Assembly: GCF_016862975.1 (NCBI RefSeq) | Contig: NZ_BONZ01000006.1 | Coordinates: forward strand, 186,001 to 250,000 | Source of the DNA: Rugosimonospora africana | Lineage (GTDB): Bacteria; Actinomycetota; Actinomycetes; Mycobacteriales; Micromonosporaceae | DNA length: 64,000 bases | Direction: 5' to 3' | Shown: positions 1 to 64,000 of the stretch, piece after piece | Layout: every line of letters starts with the position of its first letter | Position numbering within the stretch: the first letter of the stretch is position 1 | Notes under the pieces: model-generated | The model's input: the letters and a program-made list of their open reading frames with translations, nothing else | What the model was told of the DNA's origin: nothing | Databases searched by the model: none | Position numbers and translations under genes: made by a program

Positions 1-124
1 CGGCCGGCGGTCCCTGGCATCTGTCTGTGGTCGTACCCGCCGGTGCGACTCCCGTCGGATGCCGGCACGACAGATCCGACGGTACGCAGACGATCCGGGC
101 CGGCCCGCGCCGGACCGTGTGGGC

Positions 125-673
125 ATGAGACTTCACCGATTCCTCGCTCCCGCCGTCGCGGTCGCGCTGCTCGGCGGCTCCGGCCTGGTGGCCGGCTGTG
201 GTGGCCGGTCGGCGGGTTCCCCCGCGGCCTCCCCCTCGGTGGCCACCGACGGGCAGATCCTCGCGATCGGCCGCGAGTACGCGCAGTGCCTGCGCACCCA
301 CGGGATAGCCAACTACCCCGATCCCGTCGTCGCGGACGGCCGGCTGGCCTGGCAGGTGACCGACGGCGCGGATCCGAAGCAAATGCTCCAGAGCAACAAG
401 GCGGCCGCGGATGCCTGCCACTCGATCCTCGACCGGCTGCCGGCGTCGGCCGTCAAGCGGCGCAGCTTCTCGCCGGAGGACATGCAGAACCTGCTGCGGT
501 ACGCGCAGTGCATGCGCCAGCACGGTATCCCGGACTGGCCCGACCCGCAGGCAGACGGCACGTTCGAGCTCTCCCCGGCGCTGAGGAACGAGGGCAAGTC
601 GTCTCGCCGGATCGCCGCCGGCCAGGCGTGCGACCAGTACCTGAACGGCAACGGGATAGCGGTGAGCAAATGA
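125..673 (+). CDS. Cys-rich lipoprotein with duplicated motif
   Basis: A 182-residue predicted lipoprotein. The N-terminus has a basic start, a hydrophobic core and a lipobox LVAGC with Cys25 as the lipidation site. A longer frame opens upstream, but this ATG places the signal peptide correctly. The mature part contains the same motif twice, at about residues 51 and 125: [17 protein letters not shown] and [17 protein letters not shown], so it looks like an internal duplication with one Cys per copy. The stop overlaps the ATG of the membrane-fusion protein (ATGA at 670-673), and an ABC ATPase and permease follow, so it is probably the extracytoplasmic lipoprotein component or accessory of that exporter (inference). 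I do not recognise a characterised family; substrate unknown. Confidence 0.85.
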
Positions 674-1998
674 CCGGCGCACCGGGCACCGACGAACGGG
701 CGGTCGCGCCGGCCGGCGACGACCCGGCTTTCCCGCCGGGCGGCGGCTCAGCGGCCGGCGCGCACAACGGCGATTCCAGCGGCGCGTCGGGCGGCGATCC
801 CCACGGCGGGCGCGACGGCGATTCCAGCAGCGCGCCGGACGGCCATTCCGAACGCGGACAGCACAGCGGCCGCCGGGCCGGGCGCGAGCGCCGACGGCTC
901 AGGCGGGCACTGGCCGGCGCCGCGGCGATCGCGGTGGCCGGCTCGGCGGCCGCCATCGGGTACGCGGCAACCGCCCGGCCGCACGACAACGCCGCCGTGG
1001 CCGGGACCGTGCCCAGCACCACCGCGCCGGTCACTCGGGGCACGGTCACCGAGACCGTGAAGGTCGCCGGAACGCTCGGCTTCGACGGCGACTTCCCGGT
1101 CGTCAACCAGTACGCGCCGGGGGTGCTCACCGGGCTACCCGAGTTGGGTGCGACGGTCGCCCGGGGCGGCACCCTGTACCGGATCGCGAACCACCCGGTA
1201 CGGCTTCTCTACGGGGCGGTGCCGGCGTACCGGGGGTTCGCGTCGGGCATGCCCGACGGCCCGGACGTCGCCCAACTGGAGGCGAACCTGGTCGCGCTGG
1301 GCTTCGACCGGAGCCACGCGATCACCGTCGACAACCACTTCACCGCGGCCACCGCCAGCGCGATCCGGCGCTGGCAGGCGTCCTGGGGCGTCCCGGCCGG
1401 TCACCGTACCGGCACCCTGGAGCCCGGCGAGGTGGTGTTCCTGCCCGGCGCGCTGCGCGTCAGCCAGGCACAGGCGGCGCTGGGCACGACGGTGGCACCG
1501 GGCGCCCCGGTGCTCACCGGCACGTCCACCTCCCGGGTCGTCACGGTGGACCTGACCACCGACCAGCAGTCGCTGGTACACCAGGGCGACCGGGTACAGG
1601 TGAGCATCGCGAACGGTGCGCCGGTCGCCGGTACGGTCAGCCGGATCGGCCGGGTCGCCACCGCCCCGACCAGCGACAACGGGCCGGCCGGCGGTACCGG
1701 CGGCGATTCGGGACCCGCCACGGTACCGGTCACCGTCACGCTCACCCCGCCGCCCGGCGCCGCCGACCTGGATCAGGCACCGGCCCAGGTCTCGATCGTC
1801 GTCGACGAACACCCGGACGTCCTGCTGGTGCCGGTCACCGCTCTGCTGGCCCGGCCCGGCGGCGGGTACCAGGTGCGGCTGGCGTCGGGCGGGTACCTGG
1901 CCGTGCAGCCCGGACTGTTCGACGACGACACCGGCACGGTGGAGGTCACCGGTGCCGGGCTGACCACCGGCGACCGGGTCGAGGTGCCGGCCTCATGA
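670..1998 (+). CDS. HlyD-like membrane-fusion protein with peptidoglycan-binding-like domain
   Basis: A 442-residue adaptor of an efflux ABC system. The start overlaps the lipoprotein stop; the same frame is open further upstream but that part is the shadow of the lipoprotein gene. The first ~75 residues are Gly/Ser/Asp-rich and polar, followed by a basic stretch and one membrane segment (about 78-100). A lipoyl/beta-barrel-type region follows, interrupted at about 195-245 by a helical repeat ([11 protein letters not shown] and [10 protein letters not shown]) typical of PG_binding_1-like domains found in actinobacterial HlyD homologues. The C-terminal half carries the beta-barrel motifs of membrane-fusion proteins. 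In a monoderm it probably links a MacB-type transporter to the cell wall (inference). It is coupled to the ATPase by another ATGA overlap at 1995-1998. Confidence 0.88.
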
Positions 1999-2861
1999 CC
2001 GCTTGCGGCGAACCCGTACTGGAGCTGCGCGACGCCCGCAAGGTGTACCCCGGCAATCCGCCGGTGGAATCGATCCGGGGCATCGACCTGACCATCCGCG
2101 ACGGCGAACTGGTCGCGGTGATCGGCCCCTCCGGGTCCGGGAAGACGACGCTGCTCAACCTCGCGGCCGCGCTGGACCGGCCGACCACCGGATCGGTCCG
2201 CATCGCCGGCCAGCGGGTGGAGAACCTGTCCGACCGGCAGCTGTCCGGGCTGCGCGCGTACCGGCTGGGTGTGGTCTTTCAGCAGTTCTTCCTGCTCGAC
2301 CAGTTGAGCGCGGAGGACAACGTGGCGACCGGGCTGCTGTACCGGGGGGTGCCGGCCAGGCACCGGCGCGCCGCGGCCCGGGAGGCGCTGGCCCGGGTCG
2401 GGCTGGCCCACCGCGCGCACCACCGGGGCCAGCAGCTGTCCGGCGGCGAGCGGCAGCGGGTCGCCATCGCCCGGGCGCTGGTCGGACGGCCGGCTGTGCT
2501 CCTGGCCGACGAACCGACCGGAAACCTGGACTCGGCGACCGGTGCGGAGATCCTCGCGCTGGTCCGGCAGCTCAACGACGACGGCACCACCGTCGTGATG
2601 ATCACGCACGACGCCGCGGTGGCCGCCGCGACTCACCGCCGGATCGAGCTGCGCGACGGGCTGGTCGTGCGCGACACCGCCGGCGCGGGCAGCCCGGTGC
2701 CGGCCGGTGCGATACCGGCCGGTCCGGCGGGCCCGATGCCGGTCGGTCCAGCGGGCTCAGTGCCGGTCGGTCCTTCGGGCCCGGTGCCGGTTGGTCCGGC
2801 GGGCTCAGTGTCGGTCGGTCCGCCGTGCGACGGCGCTCCGGGGACGGGAGGGTCGCGATGA
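1995..2861 (+). CDS. ABC exporter ATP-binding protein, MacB/LolD type
   Basis: A 288-residue ATPase. Walker A is GPSGSGKTT (about residues 43-51), the signature is LSGGERQR (about 143) and Walker B is [13 protein letters not shown], the last being typical of the LolD/MacB branch. About 225 residues make the canonical domain; the remainder is a Gly/Pro/Val-rich tail coded by a 24-bp tandem repeat, which is unusual for this family and probably disordered. The gene overlaps both neighbours by four bases (1995-1998 and 2858-2861), so it is translated together with the adaptor and permease. Confidence 0.94.
2721..2816 (+). repeat. 24-bp tandem repeat in the ATPase tail
   Basis: Four copies of a 24-bp unit starting with ggtcc at 2721, 2745, 2769 and 2793, with a fifth partial copy at 2817. 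The unit is in frame and encodes an eight-residue repeat of the form GPxGxxPV. Copies differ at several positions, so it is not a very recent expansion. Confidence 0.9.
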
Positions 2862-4045
2862 ACTCCCGGATCCGGCTGGCCGACCTGTTGCCGCTCGGCA
2901 CGATCGGGCTGCGCAGCCGGCGCGGGCGGGCCGCACTGTCCATGCTGGGCGTCACGATCGGCATCGCGGCGCTGGTCGCGGTGCTCGGCATCACCCGGTC
3001 CAGCCAGTCCGATCTGCTGGGGCGGATCGACCGGCTGGGCACCAACCTGCTGACCGTGGTGAACGGGCACACCATCGGCGGGGACGAGGCCGAGTTGCCC
3101 AGCACCGCCGGGGCGACCATCGCCCGTACCGCCGGTGTCGTGTCCGTCGCGCCCACCGCCGAGCTGTCCTCGGTACCCGTGTACCGGTCGGATCGGATCC
3201 CCAGCTACCGCGGCGGTGGGCTGTCGGTACGGGCCTGTGACGGCCAGCTGATGTCCACACTGGACGGTCACCTGTTGCGCGGGACCTTCTTCGACGCGGC
3301 GACCGTGAACTACCCGGCGACCGTGCTCGGGTACACGGCCGCGCAGACCCTCGGGATCACCGACCTGTCCGGCACGCCGCGGGTGTTCCTGGGCGGCACC
3401 TGGTTCACGGTCATCGGCATCCTGGCGCCGTCCGAGCTGGCGCCGGAGGTGGACCACTCGGCGCTGATCGGGTTCCCGGTGGCCGCGGCTGACTTCGGGT
3501 ACGACGGGCACCCGAGCCGGGTGTACGTACGCGCCGACACCGCCCGTACCGAGGAGGTGTCGGGCCTGCTGGCCCGGGCGACCGACCCGGAGCACCCGGA
3601 GCAGGTCACGGTCAGCCGGCCATCGGACGCGCTGTCGGCCCGGCTCGCCGTCTCCGGTGCGGCCACCACTCTGTACCTGGGACTCGGCACGGTCGCGCTG
3701 CTGGTCGGCGGCATCGGCATCGCCAATGTGATGGTGATCTCAGTGCTCGAACGGCGGCACGAGATCGGCCTGCGTCGGGCGCTGGGCGCGGCCCGCCGGC
3801 ACGTGGCGGCCCAGTTCCTGGTCGAGTCGCTGCTGCTCGGGGCGGCCGGCGGGGTGGCCGGGGTGGCGGTCGGCGCGTGGATCACGTACGGGCTGGCGAA
3901 CCAGCGCGGCTGGCAGCCGCTGATCCCACCGACGGCGGTGGGAGCCGGGCTGCTGGCCGCGGTGGTGATCGGTGCCGTCGCCGGCCTCTACCCGGCGGCC
4001 CGGGCGGCCCGGCTGTCGCCCACCGAAGCGCTGCGTACGGTTTGA
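2858..4045 (+). CDS. ABC exporter permease, MacB/FtsX-like
   Basis: A 395-residue permease beginning at the ATG that overlaps the ATPase stop. An N-terminal membrane segment lies at about residues 24-45 ([20 protein letters not shown]), a large extracytoplasmic domain follows, and a cluster of three membrane segments is at about 265-385. The FtsX-type signature [14 protein letters not shown] lies between the second and third segments. The C-terminus ends with the [15 protein letters not shown] motif usual in MacB permeases. With the ATPase and adaptor it should form a mechanotransmission-type exporter of peptides, lipids or antibiotics; the substrate cannot be told. It is the last gene of the operon. 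Confidence 0.94.
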
Positions 4046-4095
4046 CCATTCTCCCGGGCCGGTCGGCGAGTGCCGGCCGGCCCGGCCCGTTGCCT

Positions 4096-4203
4096 CTGGT
4101 CTGAGTGACGGCACGGCGCCAGACGCGTCGAGCCAGACCGGTCGAACGACTGGTCTGGGTCGTGGCGCGGCGTCAGACGCGTCGAGCCAGACCGGTCGAA
4201 CGG
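4096..4203. repeat. Tandem 54-bp hairpin repeat, family A
   Basis: Two copies of a 54-bp unit (starting at 4096 and 4150) between the exporter permease and mshD. Each unit carries an imperfect inverted repeat: ggtctgggtcg near the left end pairs with cgagccagacc near the right end (11 bp, one mismatch). The same unit recurs at 9854-9956. The element is short, noncoding in context and resembles REP-type dispersed palindromes. Confidence 0.85.
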
Positions 4204-4250
4204 GACCGGGCTCACACCGGGCCCCGCCGGACAACGGATACGGTTGCCAG

Positions 4251-5249
4251 ATGACCTCTACCGTGCCGGTGCGGCGCCTCGATCGACTGGACCCGCACCA
4301 GGTCGGCGAGGTACTGGAACTGACCCGTGCGGCGGGCGACGCCGACGGTGCGCACCCGCTGTCCGAGCACGTGATGCTGCACGTCCGCCACGGTGGCGAC
4401 GAACCCGCCGAGCACCTCGTCATCCGGGTCGACGGCCGGCTCGTCGGGTACGCGCACGTGGACACCACGGACGCGATCGAGGGAGCCAGCGCGGAACTGG
4501 TGGTACACCCGATGTACCGCCGGCATGGGCTCGGCCGCGCCCTGGTCGCGGCGGCGACCGCCGCGGCGACCGAGCATGACCCGACCGGCCGGCTGCGGCT
4601 GTGGGCGCACGGTGACCACCCCTCCGCCACCGTTCTCGCGCTGTCGATGGGATTCGAGCGGCACCGGGTGCTGTGGCAGATGCGCCGGTCGCTGTACGCG
4701 CCGGTCGAGGCGCCCCGGCTACCGGCGGGCGTGCGGATCCGGGCGTTCCAGCCGGGTGAGGACGACACCCGCTGGGTCGAACTGAATGCGCGGGCCTTCG
4801 CGCACCACCCCGACCAGGGCAAATGGACGCTGAAGGACCTGCGGGTACGGATAGCCGAGCCGTGGTTCGACCCGGCCGGCTTCCTGCTGGCCGAGCGCGA
4901 GCCGGGCCCGGCCGGTGGAGCCGGCGACGACCGGCCCGACCCGGCCGGCGACCGGTCGGTCCTGGGCTTCCACTGGACCAAGGTGCACGGCGCGCTGCGC
5001 GACGAGGGCACGGACATGCACCAGCACGACCCGATCGGCGAGGTGTACGTGCTGGGTGTCGACCCTTCCGCGCAGGGGCTCGGCCTGGGCACCGCGCTGA
5101 CCCTGGCCGGCCTGCGGTACCTGCGGGGACGCGGCCTCGACCAGGCCATGCTGTACGTCGACGAGAGCGACGCGGCGGCGGTCCACCTGTACCAGAAGCT
5201 CGGCTTCGCGCGGTGGTCGACGGACGTCAGCTTCCGGCGCCAGGTCTGA
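4251..5249 (+). CDS. mshD: Mycothiol synthase
   Basis: A 332-residue protein with two tandem GNAT acetyltransferase folds, the layout of MshD, which acetylates Cys-GlcN-Ins with acetyl-CoA in the last step of mycothiol synthesis. The N-terminal GNAT has an acetyl-CoA loop at about residues 85-100 (VHPMYRRHGLGRALV); the C-terminal, catalytic GNAT has VLGVDPSAQGLGLGTALT at about 265-282 and ends with the LYQKLGFARW motif. The family-typical FHWTKVH segment is present near residue 242. The frame is open upstream through the repeat region; this ATG fits the family N-terminus. mshD next to phosphate-transport genes is also seen in M. tuberculosis (Rv0819 beside phoT). Confidence 0.94.
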   Translation: MTSTVPVRRLDRLDPHQVGEVLELTRAAGDADGAHPLSEHVMLHVRHGGDEPAEHLVIRVDGRLVGYAHVDTTDAIEGASAELVVHPMYRRHGLGRALVAAATAAATEHDPTGRLRLWAHGDHPSATVLALSMGFERHRVLWQMRRSLYAPVEAPRLPAGVRIRAFQPGEDDTRWVELNARAFAHHPDQGKWTLKDLRVRIAEPWFDPAGFLLAEREPGPAGGAGDDRPDPAGDRSVLGFHWTKVHGALRDEGTDMHQHDPIGEVYVLGVDPSAQGLGLGTALTLAGLRYLRGRGLDQAMLYVDESDAAAVHLYQKLGFARWSTDVSFRRQV

Positions 5250-5365
5250 GAGCGCCGGGTCCGAGAACGCCGCTCCCGAGAACACCGCGTCTGAGAGCGC
5301 CGGGTCCGAGAACGCCGCGTCTGAGAGCGCCGCTTCCGAGAACGCCGGGCCTGAGAGTGCCCCGG
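5246..5365. repeat. 15-bp minisatellite, eight copies
   Basis: Eight tandem copies of a 15-bp unit of the form (c/c)(t/c)gagaRcRccgnnn begin at the mshD stop codon. Two subtypes alternate irregularly (ctgagagcgccgggt-like and ccgagaacgccgcgt-like), which suggests expansion by slippage or unequal crossing-over. The array precedes the pst promoter region by about 170 bp. Confidence 0.9.
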
Positions 5366-5539
5366 ACCGACGGCGCCGAGCCCTTCCCGGACGCGGTGAG
5401 CGACCTCACCGGGGACGCCGGATGCGGCGGCCGAGGCACAGATATCCGAATAAGTTAGCCCCAAAATCGGGCATCAGCACCACCGTTCACGCAACCGACA
5501 TCTCGCCATCGGCACATCGTCAGCTAGTGCCCGGAACGT

Positions 5540-5561
5540 GTTCACCCTGCGTTCACTTGCG
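5540..5561 (+). promoter_or_regulatory. PHO box (PhoP binding site) upstream of pstS
   Basis: Two adjacent 11-nt direct repeats, gttcaccctgc at 5540-5550 and gttcacttgcg at 5551-5561, match the Streptomyces-type PHO box (direct repeat units of GKTCAYYYR-G form). A further single unit, gttcacgcaac, lies at 5485-5495. The site is about 120 bp upstream of the pstS start and is expected to place pstSCAB under phosphate-starvation control by PhoR-PhoP. A weak -10-like taccgt lies at 5588-5593. Confidence 0.82.
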
Positions 5562-5679
5562 GCCTCTGCACCGTCCATCTGCCGCTCCTACCGTCCAGGG
5601 CATCCGGTGTGATCGCCGGTGACTTCGACGGTGGCCACCGCCGCCGTATAACTCTCGAAAACTCTCGAAGGGACAGCAC

Positions 5680-6795
5680 GTGAAGCTCCAGCGGCACGGC
5701 ATCCTGGCTGGCCTCGCGCTGACCGCGACGTTCGCGCTCGCCGCGTGCGGCTCGGACAACAACACCACCCCACCGGCGAACGCCGGCGGTGGTAGTTCTT
5801 CGGCGTCGAACCCCATCGCCTGCGCGAGCGGCACCCTGAACGCGGCGGGTTCCACCGCCCAGCAGAACGCGATCAACGAGTGGGTCAAGGACTACCAGAC
5901 CTCCTGCTCTGGCGCCAACATCGTCTACACGGGCAACGGCTCCGGCGCGGGCCAGCAGGCATTCATCTCGGGCACCGCGGACTTCGCCGGCTCGGACTCG
6001 GCGCTCACCGCCGCCGACCAGCCGAAGGCTGACGCTCGTTGCAAGACCGGCCCGGCGATCCACCTGCCGATGGCCGTCGGCCCGATCGCGGTCGTTTACA
6101 ACGTCCAGGGCGTGACCAACCTGCAGCTCAAGCCCGCCACCCTGGCGAAGATCTTCGCTGGCAAGATCACCACCTGGAATGACGCGGCGATCAAGGCCGA
6201 CAACCCGAGCGCCACGCTGCCGTCCACCAAGATCCTGACGGTGCACCGCTCGGACAGCTCCGGCACCAGCGACAACTTCACCAAGTACCTGGGCACCGTG
6301 GACGCCGCCGACTGGACCTTCGGCCACGACAAGACCTGGAAGGGCCCGGGCGGCGACGCCGAGAAGGGTTCGGACGGTATCGCCTCGCTGCTGGGCAAGA
6401 CGGACGGCGCGATCGGCTACGTCGAGTGGTCCTTCGCCCAGGCCGACAGCCTGAACGTCGCGAAGGTCGGTAACGGCGCGGGCGAGTTCGCCACGCTGGA
6501 CGGCGACTCGGCCGGCAAGACCATCGCCAGCGCGAAGACCACCGGTAGCGGTGACGACATGCAGCTGAGCATCGACTACAACACCACGGCCGCGGGTGCG
6601 TACCCGATCGTCCTGGTGACGTACGAGATCGTCTGCGAGAAGGGCAACGACGCGACCAAGCTCCCGCTGCTGAAGGACTTCCTGTCCTACACCGCCAGCA
6701 CCGGCGGCCAGCAGGCCATCACCAAGGTGGGCTACGCGCCGCTCCCCGACTCGGTCCGCGCCAAGGTCGCCTCCACCGTCAGCAACCTGAGCTGA
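5680..6795 (+). CDS. pstS: Phosphate-binding lipoprotein PstS
   Basis: A 371-residue high-affinity phosphate-binding lipoprotein. GTG start preceded by an aaggga ribosome-binding site. Signal peptide ends in the lipobox ALAAC with Cys23. Phosphate-ligand motifs of PstS are visible: GSTAQQNAI at the start of the mature domain, DFAGSDSAL in the middle and the HRSDSSGTSDNFTKYL segment at about residue 189. Length fits the family. It is the first gene of pstSCAB, 35 bp ahead of pstC, downstream of a clear PHO box. Confidence 0.97.
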   Translation: MKLQRHGILAGLALTATFALAACGSDNNTTPPANAGGGSSSASNPIACASGTLNAAGSTAQQNAINEWVKDYQTSCSGANIVYTGNGSGAGQQAFISGTADFAGSDSALTAADQPKADARCKTGPAIHLPMAVGPIAVVYNVQGVTNLQLKPATLAKIFAGKITTWNDAAIKADNPSATLPSTKILTVHRSDSSGTSDNFTKYLGTVDAADWTFGHDKTWKGPGGDAEKGSDGIASLLGKTDGAIGYVEWSFAQADSLNVAKVGNGAGEFATLDGDSAGKTIASAKTTGSGDDMQLSIDYNTTAAGAYPIVLVTYEIVCEKGNDATKLPLLKDFLSYTASTGGQQAITKVGYAPLPDSVRAKVASTVSNLS

Positions 6796-6830
6796 CGACC
6801 ACGACAGGTAGACGAATCGATAGGTAGACG

Positions 6831-7931
6831 ATGAGCCAACCATCGTTTCCCGGCTCCGCCGAGGCTGCTTCCGCAGCCTCGGCGGATTCGCCGAATGACC
6901 TGACTGTGCAAGACGACACCCGTGCCGTCGACATCCCCCGTCACCGCTCCGGCGGCCGGGGGCCGGTCGCCCCGATGGGCGGCGGTGGTGCCCTGCCCCC
7001 GAAACGCCGCTTCGGCGCGGAGAGTGTCTTCCGCTGGTTCACCACCGGTGCCGGGACGATTGTGCTGGTCATCATCGTGGCCATCGCGATCTTCCTGATC
7101 GTGAAGGCAGTACCGGCGATCAAGGCCGACAAGGCCAACTTCCTGACCCACTTCGAGTGGTTCCCCAACGACCCGACCGATCCGAAGTTCGGCATCGCGT
7201 CGCTCGCGTTCGGCACCGTGTTCAGCTCCGCGATCGCGCTGGTTCTCGCGGTACCGGTGGCCCTGGGCATCGCGCTGTGCCTGTCGCACTACGCGCACAA
7301 GCGGCTGGCGAACGGCCTCGGCTTCCTGATCGACCTGCTGGCCGCCGTGCCCAGCATCGTGTTCGGCCTGTGGGGCCGCGACTACCTGGTCGACCCGGTC
7401 CGGCAGCTGTCCGGCTGGCTGCACAAGTACTTCGGCTGGATCCCGCTGTTCGGCAGCGACGGCCCGTACGGCAAGTCGATCCTGCTCGGCTCGCTGGTGC
7501 TGGCCATCATGGTCCTGCCGATCGTCACGTCGCTGTCGCGTGAGGTGTTCCGGCAGACGCCTGGCATGAACGAAGAGGCGGCGCTGGCGCTCGGTGCGAC
7601 CAAGTGGGAGATGATCCGCATGGCGGTCATCCCCTACGGCCGTCCCGGCCTGATCGCCTCGGTCATGCTCGGTCTCGGCCGGGCACTCGGCGAGACCATC
7701 GCCCTGGCGCTGACCCTCGGCGGCGGTTGGGCCGTCGGGTCCGACATCATCCACGACGGCGGCAACTCGATCGCCGCGAACATTGCCAACGGCTTCGGCG
7801 AGGCGAACGACATCGGCCGGGGCGCTCTGATCGCCTCCGGTCTCGTGCTGTTCGCGATCACGCTGATCGTCAACATGATCGCTCGGGCCATCGTGTACCG
7901 GCGCCGTGAGTTCATCGGGAGCGCGGTGTGA
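6831..7931 (+). CDS. pstC: Phosphate ABC transporter permease PstC
   Basis: A 366-residue inner-membrane subunit of the Pst importer. A polar N-terminal extension of about 65 residues (Ser/Ala then Gly/Pro-rich) precedes the first membrane segment, which is longer than in enterobacterial PstC but common in actinobacteria. Further segments follow, and the EAA-loop equivalent [21 protein letters not shown] lies near residue 245 and docks the ATPase. Its stop overlaps the pstA GTG (GTGA at 7928-7931), so the two permeases are coupled. Confidence 0.96.
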
Positions 7932-9028
7932 CCAGCATGACGACCATTCCCACGTCCTCGTCGGCACCGCTGACCAACGCCCTGAGGTCCCGGCGCCTGC
8001 CGGTCTGGGCGCTGGTGGCGATCGGGGTCGCCGCCGCCGTACTGGCGGTCCTGCTGTTCAAGGTCGCCGGGCTGATGGACGGCGGCTGGGTACTCACCCT
8101 GGTGGGTGCCGTGCTCATCTTCCTGATCGGCTTGTCGGTCATCTCCTCGGTGGTCGAGGGCCGCCGGGCGGCACGCAACCGGGTGGCCACGTCGCTGATC
8201 TACTCGGCCTTCGTGCTCGCGTTGGTGCCGCTGGTCTCCGTGGTGATCACGCTGCTGAACAAGGGCCGGACGCGGCTCGACGGCACCTTCTTCAACAACT
8301 CGATGCGCAACATCACCGCGTTCGACTCCGGCGGCGGCGCGTACCACGCGATCGTCGGCACCCTGGAGCAGGCGGGCATCGCGACGTTGATCACGGTACC
8401 GCTGGGCGTCGCGGGTGCCATCTACATCGTCGAGTACGGCCGCGGCCGGCTGGCGAACACCATCCGGTTCTTCGTGGACGTCATGACCGGTATCCCGTCG
8501 ATCGTGGCGGGTCTGTTCATCCTGGCGTTCTGGGTGCTGATCGTCTCGCCGCACCTCTCCTCGACCCACCAGCCGTTCAACTCGGGCTTCGCCGCGGCCC
8601 TGGCACTGTTCGTGCTGATGCTGCCGACGGTCACCCGGTCGACCGAGGAGATGCTCCGGCTGGTACCGGCGTCGCTGCGGGAGGGCTCGTTCGCGCTCGG
8701 TATCGCGAAGTGGAAGACGATCATGCGGATCGTGATCCCAACCGCGCTGCCCGGCATCGTCACCGGCATCATGCTCGCCGTCGCCCGCGCGGCCGGCGAG
8801 ACCGCGCCGGTGCTACTGGTCGCGGGCGGCACCCCGAACCGCAACTTCAACCCGTTCGAGGGCAACCAGGAGTCGCTCTCGGTCTACATCTACGACCAGG
8901 CCGCGGCGGCCACCAAGTACGGCCCGCCCCGGGCCTGGACCGCGGCGCTGACCCTGGTCGCGCTCGTACTTCTCCTCACGGTCGTGGCAAAGCTGCTGTC
9001 GCGCCGGACCAAGTTGAACCAGAAATGA
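7928..9028 (+). CDS. pstA: Phosphate ABC transporter permease PstA
   Basis: A 366-residue partner permease. The GTG overlapping the pstC stop is chosen; an in-frame ATG nine bases later is possible. Two N-terminal hydrophobic segments (about 25-65) precede the usual PstA core. The ATPase-docking loop is at about residue 248 ([20 protein letters not shown]). It ends a few bases before pstB, whose start lies in the same transcript. Confidence 0.96.
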
Positions 9029-9048
9029 TCGCCACACAGGAGTTGGCA

Positions 9049-9825
9049 ATGGCGAAGCGGATAGAAGCGGTCGGCGTCACCGCATACTACGGCGCCTTCA
9101 AGGCGATCGACGGTATCAGCATGGTGATCGAGCCCAAGTCGGTCACCGCCCTGATCGGGCCGTCCGGCTGCGGGAAGTCGACGTTCCTGCGCTCGATCAA
9201 CCGGATGCACGAGGTGCTGCCGGGTGCCCGGGTCGAGGGCAAGCTGACCATCGACAGCCAGGACATCTACGCCCGTGACGTGGACGTGACCGCGGTACGG
9301 CGGACCATCGGCATGGTCTTCCAGCGGCCCAACCCGTTCCCCACCATGTCCATCTACGACAACGTGGTGGCCGGGCTGCGGCTGGGTGGCGTACGGCGGA
9401 AGTCGCTGCTGGACGACGCGTGCGAGAAGGCGCTGCGCGCGGCGAACCTGTGGAACGAGGTGCACACCCGGCTGAACCGGCCGGGCGCCGGGCTGTCCGG
9501 CGGTCAGCAGCAGCGACTGTGCATCGCCCGGGCCATTGCCGTCGAGCCGCAGGTCGTGCTGATGGACGAGCCCTGTTCCGCGCTGGACCCGATCTCCACG
9601 CTGGCGATCGAGGATCTGATCAGCGAGTTGAAGAACCAGTACACGATCATCATCGTCACGCACAACATGCAGCAGGCGGCTCGGGTCTCCGACCGCACGG
9701 CGTTCTTCTCGATCGACAAGACCGGTGACCCGGGACGGCTGATCGAGTACGCCGAGACCGCCAAGATCTTCACCAACCCGTCGGTGAAGAAGACCGAGGA
9801 CTACATCACCGGCCGCTTCGGCTGA
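9049..9825 (+). CDS. pstB: Phosphate ABC transporter ATPase PstB
   Basis: A 258-residue ATPase, the normal PstB size. The ATG at 9049 has a caggag site upstream; an ATG at 9025 overlapping the pstA stop is in frame but lacks support. Walker [10 protein letters not shown] is at about residue 36, the Q-loop [16 protein letters not shown] at about 90, the signature [14 protein letters not shown] at about 150, and Walker [13 protein letters not shown] follows. The Cys in the DEPCSALDP motif is typical of PstB. Last gene of pstSCAB, ending in a hairpin. Confidence 0.97.
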
Positions 9826-9841
9826 CACCGTCAACCGAAGC
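9815..9841 (+). terminator. Hairpin at the end of pstSCAB
   Basis: gcttcggctgac at 9815-9826 pairs with gtcaaccgaagc at 9830-9841 (12 bp with one mismatch, 3-nt loop). It overlaps the pstB stop codon. There is no T-run, as is common for actinobacterial terminators, so function is inferred from position. Confidence 0.5.
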
Positions 9842-9853
9842 GGCTGACCGCGG

Positions 9854-9956
9854 GATCTGGCTCGTCGCGCGGCGCAAGGCGCGCCGAGCCGGATCGGTCG
9901 GAGGCTGGTCCGGGTCGTCTCGCGCGTCAGACGCGCCGAGCCAGACCGGCCTCAGC
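9854..9956. repeat. Tandem ~52-bp hairpin repeat, family A
   Basis: Two diverged copies of the same unit seen at 4096-4203, in the same orientation, sharing cgtcagacgcg and cgagccagaccgg cores. They occupy the space between the converging pstB and Nudix genes. Together with the upstream array they flank the mshD-pst block. Confidence 0.8.
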
Positions 9957-9983
9957 GAGCCGGCGTCGAGAAGGTGGCGGCCT

Positions 9984-10694
9984 TCAGAACACGAGCCGGC
10001 CCTCGACCAGTCGTGGGCGCACCGGGTTGACCGCATCCCGGTGCGCCGCCGCGGCCATGGCCTCGTCGATCCCGCCGTGCCCGGCCAGCTGATCGAGCGT
10101 GGTCCGGGTCGGAGGCAACATCGGCAGATCCTGGGTCTCGGCGGGTGCCACCCAGAGCGACAGTGACGCCTCCGTACCGATGTGCCGGGTCAGTTGTCCC
10201 TCCGGCAGCCGGGCGAGGAAGAAGTACGTGTCATACCGGCGGGGTTCGAATTCCGGCGTGATCCAGCGGCTCCACGCCGCCAGCAGGTCGCCGCGCAGCA
10301 CCAGCCCCCGGTCCCGGAGCAGCTCGGCAAAGCCGATCTCGCGCGACTCGACCGCTCGGCGGGCATCCTCCCAGTCCACCGTCGACACGTCGGCGAGCAC
10401 GGAGTCCGCGGACGGCCCCGCGAGCAGCACGCCGGTCTCCTCGAACACCTCGCGCACGGCCGCGCAGACGACTGCCCGGGCCTGGTCGGCGGGCAGCCCG
10501 AGCCGCTCGGGCGGGGCCACCCAGTCCAGCTCGGTGGCCGCGTCGCGGGGGTCGACGGTACCGCCGGGGAACGCGTACATCCCGCCGGCGAAGGCCATGC
10601 TGGCCGCCCGGCGGACCAGATAGACCTCGAACGGGGAGCGGAGCAACAGGACGGTCGCGGCGGGCCGGGGACGCGCGACGGACTCGGGACTCAC
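9984..10694 (-). CDS. Nudix hydrolase, NUDT19-like split Nudix box
   Basis: A 236-residue protein from a GTG start. The opening strand AATVLLLRS and the GGMYAFPGGTVDPRD segment are typical of Nudix enzymes. The metal-binding REVFEETG helix appears about 50 residues later than in a standard Nudix box, so the box is interrupted by an insertion, as in NUDT19-type CoA/nucleotide diphosphatases. This is seen in the sequence; the substrate (CoA derivative or other nucleoside diphosphate) is inference. It is divergent to the oxidoreductase gene and converges on pstB. Confidence 0.88.
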   Translation of the reverse strand: MSPESVARPRPAATVLLLRSPFEVYLVRRAASMAFAGGMYAFPGGTVDPRDAATELDWVAPPERLGLPADQARAVVCAAVREVFEETGVLLAGPSADSVLADVSTVDWEDARRAVESREIGFAELLRDRGLVLRGDLLAAWSRWITPEFEPRRYDTYFFLARLPEGQLTRHIGTEASLSLWVAPAETQDLPMLPPTRTTLDQLAGHGGIDEAMAAAAHRDAVNPVRPRLVEGRLVF

Positions 10695-10738
10695 GCGTCG
10701 ACCCTACTTGGCCCGAACGCACATGATTGGATCAAGCC

Positions 10739-11833
10739 ATGACCACTCCGGAACGGCCGCTTGACCGCAGCGCCTCGTCCCTCGGCGCCGCTGGCGGCCG
10801 CAACACTCAAGAGCGGCCGCTTGACCGCAGCGCCTCGTCCCTCGGCGCCGCTGGCGGCCGTGGCACCACCCGAATCCGCTGGGGCATCCTGGCCACCGGC
10901 CGTATCGCCAACACCTTCGCCGAGGATCTCGCGCTCCTGCCGGACGCGGAGATCGCCGCCGTCGGCTCCCGTACCCTCGACGCCGCCCGGGGCTTCGCGA
11001 CCCGGCACGGGATCCCCCGCGCGTACGGCTCGTGGGACGAGCTGGCCGCCGATCCGGACATCGACGTGGTCTACGTCGCCAACCCGCACTCCGCTCACCA
11101 CGCGGCGACCCGGCTGATGCTGTCGTCCGGCAAGGCGGTGCTCTGCGAGAAGCCGATCACCCTGGACCTGGCCTCCACGCAGGACCTGGTCACCGTCGCC
11201 AGAGAGAACGGCGTGTTCTTGATGGAGGCGATGTGGATGCGCACGATCCCGGCCATCCGCAAGATCGCCGGCCTGGTGGCCGACGGGGCGCTCGGTGAGG
11301 TGACCGCCGTGTACGCGGACTTCGGGGTCGCCGGGCCGTTCGCGCCGGAACACCGGATGCGCGACCCCGCGTTGGGCGGCGGCGCCCTGCTCGACCTGGG
11401 CATCTACCCGGTCACGTTCGCGCACCTGTTCCTCGGGCCGGCGCAGCGCACCACCGCGCTGGCCACGCTGACCCCGGAAGGCGTCGACGAGAACACCGCG
11501 ATCGTCCTGGGCTATGACAACGGCGCCCTGGCCAGCCTGCACTGCGGGATCGTGGGGGCGTCGCCGAACATCGCCTCGATCGTCGGCGAGACCGGCCGGA
11601 TCGAGCTGCCGGCGCCGTTCTTCCGCCCCGACCGGTTCACCATTCACCGGGGTGAGCACGCCGAGGTCGTGCAGGTGCCGATCCGCGGCAACGGCATGGG
11701 CTACGAAGCCGAAGAGGTCATGCGCTGCCTCCGCGAAGGGCTGACCGAGAGCCCGCTGGTGCCGCTGTCCGCGACCCTGGACGTGATGCGCTGCCTGGAC
11801 GCCGTACGCGCGCAGATCGGCGTCACGTACTAG
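10739..11833 (+). CDS. Gfo/Idh/MocA oxidoreductase with repeat-derived N-terminus
   Basis: About 364 residues. The NAD(P)-binding fold begins with IRWGILATGRIANTF at about residue 44, followed by the EKPITLD motif of the Gfo/Idh/MocA family (about 138) and the C-terminal dehydrogenase domain with GGGALLDLGIYP. It probably oxidises or reduces a sugar, inositol or trans-dihydrodiol. Before the fold, the frame runs through two 60-bp repeat copies that encode ERPLDRSASSLGAAGG twice. No start codon in frame was found between the repeat and the fold, so the repeat is likely translated as an extra ~40 residues. A TTG at 10727 is an alternative start. Confidence 0.88.
   Translation: MTTPERPLDRSASSLGAAGGRNTQERPLDRSASSLGAAGGRGTTRIRWGILATGRIANTFAEDLALLPDAEIAAVGSRTLDAARGFATRHGIPRAYGSWDELAADPDIDVVYVANPHSAHHAATRLMLSSGKAVLCEKPITLDLASTQDLVTVARENGVFLMEAMWMRTIPAIRKIAGLVADGALGEVTAVYADFGVAGPFAPEHRMRDPALGGGALLDLGIYPVTFAHLFLGPAQRTTALATLTPEGVDENTAIVLGYDNGALASLHCGIVGASPNIASIVGETGRIELPAPFFRPDRFTIHRGEHAEVVQVPIRGNGMGYEAEEVMRCLREGLTESPLVPLSATLDVMRCLDAVRAQIGVTY
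10751..10860 (+). repeat. Tandem 60-bp element, family B, inside a coding start
   Basis: Two copies, 10751-10800 and 10811-10860, nearly identical over 50 bp and spaced exactly 60 bp. The ends are complementary (cggccgc ... gcggccg) so each copy can fold. A diverged copy is at 31296-31345, and the core ggccgcttgaccg also occurs in the repeat at 37927-38027. The spacing keeps the reading frame of the oxidoreductase. Confidence 0.88.
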
Positions 11834-12860
11834 CGGCTTCGCTCGACACCGAGCCGGCCGCCGCGACCGAGAGCGTCAGCCGGTTGCGTGCCGGGCCGGA
11901 GGCGGGCAGCACCTCGACGGCCTGGTTCGTCGAGACGAATCCGGCACAGAGGGTGTACTCGCCGCCCGGGCCGCCGAGACCGGGCGTGGCGCCGCTCACC
12001 TCGACCGTCTGCCCCGGCTCCACGATGCCGGCGGTACCGGCGTCGACCACCAGGGTGGCGTCGAGATCCTCCCCGCCCGGCCCGCGTACGGACAGGTGCC
12101 AGCGATCGGCGTGCGCGGTGAACTCGCCGACGTTGCGCACCTGGTACCCGCAGCGGAACGGCGCCCCGGCGACCGGTGCGCCCGGCTCGACGGTCAGCCC
12201 GGACGTCAGCATCAGGTCGTGGTACGGCGGCTGTGCCGGCCGGTAGTCCTGAGCGAACAGGCCCCGCCACCGGTCCTGGACGTCGCCGGCCTCCAGTGAC
12301 CAGGAGCCGTCCGGCCTGCGGGTGACCGTGCCCTCCACGTCCGGGCAGCGATTGTCGTAGATGTGCAGTTCATCGCCGTCGTACCCGTAACAGACCACCT
12401 GGTGGTTGTCGCCCAGGTCGGTCAGCAGGGTCGACCGGAGCAGCCCGAGGACCACCGGATCGCCGCGGTCGATCGACCGTCGGATCCGGACCAGTTCCTG
12501 GCTGGTCCGGGTGTGGACGCCGGGCAGCCGCAGGATGTCGTGATCGGGCCGCAGCGTCCAGGCGATGAACTTGGTCGCCGATCCGGTGAGGAAGCTGTCG
12601 ATCAGGCGGTGGTAGATGTAGCCGGCGAGCACGCTGCCGTCGGGCGGCACGCCGTCGGCGAAGTCGCCGGTCTCGTGGGTGGGGACGGGCAGCCCCGCGT
12701 GGAAGTAGTCGAGCGCGGCGTAGGCCATGCCGCCGCACCGGCCGCCGGTCGTCACGTCCACCGCCCCGTGCAACGGGACATGCAGCGTGACGATGTGGTT
12801 GACGAAGTTGTTGGGGAAGTGGAAGCCGTTCTTCCCGGCACGGAAGGCGGTGTCCGGCAT
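11823..12860 (-). CDS. Putative papain-like cysteine-peptidase-fold protein
   Basis: A 345-residue protein from an ATG with gggagg upstream. I do not recognise a named family. Visible: no signal peptide; GGRCGGMAYAALDYF at about residue 41, with a Cys at the start of a helix as in papain-like or C39-like folds; GDNHQVVCYGYD at about 181, offering a His at a strand; and IYDNRCPD shortly after, offering Asn/Asp. These three could form a Cys-His-Asp/Asn triad (inference). The last ~110 residues look like an all-beta Ig/CARDB-type domain (FRCGYQVRNVGEFTAHADRW). Its 3' end overlaps the converging oxidoreductase by 11 bp. Upstream lies a perfect 8-bp-arm palindrome. Confidence 0.8.
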   Translation of the reverse strand: MPDTAFRAGKNGFHFPNNFVNHIVTLHVPLHGAVDVTTGGRCGGMAYAALDYFHAGLPVPTHETGDFADGVPPDGSVLAGYIYHRLIDSFLTGSATKFIAWTLRPDHDILRLPGVHTRTSQELVRIRRSIDRGDPVVLGLLRSTLLTDLGDNHQVVCYGYDGDELHIYDNRCPDVEGTVTRRPDGSWSLEAGDVQDRWRGLFAQDYRPAQPPYHDLMLTSGLTVEPGAPVAGAPFRCGYQVRNVGEFTAHADRWHLSVRGPGGEDLDATLVVDAGTAGIVEPGQTVEVSGATPGLGGPGGEYTLCAGFVSTNQAVEVLPASGPARNRLTLSVAAAGSVSSEAAST

Positions 12861-12927
12861 GGGTCCTCCCGCGGTCGCGGTCGGCCGCCCTCGGGGGCGT
12901 TTGCGGACACCGTAGGCGGGCCGGTGA

Positions 12928-12945
12928 CGCTGCGTACACGCAGCG
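12928..12945. promoter_or_regulatory. Inverted repeat upstream of the papain-like gene
   Basis: cgctgcgt and acgcagcg, separated by two bases, form a perfect palindrome about 70 bp upstream of the start at 12860, in the 143-bp gap after the Pit gene. It could be an operator or a hairpin terminator of the phosphate genes; the sequence does not decide. Confidence 0.35.
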
Positions 12946-13003
12946 ACGCGCAGCCGACAGCGCGGACAGCCGTTCGGTCGAGGAGGGGTCGGGCGGAACG
13001 GCG

Positions 13004-14002
13004 TCAGAACAACGGATGGATCGCGAGGTAGACGATCGCGCCGACGGCTCCGGCGGCGGGGAAGGTGAGCACCCAGGCGACCAGGATGTTGCCGGCGACG
13101 CCCCAGCGGACCGCGGAGAGCCGCTTCGTCGCGCCGACGCCCATGATGGCCGAGGTGATCGTGTGGGTCGTCGAGATCGGCAGGCCGTACGCGGTCGCTG
13201 TGTAGAGCACGGCCGACGCCGTGGTCTCGGCCGCGAATCCCTGCGGCGGGTCGAGGTGGATGACTCTGCGGCCGAGGGTACGGATGATCCGCCAGCCACC
13301 CGAGTACGTGCCGGCGGCCAGTACCAGGGCGGTCAGCACGTCCACCCACCACCGGTGGCGGGTGGCGCCCTGGTACCCGCCGACGGTCAGCCCGAGCAGC
13401 ACGATGCCGACCGTCTTCGAGGCGTCCTGCATACCGTGCCCGATCGACATGCCGAACGCGGAGACCGACTGGGCGATCCGGAAGCCCCGGTTGAGTGTGC
13501 CCGGATGTCCCTTCCGGAAGATCCAGAGAACGGCGAGCATGACCAGGTACCCGAGGATCAGCCCGACCACCGGCGAGACCACCATCGGGATGATCACGCT
13601 CTTCAGGATGCCGTGCCACAGCACGATGCCCGGGCCGGACAGCAGGGTCGCGCCGACCAGACCGCCGAACAGCGCGTGTGACGACGAGGACGGGATGCCG
13701 AAGTACCAGGTGATCAGGTTCCAGGCGATCGCGCCGATCAGCCCGGCGATCACGACGCCGAGACTGCCCGTGCCCTCGGGCAGATTGACGATGCCCTTCC
13801 CGACGGTGGCCGCGACCTTGCCGCCCAGGAAGGTACCGATGAGGTTGCCGACCGCCGCCATGAGCAGGGCCACCCGCGGAGTCAGCGCGCGCGTCGAGAC
13901 CGAGGTCGCGATCGCGTTGGCCGCGTCGTGGAACCCGTTCGTGTAGTTGAAGCCCATCGCGAAGACGATCACCGCGATGGTGGCGAGCAGTTCGAAGCTC
14001 AC
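13004..14002 (-). CDS. pit: Low-affinity inorganic phosphate transporter, PiT family
   Basis: A 332-residue membrane carrier that imports metal-phosphate with protons. The family signature GFNYTNGFHDAANAIAT is at about residues 17-33, and a second, inverted-repeat signature around DASKTVGIV is in the C-terminal half. About ten membrane segments are visible. The GTG start overlaps the stop of the DUF47 gene (13999-14002), the standard phoU-like/pit coupling. The protein is shorter than some actinobacterial PitA (about 420 residues) but has both signature halves. Confidence 0.95.
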   Translation of the reverse strand: MSFELLATIAVIVFAMGFNYTNGFHDAANAIATSVSTRALTPRVALLMAAVGNLIGTFLGGKVAATVGKGIVNLPEGTGSLGVVIAGLIGAIAWNLITWYFGIPSSSSHALFGGLVGATLLSGPGIVLWHGILKSVIIPMVVSPVVGLILGYLVMLAVLWIFRKGHPGTLNRGFRIAQSVSAFGMSIGHGMQDASKTVGIVLLGLTVGGYQGATRHRWWVDVLTALVLAAGTYSGGWRIIRTLGRRVIHLDPPQGFAAETTASAVLYTATAYGLPISTTHTITSAIMGVGATKRLSAVRWGVAGNILVAWVLTFPAAGAVGAIVYLAIHPLF

Positions 14003-14625
14003 GATTCCTTCACCGCGATGGTTTCCACGGTGTTGGCGACCCGTTCGAACGAGTCACACGCCAACTCCAACTCCTCGACGACCTCCTTCATCTTGAGCAC
14101 GGTCAGCGCGTCGTACTCCCCGGAGAAAAGCCGTACCAGCAGCATCCGGTAGGCCCGGTCGCCCTCGTTCTCCAGCCGGTTGCACTCGACCCAGTAGTCT
14201 TCAAGATCCTTCAGGCCCTTCAGCCGCGGCATCGCGTCGGCGGTGACCCTGGCCTGGCGGTCGAGAACGTCCACCATCTCGTGCATCTCCCGGGGCAGGG
14301 CCGGCATCTTGGTCAGCCCGTACAGGTAGACCAGGCTGCCGACCGCCTCCAGGTGATCCATGACGTCGTCCAGGTTCGAACCCAGCCGGTAGATGTCCTC
14401 CCGGTCGAACGGCGCGATGAACGTCGAGTTGATCTTCTGGTACAGGTCATGCGTGATCGCGTCGCTGTCGTGTTCGACCTCGACCAGCCGCTCACTGATC
14501 GCCTGGATGTCGGCGCCGGGCAGGATCAACTCGGCCAGCAGCTCGGTGCCGGTGACGAGGTTCTGCGCGGCCCTGCTGAAGAATTCGTAGAAGGAGTTGT
14601 CGCTGGGACGCAGTCGGAATCGCAC
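13999..14625 (-). CDS. DUF47/PhoU-like Pit accessory protein
   Basis: A 208-residue all-helical protein of the DUF47 (PhoU_div) family, usually coded directly ahead of pit and thought to regulate the transporter. Signatures: NSFYEFFSRAAQNL near the N-terminus, EVEHDSDAITHDLYQKINSTF at about 49, and PFDREDIYRLGSNLDDVMD. GTG start with a gagg site eight bases upstream. A PHO-box-like direct repeat lies about 50 bp upstream, overlapping the end of ppk2. Confidence 0.93.
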   Translation of the reverse strand: MRFRLRPSDNSFYEFFSRAAQNLVTGTELLAELILPGADIQAISERLVEVEHDSDAITHDLYQKINSTFIAPFDREDIYRLGSNLDDVMDHLEAVGSLVYLYGLTKMPALPREMHEMVDVLDRQARVTADAMPRLKGLKDLEDYWVECNRLENEGDRAYRMLLVRLFSGEYDALTVLKMKEVVEELELACDSFERVANTVETIAVKES

Positions 14626-14672
14626 GCGGGGAACCTCACACGGTACGGAGGGGTGATCTCGCGGGAACTCTA

Positions 14673-14694
14673 GTTCACCGCCTGGTCACCCGGT
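14673..14694 (+). promoter_or_regulatory. Possible PHO box upstream of DUF47-pit
   Basis: Two contiguous 11-nt units, gttcaccgcct and ggtcacccggt, resemble the direct repeats in front of pstS. They overlap the 3' end of ppk2 and lie about 50 bp before the DUF47 start, but point in the opposite direction to those genes. One unit deviates from the consensus, so this is a candidate only. Confidence 0.35.
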
Positions 14695-15580
14695 GTTTGG
14701 CGGGGCTTGTGGAAGCCGCCAGCCGGCGCCGCTCGGCGGCGACGTCGAAGTCGCCCTCCGGATAGGTTAGCCGCAGATCCGCGAAAGCTTCTCTGAGCAG
14801 CGTCGCGACGGCCCAATCGCGGTACCACTTCCGATTTGCCGGAACCACGTACCACGGTGCGTAATCGGTCGAACACTCCGTAAGCGCATCCTGGTACGCC
14901 TCCTGGTACTCGGTCCAGTAGCCCCGTTCGTCCACGTCTGCCGGGTTGTACTTCCAATGCTTGGTCGGGTCGTCCAGCCGCTGCTCGATGCGCGCGCGCT
15001 GCTCCTCGAAAGATATGTGCAACATCACTTTGACGATGGTGGTGCCGTTACGGGTCAGATCCCGCTCGAACTGGTTGATCTTCTCGTACCGCTCCCGCCA
15101 CACGGCCGGGGCGACCAGCTCGTGTACCCGCGCCACCAGCACGTCCTCGTAGTGCGAACGGTTGAAGACGCCGACATATCCGGCAATCGGCAGGGCAGCC
15201 CGTACCCGCCACAGGAAGTCGTGCGCCAGCTCCTCGGGAGAGGGCTTGCCGAAGCTGACGATGTGCAGGCCCTGAGGGTTCATGGTGCCGGCGACCTTTT
15301 TGGTCGTGCCGTCCTTCCCGCCGCAGTCCATGGCCTGCAGTACGAGCAGTAGGCGACGGCGGGAATGGCCCGCCTTGGCGCCCGCGTACAGGCGCTCCTG
15401 GTGCGAGGCGAGGTCGGTGCCGATGGACTCCAGCTCCCGCCGCGTCCAAACCTTCGGCTCCTTGCCGGCTTTCTTCGGCAGGCCGGGGGTACCGGCCGGA
15501 TCGATGGCGCCGAGATCCACCCGGCCGCCCGGTGCCACCCGGAGGATGTCGCGTAGGTTCACCGGCCGATCATCGCGCAT
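14675..15580 (-). CDS. ppk2: Polyphosphate kinase 2 family protein
   Basis: A 301-residue class I PPK2-type enzyme, transferring phosphate between polyphosphate and nucleoside diphosphates or monophosphates. Walker A-like MDCGGKDGTTK is at about residue 83, Walker B-like FNRSHYEDVLV at about 137, and the lid segment DPTKHWKYNPADVDER at about 203. The C-terminal WYVVPANRKWYRDWAV motif is typical. It lies 50 bp before DUF47-pit on the same strand, linking polyphosphate and phosphate uptake. No clear ribosome-binding site precedes the ATG; a GTG at 15562 is an alternative. Confidence 0.95.
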   Translation of the reverse strand: MRDDRPVNLRDILRVAPGGRVDLGAIDPAGTPGLPKKAGKEPKVWTRRELESIGTDLASHQERLYAGAKAGHSRRRLLLVLQAMDCGGKDGTTKKVAGTMNPQGLHIVSFGKPSPEELAHDFLWRVRAALPIAGYVGVFNRSHYEDVLVARVHELVAPAVWRERYEKINQFERDLTRNGTTIVKVMLHISFEEQRARIEQRLDDPTKHWKYNPADVDERGYWTEYQEAYQDALTECSTDYAPWYVVPANRKWYRDWAVATLLREAFADLRLTYPEGDFDVAAERRRLAASTSPAKHRVTRR

Positions 15581-15722
15581 TCATATGGATCAGCAAGCCG
15601 GGCGCGATCTCGCCGCCGGCCGGCCGGCCGGTCGTGACCCGACTCCCGCCGGCCGTGCCGGCCGCGCCGCCGACCGTCGTTCAGGCCAGCCGCCGTGGCC
15701 GGGGTCACCGTAGGCTCGACGG

Positions 15723-16655
15723 ATGGTCGATGAGTCCGGCGGGCAGTTCGAGGAGCACCGTGGCCACCTGTTCGGCGTCGCGTACCGGATGCTGGGCAGC
15801 CGGTCGGAGGCCGAGGACGCCGTCCAGGAGACCTGGCTGCGCTACGCCTCGTCCGGGTCCGAGCCAGCGGATCTGCGTGCCTGGCTGACCACCGTGATCG
15901 GCCGGATCTGCCTGGACGTGCTGCGTTCGGCGCGGGTACGCCGGGAAGCGTATGTCGGCCAGTGGCTGCCCGAACCGATCGTCACCCGGCTGCCCAGTGG
16001 CGCCCCCGATCCGGCCGACGAGGTCGCGCAGCACGAGCAGGTCAGCCTCGCGCTGCTGGTGGTGCTGGAGCGGCTGACCCCGGAGCAGCGCGTCGCTTTC
16101 GTCCTGCATGACGTGTTCGCCGTACCGTTCGAGTCCATCGCGGCCACTCTGGACACCACACCGGCCGCGGCCCGGCAGCTGGCCACCCGGGCACGGCGCA
16201 CGCTGGCCGGACCGGAGACGCCCCGGCACACCGCCGACCTGACCGAGCAGAGGCGGGTCATGTCCGCGTTCGTCGCCGCGGCCGCTCGGGGCGACCTGGA
16301 CGGACTGGTCCGCATCCTGGCACCGGACGTGGTCGTCACCGGCGACGGCGGTGGCCTCGCCCCGGCCAGCCGGCAGCCGGTCGTCGGCGCCTCTCAGGTG
16401 TCCCGCTTCGTGCTCGGCCTGTTCCGCCAGGCCGACCGGTTCCAGGTGGCTCGCGCCGAGCTTGCCCTGGTCAACGGCGATCTCGGCCTGGTGATCGACG
16501 GAGTCGACCCGGCCGGCAACCCGAGCCTGACGGTGGTGGCGCTGGCCGTGGCGGACGGGAAGATCACGGCCGTCTACAACCAGCTCAACCCGAACAAACT
16601 CCGCGAGGTCCCCCGTCCCGACGCGGCGACAGCGAGCTGGCCGCCCACTGTGTGA
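15723..16655 (+). CDS. ECF sigma factor with SnoaL-like C-terminus (SigJ/ECF41 type)
   Basis: A 310-residue sigma factor. Region 2 spans about residues 10-75 (GVAYRMLGSRSEAEDAVQETWLR), region 4 about 110-165 (LTPEQRVAFVLHDVFAVPFESIA). The remaining ~130 residues form a SnoaL/NTF2-like domain, the architecture of SigJ and ECF41 factors, where this domain controls sigma activity in place of a separate anti-sigma factor. Alone on its strand with the luciferase-like gene following 110 bp later; whether that gene is a target is not shown. Confidence 0.93.
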   Translation: MVDESGGQFEEHRGHLFGVAYRMLGSRSEAEDAVQETWLRYASSGSEPADLRAWLTTVIGRICLDVLRSARVRREAYVGQWLPEPIVTRLPSGAPDPADEVAQHEQVSLALLVVLERLTPEQRVAFVLHDVFAVPFESIAATLDTTPAAARQLATRARRTLAGPETPRHTADLTEQRRVMSAFVAAAARGDLDGLVRILAPDVVVTGDGGGLAPASRQPVVGASQVSRFVLGLFRQADRFQVARAELALVNGDLGLVIDGVDPAGNPSLTVVALAVADGKITAVYNQLNPNKLREVPRPDAATASWPPTV

Positions 16656-16766
16656 GTAGACGCCGGCTGGGCTGAGGAAGGCGCCTGCTGGCTCTGGGCC
16701 CGGCCCACGGTCGCCATTCCCGGAAGGGAATTGCCGGGACACCGCGCGGCCAGCACGATCCACGAC

Positions 16767-17765
16767 ATGGACAGCGTGGCTGACGGCAATCACCTGGGTG
16801 TGGTGCTACCGACCGGGAAGGCCCAGTGGGGCGAGGGTACGGATCCGCGCGACCTGATCGATTTCGCGGTACGGGCCGAACGGCTCGGCTACGCCTCGAT
16901 CTGGGCGGGCGACACGCTGCTGCGGCCGGTGATCGAGACGTTCACCATGCTGTCCGCCGCGGCGGCGGCGACCGAGCGCGTGGGACTCGGCAGCGCGGCC
17001 CTGATACCGGCCCTGCGCCGGCCGGTCCAGGCGGCGCAGGCGATCGCCTCACTCGACCTGCTCTCCGGTGGGCGGCTCACCCTCACCGTCGGCGCCGGGT
17101 TTCCCCACCGCTCCGAGACCGAGTACGCGGTGGCGGAGGTGCCCTGGCGGGGACGGTTCGCCCGGCTCGATGACACGGTCGCGCTGTGGCGGCAGCTGTG
17201 GACCGCTGACGGACCCACCTCGTACCACGGCGACGTGCTGCACTTCGATCACATCCCCGAGGCCATCCGTCCGGCCCAGCCAGGCGGGCCGCCGATCTGG
17301 CTCGGCGGTGCCGCTCCCGCCGCACTCGACCGCGCCGGCCGGCTCTACGACGGCTGGCTGCCGTACCCGCCGGAACCGGCGGACTACCAGACCGGACTGG
17401 CGGCGGTGCGCCGGGCGGCCATCGGGGCGGGCCGGTCGGCCGAAGCGGTGACCCCGGCACTGTTCGCGACCGTGCTCATCGTCGACGACCCGGAGGCGGG
17501 ACGCCGGGCCCTCGCGGAGTACGCGCAGCGCACGTACCGGATGCCGATCGAGGTCGTGGAGACCATCCAGCTACTCGTCGCCGGTCCCCCCGAGACGGTC
17601 ACCGCCGCGCTCGACCGGTACGTCGCGGCGGGCGCCCGGCACGTCGTGTGCCGCATCGGCGCGCTGGACCTGAAGTCCCAGCTCGATCAGCTCGAACTGA
17701 TCAGCGAGCTGCGCCTCTCGCCGGCCGGGGCGGCTCAGAGCACCTGGTCGAGCCAGGCCCGATAG
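16767..17765 (+). CDS. LLM-class flavin/F420-dependent oxidoreductase
   Basis: A 332-residue luciferase-like TIM-barrel monooxygenase. The N-terminal strand GVVLPTG, the segment ERLGYASIWAGDTL, and the RVGLGSAALIPALRRPVQAAQAIASLD stretch are typical, as is GGRLTLTVGAGF. The downstream PPIWLGGAAPAAL motif also fits. ATG at 16767 is chosen over an earlier in-frame start because it directly precedes the first strand. F420 or FMN cannot be distinguished. The 3' end overlaps the converging DUF402 gene by 31 bp. Confidence 0.92.
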   Translation: MDSVADGNHLGVVLPTGKAQWGEGTDPRDLIDFAVRAERLGYASIWAGDTLLRPVIETFTMLSAAAAATERVGLGSAALIPALRRPVQAAQAIASLDLLSGGRLTLTVGAGFPHRSETEYAVAEVPWRGRFARLDDTVALWRQLWTADGPTSYHGDVLHFDHIPEAIRPAQPGGPPIWLGGAAPAALDRAGRLYDGWLPYPPEPADYQTGLAAVRRAAIGAGRSAEAVTPALFATVLIVDDPEAGRRALAEYAQRTYRMPIEVVETIQLLVAGPPETVTAALDRYVAAGARHVVCRIGALDLKSQLDQLELISELRLSPAGAAQSTWSSQAR

Positions 17766-18235
17766 CCGCCGGCAAACGGCTCGGTGTCGTCGGAGAGCGC
17801 CTTGACCAGCCAGTGGGCGGCCGCCCAGGCGTTGTTCACCACATCCTCCGGGTATCCGAACCGGACCCGGTTGACCTCGAACTCGTCCTCGTCGACCAGT
17901 TCCACGACGCTCTCCACGCGCCGTCGCCGCACGTCGAGGTCCAGGTCGACGAACCGGACCAGGTACCGGTCGACCCAGGTCGCCGGCGTGGCGATGTCGC
18001 AGTAGATCTCGGTGCGCCTGGGCGGCGCGTTGAACAGCGCCGTCCACCAGGCGTCCCGGGGCACCAGCAGGACGTAAGGGTCGTCGTACTTGTAGCCCTC
18101 GTTGTGCGCGTACCGGGGCTCCGGTACGCCCAGCCAGACGCCGTGCTCGTCCTCACCCAGGCGCAGAGCCTCATATCCACGGTGTGCGCCGCCGTCGTAC
18201 TTCGTGTACTCGACGCGCACCACCTCTCTGGCCAT
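17735..18235 (-). CDS. DUF402 family protein
   Basis: A 166-residue cytoplasmic protein matching the DUF402 family: VRVEYTKYDG at the start, YVLLVPRDAWWTALF in the middle, the core YCDIATP and the acidic pattern YLVRFVDLDLDVRR plus VVELVDEDEFE. The family includes nucleoside phosphatases and RNA-related proteins; Asp and Glu residues of the fold are present. Function here unproven. Divergent from dinG with a 12-bp perfect palindrome just upstream. Confidence 0.88.
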   Translation of the reverse strand: MAREVVRVEYTKYDGGAHRGYEALRLGEDEHGVWLGVPEPRYAHNEGYKYDDPYVLLVPRDAWWTALFNAPPRRTEIYCDIATPATWVDRYLVRFVDLDLDVRRRRVESVVELVDEDEFEVNRVRFGYPEDVVNNAWAAAHWLVKALSDDTEPFAGGYRAWLDQVL

Positions 18236-18240
18236 GAGCA

Positions 18241-18252
18241 GACAGTACTGTC
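18241..18252. promoter_or_regulatory. Perfect 12-bp palindrome in the DUF402/dinG divergent region
   Basis: gacagtactgtc is self-complementary and lies six bases upstream of the DUF402 start. It may be an operator; no matching known regulator is recognised. Confidence 0.35.
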
Positions 18253-18276
18253 CACCACCCTGGTAACACAGTTAGC

Positions 18277-18288
18277 GAACTGGAGTTT
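18277..18288. promoter_or_regulatory. SOS-box-like site upstream of dinG
   Basis: gaactggagttt fits the actinobacterial LexA half-site spacing GAAC-N4-GTTC with one mismatch in the last base. It is about 85 bp upstream of the helicase start. DinG helicases are SOS-regulated in some bacteria, so this is a plausible but weak LexA site. Confidence 0.3.
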
Positions 18289-18371
18289 TCCCCGACGTGT
18301 CCGGTGGATAACTCGCCGGGGGTGTGGACGACGCACCGGGGCGTCGGAGGCACGCGGTAGCGTTCTCACCC

Positions 18372-20354
18372 GTGAGCCGACCCAGCGTTGACAGTCTGCT
18401 GACCGCCGCCGTGACGGCCGTCCCCGGCGGTGCGAAGCGTCCCGGGCAGCAGGCCATGGCCGCCGCCGTAGCCGAAGCGGCGAAGAGTGGGGAGCACCTG
18501 CTCGTCCAGGCCGGCACGGGCACCGGCAAGTCGCTGGCCTACCTCATCCCCGCCCTGCTCGTCGACGGCCCGGTCGTGGTGTCCACCGCCACCCTCGCGC
18601 TCCAGTCCCAGCTGGTCGACCACGACCTGCCCCGGCTGGCCGACGCGATCGAGCCGGTGCTCGGCCGGCGCCCCACGTTCGCGGTGCTCAAAGGCCGGCA
18701 TCACTACGCCTGCCTGGCCCGGCTGGACAACCTGAACGAGGAGGAGCCGACCGACTCCCTGTTCGAGTCCGAGGGCGGCGGCACGAAGTGGCTCGGTGAG
18801 GCCGGCCGGCTGGGCAAGCAGATGCAGCGACTGCGCGACTGGGCGCTGGAGTCGGACACCGGTGACCGCGACGAGCTGGATCCGGGCGTCGACGACACCG
18901 CCTGGCGGCTGGCATCCATGCCGGCCCGTGAGTGTGTCGGCGCGGCCCGATGCCCCTACGGCTCGGAGTGCTTCGCCGAGGCGTCGCGGGCGCGGGCCCG
19001 CGAGGCCGACATCGTGGTCACGAACCACAGCCTGCTCGCCGTCGACATGCTCGCCGGCCGGCACATCGTGCCGCCACACAAGCTCCTCGTGGTCGACGAG
19101 GCGCACGAGCTGGCCGACCGGGTGTCCAGCGCGGCGCAGGCCGAGCTGTCGCCGGAGGCCATCGAGCGGGCGGCCCGGCGGGTGCGTTCCCTGGTGGACA
19201 CCGACGACCACGACCGGCTGGTCGAGGCGGGCGACGGGCTGGCGGCCGGGTTGACCGAGGCGCAGCCGGGCCGGCTGACGGCCGGGCTGCCGGCGGCGAT
19301 CGCCGAGGCGCTCACCCTGCTCGACAGCGCCTGCCGGCGCATGCTCGACCGCCTCGGCGACGTGAAGGCCGAGGATCCCGACCCGGTGCGCAAGCAGCAG
19401 GCCAAGGCGACGCTCTCCGAGATGTCCGAGACCGCCCAGCGCCTGCTCGCCGCGGCCGACTTCGACGTTGCCTGGATCGAGCTGGGCGACCGACGCCGGG
19501 CCATCGTCGTGGCGCCTCTGTCGGTCGCCGGCACGCTGGCCAACCACCTGTACGAGGACCGCACCGTGGTGGCCACGTCGGCCACCCTGGCTCTCGGCGG
19601 CCGGTTCGACACGGTCGCGCGGGCGCTGGGCCTGAGCGAGGACCCGTCGACGGTCGACCCGAAGGTGTCCCCGTCCTGGAAGTCGCTCGACGTGGGCTCA
19701 CCGTTCGACTACCCGAAGCAGGGCATCCTCTACGTCGCCGCGCACCTGCCCCGGCCGAGCGCGTCCGGGCTGTCCGACGCGGCGGCCGACGAGCTGATCG
19801 CCCTGGTTCAGGCGCTCGGTGGGCGGACGCTCGGGCTGTTCTCGTCCCGGCGGGCCGCGGAGCGCGCGGCCGAGGTGCTGCGGGCGAAGACCGACGTTCA
19901 GGTGTTGCTGCAGGGCGACGAGGCGCTGCCCCTGCTGGTCCGCAAGTTCCGTGACGACCGCACCAGTTGCCTGATGGGCGTCATGTCGCTCTGGCAGGGC
20001 GTCGACGTGCCCGGCGACGCGTGCCAGCTGGTCGTCATCGACCGGCTGCCCTTCCCGCGCCCCGACGAGCCGCTGGCCGCGGCCCGGGCGGCGGCCGTTG
20101 ACGCGTCCGGGGGCTCCGGCTTCGCCGCCGTGAGCGTGCCGATCGCCGCCGTACGGCTCGCTCAGGGCGTCGGCCGGCTGATCCGCAGCGCGCAGGACAA
20201 GGGCGTGGTCGCCGTACTGGACTCGCGGTTGGAGACCGCCCGGGGATATGGCGGCTACCTGCGCCGCACGCTGCCGCCGTTCTGGTACACGACGAAGCCC
20301 GAGGTCGTCCACGGCGCGCTGCGCCGGCTGCGGGAGCCCGCCCCAACGGGCTAG
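18372..20354 (+). CDS. dinG: ATP-dependent DNA helicase, DinG/XPD-like (iron-sulfur)
   Basis: A 660-residue superfamily 2 helicase from a GTG start. Walker A is QAGTGTGKSLAYL (about residue 50), the DEAH box is VVDEAHELADR (about 240), and the C-terminal motifs SLWQGVDVPGD and QGVGRLIRS (motif VI) are intact. Between motifs Ia and II there are four candidate iron-sulfur Cys: YAC near residue 113, then ECVGAARCPYGSEC at about 190-203. It unwinds 5'-3' and may resolve R-loops or G-quadruplexes (family knowledge). The stop overlaps the converging AI-2E gene by four bases. Confidence 0.95.
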   Translation: MSRPSVDSLLTAAVTAVPGGAKRPGQQAMAAAVAEAAKSGEHLLVQAGTGTGKSLAYLIPALLVDGPVVVSTATLALQSQLVDHDLPRLADAIEPVLGRRPTFAVLKGRHHYACLARLDNLNEEEPTDSLFESEGGGTKWLGEAGRLGKQMQRLRDWALESDTGDRDELDPGVDDTAWRLASMPARECVGAARCPYGSECFAEASRARAREADIVVTNHSLLAVDMLAGRHIVPPHKLLVVDEAHELADRVSSAAQAELSPEAIERAARRVRSLVDTDDHDRLVEAGDGLAAGLTEAQPGRLTAGLPAAIAEALTLLDSACRRMLDRLGDVKAEDPDPVRKQQAKATLSEMSETAQRLLAAADFDVAWIELGDRRRAIVVAPLSVAGTLANHLYEDRTVVATSATLALGGRFDTVARALGLSEDPSTVDPKVSPSWKSLDVGSPFDYPKQGILYVAAHLPRPSASGLSDAAADELIALVQALGGRTLGLFSSRRAAERAAEVLRAKTDVQVLLQGDEALPLLVRKFRDDRTSCLMGVMSLWQGVDVPGDACQLVVIDRLPFPRPDEPLAAARAAAVDASGGSGFAAVSVPIAAVRLAQGVGRLIRSAQDKGVVAVLDSRLETARGYGGYLRRTLPPFWYTTKPEVVHGALRRLREPAPTG

Positions 20355-21619
20355 CTCTTGACCACGACTTCCTTGGGCGGCGGCGGTTCCGGCTGATGTC
20401 GCTGACGCGCGGCGAGGTGCCGGATCCCGGTGTTGAGCACCGCCAGGATCGGTACCGCCACCAGCGCGCCGATGATCCCGGCCAGCACCACGCCGGTCGC
20501 GATCGCGACGATCACGGCCAGCGGGTGTACCGCGACCGCCCGCCCCATGATGAGCGGCTGGAGCACGTGCCCCTCGAACTGTTGGACGAGGATGACCACG
20601 GCCACGACCAACAGCGCGGTGACCGGGTTCCGGGTGACCAGAGCGACCAGTACGGCGATCGTGCCGGTGAGCGTCGCCCCGACGATCGGGATGAAGGCGC
20701 CCAGGAAGACCAGGGCCGCCAGCGCGAAGGCCAGGTCGACCCGCAGGATGACCAACCCGATGCCGATGCCCGTCGCGTCGATGAACGCGACCAGCACGGT
20801 GGCCCGGACGTACGCGACCAGGGTCTGCCAGGACTGCTCACCCGCGCCGCGCACCGGCTCCCGGGCGGCGACCGGCAGCAGGTTGACCAGGAACCGCCAG
20901 ATGCGCCGCCCGTCGCGGAGGAAGAAGAACGTGGTGAACAGCGTCAGGAAGGCGGACGCGATCACCTCGAACGCCGTCGTGGCGGTCGACCAGGCCCCGG
21001 TGGTCAGCAGCGACTTGTGGTCGTTGAGCCAGTCCTGGACCGAGTTGAGCGCCGAGTTCAGCTGCTGGTCGGACAGGTGCATCGGCCCGCGCTTGAGCCA
21101 GTTCTGGATCTGCTGGATGCCGCCCTGCGCCTGCTGGCTCAGCTCACCCCAGCTGTTCACGAACTCGGTGACGACCAGTGTCAGCACGCCGGCGACCACG
21201 GCGAGGCCGGCGATCATCGTGAGCGCGGTGGCCAGCGACCGGTGCACGTGAGCGCGCTGGCGCAGGAAGCCGACCGACGGCGCGAGCAGCGCGGACAGCA
21301 GGAGCGAGATCGCGATCGGCACGACGACCTGGTGTAGCGTGCCGACAACCCACAGCAACGCCGCCCCGGCCACCGCGACGATCAACAGACGCCACGACCA
21401 GGCGGCCGCGATCCGCAGCGGGTACGGCACATCCTGGCCGTCCTTGCCGACCGGGTGTTCGGGGTACTCGGCGTACTCCTCGCTGTCCACCGGATCGTCG
21501 CCCGTCACGTCGGGCTCGCGCGACTCGATGGCGGCGCTGCGCGCGGTTTGGCGACCGGCCTGATAAGCCCGCCAGATATTCGCCTGTACCTGCCTGAAAC
21601 GGCCCAAGGCTCTCTCCAT
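20351..21619 (-). CDS. AI-2E family (PerM-like) membrane transporter
   Basis: A 422-residue protein with an acidic, polar N-terminal tail of about 70 residues and then seven to eight membrane segments. The family pattern is clear: paired N-terminal helices, a soluble amphipathic region (QGGIQQIQNWLKRG), and the C-terminal FIPIVGATLTG and EGHVLQPLIMGRAV motifs. Family members export quorum signals or act as Na+/H+ antiporters; substrate not inferable. Confidence 0.93.
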   Translation of the reverse strand: MERALGRFRQVQANIWRAYQAGRQTARSAAIESREPDVTGDDPVDSEEYAEYPEHPVGKDGQDVPYPLRIAAAWSWRLLIVAVAGAALLWVVGTLHQVVVPIAISLLLSALLAPSVGFLRQRAHVHRSLATALTMIAGLAVVAGVLTLVVTEFVNSWGELSQQAQGGIQQIQNWLKRGPMHLSDQQLNSALNSVQDWLNDHKSLLTTGAWSTATTAFEVIASAFLTLFTTFFFLRDGRRIWRFLVNLLPVAAREPVRGAGEQSWQTLVAYVRATVLVAFIDATGIGIGLVILRVDLAFALAALVFLGAFIPIVGATLTGTIAVLVALVTRNPVTALLVVAVVILVQQFEGHVLQPLIMGRAVAVHPLAVIVAIATGVVLAGIIGALVAVPILAVLNTGIRHLAARQRHQPEPPPPKEVVVKS

Positions 21620-21748
21620 CTACCGGCCTCGCCGATCCCCACCCGCTCGATGGCTACCGACTGTGACGCGGTGCCGTCCCGTAGCGGTGCCCCCACCAGA
21701 CCTACCGTACCGAGGCAGGCAATCGAGATCCGCTGTACCGTACCGATC

Positions 21749-22084
21749 GTGAACGCGAACGACCCCGACCAAGGTCTGCCCATCCGCCTGCTCCACGACC
21801 GCGTCCTCGTCCGGCTGGAGGGAAACGAGGGGGAACGACGCTCTGCCGCGGGCATCGTGATTCCCGCCACCGCCTCGGTCGGCCGGCGGTTGTCCTGGGC
21901 TACGGCGGTGGGCGTCGGCCCACACGTACGGTCGATAGTGATGGGTGATCGGGTCCTCTTCGATCCCGACGACCGCTCGGAAGTCGAACTGCACGGGCGC
22001 GACTACATCCTGTTACGAGAGCGCGACGTCCACGCCGTCGCGGCCAGCCGGGTCGAGCCCGACGCTACCGGGCTCTACCTGTAG
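21749..22084 (+). CDS. GroES/Cpn10-like stand-alone protein
   Basis: About 111 residues from a GTG. The beta-barrel of Cpn10 is recognisable: LLHDRVLVRLEGNEGERRSAAGI followed by IVIPATA, then a VGVGPHVRSIVMGDRVLFDP strand pair and a final YILLRERDVHAV. It is a diverged paralogue: no groEL is adjacent and the mobile loop differs (SVGRRL). It could be a co-chaperone for a second GroEL or a regulator. The frame is open far upstream, so the exact start is uncertain. Confidence 0.82.
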   Translation: MNANDPDQGLPIRLLHDRVLVRLEGNEGERRSAAGIVIPATASVGRRLSWATAVGVGPHVRSIVMGDRVLFDPDDRSEVELHGRDYILLRERDVHAVAASRVEPDATGLYL

Positions 22085-22102
22085 TCCAACGCGCTCGCAC
22101 CG

Positions 22103-23431
22103 CTACCGGTAACCGGTCTGCGGGTACCGGGGCAGCACCACGGGCACCGGTACCACCGGCAGCTCCGGCGGCTCGACCGTGCGCACCGAGCCGTCCGGGA
22201 AGCTCACGTGATAGCGGGTGCCGTCCCAAGTCACCGGCGGCGCGTGCGGATCCCGGGAGAACTTGCCCCGGTACCAGGCGATCGCCTCCAGCAGCCGGCG
22301 CTCTTCGGCGAGCATGGCGGTCAGGTCGGCGGGCCGCATCGCCAGGCCGCGGTGGAGGCCGTCGCGGAGCAGGGCGAGCTGGGTAGCGGCGAACTGGTAC
22401 CCGCGCATCGCCCGGTCGCCCTCGTCGCCGGCCACCCGCTTCGCCCAGGCTCGGGCGGACATCCGCCGCCCCATGGTGACCAGCGTGGCGACCTCCGGCG
22501 CGGTGAGCCAGCCGGTCCGCACGTACTCCGGCAGGATCCGCTCGGTCAGCCGGCCCTCCCACGCTCGCAGGTAGAGGGCGAGCCCAACCATGGCCAGGAA
22601 GATCGGAACCATCACCGAGAAGTACCCGTAGAGCTGGATCAGGTACTGGCCGGTCTGCTGGGCCAGGGTGATCATGAGGTTCCACGAGCCATGCATGATC
22701 ATCGCAGCGAGGAGCCCGGCCAGCGGAGCCAGCCGGCGCACGGCCTTCGAGCCGGCCCGGGCGGCGACGCCCAGCCCGACGCCGGTCATGGAGGTGAACA
22801 GCGGGTGGGCGAAGCCTGACAGCAGGATCCGGGCGATGAAGAGCGCGATGACCTGGGAGAGGCCGCCCGCCACGCCGCCCTTGTCGGCTCCGCTGGCGTA
22901 CCCGTACCCGCCCAGGTACAGGATGTTCTCCACCATCGCGAAGCCGGTCGCGGACAGTCCACAGTAGACGATCCCGTCGACCACGCCGGAGAACGTCCGG
23001 CGCCGGCGCCAGAACAGCAGGATCGGGCCGAGCGCCTTCATCGACTCCTCGATGATCGGCGCCACCACCACCGCGACCAGGGCCGCCGGCCAATGCAGCT
23101 TCCCGAACGCCCAGCCGGCCAGGTTGTTCAGCAGGAACGCGACGAGGGTCGCCACGCAGGCGCCCCAGGCGAAACAGTAGGCCAGGTACTTGATCGGCTC
23201 CGGCTCGTACCGGTCGAGCCAGAAGAAGGCCGCGACCAGCACCGGTACCGGAATGATCGCGGCGAGCACGCCGACGGCCAGCGCCCGCGGGCCGATGTTG
23301 TATCCCAGCAGGATCAGCATCGCCACACCGCACAGCGCGATGAAGACGATCAATCCGGCCAGCAGGCCGATCCTCTTCCAGTCTGGCCGTCGGGGCTGGA
23401 TCGGTTCGAGGCTCCCAGCGAGCTGGCTCAT
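22103..23431 (-). CDS. PrsW-family intramembrane protease
   Basis: A 442-residue protein with about eight membrane segments in its first 290 residues. The PrsW catalytic motifs are visible: a Glu pair in APIIEESMKALGP (about residue 120), the YCGLSATGFAMVENILYL segment, and FAHPLFTSMTGVGLG with its His. The C-terminal ~150 residues are soluble and helical. PrsW-type proteases cleave anti-sigma factors in Bacillus; target here unknown. Same direction as the following FUSC-like gene, ahead of it by 26 bp on the transcript's far side. Confidence 0.92.
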   Translation of the reverse strand: MSQLAGSLEPIQPRRPDWKRIGLLAGLIVFIALCGVAMLILLGYNIGPRALAVGVLAAIIPVPVLVAAFFWLDRYEPEPIKYLAYCFAWGACVATLVAFLLNNLAGWAFGKLHWPAALVAVVVAPIIEESMKALGPILLFWRRRRTFSGVVDGIVYCGLSATGFAMVENILYLGGYGYASGADKGGVAGGLSQVIALFIARILLSGFAHPLFTSMTGVGLGVAARAGSKAVRRLAPLAGLLAAMIMHGSWNLMITLAQQTGQYLIQLYGYFSVMVPIFLAMVGLALYLRAWEGRLTERILPEYVRTGWLTAPEVATLVTMGRRMSARAWAKRVAGDEGDRAMRGYQFAATQLALLRDGLHRGLAMRPADLTAMLAEERRLLEAIAWYRGKFSRDPHAPPVTWDGTRYHVSFPDGSVRTVEPPELPVVPVPVVLPRYPQTGYR

Positions 23432-23457
23432 GGACTGAGACTAGACCCTGTCCCTGC

Positions 23458-24624
23458 CTACCTTGCCGGGCGTGAGGGGCGGGCCACCCGGCCGGCGGCC
23501 CGGTGGATCAACCGCGTCGTCGCGCGGTCCGACACCCCGGTGGCCAGCAGCAGATCGGTGCCGATGGTGCGGATCTGCGCGGCGATCACCCCGGCGGAGA
23601 AGCCCAGGCCACGCCGGTACGCCTCGCCGGCTATGGCCACCGAGGCCAGGGTGAGTTCCCGGGTGCGTACCGGATCCCGGCCCGCGGCCAGCTCCCGCAC
23701 CAGGGTTTCCACCGCCTCGGACGCGCTCTGCAACGAGGCGATCAGGGCGGCGGGCGACTCCTCGCCGTCCTCGATCGCGATCACCGCCCGGCGTGCCAGC
23801 ACCCTCGCGTTGCGCAGGGCGTGGTCGATGTGTGGGGCGGCGTCGACATACTCGGTCAGCGGCACCCGGGCCCGCCACCGGACCGGCGCCAGCGTCGCGG
23901 TCTCCCGGGCATCGGCCAGCGCGTCCTGGAACCGGGTGACCGACGCGTCCGCGTCCCGCAGTGCGTCCAGGGCCGCCTGCGCGTCCTGGAGGCTGCCTGC
24001 CCGCAACGCGGCGGCGCAGTCCCGCAGCCCCTCGGCCAGGCAGCCGAACGCCGGCTCGGCCGCACGCTTGATCACCGTGAGCGGGTTGATCTGGAGCAGC
24101 AGCGCCAGCACCAGCACTCCGACCACACCGCCGGCCAGGGCGTCCACGAAACGCGAGTAGTAGATGCCGCTCTGCGGCGGCGCCAGGGTCGACACCAGGA
24201 CGGCCGAGGACGCCGCCTGACCGATCACGGTCGGGCTGCCGCCGAGGAACACGCAGGCCAGGATGACGAAGGCGACGGACACTCCGATCTGCCACGCCCC
24301 GGTACCGGTGAAGTAGATCAGCAGATCACCGAGCAGGATTCCCAGCGCCACTCCGACCAGCAACTCCACGGCCCGGCGTAGCCGCTGGCCGACCGACACG
24401 TTCAGCACGATCACGGCGGCGATCGGCGCGAAGTACGGGTGCGGGTGGCCGATCAGCTCGTGCGCGACCAGCCAGGCAAGCGATGCCGCCAGGCCGCCCT
24501 GGGCGGCGAACAGCAGGCTTCCGCGCAGGCGCCGGACGCGGTCGGACAGGTCCGCCCTCGACCGGTGGCTGATCTCGTTGACCGCGTCTACGGCTGTGTG
24601 TACCCGGGTTCCGGCCATCGCCAT
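23458..24624 (-). CDS. FUSC-like / aromatic acid exporter-type membrane protein
   Basis: A 388-residue membrane protein. The ATG at 24624 is chosen because the frame further upstream runs through the inverted repeat. Six membrane segments are evident in residues ~35-190 (SLLFAAQGGLAASLAWLVAH, PYFAPIAAVIVLNVSVGQRLRRAVELLVGVALGILLGDLL), typical of FUSC/ArAE domains including the RRAVELLVG turn. The rest is a cytoplasmic helical domain. Likely exporter of aromatic or amphiphilic compounds (family inference). Confidence 0.88.
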   Translation of the reverse strand: MAMAGTRVHTAVDAVNEISHRSRADLSDRVRRLRGSLLFAAQGGLAASLAWLVAHELIGHPHPYFAPIAAVIVLNVSVGQRLRRAVELLVGVALGILLGDLLIYFTGTGAWQIGVSVAFVILACVFLGGSPTVIGQAASSAVLVSTLAPPQSGIYYSRFVDALAGGVVGVLVLALLLQINPLTVIKRAAEPAFGCLAEGLRDCAAALRAGSLQDAQAALDALRDADASVTRFQDALADARETATLAPVRWRARVPLTEYVDAAPHIDHALRNARVLARRAVIAIEDGEESPAALIASLQSASEAVETLVRELAAGRDPVRTRELTLASVAIAGEAYRRGLGFSAGVIAAQIRTIGTDLLLATGVSDRATTRLIHRAAGRVARPSRPAR

Positions 24625-24676
24625 GGTCGAAAGACTATGCGTCCGGCCTGCCCGAATACGCTCAGATGAAGCCAGA

Positions 24677-24836
24677 CCGTGTCTCGAAGTGCCTGGCCGG
24701 CCTGCGGCGGGTCCAGACGACGACCGGCGGCCTTGTCGTCTCGTCCGGATACAACACCGGTATCCGGACGAAACTCCGCCTTGCCGGATCGCCGCCTGGA
24801 CCTCGCCTCGGCTCGACCGAGCACTCCGAGACACGG
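24677..24836. repeat. Large imperfect inverted repeat (hairpin)
   Basis: A 76-nt left arm (24677-24752) and 77-nt right arm (24760-24836) around a 7-nt loop. The outer ten bases (ccgtgtctcg/cgagacacgg) and the inner ten (gtccggatac/gtatccggac) pair perfectly; the middle pairs with scattered mismatches. It fills the gap between two leftward genes, starting one base from the stop of the gene at 24838. It could be a MITE-like element, a structured RNA or a strong terminator. Confidence 0.85.
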
Positions 24837-24837
24837 C

Positions 24838-25572
24838 CTAGTCGTAGAAGCCGCCCACCTCGGGGTCGAACCCGAATTCGGGGTCGACACGCGGATCGGG
24901 CCGGCGACGCCTGCCCCGGTAGACCAGCATGCCGAGCATGCCCACCCCACCGACTACCAGCACGGCACCGAGAATCATGATCCATGGCCCGATCGAACCG
25001 CTGGTCTTCAGCGGCGCCGTCTGGGCGCTCGGCGCCCCGTTGTTGAGCGGGACGACCTGGCCGCCCAGGCTGCTGGGGGCGAACAGCGCCGGTTCGGTCG
25101 GCTCCTGCGCGACAGACGTCGCGGCGTGGGTCGGCGTCGGCCGCCCGGCGTTCGGGGTGGGACTGACAGCGCCCTGAATCGTGTACGTGGCCACCTGCGC
25201 GGGCCGCCCGAGAGTCCCCGGTACCGCGACCCGGTGCGCCCCGGCGGCACGGGCTCTGGCCGGTGGCCGGGCGCGGATGCTCGCGACGCAGGCGGTGGTG
25301 CCGTTTCGCCGGGCCGACCGCTGCGGGGCGCCGAGCGGCAGGCCGTCCCAGGTGAACTGCACGACCGGGCAGCCCAGCCTCGGTCCCTGCTGCGTGCCGG
25401 ACGGCTGGACCCGGTACTGGGCCACGAAGACCGCGGTGGGCAGGCCGTGGTTGGGCGCGAGGGTGAGCGAGGAATCGTTCGGAGCCGACACGGCCGGTGA
25501 CCCGATCAGGACCACGCCGGTCAGGACCGCCGCGCCGAACAGGGGCACGGACGCGAGCCGGAGTACGCGCAT
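24838..25572 (-). CDS. Secreted protein with C-terminal membrane anchor
   Basis: A 244-residue protein of unrecognised family. It starts with a signal peptide (LASVPLFGAAVLTGVVLIGSPAVSA, cut near residue 29), has a globular extracellular part with two Cys (LGCPVVQFTWDG and TTACVASI) and a Pro/Thr/Ala-rich linker, then one membrane segment (IGPWIMILGAVLVVGGVGML) and a basic RGRRRR stop-transfer tail. No LPXTG motif. Probably a cell-surface protein. The gene is divergent from an ABC exporter with a 154-bp gap. Confidence 0.85.
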   Translation of the reverse strand: MRVLRLASVPLFGAAVLTGVVLIGSPAVSAPNDSSLTLAPNHGLPTAVFVAQYRVQPSGTQQGPRLGCPVVQFTWDGLPLGAPQRSARRNGTTACVASIRARPPARARAAGAHRVAVPGTLGRPAQVATYTIQGAVSPTPNAGRPTPTHAATSVAQEPTEPALFAPSSLGGQVVPLNNGAPSAQTAPLKTSGSIGPWIMILGAVLVVGGVGMLGMLVYRGRRRRPDPRVDPEFGFDPEVGGFYD

Positions 25573-25726
25573 CGGCTCATCGTGGACCAGGGCGCCGGTT
25601 CGGGCTACCCCGCGTGGGGGAGTTGGCACCCCGAGGCTCGCCAGGGTCGGGTCCTCCTTGAGTCGTACCCACAAAGCGTTCTTCGCGGCGACGACCGCGG
25701 CCCTCGCGCCGCCATAGCGTGCCGGC

Positions 25727-26494
25727 ATGACAACATCCACGACCACGACCCGGGCCGCCGTGTCGATGAATGAGCTGGTCAAGGTGTACGGGACCGGAGA
25801 CACCGCGGTACGCGCCCTGGACCGGGTGAGCGTCACCTTCGGCGCTGGCGAGTTCACCGCCATCATGGGCCCGTCCGGCTCCGGCAAGTCGACCCTGATG
25901 CACTGCGCCGCCGGCCTGGACACGGTCAGCTCCGGCACGGTCGCCATCGGCTCCACCCAGATCACCGGCATGTCCGACAAGGCCCTCACCCGGCTGCGCC
26001 GGGAACGAGTCGGATTCGTGTTCCAGTCCTTCAACCTGCTGCCCACGCTCACCGCCGCGCAGAACATCCGGCTGCCCTTGGAGCTGGCCGGGCGGCGGGC
26101 CGACCGGCAGTGGTACGACACCGTCATCGACGTGCTCGGCATCCGGAGCCGGCTGGAACACTTCCCGGCGCAGCTGTCCGGTGGGCAGCAGCAACGGGTC
26201 GCGTGCGCCCGGGCGCTGCTGCCCCGGCCGGACGTCATCTTCGCCGACGAGCCGACCGGCAACCTGGACTCCCGCTCCGGCGCCGAGGTACTGGGCTTCC
26301 TGCGCGACTCGGTACGCGAACTCGGCCAGACCGTTGTCATGGTCACCCACGACCCAAACGCCGCCTCGTACGCCGACCGGGTGGTCCTGCTCGCCGACGG
26401 CCGGCTGGCTGGCGACCTGCCCGACCCCACCGCCGACGGTGTCCTCGACGCGCTGCGGCGGCTGAGCGAGCCCGCGCCAACCCGGAGGGGCTGA
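25727..26494 (+). CDS. ABC exporter ATP-binding protein, LolD/MacB type
   Basis: A 255-residue ATPase. Walker A GPSGSGKST is at about residue 46, the signature [16 protein letters not shown] at about 149, and Walker [17 protein letters not shown] follows. The first 14 residues are Thr-rich and poorly conserved, so an in-frame ATG at 25766 (MNELVKVYG) is also possible. It is seven bases ahead of the large permease gene, forming a two-gene operon. Confidence 0.94.
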   Translation: MTTSTTTTRAAVSMNELVKVYGTGDTAVRALDRVSVTFGAGEFTAIMGPSGSGKSTLMHCAAGLDTVSSGTVAIGSTQITGMSDKALTRLRRERVGFVFQSFNLLPTLTAAQNIRLPLELAGRRADRQWYDTVIDVLGIRSRLEHFPAQLSGGQQQRVACARALLPRPDVIFADEPTGNLDSRSGAEVLGFLRDSVRELGQTVVMVTHDPNAASYADRVVLLADGRLAGDLPDPTADGVLDALRRLSEPAPTRRG

Positions 26495-26501
26495 GCCGGA
26501 G

Positions 26502-29072
26502 ATGCTGAAGACCACACTCGCCGGGCTGCGGGCCCACACCCTGCGGCTGCTCGCCACCGCCCTGGCCATCGTGCTCGGCGTCGGCTTCATCGCCGGCACC
26601 CTGATCTTCAACGACACGATCAAGGCCGCGATGTACGACGAGTACGCCCGCACCGCGCGCAACGTCGACGTCTCCATCACGCTGCCCGATTCGGCACAGG
26701 CCCGCGCTCCCCAGGCCGGCTCTCCCCAAGCCATGGAGTTGCCGCTGTCCACACTGGACAACGTGCGCCGCGTGCCCGGCGTGGCGTTGGCCGACGGACG
26801 GATGCACGAAACCCTGCCGCTGCTGAACAAGAAGGGCAAGCTGGTCGGCAACGACGGCAAGCCGGGTATCGCGCTGTCCGCCGGTACCGTGCCGGCGCTG
26901 CGCCCGTACGACGTGACGAAGGGACGCGTACCGGCCGGCGTCACCGAGGCCGCCCTCGACGCCGACACCGCGGCGCACACCGGGTACGCCGTCGGCGACA
27001 CCCTGACAGTGCTGGACACCAAGCAGGTCAGGCACACCGTGACCCTGGTCGGCATCGTGAGCTTCGGCGACTCCAAGCAGTACGCCGGCGAAGCCGTGGT
27101 GATCCTCACCCAGGACGCGATGGCGCGCCTGGCCGGGGCCACCGGGTACAGCCAGGTGGTGGCGAAGGCGGCACCGGGCCAGGACCAGTGGCTGCTCACC
27201 CGCAAGGTACGCGCCGCGCTGCCCGAGGTGCGGGCCGTCGCCGGGGCACAGTACCGGGACAACCTGGCGAACGACGCGATCAACCAGCTCAGCCAGTTCA
27301 CCGAGGTGCTGCTGATCTTCGCGATCATCGCGTGCGTGGTGTCCGCGTTCGTCATCTACAACACGTTCAACATCCTGATCGTCCAGCGCATGCGGGACAT
27401 GGCGTTGCTGCGCTGCGTCGGCGCGTCCCGCGGCCAGCTGTTCGGTTCGGTGCTGCTGGAGTCCGTCGCGGTCGGGCTGGCCGGCGGCGTACTGGGCATC
27501 GGGCTCGGAGCCCTGCTCGGGTACGGGCTGTTCCGCGGGCTCGGGGCGGTGGACGAATCGCTACCGTCGCACGCCGTCGTGCTCACGCCCACCCCGATCG
27601 TCGTCGCCCTGCTGGTCGGTGTCGTGGTCACCGCGGCGTCGGCGCTCATCCCCGCGGTACGGGCAACCCGGGTGCCGCCGCTCGCGGCGCTCCAGGTGGC
27701 GCCGCTTGCCACCGCGTCCCCGGGCCGGCGGCGAGTCCTCCGGATCGCGGCCGCCGTACTGGTCGCCGCGGCCGGTACGGCGCTGACCGTGGCCGGTTCC
27801 CGGACATCCGGCGACGCGCAGACCGCGACGCTGGCCGTGGTGGCCGGCGGGCTGGTGAACTTCCTCGCCGTACTGATCGCGTCGCCGCTGTTCGTCGGCC
27901 CGCTCACCGCCGCGCTGGGCTGGCTGCCGGGACGCCTGTTCGGTACCCCGGCCCGGCTCGCCGCCGCGAACGCCCGGCGCAATCCGGGCCGTACCGCGGC
28001 CACCACGGCGGCGCTGATGATCGGCGTGGGCCTGATGTCGGCGGCGACGGTGGCGATCACGACCGTCAGAACCACGGCCAACGATCAGCTCAACACTCAC
28101 TACCCGATCGACTACATGCTGCGGTCCAGCGATCCCGACCACGGCTCGGGCGTCCCCACGGAGGTGGCGCGCCGGCTGCGCGACCGGCCCGAACTCGGCA
28201 CGGTCGCCGAGATCCGGCTCGGTCAGGTCACCCTCGACGGCACCCGGCTCGACGTCGGCTCGGTCGACCCGTCCGGTCAGGCGTTGCTGACCGGCGCGGC
28301 GATGCCGGTCGTCGCCGGGTCGACGGCTCACCTGGGGCGTGGATCGATCATCCTGTTCACCTCCGCACCGGACGCGAAGGGCAAGAAGGTCGGCGACACC
28401 GTCACGTTGTCCACCGGGGACGGACGCGGTGGCCGCTTCACCGTGGCCGCGCTGGTCAGCGGCGAGTCGCAGTTCGGGGTCGCGCTCCTGGCGTGGTCCG
28501 ACTTCGCCACGCTGTATCCGGCGAGCACCGACGACACCGTCCTGGTGAAGGCGGCGCCCGGGGTGTCGCCGGCCAGCTCGCAGGCGGCGGTCGAGTCGGT
28601 GACGGACGACTATCCGGTGATCAGCGTCGCAAGCCTCGCCGAGTGGCGATCGGAGATCAACCAGTCGGTCGACTCGCTGATCGCCGCGGTCGCGGCCCTG
28701 CTCGGAATCGCCGTCGTCATCGCGCTGATCGGCATCATGAACACGCTGTCGCTGTCGGTCTTCGAGCGCACCCGCGAGTCGGCGATGATCCGCGCGCTCG
28801 GCCTGACCAGGGGACAGCTGCGCGCCACCCTGCTGATCGAGGCGCTGCTGATGGGCGTGGTCGGCGCGATCGTCGGCTTGAGCTTCGGCCTGCTGTACGG
28901 CTGGGCCACCACCCGGGTGATGTTCACCGGCTTCGCTGCGGAGGTGACGGTACCGGTGGGCCAGCTGCTCGGGTACCTGGCCATCGCCGCCGTCGCCGCG
29001 GTCGCCGCCGCCGTACTGCCGGCCCGCCGGGCGGCCCGCGCCTCGATCGTGTCGGCCATGGCGGAGACCTGA
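26502..29072 (+). CDS. ABC exporter permease, FtsX-like, two-repeat type
   Basis: An 856-residue permease with two FtsX domains. It has an N-terminal membrane segment (LLATALAIVLGVGFIAGTL), a large extracytoplasmic domain, three membrane segments at about 260-390, one or two at 410-470, a second extracytoplasmic domain, and three segments at about 730-850. Signatures RMRDMALLRCVGASRGQLFG (about 296) and ERTRESAMIRALGLTRGQLR are the paired FtsX motifs. Length and layout match actinobacterial lipoprotein/antibiotic exporters. Substrate unknown. Preceded by a cggagatg context at the start. Confidence 0.94.
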   Translation: MLKTTLAGLRAHTLRLLATALAIVLGVGFIAGTLIFNDTIKAAMYDEYARTARNVDVSITLPDSAQARAPQAGSPQAMELPLSTLDNVRRVPGVALADGRMHETLPLLNKKGKLVGNDGKPGIALSAGTVPALRPYDVTKGRVPAGVTEAALDADTAAHTGYAVGDTLTVLDTKQVRHTVTLVGIVSFGDSKQYAGEAVVILTQDAMARLAGATGYSQVVAKAAPGQDQWLLTRKVRAALPEVRAVAGAQYRDNLANDAINQLSQFTEVLLIFAIIACVVSAFVIYNTFNILIVQRMRDMALLRCVGASRGQLFGSVLLESVAVGLAGGVLGIGLGALLGYGLFRGLGAVDESLPSHAVVLTPTPIVVALLVGVVVTAASALIPAVRATRVPPLAALQVAPLATASPGRRRVLRIAAAVLVAAAGTALTVAGSRTSGDAQTATLAVVAGGLVNFLAVLIASPLFVGPLTAALGWLPGRLFGTPARLAAANARRNPGRTAATTAALMIGVGLMSAATVAITTVRTTANDQLNTHYPIDYMLRSSDPDHGSGVPTEVARRLRDRPELGTVAEIRLGQVTLDGTRLDVGSVDPSGQALLTGAAMPVVAGSTAHLGRGSIILFTSAPDAKGKKVGDTVTLSTGDGRGGRFTVAALVSGESQFGVALLAWSDFATLYPASTDDTVLVKAAPGVSPASSQAAVESVTDDYPVISVASLAEWRSEINQSVDSLIAAVAALLGIAVVIALIGIMNTLSLSVFERTRESAMIRALGLTRGQLRATLLIEALLMGVVGAIVGLSFGLLYGWATTRVMFTGFAAEVTVPVGQLLGYLAIAAVAAVAAAVLPARRAARASIVSAMAET

Positions 29073-29091
29073 GCGTGCGGCGACCTGAGCG

Positions 29092-30003
29092 TCAGGACCG
29101 GCGGGACGGCCGGGGTACCTCCGGACCGTCTCCGCCGGTCAGGTCGGCGAACAGGTCGCCGTACCGCTTGATCCGCTTGAGCACCTCGTCGGCGCGGAAC
29201 TGGCGGACCCGGCCCTTCTCCAGCTCCGTCCAGGTCAGCGGCGTGGAAACGGTCGGCGCCGGCTCGGCACGCATCGAGTACGGCGCCACCGTGGTCTTCG
29301 CCGCGTTGTTCTGGCTCCAGTCGATGAACACCTTGCGTGGGCGCAGGTTCTTGGCCATCCGGGCGACGATCAGCTTCGGGTTGTCCCGCTCCAACTCCTC
29401 GGCGATCCTCCGGGCGTACGCGGCCACCTCCTCGGCCGGCTGGCTGCCCGCGATCGCGCACATCAGCTGCATGCCCTTGCGTCCGGAGGTCTTCGGCTGC
29501 GGGTCCAGGCCATCGGCGGTTAGCCGCTCGCGCAGCAGCAGGGCCACCTCGGTGCACTCGGGCAAGCCCGCGGGCGGGCCGGGGTCCAGGTCCACGACCA
29601 GCCGGTCCGGCCCCGCCGAGCCGACCGTCCACTGTGGGACGTGCAGTTCCAGGGAGGCGAGGTTGGCCAGCCAGACCAGGGTCGGCAGGTCATCGGCGAC
29701 GACATAGTCCAGGGTCTCCCGGCCCTTCGACGAGCCGGGTGCGGGCAGGGTCTCGATCCGTACCCAGTGCGGGACGCCGGCCGGCGCGTTCTTCTCGAAG
29801 AATCCGTTGCCGCCGACCCCATTCGGGTACCGGATCCGGGTCAGCGGGCGGCCCGCCAGGTGCGGCAGGAGGACCGGTGCGACCCGGGTGTAGTAGTCGA
29901 TCACTTCGCCCTTGGTGAACCCGGCGGCCGGGTACAGCACCTTGTCGAGATTGGACAGCTCGAGGGTGATGCCGTCGACCTGCACCGGGAAGCGATCAGG
30001 CAT
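29092..30003 (-). CDS. ligD: NHEJ DNA polymerase, LigD polymerase domain
   Basis: A 303-residue stand-alone polymerase/primase domain of LigD. ATG at 30003 has ggaggag a few bases upstream; a GTG at 30009 is too close to it. Motifs: LSNLDKVLYPAAGFTKGEVIDYY, a catalytic DLDPGP (about residue 165) as the metal-binding DxD, and KTSGRKGMQLM. Adds ribo- or deoxynucleotides at breaks in non-homologous end joining. It overlaps the ligase gene by eight bases and forms one operon with it. The phosphoesterase domain of full LigD is absent here. Confidence 0.95.
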   Translation of the reverse strand: MPDRFPVQVDGITLELSNLDKVLYPAAGFTKGEVIDYYTRVAPVLLPHLAGRPLTRIRYPNGVGGNGFFEKNAPAGVPHWVRIETLPAPGSSKGRETLDYVVADDLPTLVWLANLASLELHVPQWTVGSAGPDRLVVDLDPGPPAGLPECTEVALLLRERLTADGLDPQPKTSGRKGMQLMCAIAGSQPAEEVAAYARRIAEELERDNPKLIVARMAKNLRPRKVFIDWSQNNAAKTTVAPYSMRAEPAPTVSTPLTWTELEKGRVRQFRADEVLKRIKRYGDLFADLTGGDGPEVPRPSRRS

Positions 30004-30925
30004 CGACACACTCCTCCGGAGACTTGTCGGTGCGCAGCCGCTCCAGGCGCGGGAAGCGCAGCCGGTGGTCGGCGGTCACCTGGCCGTACCGGACCTCCAC
30101 CACGACCTGTGGCCGTACCCAGACCGCGTCCCGGGCGTCCTCCCGGGGCAGCGGGCTCGCGAACGGCGAGGACGGCACGATCAGCGGACGCAGCGCGGCG
30201 AGCAGGTCCCGCTCCTTGGCGGCCGAGATCCCGCCGCCGACGCGGCCACGGAACTCCAGCCGACCGTCCGGCCGCGCGGTGCCGACCAGCAGGGCTCCGA
30301 TGGTCCGCGCGCCCCGTCGCCAGCCGCCGACCACCAGGTCGGCAGTGTGCTCCCGCTTGTACTTCACCCAGTCCGGCGAGCGGGTACCCGGCCGGTACGG
30401 CGCCGAGAGCCGCTTGGCCACCACCCCCTCCAGCGCGTACTCGTCGGCAGCCGCCAGGGTCGCGTCACCGTCATCGAACCGGGGAGGTACCAGCCATCGC
30501 CTCGCGGACAGGTCCAGGTCTTCCAACGCGGCGCGGCGGTCGGCGTACGACCGGCCGGTCAGGTCGAGCCCGTCCAGCGCGAGCAGGTCGAAGATCATGT
30601 ACGTGACCGGACGGGTGGCCGCGAACCGGGCCGCCCGGCCCGCCTCCCGGACATGCATCCGCTCCGCGAGCGCGGTGAACGAGGGCCGCCCGTCCTCGTC
30701 CAGCACGACGATCTCCCCGTCGAGTACCGCCTGGTCGAGGACCGCGCCCAGCGGCGCCAGCTCGGGATAGGCCGCGGTGACCTCCGCGCCGCTACGGGCA
30801 CGCAGCCGCAGGGTGCCGCGCTCGACGGTGGCGATCACCCGCACGCCGTCCCACTTGAACTCATACGCCCAGCCCGGCCCGCTCGGCAGCGGACCGGCGG
30901 TGGCGAGCATGGGCGCGCCGGGCAC
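29996..30925 (-). CDS. ligD: ATP-dependent DNA ligase, LigD ligase domain
   Basis: A 309-residue ligase with the nucleotidyltransferase and OB domains. The adenylated Lys is in EFKWDGVR (about residue 24); motifs IIIa/IV are DGEIVVL (about 71) and EGVVAKRLSAPY, and motif V KYKREHTADLVVGG, with the OB-fold following. It seals breaks in NHEJ together with Ku and the polymerase. The GTG start is tentative; the ATG at 30910 (MLATAGPLP) is the common family start. Transcribed with the polymerase and probably the small gene upstream (10-bp gap). Confidence 0.95.
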   Translation of the reverse strand: MPGAPMLATAGPLPSGPGWAYEFKWDGVRVIATVERGTLRLRARSGAEVTAAYPELAPLGAVLDQAVLDGEIVVLDEDGRPSFTALAERMHVREAGRAARFAATRPVTYMIFDLLALDGLDLTGRSYADRRAALEDLDLSARRWLVPPRFDDGDATLAAADEYALEGVVAKRLSAPYRPGTRSPDWVKYKREHTADLVVGGWRRGARTIGALLVGTARPDGRLEFRGRVGGGISAAKERDLLAALRPLIVPSSPFASPLPREDARDAVWVRPQVVVEVRYGQVTADHRLRFPRLERLRTDKSPEECVDA

Positions 30926-30935
30926 CCTTCAGACC

Positions 30936-31367
30936 CTATAGCGGCTGGTGCGCCCCTGGCCGGCAGAAATAGCGGGCGGCCGCGCGCAGCCCGCCGGCCA
31001 CCGCCCACATCGGGGCCCCGGTCACCCAGCCCCGGACCGCGCGCCGCGGCGACCTGGCCGGCCCGGTCTCGCCGGCCGCGACCAGGTAGGCGGCGAACAT
31101 CTCCTCAGCCTGATCGGCGACCAGATGGGCGCGACCGCAATCGTCGCCACCAGGCAGAACCCGGGCGGCGGAATACAGGGTGGCGTGCACATCGCTGCTC
31201 AGCATCGGCCCGTCGCCGACCACCGTTGGCAGGAGGTCGGCGGCCATGGCGAGAAGTCCCGCACCGATCGTCGTCGCGACCGATTCGAGCCCGGAGAGCG
31301 GCCGCTTGACCGCGGCAGCTCGTCCCTCCCCGCCGCTGGCGGCGGATGAATCGGTCGGAACGATCAT
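30936..31367 (-). CDS. Hypothetical protein with repeat-derived N-terminus
   Basis: About 143 residues, family not recognised. The frame fits a repeat copy at its N-terminus (AASGGEGRAAAVKRP, residues ~9-23), then a helical stretch with hydrophobic segments (TIGAGLLAMAADLLPTVVGDG), an acidic helix with two Cys nearby (GGDDCGRAHLVADQAEEMF) and a Trp/Arg-rich end. It lies 10 bp before the ligase gene, so may be part of the NHEJ transcript, and is divergent from the XRE gene. A GTG at 31373 and the ATG at 31367 are both possible starts. Confidence 0.55.
   Translation of the reverse strand: MIVPTDSSAASGGEGRAAAVKRPLSGLESVATTIGAGLLAMAADLLPTVVGDGPMLSSDVHATLYSAARVLPGGDDCGRAHLVADQAEEMFAAYLVAAGETGPARSPRRAVRGWVTGAPMWAVAGGLRAAARYFCRPGAHQPL
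31296..31345. repeat. Single family B repeat copy
   Basis: gagcggccgcttgaccg... and ccgccgctggcggcgg match the 10751-10860 unit over about 50 bp with several substitutions. Here it is read antisense in the small gene, so the same element encodes different residues in the two genes. Confidence 0.75.
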
Positions 31368-31622
31368 GGTCACGCCCGGACTCCTCCCCTGGCCACCGCT
31401 CCAACCACGTCGCTCGTCGGTCCGGCCCAAGGACCGATCCGCGACGCGTGCGTGGCGCCGCTCTCCCGCAGCCGTCGTCATCCGGAACAGCCGACTTCGG
31501 GGAACTCGACGCCGACGCTCCACACAGCATGCACCGACGTCTATTGCGATGCAACTCCCAGATAATCACGTTGCGTCACGAGTCCCTAGCATTCCTCTGC
31601 TACAGATGCGAGACTCAGCGCC

Positions 31623-32468
31623 GTGACCAGCAGCCCGACCGTTCGCCGCCGCCGTATTGCCCGCGAGCTTCGCCAGTTGCGCGAACAAAATGGATTGACA
31701 CTGGACCAGGCCGCGCGGCAGCTCGATATGTCCAAAAGCAACCTGTCCCGGATCGAGAACGCGCAGATCGGCATCAAGCCGCGTGACGTGCGCGCCGCTC
31801 TCGCCCTCTACCAGGTCAACAATGCCGACGCCGAGGTGCTGATTGAAATAGCCCGGGGCGCCCAGCAGCGGGGCTGGTGGCACAACTACAGCGACGTCCT
31901 GCCGGAATGGTTCGAGTTCTACGTCGGACTCGAGGCCGAGGCGTCCGTGATGCGCACCTACGAGGCCGAGTCGGTGCCGGGGTTGATGCAGACCGAGGCG
32001 TACGCGCGTGCCATGTTCCTGCTGACCGTCGGCGACGTGGACATCGACCGCAAGGTTGCCGCCCGGATCCAGCGCCAGGAGATCCTGCGCCACCAGGAGA
32101 CGCCGGTGGCGCTGTCCGCCGTCCTGAACGAGGCGGTGCTGATGCGCCCGGTCGGCGGACCCGACGTGATGAGCGAGCAACTGGAGCAGCTAGCGGATCT
32201 TGCGAAACTACCGAACGTAACTATCCAGGTACTACCGATGGCGGCCGGTGGGCACCCTGCGATGACAACACCCTACGTAATCCTGAGCTTCAAAGACGCC
32301 CCGGCCGAATCAATCGTTTACCTGGAAAATCTCACAAATGGACAAGCTTTGGAGGAGCCCGAACACGTCGGAGGGTATACCATGGTCCACGAGAAGCTGT
32401 GCAGTATGGCGCTCGGTCCCGACGACTCGATTGCCCTACTACGCGAAGCTTCTCGTAACATTCAGTAA
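31623..32468 (+). CDS. XRE regulator with DUF5753 domain (Scr1 family)
   Basis: A 281-residue protein from a GTG. A helix-turn-helix spans about residues 10-65 (LRQLREQNGLTLDQAARQLDMSKSNLSRIENA); the rest is the DUF5753 ligand-binding-like domain (ESVPGLMQTEAYARAMF, and the family-typical TIQVLPMAAGGHPAMTTPYVIL). Such regulators are nearly always paired with a DUF397 protein, which follows 41 bp later, and control development or antibiotic genes in actinomycetes. GC of this block is visibly lower than the neighbours, which may hint at transfer. Confidence 0.95.
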   Translation: MTSSPTVRRRRIARELRQLREQNGLTLDQAARQLDMSKSNLSRIENAQIGIKPRDVRAALALYQVNNADAEVLIEIARGAQQRGWWHNYSDVLPEWFEFYVGLEAEASVMRTYEAESVPGLMQTEAYARAMFLLTVGDVDIDRKVAARIQRQEILRHQETPVALSAVLNEAVLMRPVGGPDVMSEQLEQLADLAKLPNVTIQVLPMAAGGHPAMTTPYVILSFKDAPAESIVYLENLTNGQALEEPEHVGGYTMVHEKLCSMALGPDDSIALLREASRNIQ

Positions 32469-32509
32469 CTCCTCCGATAGCTCTCCTAAAAGACAAAAGG
32501 GGGTGCGGT

Positions 32510-32719
32510 ATGGCCGCCATGGACCTGACCCGCGCCGCGTGGCACAAAAGCTCACGCAGCAGCGGTAACGGCAACTGTGTCGAGGTCGCGATCCTCGACG
32601 ACACAGTTGCGGTCCGCGACACCAAAGACCGCAGCGGTCCGGTGCTGGTATTCACGCCAGCCGAATGGAGCGCGTTCGTAGCCGGCGCCAAGGACGGAGA
32701 ATTCGACCTCGCCTGCTGA
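32510..32719 (+). CDS. DUF397 small protein
   Basis: A 69-residue partner of the XRE gene. The family motifs are complete: WHKSSRSSGNGNCVEVA and VAVRDTKDRSGPVLVFTPAEWSAFV. A purine-rich aaaaggggg site precedes the ATG; an in-frame ATG three codons on is possible. DUF397 proteins act with Scr1-type regulators, probably as antagonists (family knowledge). Followed by a strong intrinsic terminator. Confidence 0.95.
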   Translation: MAAMDLTRAAWHKSSRSSGNGNCVEVAILDDTVAVRDTKDRSGPVLVFTPAEWSAFVAGAKDGEFDLAC

Positions 32720-32733
32720 GTTAGCCGAACACC

Positions 32734-32769
32734 AACGACCCCTGAGCAGGGGGTCGTTGCTTGCTTTTT
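32734..32769 (+). terminator. Intrinsic terminator of the XRE/DUF397 pair
   Basis: aacgacccc (32734-32742) and ggggtcgtt (32750-32758) form a perfect 9-bp stem, followed by gcttgcttttt. A second GC-rich stem-loop lies at about 32769-32794. This U-tract terminator is unusual in the window and isolates the pair from ku. Confidence 0.88.
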
Positions 32770-32883
32770 GGGGCGCCCTCGCTGAGAGCGCCCCACACAT
32801 TACGTTCCGTCTGGGCCGGTAATTGCGCCTTTGAACCCTTCGGAGCGGTCGTTTTCCCTGGTCGTCGGTCGTATCCTGGCTGT

Positions 32884-33894
32884 ATGCGGGCGATCTGGAA
32901 GGGCGCGGTCTCGTTCGGCCTGGTGTCGATCGGGGTCCGCCTCTACTCCGCGACCGAAGAGAAGGACATTCGCTTCCATCAGGTGCACCGCACCGATGGC
33001 GGGCGCATCCGGTACAAGCGGGTGTGCTCGGTGGACGGCGAGGAAGTCTCGTACGACGACATCGCCAAGGGCTACGACATCGGCGGCGGCGAGATGGTCA
33101 TCCTCGATGACGAGGACTTCGCCGACCTGCCGCTGACCACCTCGCACGCCATCGAGGTGCTGGAGTTCGTGCCGGCCGAGCAGGTCGACCCCATGCTCTA
33201 TGCCAAGGCGTATTACCTGGAGCCGGAAAACACCGCCGCCAAGCCGTACGTGCTGCTGCGCGACGCGCTGACCGGGGTGGACCGGGTCGCCATCGTGAAG
33301 GTCGCGCTCCGCCAGCGGGAGCAGCTGGCCACCCTGCGGGTCCGCGAGGGCGTGCTCGTCCTCAACACGATGCTGTGGCCGGACGAGGTGCGTGCGCCCG
33401 CGTTCGACTTCCTCGACGAGGACTACTCGGCCCGGCCGCAGGAGCTGGCGATGGCCGAGTCGCTGATCGACTCCATGGCGGCCGACTTCGAGCCCGACGC
33501 GTACACGGACAACTACCGCGAGGCTCTTCAGGAGGTCATCGACGCGAAGATCGAAGGCCGCGAAGTGGTCGCGCCGGCCGAGGAGGAGGCAGCGCCGGCA
33601 CCGGCCGTCGACCTGATGGCCGCGCTGCGGGCGTCGGTGGACCGGGCCCGGGCGGCACGCGGCGAGTCGGGTGCCCCGCGCTCGTCGGAACCGACACCGA
33701 TCACCTCGGCGAAGTCCGCCAGGAAGGCCGCGGTGAAGGCCGCCCCGGCGAAGAAGACCACCAAGGCGGCGCCCGCGAAGAAGACGGCCGCGAAGGCAGC
33801 CGCGGACGAGGACAAGCAGGCCACGAAGAAGACCGCCGCGAAGGGTACGGCGGCCAAGAAGACGGCCGCGAAGAAGGCGCGCCGGTCGGCCTGA
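32884..33894 (+). CDS. ku: Non-homologous end joining protein Ku
   Basis: A 336-residue bacterial Ku from the ATG in the usual MRAIWKGAVSFGLVSIGVRLY context. The Ku core (about residues 1-250) ends with YREALQEVIDAKIEGREV. A C-terminal extension of about 80 residues is built from Lys/Ala/Pro repeats (APAKKTTKAAPAKKTAAKAA), as in mycobacterial-type Ku tails that bind DNA and recruit LigD. It recruits the polymerase and ligase coded on the opposite strand 3 kb away. A shared promoter with the XRE pair is unlikely given the terminator. Confidence 0.97.
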   Translation: MRAIWKGAVSFGLVSIGVRLYSATEEKDIRFHQVHRTDGGRIRYKRVCSVDGEEVSYDDIAKGYDIGGGEMVILDDEDFADLPLTTSHAIEVLEFVPAEQVDPMLYAKAYYLEPENTAAKPYVLLRDALTGVDRVAIVKVALRQREQLATLRVREGVLVLNTMLWPDEVRAPAFDFLDEDYSARPQELAMAESLIDSMAADFEPDAYTDNYREALQEVIDAKIEGREVVAPAEEEAAPAPAVDLMAALRASVDRARAARGESGAPRSSEPTPITSAKSARKAAVKAAPAKKTTKAAPAKKTAAKAAADEDKQATKKTAAKGTAAKKTAAKKARRSA

Positions 33895-33944
33895 GCCGGC
33901 GCGCACCTCCCGGCCACGCCGGCCCGTCTACCTGGCGCCGTCGC

Positions 33945-35582
33945 TCAGCCGGCCATCCGCACGTCCAGGGCGCCGTCCGCGTACTGCGCGCGGACCACCT
34001 TCTTGTCGAACTTGCCGACGCTGGTCCTGGGTACCGCCTCGATGAACGCCCACCGCTCCGGCACTTGCCAGTTCGCCACCCGGCCGGCGAGAAACTCGCG
34101 CAACTCGTCGACCGTGACGGCGGCCGACTCGCGGAGCACCACGGCGGCCAGCGGTCGCTCGTCCCACCGGGGATCCGGTACCCCGATCACGCACGCCTCC
34201 AGCACGGCCGGGTGCGCCATCAGGTGGTTCTCCAGATCCATGCTGGAGATCCACTCGCCGCCCGACTTGATGACATCCTTCGCCCGGTCGGTCAACGTCA
34301 GGAAGCCGTCGGCAGACAGCGTGCCGACGTCGCCGGTACGCAGCCAGCCGTCGCGGAACTTGTCCGGGTCGGGTACGTCGTCGCCGAGGTACCGCGCGGT
34401 CACCCAGGGGCCCCGGACCTCCACCTCGCCGACCGCCTGGCCGTCGTTGGGCTGTACGTCGCCGAGCGGCCCGACGATCCGCGCCTGGACCGAGGCCGGG
34501 AACAGGCCCTGTGTGTACCGGTAGTTCCAGGCTTCCTGGCCGTCCACGAGCGCCGGGGTACGGGACACCGAACCGAGCGGGGACATCTCGGTCATCCCCC
34601 AGGCGTGCAGGATCTCGACGCCGTAGCGCTCCGAGAACGCGTGCATCAACGCCGGTGGGCAGGCCGAGCCACCGACCACGACCTCCTTGAGCGACGAGAC
34701 GTCGGCGTCCGGATGCGAGTCCAGGTATGCCAGCAGGTCGGTCCAGATGGTCGGTACCGCCCCGGCCAGGTTGGGCCGCTCGCTCTTGATCATCTCCGCG
34801 AGCGGGGCGGCCTGCAGGAACCGGTCCGGCATGATCAGCGAGGCGCCGGCCATGAACGCCGCATAGGGCACCCCCCACGCCATCGCGTGGAACATCGGCA
34901 CGATGGCCAGCTCGCGGGAGTGCGTGGTGAGCCCGAACGCCGCCGGCGAGCAGACCTGCATCGAGTGCAGCCAGATGGACCGGTGCGAGTAGGCCACGCC
35001 CTTGGGGTTCCCGGTGGTACCCGACGTGTAGCACAGGGCCGCCGCGTCGCGCTCGTCCAAATCGGGCCAGTCGTACTCGGTGGGCTTGCCAGACAGCAGC
35101 GCCTCCCACCGGTGTACCGGTATCCCCGTCGCTTCCAGCGGGCCGGCGTCACCTCCGCCGACCACCACCACGTGCTCCACGGTCGGCATCTGGGGCAGGC
35201 TCTTCGCGAGCAGCGGGACCAGCGTCGAGTCGACGATCACCACCCGGTCCTCGGCATGCGTCGCGATGTACGCCAGTTGCTCGGGAAACAGCCGGATGTT
35301 GAGGGTGTGCAGCACCGCACCCATGCTGGGGATCGCGAAGTAGGCGACCAGGTGCTCGGCGTTGTTCCACATGAACGTGCCGACCCGCTGGTCGCCCACC
35401 ACGCCGAGGTCGTCGTGCAGCGCGTGGGCCAGTTGGGCGGCCTGGGCGCCGACCTCGGCGTACGTAGTGCGCCGGGCACCGTCCGCCGTCCAGGTCACCA
35501 CCTCGGACCTGCCGTGCACGCCGCGGCCGTACTCGAGAAGCCGGGAGATCTGGAGTGGGAGATCCATCATCGTGCTACGCAT
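33945..35582 (-). CDS. fadD: Long-chain fatty-acid-CoA ligase family AMP-binding protein
   Basis: A 545-residue adenylating enzyme. The AMP-binding motif YTSGTTGNPKGV is at about residue 187, the A5-type GWGMTEMSPLG (HAWGMTEMSP) at about 330, GDVGTL at about 430 and the catalytic Lys in RTSVGKFDKKVV near the C-terminus. Start is the ATG whose N-terminus MRSTMMDLPL is common in actinobacterial FadD; a GTG two codons earlier is less likely. Stand-alone gene, converging on ku. Confidence 0.93.
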   Translation of the reverse strand: MRSTMMDLPLQISRLLEYGRGVHGRSEVVTWTADGARRTTYAEVGAQAAQLAHALHDDLGVVGDQRVGTFMWNNAEHLVAYFAIPSMGAVLHTLNIRLFPEQLAYIATHAEDRVVIVDSTLVPLLAKSLPQMPTVEHVVVVGGGDAGPLEATGIPVHRWEALLSGKPTEYDWPDLDERDAAALCYTSGTTGNPKGVAYSHRSIWLHSMQVCSPAAFGLTTHSRELAIVPMFHAMAWGVPYAAFMAGASLIMPDRFLQAAPLAEMIKSERPNLAGAVPTIWTDLLAYLDSHPDADVSSLKEVVVGGSACPPALMHAFSERYGVEILHAWGMTEMSPLGSVSRTPALVDGQEAWNYRYTQGLFPASVQARIVGPLGDVQPNDGQAVGEVEVRGPWVTARYLGDDVPDPDKFRDGWLRTGDVGTLSADGFLTLTDRAKDVIKSGGEWISSMDLENHLMAHPAVLEACVIGVPDPRWDERPLAAVVLRESAAVTVDELREFLAGRVANWQVPERWAFIEAVPRTSVGKFDKKVVRAQYADGALDVRMAG

Positions 35583-35767
35583 GATCACACGTTAGTGGCG
35601 AGCGTCACACCGGGCCAGTGGCAAAACGGTCCGGTTACCGGGATCCGTTCCCGGCAACCGGACCGTCAGCGGCCCGCCCCGCCACAGAGCGGCTGGGCTC
35701 AGACTCTGCTTCCGTTGGTTGTGCTCGCCTACGCCACAGACCGGCTCCGGCTGCGCTCAGGCGATGC

Positions 35768-37381
35768 TCAGCCGATGAGCGCCTCGGCCGCCGCCTCGCG
35801 GTACTCGCCGTCCTGCTCGCCGCCCGGCTGGCCTGCACCGCGAAGCTCGCTGTTCGGCAGGACCAGGCAGAGCACCACCGCGATCAGCGCGACCAGGCCC
35901 GCGACCAGGAAGATCGGGTGCAGCGTGTCGACGAAGCCGTGCTGGATCGCCGAACGCAGCGGGCCGGGCAGCGCCTTGATCGACGCCGGGTCGTTGATCG
36001 AGATGTTGTTCGCCTGTCCGGCGAAGTGCCGCGCCACGTCCGGCGGCAGTTGCTTGAGCGCCGCCGTGACCAGCGGAGCCAGCGCGCTGCTCAGCTTGTT
36101 GCTCAGCACAGCGCCCAGCGCCGCGACACCCACCGAGCCGCCCAGCGAGCGGAAGAACGTGGCGGTCGCGGTACCCGAGCCCATGTCGCGCAGGGACAGC
36201 GAGTTCTGTACCGCCAGGATCAGCGGCTGCATCGACAGGCCCAGACCGATGCCGATCACCAGCATGTAGATGAACGACAGCCACAGCGGGGTGTCCACCT
36301 GCAACTGGGTGAACAGCAGCAGGCCGGCGGCGAGGATGACGGTACCGGCGATCGTGCTCCACTTGTACTTCCCGAGCTTGCTGATCACGCGGCCCGAGAC
36401 GATCGAGGTCACGATCACGCCGGCCATCATCGGCAGCATCAGCAGACCGGACTTGGTGGGCGTCGCGCCCTTGACGATCTGCAGGTACAGCGGCACATAG
36501 ATGATCGCGCCGAACATGCTGAAGCCGAGGATGAACGTCGCCGCGTTGGAGATCGAGAAGCTCGGGATCTTGAACAGCCGCAGCGGCAGGATCGGCTCCG
36601 ACGCACGCGATTCGACAAACATGAATCCCGCCGCGAGAACCACGAACGCGATCAGCAGGCCGAGCACCTTCGCGGAGGTCCAGGCCCAGCCCGTGCTACC
36701 GCCGAAGGACAGCGCGAGCAGCAGGCAGATCACGCTGAGGACCATGAGAATCGAGCCCTGCCAGTCCACCTTGTGCTCGCGCTTGACGTGCGGCACCAGC
36801 CGCAGCACCGAGTAGCACACGAAGATCGCGAGGATCGCCAGCGGCACGTTGATGTAGAAGATCCAACGCCAGTCGTGCTGCGCGAAGTACCCGCCGACGA
36901 GCGGGCCCGCCACGCTGGACAGGCCGAAGACCGCGCCGAAGATGCCCTGGTACCGAGGCCGGTCGCGGGGCGGCAGGACGTCCGAGACGATGGTGAACGC
37001 CAAGGTCATCAGACCACCGGCACCCAGACCCTGGATCCCGCGGAACAGGATCAGCTCGGTCATGTTCTGCGACAACCCGGCCAGCAGCGAGCCGACGAGG
37101 AAGGTGCCGATGGCGAACATCAGCAGCGGCCGGCGACCGTACAGGTCGGACACCTTGCCGTACAACGGGGTGGACGCGGTCGAGGCCAGCAGGTAGGCGG
37201 TGACCACCCATGAGTAGTGGTTGATCCCGCCCAGCTTGCCGACGATCGTCGGCAGTGCGGTACCGACGATGGTCTGGTCCAGCGCGGCCAGCAACATGCC
37301 GGTCATCAGACCGGCCATCAACAGAAGGATCTGCCGGTGACTCAGCTGTGGCCGGGTCTGGTGCCCGACGGCCGTACTCAT
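35768..37381 (-). CDS. MFS drug efflux transporter, DHA2 (14-TMS) family
   Basis: A 537-residue permease from an ATG with ggagaaaag upstream. DHA2 signatures are clear: LDQTIVGTALPTIVGKL in the first segment, the motif A loop GKVSDLYGRRPLL, and GIGLGLSMQPL. About 14 membrane segments and a polar C-terminal tail. Likely H+-coupled multidrug or antibiotic efflux. It overlaps the MarR gene by four bases and is presumably controlled by it. Confidence 0.95.
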   Translation of the reverse strand: MSTAVGHQTRPQLSHRQILLLMAGLMTGMLLAALDQTIVGTALPTIVGKLGGINHYSWVVTAYLLASTASTPLYGKVSDLYGRRPLLMFAIGTFLVGSLLAGLSQNMTELILFRGIQGLGAGGLMTLAFTIVSDVLPPRDRPRYQGIFGAVFGLSSVAGPLVGGYFAQHDWRWIFYINVPLAILAIFVCYSVLRLVPHVKREHKVDWQGSILMVLSVICLLLALSFGGSTGWAWTSAKVLGLLIAFVVLAAGFMFVESRASEPILPLRLFKIPSFSISNAATFILGFSMFGAIIYVPLYLQIVKGATPTKSGLLMLPMMAGVIVTSIVSGRVISKLGKYKWSTIAGTVILAAGLLLFTQLQVDTPLWLSFIYMLVIGIGLGLSMQPLILAVQNSLSLRDMGSGTATATFFRSLGGSVGVAALGAVLSNKLSSALAPLVTAALKQLPPDVARHFAGQANNISINDPASIKALPGPLRSAIQHGFVDTLHPIFLVAGLVALIAVVLCLVLPNSELRGAGQPGGEQDGEYREAAAEALIG

Positions 37382-37830
37382 CTTTTCTCCTGTCCCGATG
37401 TGGCGATCGTTTCGTTGAGCCGCGTGAACAGCCTGGTGAACTCGGCCCGCTCCTCGGCGGTCCAGTCCGCGAGCAGGTCGCGGAGCGCGGACAGCCACAG
37501 ATCCCGGTTACGGGCGAACACCTCGTGGCCGCTGGCCGTGGCTCCGACCAGTACGGCCCGCTTGTCGGTGGGATCGGGCGAGCGCCCGACCAAGCCGGCC
37601 GACTCCAGCGCGCCGACCTGACGGCTGACCGTCGACAGGTCGAGACACACGTCATCGGCCAGCGCGGACAGCCGGGCCGGACCGCCGCTGGCGATCCGGC
37701 TCAGCAAGATATAAGCGCCCCGCTCCAGGTCGAGACCGTCCGGTGGAACGCGAAGGCTCGCATAGAACCGGTCAGCCCGACGAAGGAAGATGCCGAATTG
37801 ACGCCCGATCTCGACGTGATCGTCCGGCAA
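37378..37830 (-). CDS. MarR family repressor
   Basis: A winged-helix regulator of about 150 residues, the normal MarR length, if translation starts at the TTG at 37830 with a ggggaa site eight bases upstream. The domain is clear: LERGAYILLSRIA, then recognition helix LSALADDVCLDLSTVSRQVGALE and the wing DPTDKRAVLVGAT. The frame stays open upstream through the repeat array to an ATG at 38028, but that part is repeat-derived and not MarR-like. Its stop overlaps the DHA2 exporter ATG, a repressor-pump operon. Confidence 0.85.
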   Translation of the reverse strand: MPDDHVEIGRQFGIFLRRADRFYASLRVPPDGLDLERGAYILLSRIASGGPARLSALADDVCLDLSTVSRQVGALESAGLVGRSPDPTDKRAVLVGATASGHEVFARNRDLWLSALRDLLADWTAEERAEFTRLFTRLNETIATSGQEKR

Positions 37831-37926
37831 AAGTTGTTCCCCGCAATCCCCCGAGATACTTGCTCCGCACAAGCATTTCTCGACAGCGGTCCCACTGACA
37901 ACCGAAATAGCCCTGGTGTGGGCTAG

Positions 37927-38027
37927 CTCTCTCCCAATCGGGCCGCTTGACCGGCCCGCCCACAAACCAGGCGGACCTGACGGCCCTAACTCTCTCTCCC
38001 AATCGGGCCGCTTGACCGGCCCGCCCA
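37927..38027. repeat. Tandem 65-bp repeat, family C
   Basis: Two copies of a 36-bp identical core (ctctctcccaatcggg... at 37927-37962 and 37992-38027), 65 bp apart. The core includes cgggccgcttgaccggcccg, which is partly palindromic (gggcc...ggccc) and shares ggccgcttgaccg with family B. The array sits in the gap between the MarR gene and the small membrane protein gene. Confidence 0.88.
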
Positions 38028-38041
38028 AGAACGAGGCGGCC

Positions 38042-38419
38042 CTACGACATACTCGCGAGGCCGCTCGGCCTGCCGACCGTGTTCAGCACGTACACGGCCT
38101 TGTCCGGTTCCAGCGCGGCCGCGAGCGCGGTGGCCCGTTCCTCGGCCGCCTGGCGCGCGGCTTCCGCCTGCCGACGAGCTTCTTCGGCTTCCCTCTTACC
38201 CGAGGCACCCGCCTGTACGCCGAGGAAGCCTCCGAGGATGGTCCCGACCGTGCCGGTGATGACGCCCAGCGCGGCGCCCACCTCGGTACCGGTCTTGTAC
38301 CGGTACACGGCCACCCCGAAGAACAGGAGCATGGCCGCGATGGCGACGAACACCGCCAGGAACGCGTACCCGCCGCTGCCCCGCGAGCGCTCGCCGGAAC
38401 TCTTCTTACTGCTGGACAT
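38042..38419 (-). CDS. Small membrane protein with coiled-coil tail
   Basis: A 125-residue protein, family not recognised. Residues ~1-17 are Ser/Lys/Arg-rich; two membrane segments follow (YAFLAVFVAIAAMLLFFGVAVY and VGAALGVITGTVGTILGGFLG), then an Ala/Glu/Arg heptad-like coiled coil (EAEEARRQAEAARQAAEERA) and a short tail. A ggggg-rich site precedes the ATG. Adjacent to the repeat array; no obvious operon partner. Confidence 0.82.
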   Translation of the reverse strand: MSSSKKSSGERSRGSGGYAFLAVFVAIAAMLLFFGVAVYRYKTGTEVGAALGVITGTVGTILGGFLGVQAGASGKREAEEARRQAEAARQAAEERATALAAALEPDKAVYVLNTVGRPSGLASMS

Positions 38420-38575
38420 GGGCGTCCCACCCCCTGGATCGCCTGGAACTGACGGATCGACTTTAGTCCCGATTTGGGCTATCTACGGCGTTTGGCGTAG
38501 TTCGGGGCAAATGGTCGAGACGCTCCGGTCCGAGGCGTGATGGCCATCGTGCTGGCCGCAGCGCTCGGGTAGGGA

Positions 38576-40807
38576 TCAGTTGGCCGCCGCGGCGTCCAGC
38601 GGGGCGGCTTCGCCCTGGCTCGGTGCGCGCCCCGTCCCGCCCTGGCGCGGCACGCGCACGATCTCACCCTGGCGCGGCATGCGCCCGATTTCCTCCGCCG
38701 GCACCGGCCGGCCGAACAGCCAGCCCTGCCCGCAGTCGCAGCCCAGGTCGCGCAGCCAAGCCTCCTGTGCCGCCGTCTCCACGCCCTCCGCGGTCGCGGA
38801 CAGCCCGAGCCCGTGAGCCAGGCCGACCAGCGTGGCCACGATCCGGTCGCGCGCCGGATCGGCCGGCTGCGAGTCCCAGAGCCCCTCGATGAACTGCGCG
38901 GCCAGCTTCAGGTTGTGTACCGGCAGGTCACACAGGTACGCGAAGTTGGAGTACCCGGTGCCGAAATCGTCGATCGCGATCCGGACTCCCATGGCGACCA
39001 GGGCGCGCAGCATCCGGATGGGCTCGCCGGTGGTGTCCATGACCGCACTCTCGGTCAGTTCGAGCTGCAGCAGCCGGGGTTCGAGCCCGGTCTGGCGGAG
39101 CACGTCCCGTACCGTGTCGGCGAGGTCCGGCTGGTGAATCTGGCGTACCGACAGGTTGACGCTCACCACCAGGTCGGGCTCACCGTCCCGCTGCCAGCTC
39201 CGGGCCTGCCGGCACGCCTCCGCCAGCACCCAGCGGCCCAGCGGCACGATCAACCCGCTCGCCTCGGCCACTTCGATGAACTGGTCGGGCAGCAACCGGC
39301 CGAGCGTCGGGTGCTGCCACCGGACCAGCGCCTCCACGCCCAGCAGCGCCCGGTCGGCAAGCCGCACCAGCGGCTGGTACTCGACGACGAACTCACCCCG
39401 CTCCAGCGCCGCCGGCATGGTCGCGGACAGCGTGTACCGGGTGACCTCGCGTGCGTGCCGGTCCTCGTCAAAGAGTGCCCAGCGGCGGCCGCCGGCCGAC
39501 TTCGCCCAGAACAGAGTGGTGTCCGCGGCCTTCATCATGTCCTCGACGTCGCTGCCGCGCACGGCGCGCTCCACCACGCCCACGCTCGCGCCGACGGTCA
39601 GCTCCTGGCCGGCGATCGGGACCGGAGCCTCCAGCGCGGCGAGCACGTCGCGTGCCACCCCGACGACCTGCTCGGTATCCGTCGAGTCGGAGACGAGCAC
39701 GACGAACTCGTCACCCCCGATCCGGGCAACGAAGTGCCCGAGGCGGGAGACCGCGACTTCCAGCCGAGCGGCGATCGCGGCCAGCAGACGGTCGCCGAGG
39801 TCGTGGCCGAGGGTGTCGTTGACCACCTTGAAGTCGTCCAGATCCAGGTAACAGAGCCCGACCCTGCGGTCCCGGTCGGTGGCGGCGAACAGCTCGTTCA
39901 TGCGCTCCAGGAACAGCCGCCGGTTGGGCAGGCCGGTCAGTGGGTCGTGCCGCGCCTCGTGGCGCAGCCGGGCGTGCAGCCGCTGCCGGTCGGTGACGTC
40001 CTGGATCATCGCCACCGTGTATCGGGGCCGGCCGTCCCGGTCGCGCAGCAGGGACAGGGTCATCTCGGTGTAGACGGTGCTGCCGTCCCTGCGCCGGTAA
40101 CGCCGGTTGCGGCGGATGTAGTCCACCTCGCCGCCGATCACCTGCTGGTACCCGTCCCAGCTGGACGGCTCGTCGTCCGGGTGCGACAGGTCCCACACGG
40201 TCAGCTGTCGCAGCTCCTCGATCGGGTACCCGAGCAGGTCGGCCAGGGCCTGGTTCGCCTCCAGGATCCGGCCGCTGATGTCGGCGATACCGATCCCGAT
40301 CGCGGCACTGGCGAACACCGCCCGGAACCGCGCCTCGGCCTGGGCCTGCGCGGCGGCCAGCGCGTCCCATGCCTGCTCCTGGTCGTCGAGGGTGCGCCGG
40401 CGCAGCGCCCAGGTGTACCCGCTGGCCAGCGCGCCCTGAAGCCCGGCGATCCGGCCGGCGGTGTCGCGCGGCTCGGGATCGGCGGTCGGTTGCCCTCTCC
40501 GGGCGTCCGCTTGGGCGTCCACAGCGCCGGCAAACTCCGTGCCGAGCAGCGCGACGGTCCGGCTGAGCGCGTCCGGGTTGAGAAAGTGCGCGTCGACGAG
40601 CGCCGCTCCCACCCGCCGCGCGGAATCGGCGGAGAACGGCCGCGCGGACAGCGCCGCGATCAGTTGGTCGGTGAGGCCACGCAGCAGCTCGCTCAGCGCG
40701 GCGGAGCTCATCGGGACATAGCTGGTCCCGCCGATCGCCCGCGCCCACGCGTCGACGAAACGGTCCCGACCGGATCCGGCTGTCGAGCCGGACCCGTTGC
40801 GTCCCAT
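38576..40807 (-). CDS. PAS-GGDEF-EAL cyclic-di-GMP signalling protein
   Basis: A 743-residue protein from an ATG with ggggaggg upstream. An N-terminal ~150-residue helical region precedes a PAS domain (about 170-290). The diguanylate cyclase domain has an intact active site IGGDEF (about residue 365), preceded by DPLTGLPNRRLF; the phosphodiesterase domain has the intact EAL signature in VEALVRWQHP (about 490) and DDFGTGYSNFAYL. Both enzymatic activities are therefore possible. No membrane segments are seen, so it is cytoplasmic. The last 40 residues are a loose Pro/Arg/Gln/Gly repeat (MPRQGEIVRVPRQGG). The bacterium thus uses c-di-GMP. Confidence 0.95.
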   Translation of the reverse strand: MGRNGSGSTAGSGRDRFVDAWARAIGGTSYVPMSSAALSELLRGLTDQLIAALSARPFSADSARRVGAALVDAHFLNPDALSRTVALLGTEFAGAVDAQADARRGQPTADPEPRDTAGRIAGLQGALASGYTWALRRRTLDDQEQAWDALAAAQAQAEARFRAVFASAAIGIGIADISGRILEANQALADLLGYPIEELRQLTVWDLSHPDDEPSSWDGYQQVIGGEVDYIRRNRRYRRRDGSTVYTEMTLSLLRDRDGRPRYTVAMIQDVTDRQRLHARLRHEARHDPLTGLPNRRLFLERMNELFAATDRDRRVGLCYLDLDDFKVVNDTLGHDLGDRLLAAIAARLEVAVSRLGHFVARIGGDEFVVLVSDSTDTEQVVGVARDVLAALEAPVPIAGQELTVGASVGVVERAVRGSDVEDMMKAADTTLFWAKSAGGRRWALFDEDRHAREVTRYTLSATMPAALERGEFVVEYQPLVRLADRALLGVEALVRWQHPTLGRLLPDQFIEVAEASGLIVPLGRWVLAEACRQARSWQRDGEPDLVVSVNLSVRQIHQPDLADTVRDVLRQTGLEPRLLQLELTESAVMDTTGEPIRMLRALVAMGVRIAIDDFGTGYSNFAYLCDLPVHNLKLAAQFIEGLWDSQPADPARDRIVATLVGLAHGLGLSATAEGVETAAQEAWLRDLGCDCGQGWLFGRPVPAEEIGRMPRQGEIVRVPRQGGTGRAPSQGEAAPLDAAAAN

Positions 40808-41050
40808 AAGGCCCTCCCCCAGTGCCCCGCGGCAACGCCTACCTCCGCGGCGACGCGTGCGTACGCGACGACGCGCGGCATGCCCGCGCGGTGCGAGCAT
40901 ATTGCCATCGACAACGCCTCGGGAACCCGCCGACAGTACCGGCCGATCCGCCGGGACTTTGATGCCTGTCAACGTATTCCCCGACTGGGCCTGCGGTAAT
41001 CGTCGAGAGTCGCGACCCGAACACGTACCGTTTCCAACCCGGAAACCACG

Positions 41051-41077
41051 AAAGGCCGGAGCTGAACTCCGGCCTTT
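41051..41077 (-). terminator. Terminator downstream of tRNA-Thr
   Basis: aaaggccggag (41051-41061) and ctccggccttt (41067-41077) form a perfect 11-bp stem around ctgaa. It follows the tRNA on the leftward strand and ends in a T-run on that strand. Confidence 0.85.
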
Positions 41078-41093
41078 GCGTGCGCGTCGCGCG

Positions 41094-41169
41094 TGGAGCC
41101 GCCTGTCGGAATCGAACCGACGACCTCATTATTACGAGTAATGTGCTCTACCGACTGAGCTAAGGCGGC
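41094..41169 (-). tRNA. tRNA-Thr (anticodon CGU)
   Basis: The leftward strand folds into a 76-nt cloverleaf. The acceptor stem GCCGCCT pairs with AGGCGGC, a discriminator T and encoded CCA follow. The D arm is GCTCAGTCGGTAGAGC, the anticodon stem-loop is CATTA-CTCGTAA-TAATG with anticodon CGT, and the T arm is GTCGGTTCGATTCCGAC. It reads ACG threonine codons. A hairpin terminator follows 17 bp on. Confidence 0.97.
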
Positions 41170-41505
41170 GCGAGACCCGTTGAGTCTACGCGACGCGGTC
41201 ATGGCGGGCCCACCGGGTATCGGCAAGGTCGTCTCGGATCCCGAGGTGTTCCCAAACCGTTACGATGTTGATCGTCATACCGGGTTTTTCCTGGCCAAAG
41301 GCATGATCGAGATGCCTGGCGCGACCGGTCGCGCTGCTACCCCGGCCGCACATCATTGATTACCCTGCACACGCATGACCAATCGAGCAAACGACCGCCC
41401 GACCGCGGCGCCCCGCCGACCGGTCCTCGGGTGCGCGACGGCGGCGGCAGCTCAGCGTCCCTCGCGGCCGGCAGCCCGGCGCCGCCCGACCTCGCGGGCG
41501 ACCGC
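41170..41505. other. Intergenic region before the metallophosphoesterase
   Basis: About 335 bases between the tRNA and the chosen ATG at 41506. It should hold both promoters (tRNA to the left, phosphoesterase to the right). An in-frame TTG at 41356 would add 50 low-complexity residues. A possible -10 (tacgat, 41261-41266) is visible. I see no repeat or RNA in it. Confidence 0.4.
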
Positions 41506-43200
41506 ATGACCATCGACGACCAGCCGGTCACCGAGCCACGACCGCGCACCTTCGACCCCAAGGAACTGGGCTTCCGCCCGCAGCCCCCGGTCGGTTGGCT
41601 CCAGCCCGTCCAGCTCTCGGGCACCGCGCTGCGGGTCATCCTGTCGCAGATGTTCGGCGCGTACCTCGACAAGCGCGAGCTGCAGAACACGCTGCCGGCC
41701 AGGGTCTACGACGAGGGCGCCGACCGGGACGAACTGTGGTTCGACTATGTCGCCGACCTCGGCGACGGATTCAACCCCACCTACACGGTGGCCTACCTGC
41801 TCGCCCAGCCCAGCCTCACGGTCGATGGGCATGAGCTGCCCCGGGGCAAGGTGCTGATGATGGGCGGCGACGAGGTGTACCCGACCGCGAGCACCGGTGC
41901 GTACGAGGACCGTACGAAGGGGCCGTACAAGGCGGCGCTGCCGTGCGCGTACGGCGCGGACCAACCCCAGCTGTACGCGCTGCCGGGCAACCACGACTGG
42001 TACGACGGCCTGACCGCGTTCCTGCGGCTGTTCGCGAAGAACGAGGCGGACAGCATCGGCGGCTGGGTCAACGCGCAGGCCCGCTCGTACTTCGCCATCT
42101 CGCTGCCGCACAAGTGGTGGCTGCTGGCCATCGACACCCAGTTCGGCGCGTACCTGGACGACCCGCAGTTGCGCTACTTCCGGGACGTCGCGGCCCGGCT
42201 GGACGCCGACGATCGGCTGATCCTGTGCTCGTCGACGCCGGGGTGGGTCGAGGCGATCGACGACGCGAGCGCCTACGACGCCATCGACTATTTCATGCGT
42301 ACCGTCGTCGAGCCGACCGGCGCCAAGGTAAAGCTGATGCTCTCCGGGGACCTCCACCACTACGCCCGGTACGAGGGGCCGGACCGCCAGCTGATCACCT
42401 GCGGCGGCGGCGGCGCCTACCTGTACCCGACGCACAAGCTGCCCGAAGAGATCATGGTGCCGCCGCCGGTCAGCAGGTCGCGCCGGCAGAGCCCGATCAA
42501 GCGGTACGGGCTGGCCACCACGTACCCCTCGAAGGCGAGGTCGCGGCGCTACGCCACCAGCGTGTTCACCAGCGTCCTGGCCCGTAACTCCAGCTTCGCC
42601 GCGCTGCTCGGTGCCGTGCACACCCTGTATGCGATGGCCCTGGTCGAGCTGATGCGCCACCCGTCCGGAACGGCGCAACGCCTGTTCACCATCCCGGCGG
42701 CGCTGATGGGCCTGCTGATCATCGGCGGGGCCACGTTCTTCGCGATGCCGTCCAAGGGCGGTAAACAGTCGAAACACTGGATGTTCGGCGTCGGACACGG
42801 GCTGGCGCATGCCGCTCTCGGCGTGCTCGGCGCCTGGGCGTGGCTGCACCTGCCGTTCGGTGACTGGGTCTGGCCGCTGCCGCTGTTGGCCGCCGTGGTC
42901 ATCTACCTGCCGGTGTCCGGCCTGATCGCGCTCGAACTCTTCTGCCTCTACCTGCTGCTGGCCAGTACGGCCCGGGTGAACCTGAACGAGCTGTTCGCCG
43001 GGCAGTCCATTGTGGACTCAAAGTGCTTCCTGCGGCTGCGTTTCGACCGGGATGGCTCGCTGACCATCTACCCGATCGGGATCGACCGGGTCAATCTCGG
43101 CTGGGAGGTCGCGCCGGACGCGCCGCAGACGCAGTCGTGGATCGAACCCACGAGGCCGATCGACATCCACCTGATCGAGCAACCGCTGCGGATCGAGTAA
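41506..43200 (+). CDS. Membrane metallophosphoesterase
   Basis: A 564-residue protein from the ATG at 41506 (the frame is open further upstream). The first ~340 residues form a calcineurin-like phosphoesterase domain: GGDEVYP, the GNHDWYDG metal motif (about residue 164), and GDLHHYARY (about 284), which supply Asp/Asn/His ligands. The last ~220 residues contain four to five membrane segments (MALVELMRH, LFTIPAALMGLLIIGGATFFAM, HGLAHAALGVLGAWAWLHLPF, LPLLAAVVIYLPVSGLIALELFCLYLLLAS) and a polar C-terminus. The combination is not one I can assign to a named enzyme; nucleotide, phospholipid or protein phosphate are possible substrates. Confidence 0.9.
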   Translation: MTIDDQPVTEPRPRTFDPKELGFRPQPPVGWLQPVQLSGTALRVILSQMFGAYLDKRELQNTLPARVYDEGADRDELWFDYVADLGDGFNPTYTVAYLLAQPSLTVDGHELPRGKVLMMGGDEVYPTASTGAYEDRTKGPYKAALPCAYGADQPQLYALPGNHDWYDGLTAFLRLFAKNEADSIGGWVNAQARSYFAISLPHKWWLLAIDTQFGAYLDDPQLRYFRDVAARLDADDRLILCSSTPGWVEAIDDASAYDAIDYFMRTVVEPTGAKVKLMLSGDLHHYARYEGPDRQLITCGGGGAYLYPTHKLPEEIMVPPPVSRSRRQSPIKRYGLATTYPSKARSRRYATSVFTSVLARNSSFAALLGAVHTLYAMALVELMRHPSGTAQRLFTIPAALMGLLIIGGATFFAMPSKGGKQSKHWMFGVGHGLAHAALGVLGAWAWLHLPFGDWVWPLPLLAAVVIYLPVSGLIALELFCLYLLLASTARVNLNELFAGQSIVDSKCFLRLRFDRDGSLTIYPIGIDRVNLGWEVAPDAPQTQSWIEPTRPIDIHLIEQPLRIE

Positions 43201-43208
43201 CGGCCGGT

Positions 43209-44039
43209 TCAGCGGCTCTCGTACGCCTGGCGGGGGCCGCACACCGAGGCCCGGCTGCACGAACAGCGCGAACCGTCGGCGTCCATGCGGACGACGACCG
43301 AGTCGCGCGGCACGCTGTGCCCGACCACCCGGCCGTCACCGTCCGGAGTGGACACTCGGGTGCCCACCGCCGGGGCGGCGGCCTGGAACTGCTGGTACAG
43401 CGGGTGCTCGTACTTCAGGCAGCACATCAGGCGGCCACACGCGCCCGAAATGCGCAGCGGATTGAGCGGGAGGTCCTGGTCCTTCGCCATCCGGATGGTG
43501 ACCGGCTCGAAGTCGGTCAGGAACGTGGCGCAGCACAGGTCGCGTCCGCACGAGCCGATCCCGCCCTGGACCCGCGCCGAGTCCCGGGCGGAGAGCTGGC
43601 GCAGCTCGACCCGGCAGTGCAGGGTGGCGCCCAGGTCGCGGACCAGCGACCGGAAGTCGACCCGATGCGGCGCGGTGAAGTAGATGGTGGTCCGGCCGCC
43701 CGAGCCCCCGGCGCTTTCCAGCACGTGGTCGACCGCGACCACCTTCATCGGGAGTTCGTGCTCGCGGATCAGCCGCTTGGCGGCGGTCTTGGCCTCCGCC
43801 TTCCGTTTGCGCATCAGCTCGTCGCGGCGCAGGTCGTCGTCGCCGGCCACGCCGAGCAGCTGAGGGAAGCCGTCGGTTTCCTCGGAGACCCACTGCGGCG
43901 CCCATACGCACTCGGCGACCTCGGCGCCGTCGTCCGTGGGGACCAGCACCTTGTCACCGACGCTGATCGACAGGTCGCCGGGGTTGAGGTAATACAGCCG
44001 GCCGTACCGATTGAAGCTGACCGCACACAGCATTCCCAT
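43209..44039 (-). CDS. ricT: PSP1/RicT family regulatory protein
   Basis: A 276-residue PSP1-domain protein. The N-terminus MGMLCAVSFNRYGRLYY and the conserved Cys-rich core, ESAGGSGGRTT, SCGRDLCCATFL and CGRLMCCLKYE, identify the RicT (YaaT) family, which in Bacillus forms an iron-sulfur-containing RNA-maturation complex. In many bacteria it lies just downstream of holB, as here, but separated by three genes. Several starts (TTG 44042, ATG 44039, ATG 44033) are in frame; 44039 is chosen by homology to the family. Confidence 0.93.
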   Translation of the reverse strand: MGMLCAVSFNRYGRLYYLNPGDLSISVGDKVLVPTDDGAEVAECVWAPQWVSEETDGFPQLLGVAGDDDLRRDELMRKRKAEAKTAAKRLIREHELPMKVVAVDHVLESAGGSGGRTTIYFTAPHRVDFRSLVRDLGATLHCRVELRQLSARDSARVQGGIGSCGRDLCCATFLTDFEPVTIRMAKDQDLPLNPLRISGACGRLMCCLKYEHPLYQQFQAAAPAVGTRVSTPDGDGRVVGHSVPRDSVVVRMDADGSRCSCSRASVCGPRQAYESR

Positions 44040-44112
44040 CAAGCCACCTTATCCCGGTTTGGTGCGCCGGAGACCAGGCGTGATGCGGCCGGCACGCACA
44101 GGCAACGGGCAG

Positions 44113-44913
44113 TCAGCCGATTTCCAACCGCCCGTGAACGCTGGTCGCCATCGGGGCCTGGGCCGGAAAGGGCAGGTCGTCGAGCCGGCCGGCCCACGCG
44201 TCGAGGACGCGCCGGCCATCGTCCAGGATCTCGGCCGCGCCACCGAGGATGTGCGCGCCGAGGTCGGCCGCCGCCCGGGCGGCGTCGCGGGACGTGGCGG
44301 TCGGTCCGTCAAGGGCGCCGGCCGGTCCGCCGGCCGCTCCGGCGGTGACGCCACCCCCGATGCCGATGCCCGCGAGGTTGCTGACCGCGCCGGCAATGCC
44401 CGCGATGTCGCTGCCCGTGCCGGTATGGCCGGTGCCCGGGGCCAGGGAGGCCCGCAGGGTCGCCGCCTCGGCCGAGCCCAGGCACTCGGCCAGCGTGCCG
44501 GCCAGCGCTCGGCGCCCCCGGGCCAGCCAGGCGCCGACCTCGTCGAGGTATGAAGCGGTCGCGTCCAACCGGCCGGCCATGCTGGCCGAGTCGCCGGCCA
44601 GGTATCCAGAGAGTGTCGACCACCGGGCGGCGAAGCTCTCCGCGGCCGGGCCGCGCCAGGCCGCCGGCATCGGTGCCGACGCCTGCCCGGTCTCGTAGCC
44701 CTCGGACTGGCGGCGCAGAGCATCACCGGCCACGACGAGCGGATCGGCGGTCACCGCGGCGAGTTGCGTGACAACGTCGCCCGGCAGCGCGCCGACCCGG
44801 CGCAGCAGCGGCAACACCGGATGGTCGGCCGGTGCACCGGCGGCGATCAGCGTGGCGTCGATCCGGTCGAGCAGGGCGCCGGCAGCGGGGTGGATGCGGT
44901 CGAGGAGGTCCAT
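44113..44913 (-). CDS. WXG/ESX-type helical protein, large
   Basis: A 266-residue protein with a helical-hairpin-type region at residues ~60-165 containing PAAWRGPAAESFAARW, a WxG-like turn seen in type VII secretion substrates. A central Gly/Ala-rich linker (AGIGIGGGVTAGAAGG) leads to a second helical part with ARAAADLGAHILGGAAEILDDG. No signal peptide. The ATG overlaps the stop of the smaller WXG-like gene by one base. Probably a T7SS substrate or toxin-associated protein; no toxin domain is seen. No ESX ATPase is in the window. Confidence 0.75.
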   Translation of the reverse strand: MDLLDRIHPAAGALLDRIDATLIAAGAPADHPVLPLLRRVGALPGDVVTQLAAVTADPLVVAGDALRRQSEGYETGQASAPMPAAWRGPAAESFAARWSTLSGYLAGDSASMAGRLDATASYLDEVGAWLARGRRALAGTLAECLGSAEAATLRASLAPGTGHTGTGSDIAGIAGAVSNLAGIGIGGGVTAGAAGGPAGALDGPTATSRDAARAAADLGAHILGGAAEILDDGRRVLDAWAGRLDDLPFPAQAPMATSVHGRLEIG

Positions 44914-45221
44914 CACGGCGCTCCCGCCCGTCGGTGCCGGCGGTGCGCCGCGTCCTCGGCGTCGCGGTAGCCATCGGCCGCGGTGCGCAGCGCGCCGGCC
45001 AGGTCGGTGAGCCGGGCACCGGCCGCCGCCGCCTCCCGCTCCCGGGCAGCCAGCGCGGCCCTCCACTGGGCGTGCAGAGCCCGGCCAAGCTCGCCCAGGC
45101 GGCCGGAAGCGTCGCCCGCGAACGCCTCCGGACCCGGGTCGGTCCGGCCGAGCCGGTCCGCGGCGCCGGACACCTCGTCGCCGAGCGCTCCGATCCGGCC
45201 GGCCAGCTCATCGATCTCCAT
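44913..45221 (-). CDS. Small WXG100/EspC-like helical protein
   Basis: A 102-residue all-helical protein, the length of WXG100 or DUF2580-type T7SS targets. It has heptad-like Leu/Ala patterning (EIDELAGRIGALGDEVSGAADRL) and an Arg-rich end; no canonical WXG is present, the nearest is AQWRAAL. A gagg-type site precedes the ATG. It overlaps the EbfC-like gene by 14 bp and its partner by one. Confidence 0.72.
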   Translation of the reverse strand: MEIDELAGRIGALGDEVSGAADRLGRTDPGPEAFAGDASGRLGELGRALHAQWRAALAAREREAAAAGARLTDLAGALRTAADGYRDAEDAAHRRHRRAGAP

Positions 45222-45555
45222 CGGCCCTCCTCAGCGGCCGGTATTCGCTGAACGTCTCGGCGTGCAGCGTGGTGCGGGCCCAGGCGGCGGCGTCGGCGGC
45301 GGCCGACACGGCCTGCCGGATCGAACGGGACAGCTCGGCGTTGGTGCGGCCGGTGAGGTCACCGGTGACGGTCACGTCGCGGATGGCTCCGTCGGCGGTC
45401 ACCACGACCTCCACGAGGCCGTCGGGGGAGCTGACCGTTACCTCGGCGGTGCGCACCGCCTTCTCGAACTCGGCGAGCCGGGCGTCGAGGCGCTGGTAGC
45501 GCTCGATGGCCTCCTCGATGAAGTGCTCGTCGATCTCGCGCCCCATGAGGGTCAC
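45208..45555 (-). CDS. YbaB/EbfC-family nucleoid-associated-like protein
   Basis: A 115-residue protein with the YbaB/EbfC fold: a helical N-terminus with FEKAVRTAEVTVSSPDGLVEV, the turn VVVTADGAIRDV, then a C-terminal helix. EbfC proteins bind DNA; WXG clusters of actinobacteria often start with one. The GTG has a gaggtg site seven bases before it; an ATG three codons downstream is possible. First gene of the EbfC-WXG-WXG trio, 70 bp after holB. Confidence 0.82.
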   Translation of the reverse strand: MTLMGREIDEHFIEEAIERYQRLDARLAEFEKAVRTAEVTVSSPDGLVEVVVTADGAIRDVTVTGDLTGRTNAELSRSIRQAVSAAADAAAWARTTLHAETFSEYRPLRRADGDR

Positions 45556-45624
45556 CGTACGGCACCTCAGGGTAGTGGGAAACCCCGCGATCCGGGCCTG
45601 TGGATAACTCCGCGGCAGCCGGGG

Positions 45625-46806
45625 TCAGCCGCGCCAGAGGGCGAGCATCATGGCCTCGACCGCGATGCGCGGCTTGACGTTCAGCTCGATCTCGGCCCGG
45701 CAGGCGAGTACCGCCTCCAGCCGGCGCAGGGTGCTCTCGGGAGTCCAGCGCGCGGCCGCCTGCGCCGCGACTTCGACGCTGTCGGCGTGCACCGGTGCCA
45801 CCGGTGCGGCCAGCTTGTCCACGAGCACGTCCCGGTAGAACCCGGCCAGGTCGACCAGGGCCCGATCCAGGGCGTCCCGTTGAGCCCGGGTGGCCCGCGA
45901 CTTCTGCCGCCGCTCCAGTTCCCTGATGGCGCCCGTCATGCCGCGCGCGGCGGACGCCGCGCCCTTGCCGGTACCGCCGGCCCCCAACGCGGTCTGCAGA
46001 TCGGCGCGTTCCCTGGCGTCGACCTCGACCACCGCGGCGGCCGCCTCGCTCTCCGCCGCCTCGATCAGTGACGACGCGGCGTCGAAGGCCGCGCCGATTC
46101 CGGTGAGCCGGCGCGGTACCCCGAGCACCTTGTCCCGGCTCGCTCGGGCCTGCGGGTCGCGCGCCAGCCGGCGGGCGCGGCCGACGTGCCCCTGCGCCGC
46201 GGCGGCGGCCCAGGCCGCCTCGGCCGGGTCGATGCCGTCCCGGTTGACGAGTACCGAGGCGACTGCCTCCGCGGGCGGCTGGCGCAGAGTCACCACCCGG
46301 CACCGGGAGCGGACGGTCACCGAGATGTCATCCGGGTGGGTGGACGGCGTACAGAGCAGGAAGACCGTACGCGGCGGCGGTTCCTCGATCGCCTTGAGCA
46401 GCGCGTTGCCGGCCGCCTCGGTGAGCCGGTCGGCATCCTCGATCAGCAGTACCTGCCAGCGGCCCTGGCTCGGTGCGCTGGCCGCCCGCAGTACCAGGGC
46501 ACGCATCTCGCCGACCCCGATGGTCAGCCCCTCGGGGACCACGAACCGGACGTCGGCATGCGTACCGGCGAGCGTGGTGTGGCACGCCGCGCAGGTACCG
46601 CAGCCCTGATCGGCGCACTGCAGAGCGGCGGCGAACGCGCGGGCGGCCACCGACCGGCCCGACCCCGGCGGCCCGGTGAAGATCCACGCGTGGGTCATGC
46701 CCTGCGCCGGTTCGCCGCGCACCACGGCAGCGGCCGCTGCCGCCGCGCGACGCAGCGTGTCGATAGCGTCGTGCTGGCCGACGAGCGAGTCGAAGACCCC
46801 GGTCAC
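45625..46806 (-). CDS. holB: DNA polymerase III delta' subunit
   Basis: A 393-residue clamp-loader subunit. P-loop region GPPGSGRS (about residue 44) has Arg in place of the catalytic Lys, fitting the ATPase-inactive role of delta'. A zinc-binding Cys4 (CADQGCGTCAAC) follows at about 64-75, and the sensor motifs LLIEDADRL and SRCRVV are present. It overlaps the MFS-Tmk gene by four bases (ATGA), as expected for tmk-holB operons. The C-terminal third is the collar domain. Confidence 0.95.
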   Translation of the reverse strand: MTGVFDSLVGQHDAIDTLRRAAAAAAAVVRGEPAQGMTHAWIFTGPPGSGRSVAARAFAAALQCADQGCGTCAACHTTLAGTHADVRFVVPEGLTIGVGEMRALVLRAASAPSQGRWQVLLIEDADRLTEAAGNALLKAIEEPPPRTVFLLCTPSTHPDDISVTVRSRCRVVTLRQPPAEAVASVLVNRDGIDPAEAAWAAAAAQGHVGRARRLARDPQARASRDKVLGVPRRLTGIGAAFDAASSLIEAAESEAAAAVVEVDARERADLQTALGAGGTGKGAASAARGMTGAIRELERRQKSRATRAQRDALDRALVDLAGFYRDVLVDKLAAPVAPVHADSVEVAAQAAARWTPESTLRRLEAVLACRAEIELNVKPRIAVEAMMLALWRG

Positions 46807-49214
46807 GACGGCGACCGGCTCTCCAGCGTGGACAGCGGCCCTTCAAGCACCTTGGTGGGCTGATCGGGACCGTCGGGCGCGACGTCGCTGGCCAGGCCGC
46901 CGTCCGGCGCCTGCGGGCCCTCCCCGGCCTCGGGCCGCTGCCCGGGCTCGGACTCCGGCCCGGCCGACGGCTCCTGCCCAGCCGATGGCTCGGCCGACGG
47001 CTCCGGCGCGGCCGGCGGCTGCGCTGGGCTCGGCGCGGCCGGCCCGACCATGCCGACCACCCGATCGGCCACCAGCCCGGCCACCACCTCCGGCGGCCGG
47101 CTCGCGTCCAGCACCAGGTACCGGTTCGGGTCCGCCGAGGCCAGGTCGAGGAAGGCGTACCGGACCCGCTCGTGGAACGGCAACTCCTCGGCCTCCAGGC
47201 GGTCCGCGTCCCCGGCACGGTTGCCGACCCGGGTCAGCCCGATGGACGGATCGATGTCCAGCAGCACGACCAGATCCGGCTTGAGGCCGCCGGTCGCCCA
47301 CGCCGACAGCCACCGCACGTCGTCGACCGGCAGGGTACGGCCGGCCCCCTGGTAGGCCAGCGACGAGTCGACGTACCGGTCGCTGATCACGATCGCGCCC
47401 CTGGCCAGCGCCGGGCGTACCACGCTGGTGACGTGGTGCGCCCGATCGGCGGCGTACAGCAGCGCCTCGGCCCGCGGCGCGATCGCGCCACCGTCGACCG
47501 GTCCGGGATCGAGCAGCAGGCCGCGGATGCGCGCACCGACGTCGGTCGCGCCCGGTTCCCGGGTCACCACGACGTCGTGACCCTCCGCCCGCAACCGGTT
47601 GACCAACCGCTGTACCTGCGTGGACTTGCCGGCGCCCTCGCCACCCTCGAACACGATGAACCGGCCGACCCGTACCGACTGCTCGTTCAGCGACAGCGGG
47701 CGGCCCCGCACCGACCCGATCAGGTCCCGGAAGAGCGGTACGCCCTTCTTGTCGTCCATCTGGCGCAGCGCGGCGATGCCGGCGAGCACGCCGATCAGGC
47801 CGGCCGCGAACAGCAGCAGACGGGTGGTCGAGATCGGGACACCGAGCAGCCTGCGGGAGCCGCCGACGCCGGTGATCAGGGCGGACACCGACACGCTGAA
47901 CAGCAGGGTCAGCTGGGCACCGACCTGGATGAAGGAGAACACCCGGCCACGGATGTCGTCGTTGACCTCACGCCCCATCAGCGTGGTACCGGCCAGCAGC
48001 GCCATGCCCGCGCCGATGCCCACGCCCACCGCGGCGACCACCGCGATGACCAGGTGCCAGGCGAACGCGAGGACGGCCACCGACAGCGCGGCGAGCACGA
48101 TGGACAGCCCGAACCAGCGACGCCGGGACAACGCGCCGACCAGCCGGGGACCGCCGACGATGCCCAGCGCGAGGCCGATGAACAGGAACGCGAACAGCAG
48201 GGAGAAGCTGGACTCGCCACCGCCCAGCGACCGGGCGTAGAACTGCGCGGTACCAACGACCACGCCAGCGACCGCGAACGCGCACAGGATGCCCTGCACC
48301 AGCCCGCGCACCATCGGCGTCTTGCCCACGTAGGCCCAGCCGGCGATGAACTCACGCCAGAGGCTCGACTGCTTGGCCCGGCGCTCGGCGGACCGGCCGC
48401 TGATCTCCTTGATCCCGAAGAACACGGTCAGCGCGGTCGCCAGGAACGTCAGCGCGTCGAAGTACAGCGCCACATGCGTCGCGTTGATGGCGCCGTGCCC
48501 GGTGGCCCGGTGCAGCGACCCGAGGACGGTGTTGAGGGCGGCGAGCACGAGGCCGGCCAGCACCGGGGTGATGCCGTACGTGGTGGCCAGCGTCAGCTGG
48601 TTGGCCGACTCCAGCCGGCCCTTGGGCAGCAGGTTGGGTACCGAGGCGTCCTTGGCCGGGCCCCAGCCCATCTGCAGCGTCTCGATCATGAACGTCGCGA
48701 TCGCGGCCCAGAGCACGATCAGCCTGGAGTCGCCGGTGACCAGGGTGATCCCGGGGATCGAGGCGAACAGCACGAACCGGCCGAGGTCACAGACCACCAT
48801 CGTGTACCGGCGGTCCCACCGGTCCGCGACGACTCCGGCCAGCGGGCCCATGACCAGCGCGGGCAGCATGCGTACCGCGACCACCGAACCGAACGCGGCG
48901 CCCTGGGCCGCGGAGCCGGTCACCTGCTGGCTGGCGAACAGCGCCGAGCCGAGCAGGCCCAGCCAGTCACCGAGCGAGGAGAACCCGAGTACCAGCCATA
49001 GCCGGCGGAAGGGCCGGATCTGGAGGATCGCCTTTAACGCGGCGCCCCCCGACAAATCGACGGGTGATTGTGCTGGCGGATCCGGCGATTCCGTGCGCCG
49101 TTTCCGCGGCTCGGACGTCGTACCGATGGCCCTAACCTCCGCACCTGCCAGCTGTCGAGCAGCTCCCCATGGCGTTAACTGTAGCCGGGCTACCGATCGC
49201 CAGCGGATCGGCAC
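46803..49214 (-). CDS. tmk: Fusion of MFS transporter and thymidylate kinase
   Basis: An 803-residue two-domain protein. Residues ~60-490 form a 12-TMS MFS carrier (MGPLAGVVADRWDRRYTMV motif A). Residues ~515-730 are dTMP kinase: P-loop FEGGEGAGKSTQ, DR(Y) motif ISDRYVDSSLAYQGAGR and the RVGNRAGDADRLE lid. This fusion is a known actinobacterial arrangement. The kinase makes dTDP for DNA synthesis; the transporter's substrate is unknown. A disordered Pro/Glu/Ser-rich tail (EPSAGQEPSAGPESEPGQ) ends the protein. The GTG start is uncertain; the frame upstream of residue 30 is not conserved. Confidence 0.92.
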   Translation of the reverse strand: MPIRWRSVARLQLTPWGAARQLAGAEVRAIGTTSEPRKRRTESPDPPAQSPVDLSGGAALKAILQIRPFRRLWLVLGFSSLGDWLGLLGSALFASQQVTGSAAQGAAFGSVVAVRMLPALVMGPLAGVVADRWDRRYTMVVCDLGRFVLFASIPGITLVTGDSRLIVLWAAIATFMIETLQMGWGPAKDASVPNLLPKGRLESANQLTLATTYGITPVLAGLVLAALNTVLGSLHRATGHGAINATHVALYFDALTFLATALTVFFGIKEISGRSAERRAKQSSLWREFIAGWAYVGKTPMVRGLVQGILCAFAVAGVVVGTAQFYARSLGGGESSFSLLFAFLFIGLALGIVGGPRLVGALSRRRWFGLSIVLAALSVAVLAFAWHLVIAVVAAVGVGIGAGMALLAGTTLMGREVNDDIRGRVFSFIQVGAQLTLLFSVSVSALITGVGGSRRLLGVPISTTRLLLFAAGLIGVLAGIAALRQMDDKKGVPLFRDLIGSVRGRPLSLNEQSVRVGRFIVFEGGEGAGKSTQVQRLVNRLRAEGHDVVVTREPGATDVGARIRGLLLDPGPVDGGAIAPRAEALLYAADRAHHVTSVVRPALARGAIVISDRYVDSSLAYQGAGRTLPVDDVRWLSAWATGGLKPDLVVLLDIDPSIGLTRVGNRAGDADRLEAEELPFHERVRYAFLDLASADPNRYLVLDASRPPEVVAGLVADRVVGMVGPAAPSPAQPPAAPEPSAEPSAGQEPSAGPESEPGQRPEAGEGPQAPDGGLASDVAPDGPDQPTKVLEGPLSTLESRSPS

Positions 49215-49430
49215 TGCGTGTCGCCCTTGCTTTGTGGGGTCGACAAATTATCCCCGGCGCGAAACTCTCACGCAGGTCAGACGGTACGCACCCCGAATCG
49301 GTTCGGCAGCCGGCGGATCCACGCCGCGAAACGGCCCCGCCTATCGACAGACCGCTATGCGACACAAACCCGTCCCTCCGAATTACGCGAGACTGTTTCG
49401 TGTTAATCGCGGACCAGCTAGCGTGCTTTT

Positions 49431-50651
49431 GTGTCCAACGCAACGTCCGAGCGGGTTGCCCTGCTTACCCGCTACAACCGCGCCACTGTCGCGCTCGATC
49501 CGCCGTTCGCGGTCGTCGACCTCGACGCCTTCGACGCCAACGCCACCGAACTTGTGAAGCGATCGGCGGGCAAGCCGCTGCGCGTGGCCAGCAAGTCGGT
49601 GCGCTGCCGGCACCTGATCGGCCGCGCACTGGACGGGCCCGGCTGGCGCGGCGTGATGGCGTACACCCTGGCCGAGGCCGTCTGGCTGGTCGAGTCCGGA
49701 GTCAGCGAGGACGTGCTGGTCGGGTACCCGACCGCCGACCGGCTCACACTGCGCACCCTGGGTACCGATCCGAAGCTGGCCGCCTCGGTCACGCTCATGG
49801 TCGACAGCCCGGAGCAGCTCGACTTCATCGACGCGGCCGCGGGCGGGAGCGCCGCGCGGGAGACCATCCGAGTGTGCCTGGAACTGGACGCCTCGTGGCG
49901 GCCGGTCGGCCAGCGGCTGCACGTCGGGGTGCGCCGCTCACCGGTACACAGCGCCGAGCAGGCCGGTGCGCTGGCCGCCGCGGTGGCCGGCCGGCCCGGG
50001 TACCGGCTCGTCGGGCTGATGTCCTACGAGGCGCAGATCGCCGGCCTCGGCGACGCTCCGGCCGGCCAGCGGGCACGGGGTGCCGCGATCCGGTTCATCC
50101 AGCGCCGTTCGATGCCCGAGCTGGTAGCGCGCCGGGGCGCCGCGGTGGCCGCCGTACGGGAGCACGCCGAACTTGAGTTCGTCAACGGCGGCGGTACCGG
50201 CAGCGTGGCCGCGACCTCCGCGGACCCGGCGGTCACCGAGGTCACCGCCGGGTCGGGTCTGTACGGGCCGGCACTCTTCGACGGGTACCGCGCCTGGCGG
50301 CCCCGGCCGGCGGCGTTCTTCGCGCTGCCGGTCGTACGCCGTCCCGCACCCGGCATCGCCACCGTCCTCGGTGGAGGCTGGATCGCCTCGGGCGAGACCA
50401 GCCGCAGCCGACAGCCGGTGCCGTGGCTGCCGGAAGGGCTGTCGCTGATCGGCACCGAGGGCGCCGGTGAGGTGCAGACCCCGGTGACCGGACCGGCCGC
50501 CGACGCGTTGCGGGTCGGCGACCGGGTCTGGTTCCGTCACGCCAAGGCCGGAGAGCTGTGCGAGCACGTGGACACCGTGCACCTCGTCTCCGGCGATCGG
50601 ATCGTCGACACGGTACCGACGTACCGCGGCGAGTCGCGGACGTTCCTCTAG
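49431..50651 (+). CDS. Alanine-racemase-fold enzyme (D-threonine aldolase/amino acid deaminase type)
   Basis: A 406-residue fold-type III PLP enzyme. The PLP Lys is in RVASKSVRC (about residue 54); the barrel follows with VGLMSYEAQIAGL and FVNGGGTGS. Near the C-terminus the HAKAGELCEH motif offers the His and Cys that bind a metal in D-serine dehydratase and D-threonine aldolases. It therefore probably cleaves or deaminates D-hydroxyamino acids (inference). GTG start. Divergent from the MFS-Tmk gene. Confidence 0.9.
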   Translation: MSNATSERVALLTRYNRATVALDPPFAVVDLDAFDANATELVKRSAGKPLRVASKSVRCRHLIGRALDGPGWRGVMAYTLAEAVWLVESGVSEDVLVGYPTADRLTLRTLGTDPKLAASVTLMVDSPEQLDFIDAAAGGSAARETIRVCLELDASWRPVGQRLHVGVRRSPVHSAEQAGALAAAVAGRPGYRLVGLMSYEAQIAGLGDAPAGQRARGAAIRFIQRRSMPELVARRGAAVAAVREHAELEFVNGGGTGSVAATSADPAVTEVTAGSGLYGPALFDGYRAWRPRPAAFFALPVVRRPAPGIATVLGGGWIASGETSRSRQPVPWLPEGLSLIGTEGAGEVQTPVTGPAADALRVGDRVWFRHAKAGELCEHVDTVHLVSGDRIVDTVPTYRGESRTFL

Positions 50652-50690
50652 GCCATTCCGCGCTGGCGCGCGGAGACCGGGACGGAGCTG

Positions 50691-51368
50691 TCAGCGGGAG
50701 ATGGTGTTGACGTGTCGGTACAGGTACTCGCGGATCAGCGCCTTCGCCTCGGCCAGGACCGCCGGATCACCGTCCGGGTCCCGGCGGAAGGCCAGCTTGA
50801 TCAGCGCGTCTCCGGCCTCCACGGCGATCCCGAGCGCGAAGTCCAGCCGGGGGCCGGACGCCGCGCCGAAGTGATCCACCAGCAGTCCGGCGAGTTGCTC
50901 GGCGATGATCGTGTTGTTGTCCCGCTCCTCGTCGAGGAGGTGGACGTCGACCACGTCGCCGAAGTGCAGGGTCCGGAAACCCGGCACCGCGCGGTGCATC
51001 GAGATGTACTCGTCGATCGCCGCGTCGACTACGTCCCACCAGTGCGTGAACTGGGTGTCGGCGAAGCGGGAGCTGATTCGTTGCAGGTACCCCTCGAGGT
51101 TGCGCAGGGTCAAAGCCTGCACGATCGCCCGCTTGTCGGGGAAGAACTGGTACACCGAACCGATCGCGACCCCTGCCCGCTCGGCGAGCAACGTGGTCGT
51201 CAACGACTCGTATCCGATCTCGTCTACCAGTTCGGCGCACGCATCCAGCATTCGCTTGACTCGCGCGACGCTGCGCTCCTGTACTGGAACACGGCGCAGC
51301 GGTCGGCTGGAAGCCTCGGTCGTCACTCTGCGCGCCACCCCTTCCGCGGCTACGGGCGATCCCGCCAC
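50691..51368 (-). CDS. TetR family regulator
   Basis: A 225-residue repressor. After a ~35-residue polar N-terminus the TetR DNA-binding domain is clear: ILDAC-like RMLDACAELVDEIGYESLTTTLLAERAGVAIGSVYQFFPDKRAIVQAL. The C-terminal ligand-binding part is all helical (TetR_C type). Its start is uncertain. It is divergent from the aldonolactone oxidase gene, with a 107-bp gap, and probably regulates it or the upstream enzyme (inference). Confidence 0.92.
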   Translation of the reverse strand: MAGSPVAAEGVARRVTTEASSRPLRRVPVQERSVARVKRMLDACAELVDEIGYESLTTTLLAERAGVAIGSVYQFFPDKRAIVQALTLRNLEGYLQRISSRFADTQFTHWWDVVDAAIDEYISMHRAVPGFRTLHFGDVVDVHLLDEERDNNTIIAEQLAGLLVDHFGAASGPRLDFALGIAVEAGDALIKLAFRRDPDGDPAVLAEAKALIREYLYRHVNTISR

Positions 51369-51475
51369 TTGACGTCAAATCTACTCAGAGCAACGATGCC
51401 GGCGCGGCCTCGAAGTGCCCTGTTCGGCTTTAAAACACCCCAGATCGCGCGAGTCCACTTCAGCGAGGAGCCTCG

Positions 51476-52777
51476 ATGAGCGTCAACCAGTGGCAGAACT
51501 GGGCTGGAAACCAGCGGGCGCAGGCCGCCCGAGTGGCACATCCGGCCAGCACGGACGAGGTATCTGCCCTGGTCAAGACGGTTGCGAATGAAGGACTGAA
51601 GATCAAGGCAGCGGGATCCGGACACTCGTTCACGTCCGCCGCGGTCGCCGACGGAGTCCGGGTCGAGCTGGACCGGCTCGCCGGCACGGTCTCGGTCAAT
51701 CCAGCCACCCGGCGGATCACTGTCCAGGCCGGCATGCCACTGCGGGTACTCAACCAGGTGCTCGCCGGACACGGGCTGGCACTGCCGAACCTGGGCGACA
51801 TCGACGTGCAGACGGTCGCCGGGGCGATCTCCACCGGTACCCACGGCACCGGCGGCCGGCTCGGCTGCCTGTCGACCTTCGTCGAGGCGCTGACCCTGGT
51901 CGCCGCCGACGGCTCGGTGATCCGGTGCTCGCCGACCGAGCGGCGGGAGGTCTTCGACGCGGCCCGGGTCGGGATCGGTGCCCTCGGAATCCTTACCGAG
52001 GTGACACTGCGTTGTGTAGACGCCTTCACGTTGCGCGCCGAGGAGCGCCCGGAACCGCTGGCCGACGTACTCGCGGCGCTCACCGAGCACATCGAAGGCA
52101 ATGATCACTTCGAGATGTACTGGTTCCCGTACACCGACCGGGTGCAGACCAAGCGGAACAACCGGGTACCGGCCCACGACCGTCCACTTCCCCGGTTCCG
52201 GAGCTGGCTCGACGACGAGTTCCTGTCCAACACGGTGTTCGCCGGCGCCTGCCGGGTCGGCCGGGTGGTCCCGGCGCTGATACCGGGGATCACCGCGATC
52301 GAGGCCCGGGCGCTGACCGCGAGGATCTACACCGGACCGTCGCACGAGGTGTTCTGCACGCCGCGGCGGGTGCGCTTCGTGGAGATGGAGTACGGGGTAC
52401 CGCGCGCCGCACTGCCGGAGGCATTCGAGGGGCTGCGGAAGGTCGTCGACCGGCTGCCGTTCAAGGTGATCTTCCCGGTCGAGGTGCGGGTGTCGGCGGC
52501 GGACGACATCTGGCTGTCCCACGGGTACGGGCGGGACAACGCGTACATCGCGGTCCACCAGTACGTCGGCATGCCGTACGAGCCGTACTTCCGCGGCTTC
52601 GAGGAGGTCGCCGAGAGCCTGGGCGGGCGGCCACACTGGGGCAAGATGCACTGGCGTACCCGCGAGGACCTCAGGCCGGCGTACCCGCGCTTCGACGACT
52701 TCCTCGCGGTACGCGACCAGCTCGACCCGGGCCGCGTGTTCGCCAACCGGTACACGTCGAGGGTCCTCGGGGACTGA
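51476..52777 (+). CDS. Aldonolactone oxidase (D-arabinono-1,4-lactone/L-gulonolactone oxidase type)
   Basis: A 433-residue FAD-linked oxidase. The FAD-binding PCMH part includes AAGSGHSFT (about residue 44) and the GTHGTG turn (about 121). The C-terminal domain contains GGRPHWGKMHWRT, the HWxK signature of aldonolactone oxidases, and ends PGRVFANRYTSRVLG. A gaggag site is just before the ATG. The reaction is oxidation of a sugar lactone with O2, in a vitamin C-like pathway. It converges on topA. Confidence 0.93.
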   Translation: MSVNQWQNWAGNQRAQAARVAHPASTDEVSALVKTVANEGLKIKAAGSGHSFTSAAVADGVRVELDRLAGTVSVNPATRRITVQAGMPLRVLNQVLAGHGLALPNLGDIDVQTVAGAISTGTHGTGGRLGCLSTFVEALTLVAADGSVIRCSPTERREVFDAARVGIGALGILTEVTLRCVDAFTLRAEERPEPLADVLAALTEHIEGNDHFEMYWFPYTDRVQTKRNNRVPAHDRPLPRFRSWLDDEFLSNTVFAGACRVGRVVPALIPGITAIEARALTARIYTGPSHEVFCTPRRVRFVEMEYGVPRAALPEAFEGLRKVVDRLPFKVIFPVEVRVSAADDIWLSHGYGRDNAYIAVHQYVGMPYEPYFRGFEEVAESLGGRPHWGKMHWRTREDLRPAYPRFDDFLAVRDQLDPGRVFANRYTSRVLGD

Positions 52778-52788
52778 GCCCCGAGGAC
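52763..52788. terminator. Bidirectional terminator between oxidase and topA
   Basis: gtcctcgggg (52763-52772) pairs perfectly with ccccgaggac (52779-52788), 10 bp with a 6-nt loop, overlapping the oxidase stop and close to the topA stop. It could serve both converging genes. Confidence 0.7.
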
Positions 52789-52792
52789 GCCC

Positions 52793-55597
52793 CTAGGTCG
52801 TCTTCTTCGCGGCGGTCTTCTTGGCCGGTGCCGCCTTCTTGGCGGCGGTCTTCTTGGCCGCAGTGGCCTTCTTCGCCGTGGTGGTCTTCTTCGCGGTCGT
52901 GGTCTTGCCCGCGACCGCCTTCTTCTCCGCCGCGGTCTGCTTCTTCGCGGTGGTCTTCTTCGCCGCGGCCTTGGTGGCCTTCTTGCGGGCCGGAGCTGGC
53001 CCCTTGGCCCGCTTCTCGGCCAGCATCTCCGAGCCCTGCTCCACGGACATGGTCTCGGGCGTCTGACCCCGCCGCAGCGAGGCGTTGGTCTCGCCGTCGG
53101 TCACGTACGGCCCGAACCGGCCGTCCTTGATCACCAGCGGCTTGTCCGTCAGCGGGTCGGGGCCCAGCTCGCGCAGCGGCGGCGCGGCCGGCCGGCGCTG
53201 GCGGGTCTTCGGCGCGGCCAGCAGTGCCAGGGCCTCGTCCAGGCTCACCGTGAACAGCTGCGACTCGTCGGCCAGCGACCGGAAGTCGTCGCCCCGCTTC
53301 ACGTACGGCCCATACCGGCCCGCCCCCGCGAACACCTCGGCGCCCCCGGGGTCCTTGCCCAGCAGCCGGGGCAGCGAGAGCAGCTGCAGGGCGTCGGCCA
53401 GCGACACCGCCTCCGGCGACTGATTACGCAGCAGCGAGGCGTTGCGCTCCCCGCTGGACACGTACGGGCCGAACCGACCCGACTTGATCACGACCAGCTC
53501 GCCGGTCTCCGGGTGCTCGCCCAGCTTCCGCTCGCCGCCGCCGCCCAGGAACAGTTCGTCGACCTTCGCCGGACTCAGCTCGTCCGGGGCGATGCCGTCC
53601 GGCAACGACGTCCGATCGTCCTCGCCGGGCTCCTGGCCGGGCACCGTACGCTGCAGGTACGGCCCGTACCGGCCGACCCGCACCACGACGTCCCGCTCGG
53701 AGTCGTCCCGGAACAGCGGGATGGAGTTGACCCCACGGGCGTCGATCTCGCCGAGGTTCTCGGTGACCATCTTCCGCAGGCCACCCGCCCTGGCGATCGA
53801 ACCCTCGTCGCCCACCCCGCCGAAGTAGAACGCGGTCAGGAAGTCCAGCGCCGATGCCTCGCCGTCGGCGATGTCGTCGAGCTCGTTTTCCATCGAGGCG
53901 GTGAACTGGTAGTCCACCAGCCGGGGGAAGTGCCCCTCCAGCAGGTTGGTCACCGCGAACGCGGTGAACGACGGGATCAGCGCCTGACCCCGTTTGAACA
54001 CGTACCCGCGGTCCTGGATGGTGGCCATGATGTTGGCGTACGTCGACGGCCGGCCGATGCCCAACTCCTCCAGCGCCTTGACCAACGACGCCTCCGTGTA
54101 GCGGGCCGGTGGCTGGGTGGTGTGGCCGACCGGGTTGAGCCTGTCGGCGCGCAGCGGCTGATCCTTGACCAGGGTCGGCAGCCGGCGCTCGGCGTCCTCC
54201 GCCTCGGCCTCCTCGTCGTCGCTGGACTCCACGTAGGCGCGCAGGAAGCCGGGGTCGGTGATCGTCTTACCGGTCGCCCCGAAGTCGCACTCCTCGTTGT
54301 TCGTGGAAACGGCCCGGATGCGCACCGACACCGACGAGCCGACCGCGTCGGTCATCTGCGAGGCGATGGTCCGCCGCCAGATCAGCTCGTAGAGCCTGAA
54401 CTCCTCGGTGGACAGCTCGTTCGCCACCTCGCCCGGGGTGCGGAAGGTGTCCCCGGCCGGGCGGATGGCCTCGTGCGCCTCCTGAGCGTTTTTCACCTTG
54501 GACGTGTACCGGCGCGGCTGCGGCGGCACGAACCGGTCGCCGTACAGCTCCTGGACCTGGGCCCGGGCAGCGGTGATGGCCGACTCGGAGAGGTTCACCG
54601 AGTCGGTACGCATATAGGTGATGTAGCCGTTCTCGTACAGGCGCTGTGCCGTACGCATCGTCTGCGCGGAGGAGAACCGCATCTTGCGGGCGGCCTCCTG
54701 CTGCAGCGTGGAGGTGATGAACGGCGGGTAGGGCCGGCGCCGGTACGGCTTCTCCTCGACCCTGACGACCTTGAACGACTGGTTCTCCAGCCGGCCGGCC
54801 AACCCGCGGGCGGCCGCCTCGTCCAGGTGCACCACGTCGCTGCGGGCCCGGCCGGTGGTCGGCTCGAAGTCCCGGCCGGTGGCGATCCGGTCGCCGTCCA
54901 GCGAGATCAGCGTGGCGGAGAAGCCCCGGGGCCCGTCCGCAGGGGCGTCGAGCATCGCGAGGTCGGCGATGATGTCCCAGTACTCCGCCGAGCGGAACGC
55001 CATCCGCTGCTTCTCGCGATCCACCACGATCCGTGTGGCCACCGACTGCACCCGGCCCGCCGACAGCCGTGGCATGACCTTCTTCCACAGCACCGGCGAG
55101 ACCTCGTACCCGTACAGGCGGTCCAAGATCCGCCGGTACTCGTACGCGTTGACCAGGGCGCGGTCGATCTCCCGGGGGCTGGCCACGGCCGCCTGGATCG
55201 CCGGCTTCGTGATCTCGTGGAAGACCATCCGCTTGACCGGGACCTTGGGCTTGATCGTCTCCAGCAGGTGCCAGGCGATGGCCTCGCCCTCGCGGTCCTC
55301 ATCTGTCGCCAGGTAGACCTCGTCCACCTCTTTGGCCAGCTTGGTCAGGCGGGTGATCTGCTGCTTCCGGTCGCTGGAAACCACGTAAAGCGGCGCAAAA
55401 CCGTTGTCGACGTCCACGCCCAGCCGGGCCCACGGCAGCGACTTATACTTCGCTGGCACGTCGGCCGCGTTGCGCGGCAGGTCCCGGACATGGCCCAGGC
55501 TCGCCTCGACCACATACCCGGGGCCTAGGTAACCCGAGATCGTCTTGGCCTTCGCCGGGGACTCGACGATGACCAAGCGCTTAGCGTCGTGCGGCAC
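52793..55597 (-). CDS. topA: DNA topoisomerase I
   Basis: A 934-residue type IA topoisomerase that relaxes negative supercoils. The TOPRIM domain starts with VIVESPAKAKTISGYLG (residue 9 on) and has ATDEDREGEAIAWHL. The catalytic Tyr is in TYMRTDSVNLS (about residue 329). The C-terminal part has four Topo_C repeats (GRYGPYLQR, GRFGPYVSSGERN, GRYGPYVKRG, GRFGPYVTDGETN) but no Cys4 zinc ribbons, as in other actinobacteria. A Lys/Ala/Thr-rich tail of ~70 residues (AKKTTTAKKATAAKKTAAKK) follows. GTG start. Context (delta' and helicase nearby) matches the Rv3646c region. Confidence 0.97.
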   Translation of the reverse strand: MPHDAKRLVIVESPAKAKTISGYLGPGYVVEASLGHVRDLPRNAADVPAKYKSLPWARLGVDVDNGFAPLYVVSSDRKQQITRLTKLAKEVDEVYLATDEDREGEAIAWHLLETIKPKVPVKRMVFHEITKPAIQAAVASPREIDRALVNAYEYRRILDRLYGYEVSPVLWKKVMPRLSAGRVQSVATRIVVDREKQRMAFRSAEYWDIIADLAMLDAPADGPRGFSATLISLDGDRIATGRDFEPTTGRARSDVVHLDEAAARGLAGRLENQSFKVVRVEEKPYRRRPYPPFITSTLQQEAARKMRFSSAQTMRTAQRLYENGYITYMRTDSVNLSESAITAARAQVQELYGDRFVPPQPRRYTSKVKNAQEAHEAIRPAGDTFRTPGEVANELSTEEFRLYELIWRRTIASQMTDAVGSSVSVRIRAVSTNNEECDFGATGKTITDPGFLRAYVESSDDEEAEAEDAERRLPTLVKDQPLRADRLNPVGHTTQPPARYTEASLVKALEELGIGRPSTYANIMATIQDRGYVFKRGQALIPSFTAFAVTNLLEGHFPRLVDYQFTASMENELDDIADGEASALDFLTAFYFGGVGDEGSIARAGGLRKMVTENLGEIDARGVNSIPLFRDDSERDVVVRVGRYGPYLQRTVPGQEPGEDDRTSLPDGIAPDELSPAKVDELFLGGGGERKLGEHPETGELVVIKSGRFGPYVSSGERNASLLRNQSPEAVSLADALQLLSLPRLLGKDPGGAEVFAGAGRYGPYVKRGDDFRSLADESQLFTVSLDEALALLAAPKTRQRRPAAPPLRELGPDPLTDKPLVIKDGRFGPYVTDGETNASLRRGQTPETMSVEQGSEMLAEKRAKGPAPARKKATKAAAKKTTAKKQTAAEKKAVAGKTTTAKKTTTAKKATAAKKTAAKKAAPAKKTAAKKTT

Positions 55598-55769
55598 GGC
55601 ACTCCCAGTTGCTCATGGACACGGTGTTCAAACGTAACCCAGCGGTGTCCGGAACCGGGCGTACCGGGCCCTGCCAGGCGGCGTCACCGTACACCCAACT
55701 CCGCCGGTGACTCACGTCACGGCACCGATCATGCCCCGAACGCGTGATTCGCACCTCGGATTCCGGCCG

Positions 55770-56354
55770 CTACCGAGATGCCGGCCACGCCTCTGCGGGA
55801 ACCTCGGCTGGACGGTCGCCGACAAGCTCGGCAAGCCTTCCGATCCGGCGCCGGCCGGCGATCCGGTACGCGGGTCCGCCGGCCCTGGTACCCAGCAGAA
55901 CTGCCGGTAATCCGACACTCGCGAGCGCCACGCCGACCGGCTCCCAGGCCGGCTCGTCGGACGGTCCCAGCCGGAGGGTGAAGCCGAGTTGGTCGCCGTG
56001 CCCGGCAGCGATCACCCACAGCCGCAGGCGCCGGCCATCCAGCCCGAACCCGGGCGGCGGCAGCTTCACCGCACCCCGCAGCCAGGCCGCGCCCAGCGGG
56101 GCCAGGGTGCTGGAGTATGCCGTCCGGACGCCGATGTGCTGCTCGACCGTGGACACCAGGGTCGCCGGTACCCCGCGTTGTGCCAGCTCGGCGTGCAGCA
56201 CCCGGCCCCGCCACAGGTCACCGACCACGACGGAGACCCGGGCGGTGCCGCCCATCCGGACCACCTGACCCGGCCCGGCCAGCAGCCCTTCGAGGTCGGC
56301 CGGTGCCGGTGGCGCCGCCTCGACCCCGAATATGGACAGCTGCTTCACCTGCAT
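55770..56354 (-). CDS. Conserved hypothetical protein
   Basis: A 194-residue protein from an ATG; family not recognised. The start MQVKQLSIFGVEAAPP is followed by a mixed alpha/beta pattern: PGQVVRMGGTARVSVVVGDLWR, LHAELAQRGV, a VKLPPPGFGLDGRRLRLWVIAAG strand pair and ASVGLPAVLLGTRAGGPAYRI. No signal peptide and no membrane segment. It ends with a repeat-free Arg-rich tail. Between topA and a lipoprotein gene, both leftward. Confidence 0.75.
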   Translation of the reverse strand: MQVKQLSIFGVEAAPPAPADLEGLLAGPGQVVRMGGTARVSVVVGDLWRGRVLHAELAQRGVPATLVSTVEQHIGVRTAYSSTLAPLGAAWLRGAVKLPPPGFGLDGRRLRLWVIAAGHGDQLGFTLRLGPSDEPAWEPVGVALASVGLPAVLLGTRAGGPAYRIAGRRRIGRLAELVGDRPAEVPAEAWPASR

Positions 56355-56379
56355 CCCGGCCTCACCGCATCCCCGCCCG

Positions 56380-56916
56380 CTACCCGCACTCCGGTACTGC
56401 TTCGAACTCCTCACGCAGTTCCGTCGACGTGAGCGCGCCGGTGTTGAGCCCCGCCTGCGAGTACTCCTTGTCGAGGGTGCCGACCGCGGCGGCCACGCCG
56501 TCGTAGAACGGCTTCGGCTGGCTGGTCGGGAGTGCCGCGACCGTGTGGTGCGCCTTGTCGTACGCGTCGCGTACGTGGGCCAGCGCGGACACGAACCGGT
56601 TGGCGATCACCTTGCCCCCGTCGACGTCGGGCACCCCGGCGGCGGCGACCTTCACCCGCGCGCTTTCCGTGGAGTCCCGGGCGCCGTCGAACAGCCGGAT
56701 CATGTTGTCCCTGGTCTGCACCGGGGTCTTCGCGTCCTTCATCTGCGCCGCGGCCTGGCTGTTGAGCTGTGAAATGCTGGCCCGCCACGGGGACAGTGCC
56801 CGGCACACCTCGGTGGCCCAGGTCTTGGCCGGCGTGGCATCGCTGCCGCACGCGGCGACCGTTGCCACCACACCGAAGGCCGCCAGGGACGCGAGCATGC
56901 GACGCATGCCCGTCAC
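56380..56916 (-). CDS. Small lipoprotein
   Basis: A 178-residue lipoprotein. Lipobox VAAC at Cys23 after a hydrophobic core; the mature part is mostly helical with two further Cys (TEVCRALSPW and EFEAVPECG at the end), possibly a disulfide. Helical motif QLNSQAAAQMKDAKTPVQTRDNMIRL. Family not recognised. GTG at 56916 is used; an ATG at 56907 would keep the signal peptide. Follows hppA in the same direction of gaps. Confidence 0.85.
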   Translation of the reverse strand: MTGMRRMLASLAAFGVVATVAACGSDATPAKTWATEVCRALSPWRASISQLNSQAAAQMKDAKTPVQTRDNMIRLFDGARDSTESARVKVAAAGVPDVDGGKVIANRFVSALAHVRDAYDKAHHTVAALPTSQPKPFYDGVAAAVGTLDKEYSQAGLNTGALTSTELREEFEAVPECG

Positions 56917-57005
56917 TGTACGACTGTTCGATTGCCGGCGGTGTCTGGCGGAGGCTGCGGGGCGCGTGGCGTACCGGCCGGAGGCCGCCAGCGGGCCCGA
57001 AACGA

Positions 57006-57044
57006 CGGCGCCGGCCCCGCGGGAACCCCGCGGAGCCGGCGCCG
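57006..57044 (-). terminator. Hairpin terminator of hppA
   Basis: cggcgccggcc/ccgcgg on the left (57006-57022) pairs with ccgcgg/agccggcgccg on the right (57028-57044), 17 bp with one mismatch and a 5-nt loop. It lies 16 bp after the hppA stop on the leftward strand; no T-run. Confidence 0.7.
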
Positions 57045-57060
57045 GTCTGCCAGCAGGCTC

Positions 57061-59457
57061 TTACACCTTGGCGGCTTCGGCGTCCTCGCTCGTGTTCGCC
57101 GAACCGTCGCCCGGCGTCGCGCCGCCGTTCGTGGCGGCCGCGATGTCCTCCTCCGAGGCCACCGACATCGGCTTGCGCTTGTTGATGGTCACCGCGACCA
57201 CGATGATCAGCAGGGCCAGCACCGCGACCAGGATGCGCAGCGGGGTGTTCTTGTCGCTCCCCACGCTCCACATGACCACGGCCGGTGCGATCAGCAGCGA
57301 GACCAGGTTCATCACCTTGAGCAGCGGGTTGATCGCCGGGCCGGCGGTGTCCTTGAACGGGTCACCGACGGTGTCACCGATGACCGTGGCGGCATGGGCG
57401 TCCGAGCCCTTGCCGCCGAACTTGCCGTCCTCGATCATCTTCTTGGCGTTGTCCCAGGCACCACCGGAGTTGGCCAGGAACACGGCCATCAGGGTCCCGG
57501 CACCGATCGCCCCGGCCAGGTAGCTGGCCAGCGCGCCGATGCCCAGGCCGAAGCCGACCGCGATCGGCGCCAACACCGCGAGGAGGCCAGGCGTGATCAG
57601 CTCACGCTGGGCGTCCCTGGTGCAGATGTCGACCACCCGGCCGTACTCGGGCCGCTGGGTGCCGTTCATGATCCCGGGGAAGTCCCGGAACTGCCGCCGT
57701 ACCTCGAAGACGACCGCACCGGCCGACCGGGACACGGCGTTGATGGCCAGTCCGGAGAAGAAGAACACCACGGCCGCGCCGAACAGCAATCCGACGAGGT
57801 TGCGCGGGTTGGACACGTTGAGGATCTGGTCAAGCGACTCGGTGACCTTCGCCTTGGTCAACGCCGTACCGACGGTGTCCGTGTACGACCCGAACAGCGC
57901 GGTGGCCGCGAGTACGGCCGTGGCGATCGCGATACCCTTGGTGATCGCCTTCGTGGTGTTGCCCACCGCGTCCAGGTCGGTGAGCACCCGGGCGCCATCC
58001 TCGTCGATCTCACCGGACATCTCCGCGATGCCCTGAGCGTTGTCGGAGATCGGGCCGAAGGTGTCCATGGCCACGATCACGCCGACCGTGGTCAGCAGGC
58101 CGGTGCCGGCCATGGCGATCGCGAACAGGGACAGCACGGTCGAGCCGCCGCCGAGCAGGAACGCGCCGTACACACCGGCGCCGATGACCAGCGCCGAGTA
58201 CACGGCCGACTCGTACCCGATCGAGATACCGGCCAGGACCACGGTGGCCGGACCGGTCAGCGAGCTCTTGCCGATGTCCTGCACCGGACGCCGGTCGACC
58301 TCGGTGAAGTAGCCGGTCAGCGCCTGGATGATGGCCGCCAGCACGATACCGATGATGACCGCGATGATCGCGACCACCGGCGGGGAGAGCCGCAGGTTGT
58401 CGGTGGGGGCCAGGCCCAGGGCGGTCCGCCAGCTGTCGCCGAGCAGGTCCGACCAGTTCTTCGGCAGGTACAGCCACGCGGCCACCGCGCTCAACACCGC
58501 CGAGATGCCGGCGGAGATGAAGAACGCTCGGTTGATCGCGGTCAGACCATTTCGGTCGGACGCACGCAGCCGGGTGATGAACACGCCGATGATCGCGGTG
58601 AGCACACCGATCGTCGGAACGATCAGCGGGAACACCAGTCCGTACTCGCCGAACGCGGCCTTGCCCAGGATCAGGGCGGCCACGAGCGTCACCGCGTACG
58701 ACTCGAAGAGGTCCGCGGCCATGCCGGCGCAGTCGCCGACGTTGTCGCCCACGTTGTCCGCGATGGTGGCGGCGTTACGCGGGTCGTCCTCGGGAATCCC
58801 CTGCTCGACCTTCCCGACCAGGTCGGCGCCGACGTCGGCCGCCTTGGTGAAGATGCCGCCGCCGACCCGCATGAACATGGCCAGCAACGCCGCGCCGAAG
58901 CCGAAGCCCTCCAGCACGGTTGGCGCGTCGCCCTTGTAGATGAGCACGACGATCGCCGCACCGAGCAGGCCGAGCCCGACGGTGAGGAAGCCGACCACGC
59001 CGCCGGTGCGGAACGCGATCTGCATTGCCCGCTCGCGGCTGCCCTGACCGGTGTTGGCGGCCGCCGCGACCCGGAGATTCGCCCTGGTGGCCAGGGCCAT
59101 GCCCGCGCCACCGATGAACGCGCTGAACAGTGCGCCCACCACGAAGAAGGCAGACCGTCCGATCTTGACCGACAGGCCGCCCTCGTTGACCGGGAGCAGG
59201 AACAGCAGAATGACGGCAATGATCACGAACACGCCGAGGGTCTTGAACTGGCGGAAGAGGTACGCGGTCGCGCCCTCCTGCACAGCCCCGGCGATCTCTT
59301 GCATTTTCTGGGTACCCTTACCGGTTGCGAGAACCGCCCTAACCAGGGCGAACGCAAAGCCCAACGCCACCAGCGCGATAACCGCGGCGACTATGACGTA
59401 GGACAGGTTGCTACCGGTAAGGGGCAGCTCGCTGGCAGCGAGGGATCCCTCGGACAT
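57061..59457 (-). CDS. hppA: Membrane-bound proton pyrophosphatase
   Basis: A 798-residue H+-translocating inorganic pyrophosphatase with about 16 membrane segments. It has the active-site motifs DVGADLVGKVEQGIPEDD (about residue 215) and DNVGDNVGDCAGMAADLFESY, plus the late GGAWDNAKK. At the residue that determines potassium dependence the sequence reads GNTTKAITKG (about 500): Lys marks the K+-independent, proton-pumping class. The start has aggagga upstream. It drives a proton gradient with pyrophosphate produced in biosynthesis. The C-terminus has a short Ala/Glu-rich tail. Confidence 0.97.
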   Translation of the reverse strand: MSEGSLAASELPLTGSNLSYVIVAAVIALVALGFAFALVRAVLATGKGTQKMQEIAGAVQEGATAYLFRQFKTLGVFVIIAVILLFLLPVNEGGLSVKIGRSAFFVVGALFSAFIGGAGMALATRANLRVAAAANTGQGSRERAMQIAFRTGGVVGFLTVGLGLLGAAIVVLIYKGDAPTVLEGFGFGAALLAMFMRVGGGIFTKAADVGADLVGKVEQGIPEDDPRNAATIADNVGDNVGDCAGMAADLFESYAVTLVAALILGKAAFGEYGLVFPLIVPTIGVLTAIIGVFITRLRASDRNGLTAINRAFFISAGISAVLSAVAAWLYLPKNWSDLLGDSWRTALGLAPTDNLRLSPPVVAIIAVIIGIVLAAIIQALTGYFTEVDRRPVQDIGKSSLTGPATVVLAGISIGYESAVYSALVIGAGVYGAFLLGGGSTVLSLFAIAMAGTGLLTTVGVIVAMDTFGPISDNAQGIAEMSGEIDEDGARVLTDLDAVGNTTKAITKGIAIATAVLAATALFGSYTDTVGTALTKAKVTESLDQILNVSNPRNLVGLLFGAAVVFFFSGLAINAVSRSAGAVVFEVRRQFRDFPGIMNGTQRPEYGRVVDICTRDAQRELITPGLLAVLAPIAVGFGLGIGALASYLAGAIGAGTLMAVFLANSGGAWDNAKKMIEDGKFGGKGSDAHAATVIGDTVGDPFKDTAGPAINPLLKVMNLVSLLIAPAVVMWSVGSDKNTPLRILVAVLALLIIVVAVTINKRKPMSVASEEDIAAATNGGATPGDGSANTSEDAEAAKV

Positions 59458-59539
59458 CTATGTCCTCCTGTACCGATATGTGCGTCATCGCCCGGTCAGT
59501 GGCGATGACAGACTCTACGCGGGAGTAACCGCGCCCCTG

Positions 59540-59555
59540 CCCCGCAAACGCGGGG
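59540..59555. terminator. Short hairpin upstream of hppA
   Basis: ccccgc and gcgggg around aaac, about 80 bp before hppA. It could end the leftward anti-sigma transcript or be part of the 5' leader. Weak. Confidence 0.35.
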
Positions 59556-59726
59556 ACAAGGATTAGCTGATGACCCGGGGTACTCTAGTCGGCCGCCGTG
59601 GGCCTGGTCACACCGCCGTACCCATGTGTCCCCTGCTGGGGCCGGTGCGGGGGTTCCGGCGGGCCCACCCGAGCACAGCCGGAGCCGGGTTGTGGCGGAG
59701 GCGGGCAAAGGCTCGACCGTACGGGC

Positions 59727-60233
59727 TCAGCCCCGCCCGCCCGACCCGTTCCGGCCCGACGGCATGGGCCACGACATCCGTACCTCGGTGCCCGGACCAT
59801 GATCCGCCGGGCGTACCGTCAGGTCCTCGACCAGGCCGGCGAGCAGGGCCAACCTCATTCCCACGGTGACCGCCTCCTCGGTGGCCGGATCCGGGCTGGC
59901 CACCTGTCCCGGGGGCTCCTCGAGGAGCGCGACGGGGTCGGCGAGTTCGGCCGGGTCACCGAGCGCCTGACCGAGCGCGGCGTCGATCGGTGCACGGTCG
60001 ATGACCCGTACCGTGAACCGGTCGTCGTCGCCGAGCGCCACCTCGACGAGGTCGGCGATCGAGTGGTCGCGATGCAGGGCGACGGCACGTGAACACGCCT
60101 CACCGATCGCCAAACGGATCTCGTCGAACAGTTCGGAGGCCACCCCGGCGCGACGGGCGACCGCGACGCCCACCAGGCGTGCGGTGCGTACATGAGCCGG
60201 CGCGGGCGTGAAGGACAACCTGACCGTCGGCAT
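59727..60233 (-). CDS. Anti-sigma factor ATPase (HATPase_c_2 type)
   Basis: A 168-residue RsbW-like serine-kinase-fold protein. The ATPase N-box EIRLAIGEACSRAV (about residue 38; E..N is EACS here, N replaced by C) and the G1-like pattern VRVIDRAP... are recognisable but diverged. The C-terminal EEAVTVGMRLALLAGLVEDLTV helix fits. It is seven bases downstream of the STAS antagonist gene, so the two form a partner-switching pair. The partner sigma factor is not adjacent. Confidence 0.88.
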   Translation of the reverse strand: MPTVRLSFTPAPAHVRTARLVGVAVARRAGVASELFDEIRLAIGEACSRAVALHRDHSIADLVEVALGDDDRFTVRVIDRAPIDAALGQALGDPAELADPVALLEEPPGQVASPDPATEEAVTVGMRLALLAGLVEDLTVRPADHGPGTEVRMSWPMPSGRNGSGGRG

Positions 60234-60240
60234 CCGCGCC

Positions 60241-60651
60241 TCAGCCGGCCGAAGCGGCAGGGTCGGCGCCACCGTCCGCGTCTGGAGCCGGGGTCCCCGT
60301 GCCGGAGCCGCCCTGGCCACCAGCCGTCGCCGCCTCCACCGACGGGAACATGGTGAAGACGCGGTCCAATCCGGTGATCCGGAAGATCTTGAGCAGCCTC
60401 TCTTGGCCACAGGCGAGGAACAGCTCACCTCCGACGCCGCGCAGCCGCTTGAGCGCGCCGACCAGGACGCCGAGCCCCGTCGAGTCGAGAAACTCCACCC
60501 GGTCGAGGTTCACGATCACGTGCCGTGCGCCGCCTTCGACCAGCGCGATCAGACGCTCACGCAGCTGGGGTGCGGTATAGACATCGATCTCGCCGGCCAC
60601 ATCGAGTATCAGATAGCCCTCGGCGTCGCGGGCCGACAACGACAGCTCCAT
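60241..60651 (-). CDS. Anti-sigma factor antagonist (STAS domain)
   Basis: A 136-residue STAS protein from an ATG with aaggagg. The fold and the phosphorylatable Ser in DSTGLGVLVGAL (about residue 57) are intact. A C-terminal Gly/Ala-rich tail (~20 residues) is extra. It should bind the adjacent ATPase and release the sigma factor when unphosphorylated (family knowledge). Confidence 0.94.
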   Translation of the reverse strand: MELSLSARDAEGYLILDVAGEIDVYTAPQLRERLIALVEGGARHVIVNLDRVEFLDSTGLGVLVGALKRLRGVGGELFLACGQERLLKIFRITGLDRVFTMFPSVEAATAGGQGGSGTGTPAPDADGGADPAASAG

Positions 60652-60870
60652 GTGGACCTCCTTCGGTGGCGTCGCCGAAGGGCGCACCTCCCTGGGCATC
60701 TAACCATCGTTCGGCGATCTCGTGCGCACGCGTACCACACCTGGAGATCCGACGTCGTCGCGCGTGGTGAGTCCGGCGTCGCCGGGCGCTCACGAGGGAG
60801 CCACGTCGGGTGGCTCACCGTCCCGATCCGTCGTTGGACGTGGCCCGGGCACCAGTGTCAGAGTGCTTGG

Positions 60871-63222
60871 GTGACCAGCCCCGCCCTGTCGCCCGCCGGG
60901 ACGCTCGCCCCCGACGAGTTGCTCGACCGGTTGTCGAGCGGCCAGCAGGAGTCGCTGACCCACGTCGAGCGGGTACCGGCCCGGGACGGTGTGACCGCCG
61001 CCTGGCCCGGGTGGGTCACGCCGGCGCTGCGCGCCGCACTCGCCGACCGGGGGATCACGGCCCCGTGGAGGCACCAGGCCGAAGCCGCCGACCTCGCCCA
61101 CGCCGGCGAGCACGTGATCGTGTCCACGGGTACCGGCTCGGGCAAGTCGCTCGCCTACCACCTGCCGGTGCTCGCGACCCTGGAGAGCGATCCCCGGGCC
61201 ACCGCGCTCTACCTGGCCCCGACCAAGGCGCTCGCGGCCGACCAGCTGGGTACGGTCTCCGCACTGGCGTCGCCGGGCATCCGGCCGGCCGGGTACGACG
61301 GGGACACGCCACGCGAGGAGCGTGACTGGGTGCGCGCGCACGCGCGGTTCGTGCTGACCAACCCGGACATGCTGCACTACAGCGTGCTGCCCCGGCACGA
61401 CGGCTGGTCGGCGTTCCTGCGCCGGCTGCGTTATGTGGTCGTCGACGAGTGCCACACGTACCGGGGCGTCTTCGGCTCGCACGTGGCGCAGGTGCTGCGG
61501 CGGTTGCGGCGCGTCTGCGCCCGGTACGGGTCGGCCCCGGTGTTCGTGCTCGCGTCCGCGACCGTGGGCGATCCCGCCTCCTCCGCCACCCGGCTGACGG
61601 GGCTGCCGGTCACCGCGGTCAGCGATGACTCCTCGCCGCGCGGCGGGGTCACGTTCGCGCTGTGGGAACCCCCACTGCTGCCGTTCAGTGCCACCGACGC
61701 TCAGTCCGGCGAGGCGACCGGGGCACAGGCTCGTGACGCGGTGCCCATCCGCCGGTCCGCGCTGCGCGAGACGGCCGACCTGCTCGCCGACGCGATCGCG
61801 GGCGGCGTACGGACACTCGCGTTCGTCCGGTCGCGCAGGGGTGCCGAGGTGGTGGCCGCGATGGCCCGCCGCTCGCTGGCCGAGGTGGCACCGGAGCTGG
61901 CCGATCGGGTCGCCGCCTACCGGGCCGGGTACCTGCGTGAGGACCGCCGGGCCCTGGAGACCGCGCTGCGCACCGGTGAGCTGTACGGACTGGCCTCGAC
62001 GAACGCGCTGGAACTCGGCGTGGACCTGGTGGGGCTGGACGCCGTGGTGATCACGGGGTACCCGGGCACCCTGGCCTCGCTGTGGCAGCAGGCCGGCCGC
62101 GCCGGCCGGGCGGGCCGGGACGCGTTGTGCGTCCTGGTGGCACGGGACGATCCCCTGGACACCTACCTCGTGCACCATCCGGCGGCGCTGTTCGGGCGGC
62201 CGGTGGAGGCGACCGTGCTCGATCCCGGCAACCCGTACGTCCTCGCTCCCCACCTCTGCTGTGCCGCCGCCGAGCTGCCGCTGACGGATGCCGACCTCAC
62301 CCTGTTCGGCGAGGCCGCCCGGGCGGCGGTGGACGCCCTGGTCGAGGCCGGCGCGCTGCGCCGCCGCCCGTCGGGCTGGTACTGGACCGCCTCCGACCGG
62401 CCGGACGTGGACCTGCGCGGTACGGGGGACTCCCGGATCTCCATCGTCGAGTCGGCGACCGGCCGGCTGCTCGGTACGGTCGACGGCGGCTCGGCCCACG
62501 CGCAGGTGCACACCGGCGCCGTACACCTGCACCGGGGCGCTACCTACGTCGTGGACGAGTTGGACCTCGACGACTCCGTGGCGCTGGTGCACGCCGAGGA
62601 GCCGGACTGGACCACCCATCCGCGCGACGTGACCGACGTCGACATCGTGTCGGTGTCGTCTTACGTGGACGCCGGGCCGGTCGGGCTCTTCCTCGGTACC
62701 GTCGACGTGACCGGGCAGGTCGTCGGGTACCAGCGCCGGCGCATCGGTACCGGTGAGGTGATCGACAGCCGGCCGCTGGACCTGCCGGTACGGCAGCTGC
62801 GCACGACGGCCGTGTGGTGGACCATCTCGCCGGAGGAGCTGGACCGGTACGGGGTCGAGCCGTACCAGGTCCCCGGCGCGCTGCACGCCGCCGAACACGC
62901 CGCGATCGGCCTGCTGCCGCTGATCGCCACCTGCGACCGGTGGGACATCGGCGGCCTCTCCACAGCCGTGCACCCGGACACCGAGGCGCCCACGGTGTTC
63001 GTCTACGACGGGCACCCGGGCGGCGCGGGCTTCGCCGAGCGGGCCTACCACGCGGCGGCGCAGTGGCTCACCGCCACCCGGGACGTGATCAGCGCCTGCG
63101 GCTGTGAAACCGGCTGCCCGTCGTGCGTCCAGTCGCCCAAGTGCGGCAACGGAAACGATCCGCTCTCCAAGCAGGGCGCGATACGGGTGCTGGAAGCCGT
63201 CCTCGCCGCGCTGCCGTCCTGA
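60871..63222 (+). CDS. DEAH-box helicase, YprA/MrfA type (helicase/secretion neighbourhood)
   Basis: A 783-residue SF2 helicase with a DUF1998 zinc region. Walker A STGTGSGKSLAYH is at about residue 92; motif II is VVDECHTYRG (a DECH box); motif VI is QQAGRAGRAGRD. The C-terminal Cys4 CGCETGCPSCVQSPKCG (about 747) is the MrfA/DUF1998 signature. In actinobacteria this protein lies next to a Tad-type secretion cluster, as here (TIGR03817-type), and is Rv3649-like; MrfA family members repair crosslinks. GTG start. Confidence 0.94.
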   Translation: MTSPALSPAGTLAPDELLDRLSSGQQESLTHVERVPARDGVTAAWPGWVTPALRAALADRGITAPWRHQAEAADLAHAGEHVIVSTGTGSGKSLAYHLPVLATLESDPRATALYLAPTKALAADQLGTVSALASPGIRPAGYDGDTPREERDWVRAHARFVLTNPDMLHYSVLPRHDGWSAFLRRLRYVVVDECHTYRGVFGSHVAQVLRRLRRVCARYGSAPVFVLASATVGDPASSATRLTGLPVTAVSDDSSPRGGVTFALWEPPLLPFSATDAQSGEATGAQARDAVPIRRSALRETADLLADAIAGGVRTLAFVRSRRGAEVVAAMARRSLAEVAPELADRVAAYRAGYLREDRRALETALRTGELYGLASTNALELGVDLVGLDAVVITGYPGTLASLWQQAGRAGRAGRDALCVLVARDDPLDTYLVHHPAALFGRPVEATVLDPGNPYVLAPHLCCAAAELPLTDADLTLFGEAARAAVDALVEAGALRRRPSGWYWTASDRPDVDLRGTGDSRISIVESATGRLLGTVDGGSAHAQVHTGAVHLHRGATYVVDELDLDDSVALVHAEEPDWTTHPRDVTDVDIVSVSSYVDAGPVGLFLGTVDVTGQVVGYQRRRIGTGEVIDSRPLDLPVRQLRTTAVWWTISPEELDRYGVEPYQVPGALHAAEHAAIGLLPLIATCDRWDIGGLSTAVHPDTEAPTVFVYDGHPGGAGFAERAYHAAAQWLTATRDVISACGCETGCPSCVQSPKCGNGNDPLSKQGAIRVLEAVLAALPS

Positions 63223-63225
63223 CCC

Positions 63226-63306
63226 GCTCGCCGGGCGCTGCCGTCCTGACCGGCTCGCCGGGCGCTGCCGGCCCAGGCGGCTCGCCGGGCGCTCCCGGCC
63301 CGGGCG
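63226..63306. repeat. 27-bp tandem repeat after the helicase
   Basis: Three copies of a 27-bp unit, gctcgccgggcgctgccg..., at 63226, 63253 and 63280, just after the helicase stop, with a partial copy before. On the other strand they encode repeated GRQRPASxSxx units. They fill the gap to the converging Tad gene. Confidence 0.85.
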
Positions 63307-63390
63307 TCCGGCAGCGCCCACAGCATGCGGAGGCCCCGGCCCGCCCTCCGTCCGCCGAGTGCCGCCAGCGGCAGCGGCAGCGGCACGCAG

Positions 63391-63720
63391 CGGACCCGCC
63401 CGAGCGACCGCCCGTGCACGGGCGATGTCCATGACCGCCACCTCCCCGGTCACGACCAGGTCCAGTCCGTCGAGCCGGCAGTCCGCCATCCGGGCACCGT
63501 TGCCGTTCACCACTGGCTGCGCCCGCGCGCACGCGACCGCCGCGCCGTCGATCACGTACCGTGCGCCGGCCAGCGCCCCGAGATCGGCAGCCACCTGCGC
63601 CCGGTGCCGGGCCGTGGCGGCCGCGGTGGCCAGCGCGCCGGCCAGCCCCACCGCGACCACGACGAACCCGGCACCGAGCAGCCAGATCGAGGCGGAGCCC
63701 CGATCGCGACGTGGGTTCAC
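63391..63720 (-). CDS. Helicase/secretion neighbourhood TadE-like protein (stop codon not found)
   Basis: A Tad-type minor-pilin-like protein from a GTG that overlaps the stop of the next Tad gene (GTGA at 63717-63720). Residues 1-110 show a basic start, one membrane helix (ASIWLLGAGFVVVAVGLAGAL), then ADLGALAGARY, and two Cys. This corresponds to Rv3654c, a small ~90-residue protein. No stop occurs in frame after the domain: the frame runs through the 27-bp repeat and on antisense across the helicase to 60790. The given end is therefore the end of the recognisable domain, not a stop. Confidence 0.7.
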
Positions 63721-64000
63721 GGCACCGCCACGGGCTCGACGTCGGCCACCGCGTCGGCCGAGACGGTGACTCCGGGAAGGTGCGCGCCCAACGGCCGGAC
63801 GTCCAGCCGGATCCGCACCCGTACCGTCTGCCCGTCGTCCGTCACCGACACCACGGCACCGTGCGGCGCCCTGGCCCGGCCGGTCGCCGTACCGTCGCCA
63901 CCCCGTGCCGCCTCCAGTGCCGCGTCGCGGGCCGCGTCGACACACTGCATCCGGGCCAGTACGGCATCCACCGCACCCAGCGCGAACAGCAGCAACAGCA
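63717..64000 (-). CDS. TadE-family pilus protein, partial at window edge
   Basis: The C-terminal ~94 residues of a TadE/Rv3655c-type protein cut by the right end of the window. Visible: a residual hydrophobic end, MQCVDAARDAALEAARGGD, a Cys-containing TadE-type helix, and a beta-rich tail (SVTDDGQTVRVRIRLDVRPLG). Start not visible. It is coupled to the downstream TadE-like gene. Confidence 0.88.
   Translation of the reverse strand, partial: LLLLFALGAVDAVLARMQCVDAARDAALEAARGGDGTATGRARAPHGAVVSVTDDGQTVRVRIRLDVRPLGAHLPGVTVSADAVADVEPVAVP

What the first reader, a model, noticed from the sequence alone, without database searches (positions are those of the whole stretch)
10739..10865. Repeat element translated as the N-terminus of an oxidoreductase
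Two 60-bp copies of a dispersed element lie between the only plausible start and the first strand of the NAD-binding fold, in frame, giving ERPLDRSASSLGAAGG twice. This resembles palindromic elements of Rickettsia that insert into genes.
Basis: partly seen in the sequence, partly recalled or inferred. Interest (0 to 1): 0.65.

Follow-up and report, generated by a model that had tools for sequence, protein, structure and literature searches.

The report
Mobile repeat inserted behind start codons
A tiny palindromic DNA repeat, found about forty times in this actinobacterial genome, has often landed just behind the start codon of unrelated genes and stayed in frame, so that those proteins, this oxidoreductase among them, probably carry an extra front end with no evident use.

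Summary
Two 48-nt units (10753-10800, 10813-10860; period 60) lie in frame between ATG 10739 and the Rossmann fold of a Gfo/Idh/MocA oxidoreductase, and no in-frame start follows them. In 79 of 80 fetched relatives the nearest start codon is at most 11 codons before the conserved W; here it is 47.

The repeat is a dispersed family: 57 model matches at E<=0.1 in the 11.1-Mb genome. I examined 39 well-matched arrays. Twenty abut a start codon in the gene's orientation, 19 in frame, 15 of those exactly 16 nt behind the start. Eighteen of the 20 starts read NTGA; nine are 4-nt stop/start overlaps. Sequence right of the insert tends to resemble the 15 nt beginning at the start codon, as if that region had been duplicated (15+48=63 nt). 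Paired changes in two helices indicate a hairpin or matched inverted ends.

Best reading: a non-autonomous palindromic element that inserts at start codons and is tolerated as a disordered N-terminal tail. It combines RPE-like fusion with MIRU-like targeting but is a member of neither on the tests made. Translation is inferred, not shown. No mobilising enzyme was found. Substitutions give no sign of selection on the peptide.

The parts
10739..11833 (+). Gfo/Idh/MocA-family oxidoreductase gene, 364 aa, carrying the two element units as residues about 5-41
   Evidence: ORF; Pfam PF01408 at residues 46-163, PF22725 and PF02894; relatives lack the N-terminal segment
10739..10753 (+). Left 15 nt beginning with the start codon (ATGACCACTCCGGAA): inferred left copy of the duplicated start-codon region
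   Evidence: Register test over 14 sites; at this site alone 6 of 15 positions match, so it is inferred from the family
10753..10800 (+). Element unit 1 (48 nt; terminal helix CGGCCGCT/GGCGGCCG; encodes RPLDRSASSLGAAGG)
   Evidence: R1 match C6:196753-196800, E 4.0e-11; direct repeat
10801..10812 (+). 12-nt spacer between the tandem units
   Evidence: Sequence; period 60
10813..10860 (+). Element unit 2 (48 nt)
   Evidence: R1 match C6:196813-196860, E 6.5e-11; RNA fold of 10811-10862 -28.1 kcal/mol, z -1.37
10862..10876 (+). Right 15 nt (GGCACCACCCGAATC): inferred remnant of the original start region, the former start codon now GGC
   Evidence: Register test; relatives start about here, e.g. 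MTDRIRWGIL, MSDRIRWGIL
31298..31345 (+). Second, single copy of the element in the window; antisense within a minus-strand ORF (30936-31523), shortly after a possible ATG of that ORF
   Evidence: R1 match C6:217298-217345; ORF listing

Best explanation
A non-autonomous, 48-nt palindromic mobile element (hairpin or matched inverted ends) has spread to about 40 places in this genome, whose relatives are Micromonosporaceae. Its commonest landing place is directly behind a start codon of the form (A/G)TGA(C). Insertion appears to duplicate about 15 nt beginning with the start codon: the upstream copy keeps the ribosome-binding site and the start codon, and the old start, now behind the element, decays. 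Because 15+48=63 and 12+48=60 are multiples of three and the frame is open, each insertion adds about 20-21 residues to the N-terminus; tandem copies probably arise by recombination between the short repeats. In the window two units were added to an oxidoreductase as a disordered tail. Shown here: the repeats, the frame, the absence from relatives, the fixed 16-nt spacing, the paired changes, the excess of NTGA starts. Inferred: that the product is translated and tolerated, that the duplication arose at insertion, and that an unknown enzyme in trans moves the element.
For: Relatives: nearest start codon at most 11 codons before the conserved W in 79 of 80 loci, 47 in the window. Family: 20 of 39 well-matched arrays abut a start codon in gene orientation, 19 in frame, 15 of the 19 at exactly 16 nt; NTGA in 18 of 20 and NTGAC in 14 of 20 against 90 and 41 of 206 called starts (Fisher p 1.4e-4 for 17 of 19 NTGA). 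Real genes: 16 of 16 scanned ORFs of this type have Pfam domains behind the insert. Duplication: at the 63-nt register 6.79 of 15 positions match on average over 14 sites, against 3.14-4.21 at seven other registers; own pairs beat shuffled pairs (6 of 2000 shuffles as high). Pooled local similarity of the flanks of all 39: 0 of 1000 shuffles as high. Start choice: 15 of 19 upstream starts have an SD-like word of 4 nt or more against 11.7% of 14-nt windows; 0 of the 8 genes with a start codon right behind the insert has one there. Hairpin/ends: 7 of 15 pairs change on both sides, covariation score reached in 0 of 500 shuffles. Tail: residues 1-42 have pLDDT under 50, the rest folds well.
Against: No proteomics or expression data; all translation is inferred. 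The window gene has only a 3-nt SD-like word. My gene caller put the start at the upstream codon in only 10 of the 19 in-frame cases and inside or behind the insert in 9, which may only mean that the repeat does not look like host coding DNA. The set of start-type arrays was settled by hand after viewing the data. The inferred duplication is weak at many single sites (window 6 of 15; two sites 3 of 15); with 26-nt flanks the start-type sites are not significant (87 of 1000) and with 16-nt flanks the other sites are not (146 of 1000). Hairpin energy alone is not unusual (z -1.37 and -1.63). No close relative with an empty site is held (no second genome of its genus appeared). No mobilising enzyme was found: one Y1 transposase gene, no element near it. 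In genome G069 a related element with the same ends sits at a start in 1 of 10 loci examined, so start targeting is not general to the wider group.
Confidence: 0.78

Rival explanations
1. No targeting: the element inserts anywhere and only insertions in harmless places survive; just behind the start codon, in frame, is one such place.
For: The other 19 arrays are intergenic, at gene ends or inside genes, in both orientations, and the related element of G069 is mostly inside genes or at gene ends. An N-terminal tail is easily tolerated.
Against: Survival alone would spread insertions over 13, 16, 19, 22... nt; 15 of 19 lie at exactly 16 (P about 5e-10 under eight equal choices, a test chosen after seeing the data). 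It does not explain the NTGA excess.
Confidence: 0.15
2. The element itself carries the start codon: a mobile start-codon cassette of about 63 nt (ATGAC + 11 nt + hairpin) that lands in front of old starts.
For: A 63-nt unit with ATGAC at its head occurs twice in tandem at the L005/L095 site; NTGAC in 14 of 20.
Against: The nucleotides between start and hairpin differ from copy to copy, and none of the 19 other arrays has ATG or GTG exactly 16 nt before the core. In L093, L095 and L118 these nucleotides match the gene's own sequence right of the insert (13, 10 and 10 of 15).
Confidence: 0.1
3. A functional N-terminal signal or regulatory RNA hairpin kept by selection in a set of co-regulated genes.
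For: Paired changes in the helices; an encoded hairpin next to start codons could tune translation.
Against: The genes are unrelated (tRNA synthetase, ABC, SDR, response regulator, GH43). In 16 start-type units matched end to end, substitutions fall 18/12/10 on codon positions 1/2/3, no third-position excess. Predicted disorder. Other copies are intergenic or antisense.
Confidence: 0.07
4. Mis-annotated start: translation begins behind the repeats, and the repeats are leader DNA.
For: The authors of PMC3733652 warn of this for REPs at protein N-termini (passage). Eight of 19 genes have an in-frame ATG or GTG right behind the insert, and the home-made caller preferred a start inside or behind the insert in 9 of 19.
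Against: In the window no ATG, GTG or TTG follows the repeats before the fold. 0 of those 8 starts has an SD-like word in front of it, while 15 of 19 upstream starts do (chance 11.7%).
Confidence: 0.08

Closest known systems
MIRU (mycobacterial interspersed repetitive units)
   Same: Short (40-100 bp) repeats dispersed at 41 places in an actinobacterium, partly in tandem (passage of PMC2734929); said to be mobile and to insert at start codons with -4 nt spacing (passage of PMC12548453). Nine of 20 start-type arrays here sit at 4-nt stop/start overlaps. At L125 the element makes a minicistron ending in the ATGA of the real gene (a DUF1028 protein), the MIRU arrangement.
   Different: Here the element is in frame with what follows in 19 of 20 cases rather than forming a separate coupled ORF, and it has dyad symmetry (that MIRUs lack it is recalled from Supply 1997, not read). 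No model match in 344 other genomes of the class (strict filters).
RPE (Rickettsia palindromic elements)
   Same: Palindromic repeat with an open frame, read as part of unrelated proteins (passages of PMC10969869 and PMC2229807); proteins with RPE-1 at the NH2 terminus are said to be expressed (passage of PMC3733652).
   Different: 48 nt against 105-146 bp; concentrated at start codons; different phylum.
REP elements with RAYT transposases
   Same: Short hairpins, sometimes at protein N-termini (passages of PMC3733652).
   Different: No GTAG or CGTC at either end of the unit; the only Y1 transposase gene found has no element beside it.
Other bacterial MITE-like repeats (e.g. YPAL/RU-2, RU-1)
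   Same: Inverted repeats, target duplications of variable length (3-26 bp for YPAL; passage of PMC2229807), open frames fused to genes (passages of PMC2759123).
   Different: Fixed spacing behind start codons; no autonomous partner with the same ends found.

Membership tests
RPE | Palindromic repeat of about 105-150 bp | tested here: not met
   Unit 48 nt, tandem period 60 or 63
RPE | Dyad symmetry / terminal inverted repeats | tested here: met
   Two helices with paired changes; energy alone not exceptional
RPE | In frame inside genes whose relatives lack it | tested here: met
   Relatives compared for the window gene only; other genes by Pfam domains behind the insert
RPE | Protein with the insert is made and works | not testable with these tools
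   Needs proteomics and enzyme assay
RPE | Sequence similarity to an RPE family | not tested
   No RPE sequence was fetched
MIRU | 40-100 bp repeat dispersed at tens of sites, partly in tandem | tested here: met
   57 matches, 39 arrays examined
MIRU | Inserts at start codons, with -4 nt coupling | tested here: met
   20 of 39 arrays at starts, 9 of these at 4-nt overlaps
MIRU | Element ORF separate from, and coupled to, the next gene | tested here: not met
   In frame in 19 of 20; only L125 has the MIRU arrangement
MIRU | Sequence homology to MIRU | tested here: inconclusive
   No R1 match in 344 other class genomes (strict filters, genomes unnamed); no MIRU sequence fetched
REP/RAYT | Cognate RAYT gene flanked by the repeat | tested here: not met
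   One PF01797 match, no element in its 3.4-kb locus
MITE | Terminal inverted repeats | tested here: met
MITE | Target-site duplication | tested here: inconclusive
   Significant over the set, weak at many single sites
MITE | Autonomous transposon with the same ends | tested here: inconclusive
   No convincing pair of ends 120-10,000 nt apart among 59 left and 36 right ends; draft genome in 219 contigs, so one could be missed

The most novel reading that the evidence does not exclude
A mobile element that recognises translation starts themselves: its machinery cuts at the start codon in an (A/G)TGAC context and duplicates about five codons, so that every insertion recreates a working start and adds an in-frame tag. 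This would be a start-codon-targeted, self-tolerating way of spreading through coding genes, and a source of N-terminal extensions even in genes such as a tRNA synthetase.
Probability: 0.4. Interest if true: 0.8.

Novelty: new variant of a known kind. Interest (0 to 1): 0.6.

Why it matters
It joins two known habits that I did not see together in the passages read: MIRU-like insertion at start codons and RPE-like fusion into proteins. If the targeting is real, it shows how a selfish repeat can invade a gene-dense genome at little cost, and how protein N-termini grow. It also warns annotators: 19 reading frames here, one of them a class I tRNA synthetase, begin with repeat DNA. Nine searches of the open-access library listed no title or abstract opening that describes this element; only the top of each listing was seen, and subscription papers are mostly not held.

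Tried and rejected
Autonomous partner: left ends with up to 1 mismatch (59 places, backward-pattern control 37) and exact right ends (36 places, control 29) were paired by script. Same-strand pairs 120-10,000 nt apart: one internal to an expanded array (C64, 155 nt), two joining separate known arrays on C95 (about 5.6 kb, interior not searched for a transposase), and C2:22005/23733, whose ends lie in two coding genes, the second a Peptidase_S15 protein. RAYT: rejected. Plasmids, phages, viral contigs: no match. Rfam at gathering scores: only a tRNA in the window. Selection on the peptide: no third-position excess. Energy-only argument for the hairpin: dropped.

Relatives of the element: R1 at E<=0.001 in 7 of 300 family genomes, own included, and, at E<=0.0001, in 1 of 345 in the class, the own one; both with strict filters. 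The ends pattern: 7 of 354 family genomes, own included; five have a single match, G069 has 16; one control match in another genome. The five single matches were looked at only as flanks.

How the start-type set was made: one search listed every in-frame ATG or GTG 10-30 nt before the core in 39 arrays, 21 arrays in all. I dropped L110 and L114 (no gene follows in that frame) and added L125 (18 nt, out of frame), giving 20. In the flank test the automatic split differed (18 start-type including L110; L097, L104 and L125 among the 21 others). One search used 14 of the 15 arrays with 16-nt spacing (not L104). Four of the 20 (L097, L104, L112, L125) had no fused ORF scanned with Pfam; L112's ORF ends after 69 aa. 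The 39 arrays are those of 47 with a unit at E<1e-4 over at least 37 model positions, identical flanks once; the window copy at 31298 was not in the set. Decayed copies in L252 and L102 were seen, not counted. The structure model used 34 of the 81 sequences it could have had, and its low N-terminal confidence may partly reflect that relatives lack this stretch.

Full report
What is there. From ATG 10739 the gene reads MTTPERPLDRSASSLGAAGGRNTQERPLDRSASSLGAAGGRGTTRIRWGIL.... Two 57-nt copies, 95% identical, lie 60 nt apart. Pfam places the NAD-binding domain PF01408 at residues 46-163. The upstream gene is a divergent NUDIX-domain gene beginning at 10694, so this is not a stop/start overlap site.

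Is the segment extra? Thirty loci came from whole genomes, one of them the gene itself, and 80 from a named collection, the best 80 of 553 (names include Micromonospora, Dactylosporangium, Phytohabitans, Planosporangium, Streptosporangium and Streptomyces; that most are Micromonosporaceae is recalled taxonomy). A first motif scan found the motif in 64 of 109 loci, 63 of which have a start within 15 codons. A second scan, anchored on the alignment, covered the 80 named loci: the nearest start codon is at most 11 codons before the conserved W in 79 and at 16 in one; in the window it is 47. Several relatives have a stop just upstream and cannot be longer. The usual beginning, such as MTDRIRWGIL, corresponds to GTTRIRWGIL here, with GGC where the start would be.

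A dispersed family. blastn in the own genome gave 45 matches, a 34-nt pattern with up to 3 mismatches 34 (backward control 0), and a covariance model of 37 units 57 matches at E<=0.1. I fetched 40 stretches around them, found 66 hits in 47 arrays and kept 39 arrays with a good unit.

Where the copies sit. Twenty of 39 arrays lie just behind a start codon in the gene's orientation; 19 are in frame; the spacing from start to core is 16 nt in 15 of these 19 and 13, 19, 22 and 25 in the others. The 20th (L125, 18 nt) reads out of frame and ends in a TGA overlapping the ATG of a DUF1028 gene, the arrangement described for MIRUs. Nine of the 20 lie at 4-nt stop/start overlaps. The other 19 arrays are intergenic, inside genes or near gene ends, partly antisense. 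Two antisense copies extend C-termini: of a phosphoglycerate kinase whose Pfam domain ends complete at residue 385 of 416, and of a NifU_N-domain protein. Random placement would give about 0.2% in-frame start-type insertions; survival could inflate that figure, but the fixed 16 nt and the NTGA excess (17 of 19 against 90 of 206, p 1.4e-4) argue for targeting. These tests were framed after seeing the data.

The genes are real. All 16 start-type ORFs scanned carry Pfam domains behind the insert: amidohydrolase, ABC permease, DHDPS, AP_endonuc_2 (just over its cut-off), LUD/Fer4, GH43, short-chain dehydrogenase, ABC exporter, class I tRNA synthetase, AAA_5, two ABC ATPases, AAA_3, AAA_10, response regulator, and this oxidoreductase.

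Which start is used. Fifteen of 19 upstream starts have an SD-like word of at least 4 nt in the 14 nt examined, against 11.7% of 14-nt windows of the same stretches. In the window it is only GGA. Eight of the 19 have an in-frame ATG or GTG right behind the insert, and none of these 8 has an SD-like word. Against this, the home-made gene caller chose the upstream start in 10 of 19 and a start inside or behind the insert in 9. The caution that REPs at N-termini may be leader DNA (passages of PMC3733652) is therefore answered for the window gene, where no later start codon exists, and only in part for the others.

Duplication. For 14 sites with 16-nt spacing, the 15 nt from the start codon were compared with the 15 nt at eight offsets behind the core. 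Only the offset equal to a 63-nt insertion stands out: 6.79 matches against 3.14-4.21 elsewhere. Shuffled pairs at that offset reach 5.66 on average, because right flanks in general look like ATGACC, and 6 of 2000 shuffles reach the observed value. The best cases are L093 (13 of 15), L095 and L118 (10 of 15); two have 3. With local alignment over all 39 arrays, 0 of 1000 shuffles are as high at flank widths 16, 20 and 26; for start-type sites 4, 10 and 87 of 1000; for the others 146, 2 and 1. A duplication is thus likely as a rule, but eroded.

Structure. In the alignment of 37 units (36 distinct) the outer helix has 4 of 6 pairs changed on both sides and the two-helix structure 7 of 15, with a covariation score not reached in 500 shuffles and lower in all six slid versions. 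Single-strand energies are only slightly better than shuffles. The paired changes may reflect a hairpin or matching ends needed by a transposase; the data do not separate these.

Relatives of the element. Seven of 300 family genomes have R1 matches at E<=0.001, the own one included. G069, of another genus, has 16 copies with the same ends and mostly a different middle. In 10 loci examined it is at a start in one (L241: tandem units in front of the LacI domain, which begins at residue 46), otherwise inside genes, at gene ends or between genes. So a wider group of palindromic elements exists, and the strong start preference belongs to the version in the window genome.

The protein. AlphaFold2 with 33 relatives gives mean pLDDT 87.6; residues 1-42 are under 50 and the first strand begins at 46. 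A disordered tail would explain tolerance. In 16 start-type units the substitutions give no sign of selection on the peptide.

Literature. Only passages were read: PMC10969869 and PMC2229807 on RPEs, PMC3733652 on REPs in proteins, PMC12548453, PMC2734929, PMC3635867 and PMC4213456 on MIRUs, and PMC2759123 on enterobacterial RU fusions. Supply 1997 is recalled, not read.

Conclusion. It works like an RPE in being a palindrome read as protein, and like a MIRU in where it lands. It is a member of neither on the tests made. I rate it a new variant of a known kind.

Noticed in passing
window 31298-31345: A single copy in reverse orientation inside a minus-strand ORF (30936-31523), shortly after a possible start; the flanks GACCGATTC/GAATCGGTC extend the palindrome.
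   Followed up: partly
L014, L019, L021, L022, L099, L106, L122 (own genome): Copies embedded in a larger repeat whose ends, in L014 and L019, read like inverted AGGCCCTGTCCTG; some have 27-nt internal tandem expansions (L021, L099), and contigs C63 and C64 break in or near it. It may be a MITE that carries the small element along.
   Followed up: no
L108 (C66:2530-2577) and L109 (C66:23180-23227): Antisense copies at the 3' ends of a phosphoglycerate kinase gene and a NifU_N-domain (SufU-like, name recalled) gene, apparently adding about 20-40 C-terminal residues.
   Followed up: yes
L125 (C27:213461) and L228 (genome G069): DUF1028 genes in two different genera carry the element or its relative at different places: at the start in one, inside the gene, splitting the Pfam match, in the other.
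   Followed up: partly
L252 about 2863-2893; L102 about 3010-3049: Truncated or decayed copies behind an ATG (16 nt in L252), suggesting that more eroded start insertions exist.
   Followed up: no
L248 5278-5457 (contig C5): A 56-nt tandem array whose units contain GCCGCTTGACCG.
   Followed up: no
window 5237-5361, 2715-2822, 52796-52972: Tandem repeats with periods mostly of multiples of three, apparently unrelated to the element.
   Followed up: no
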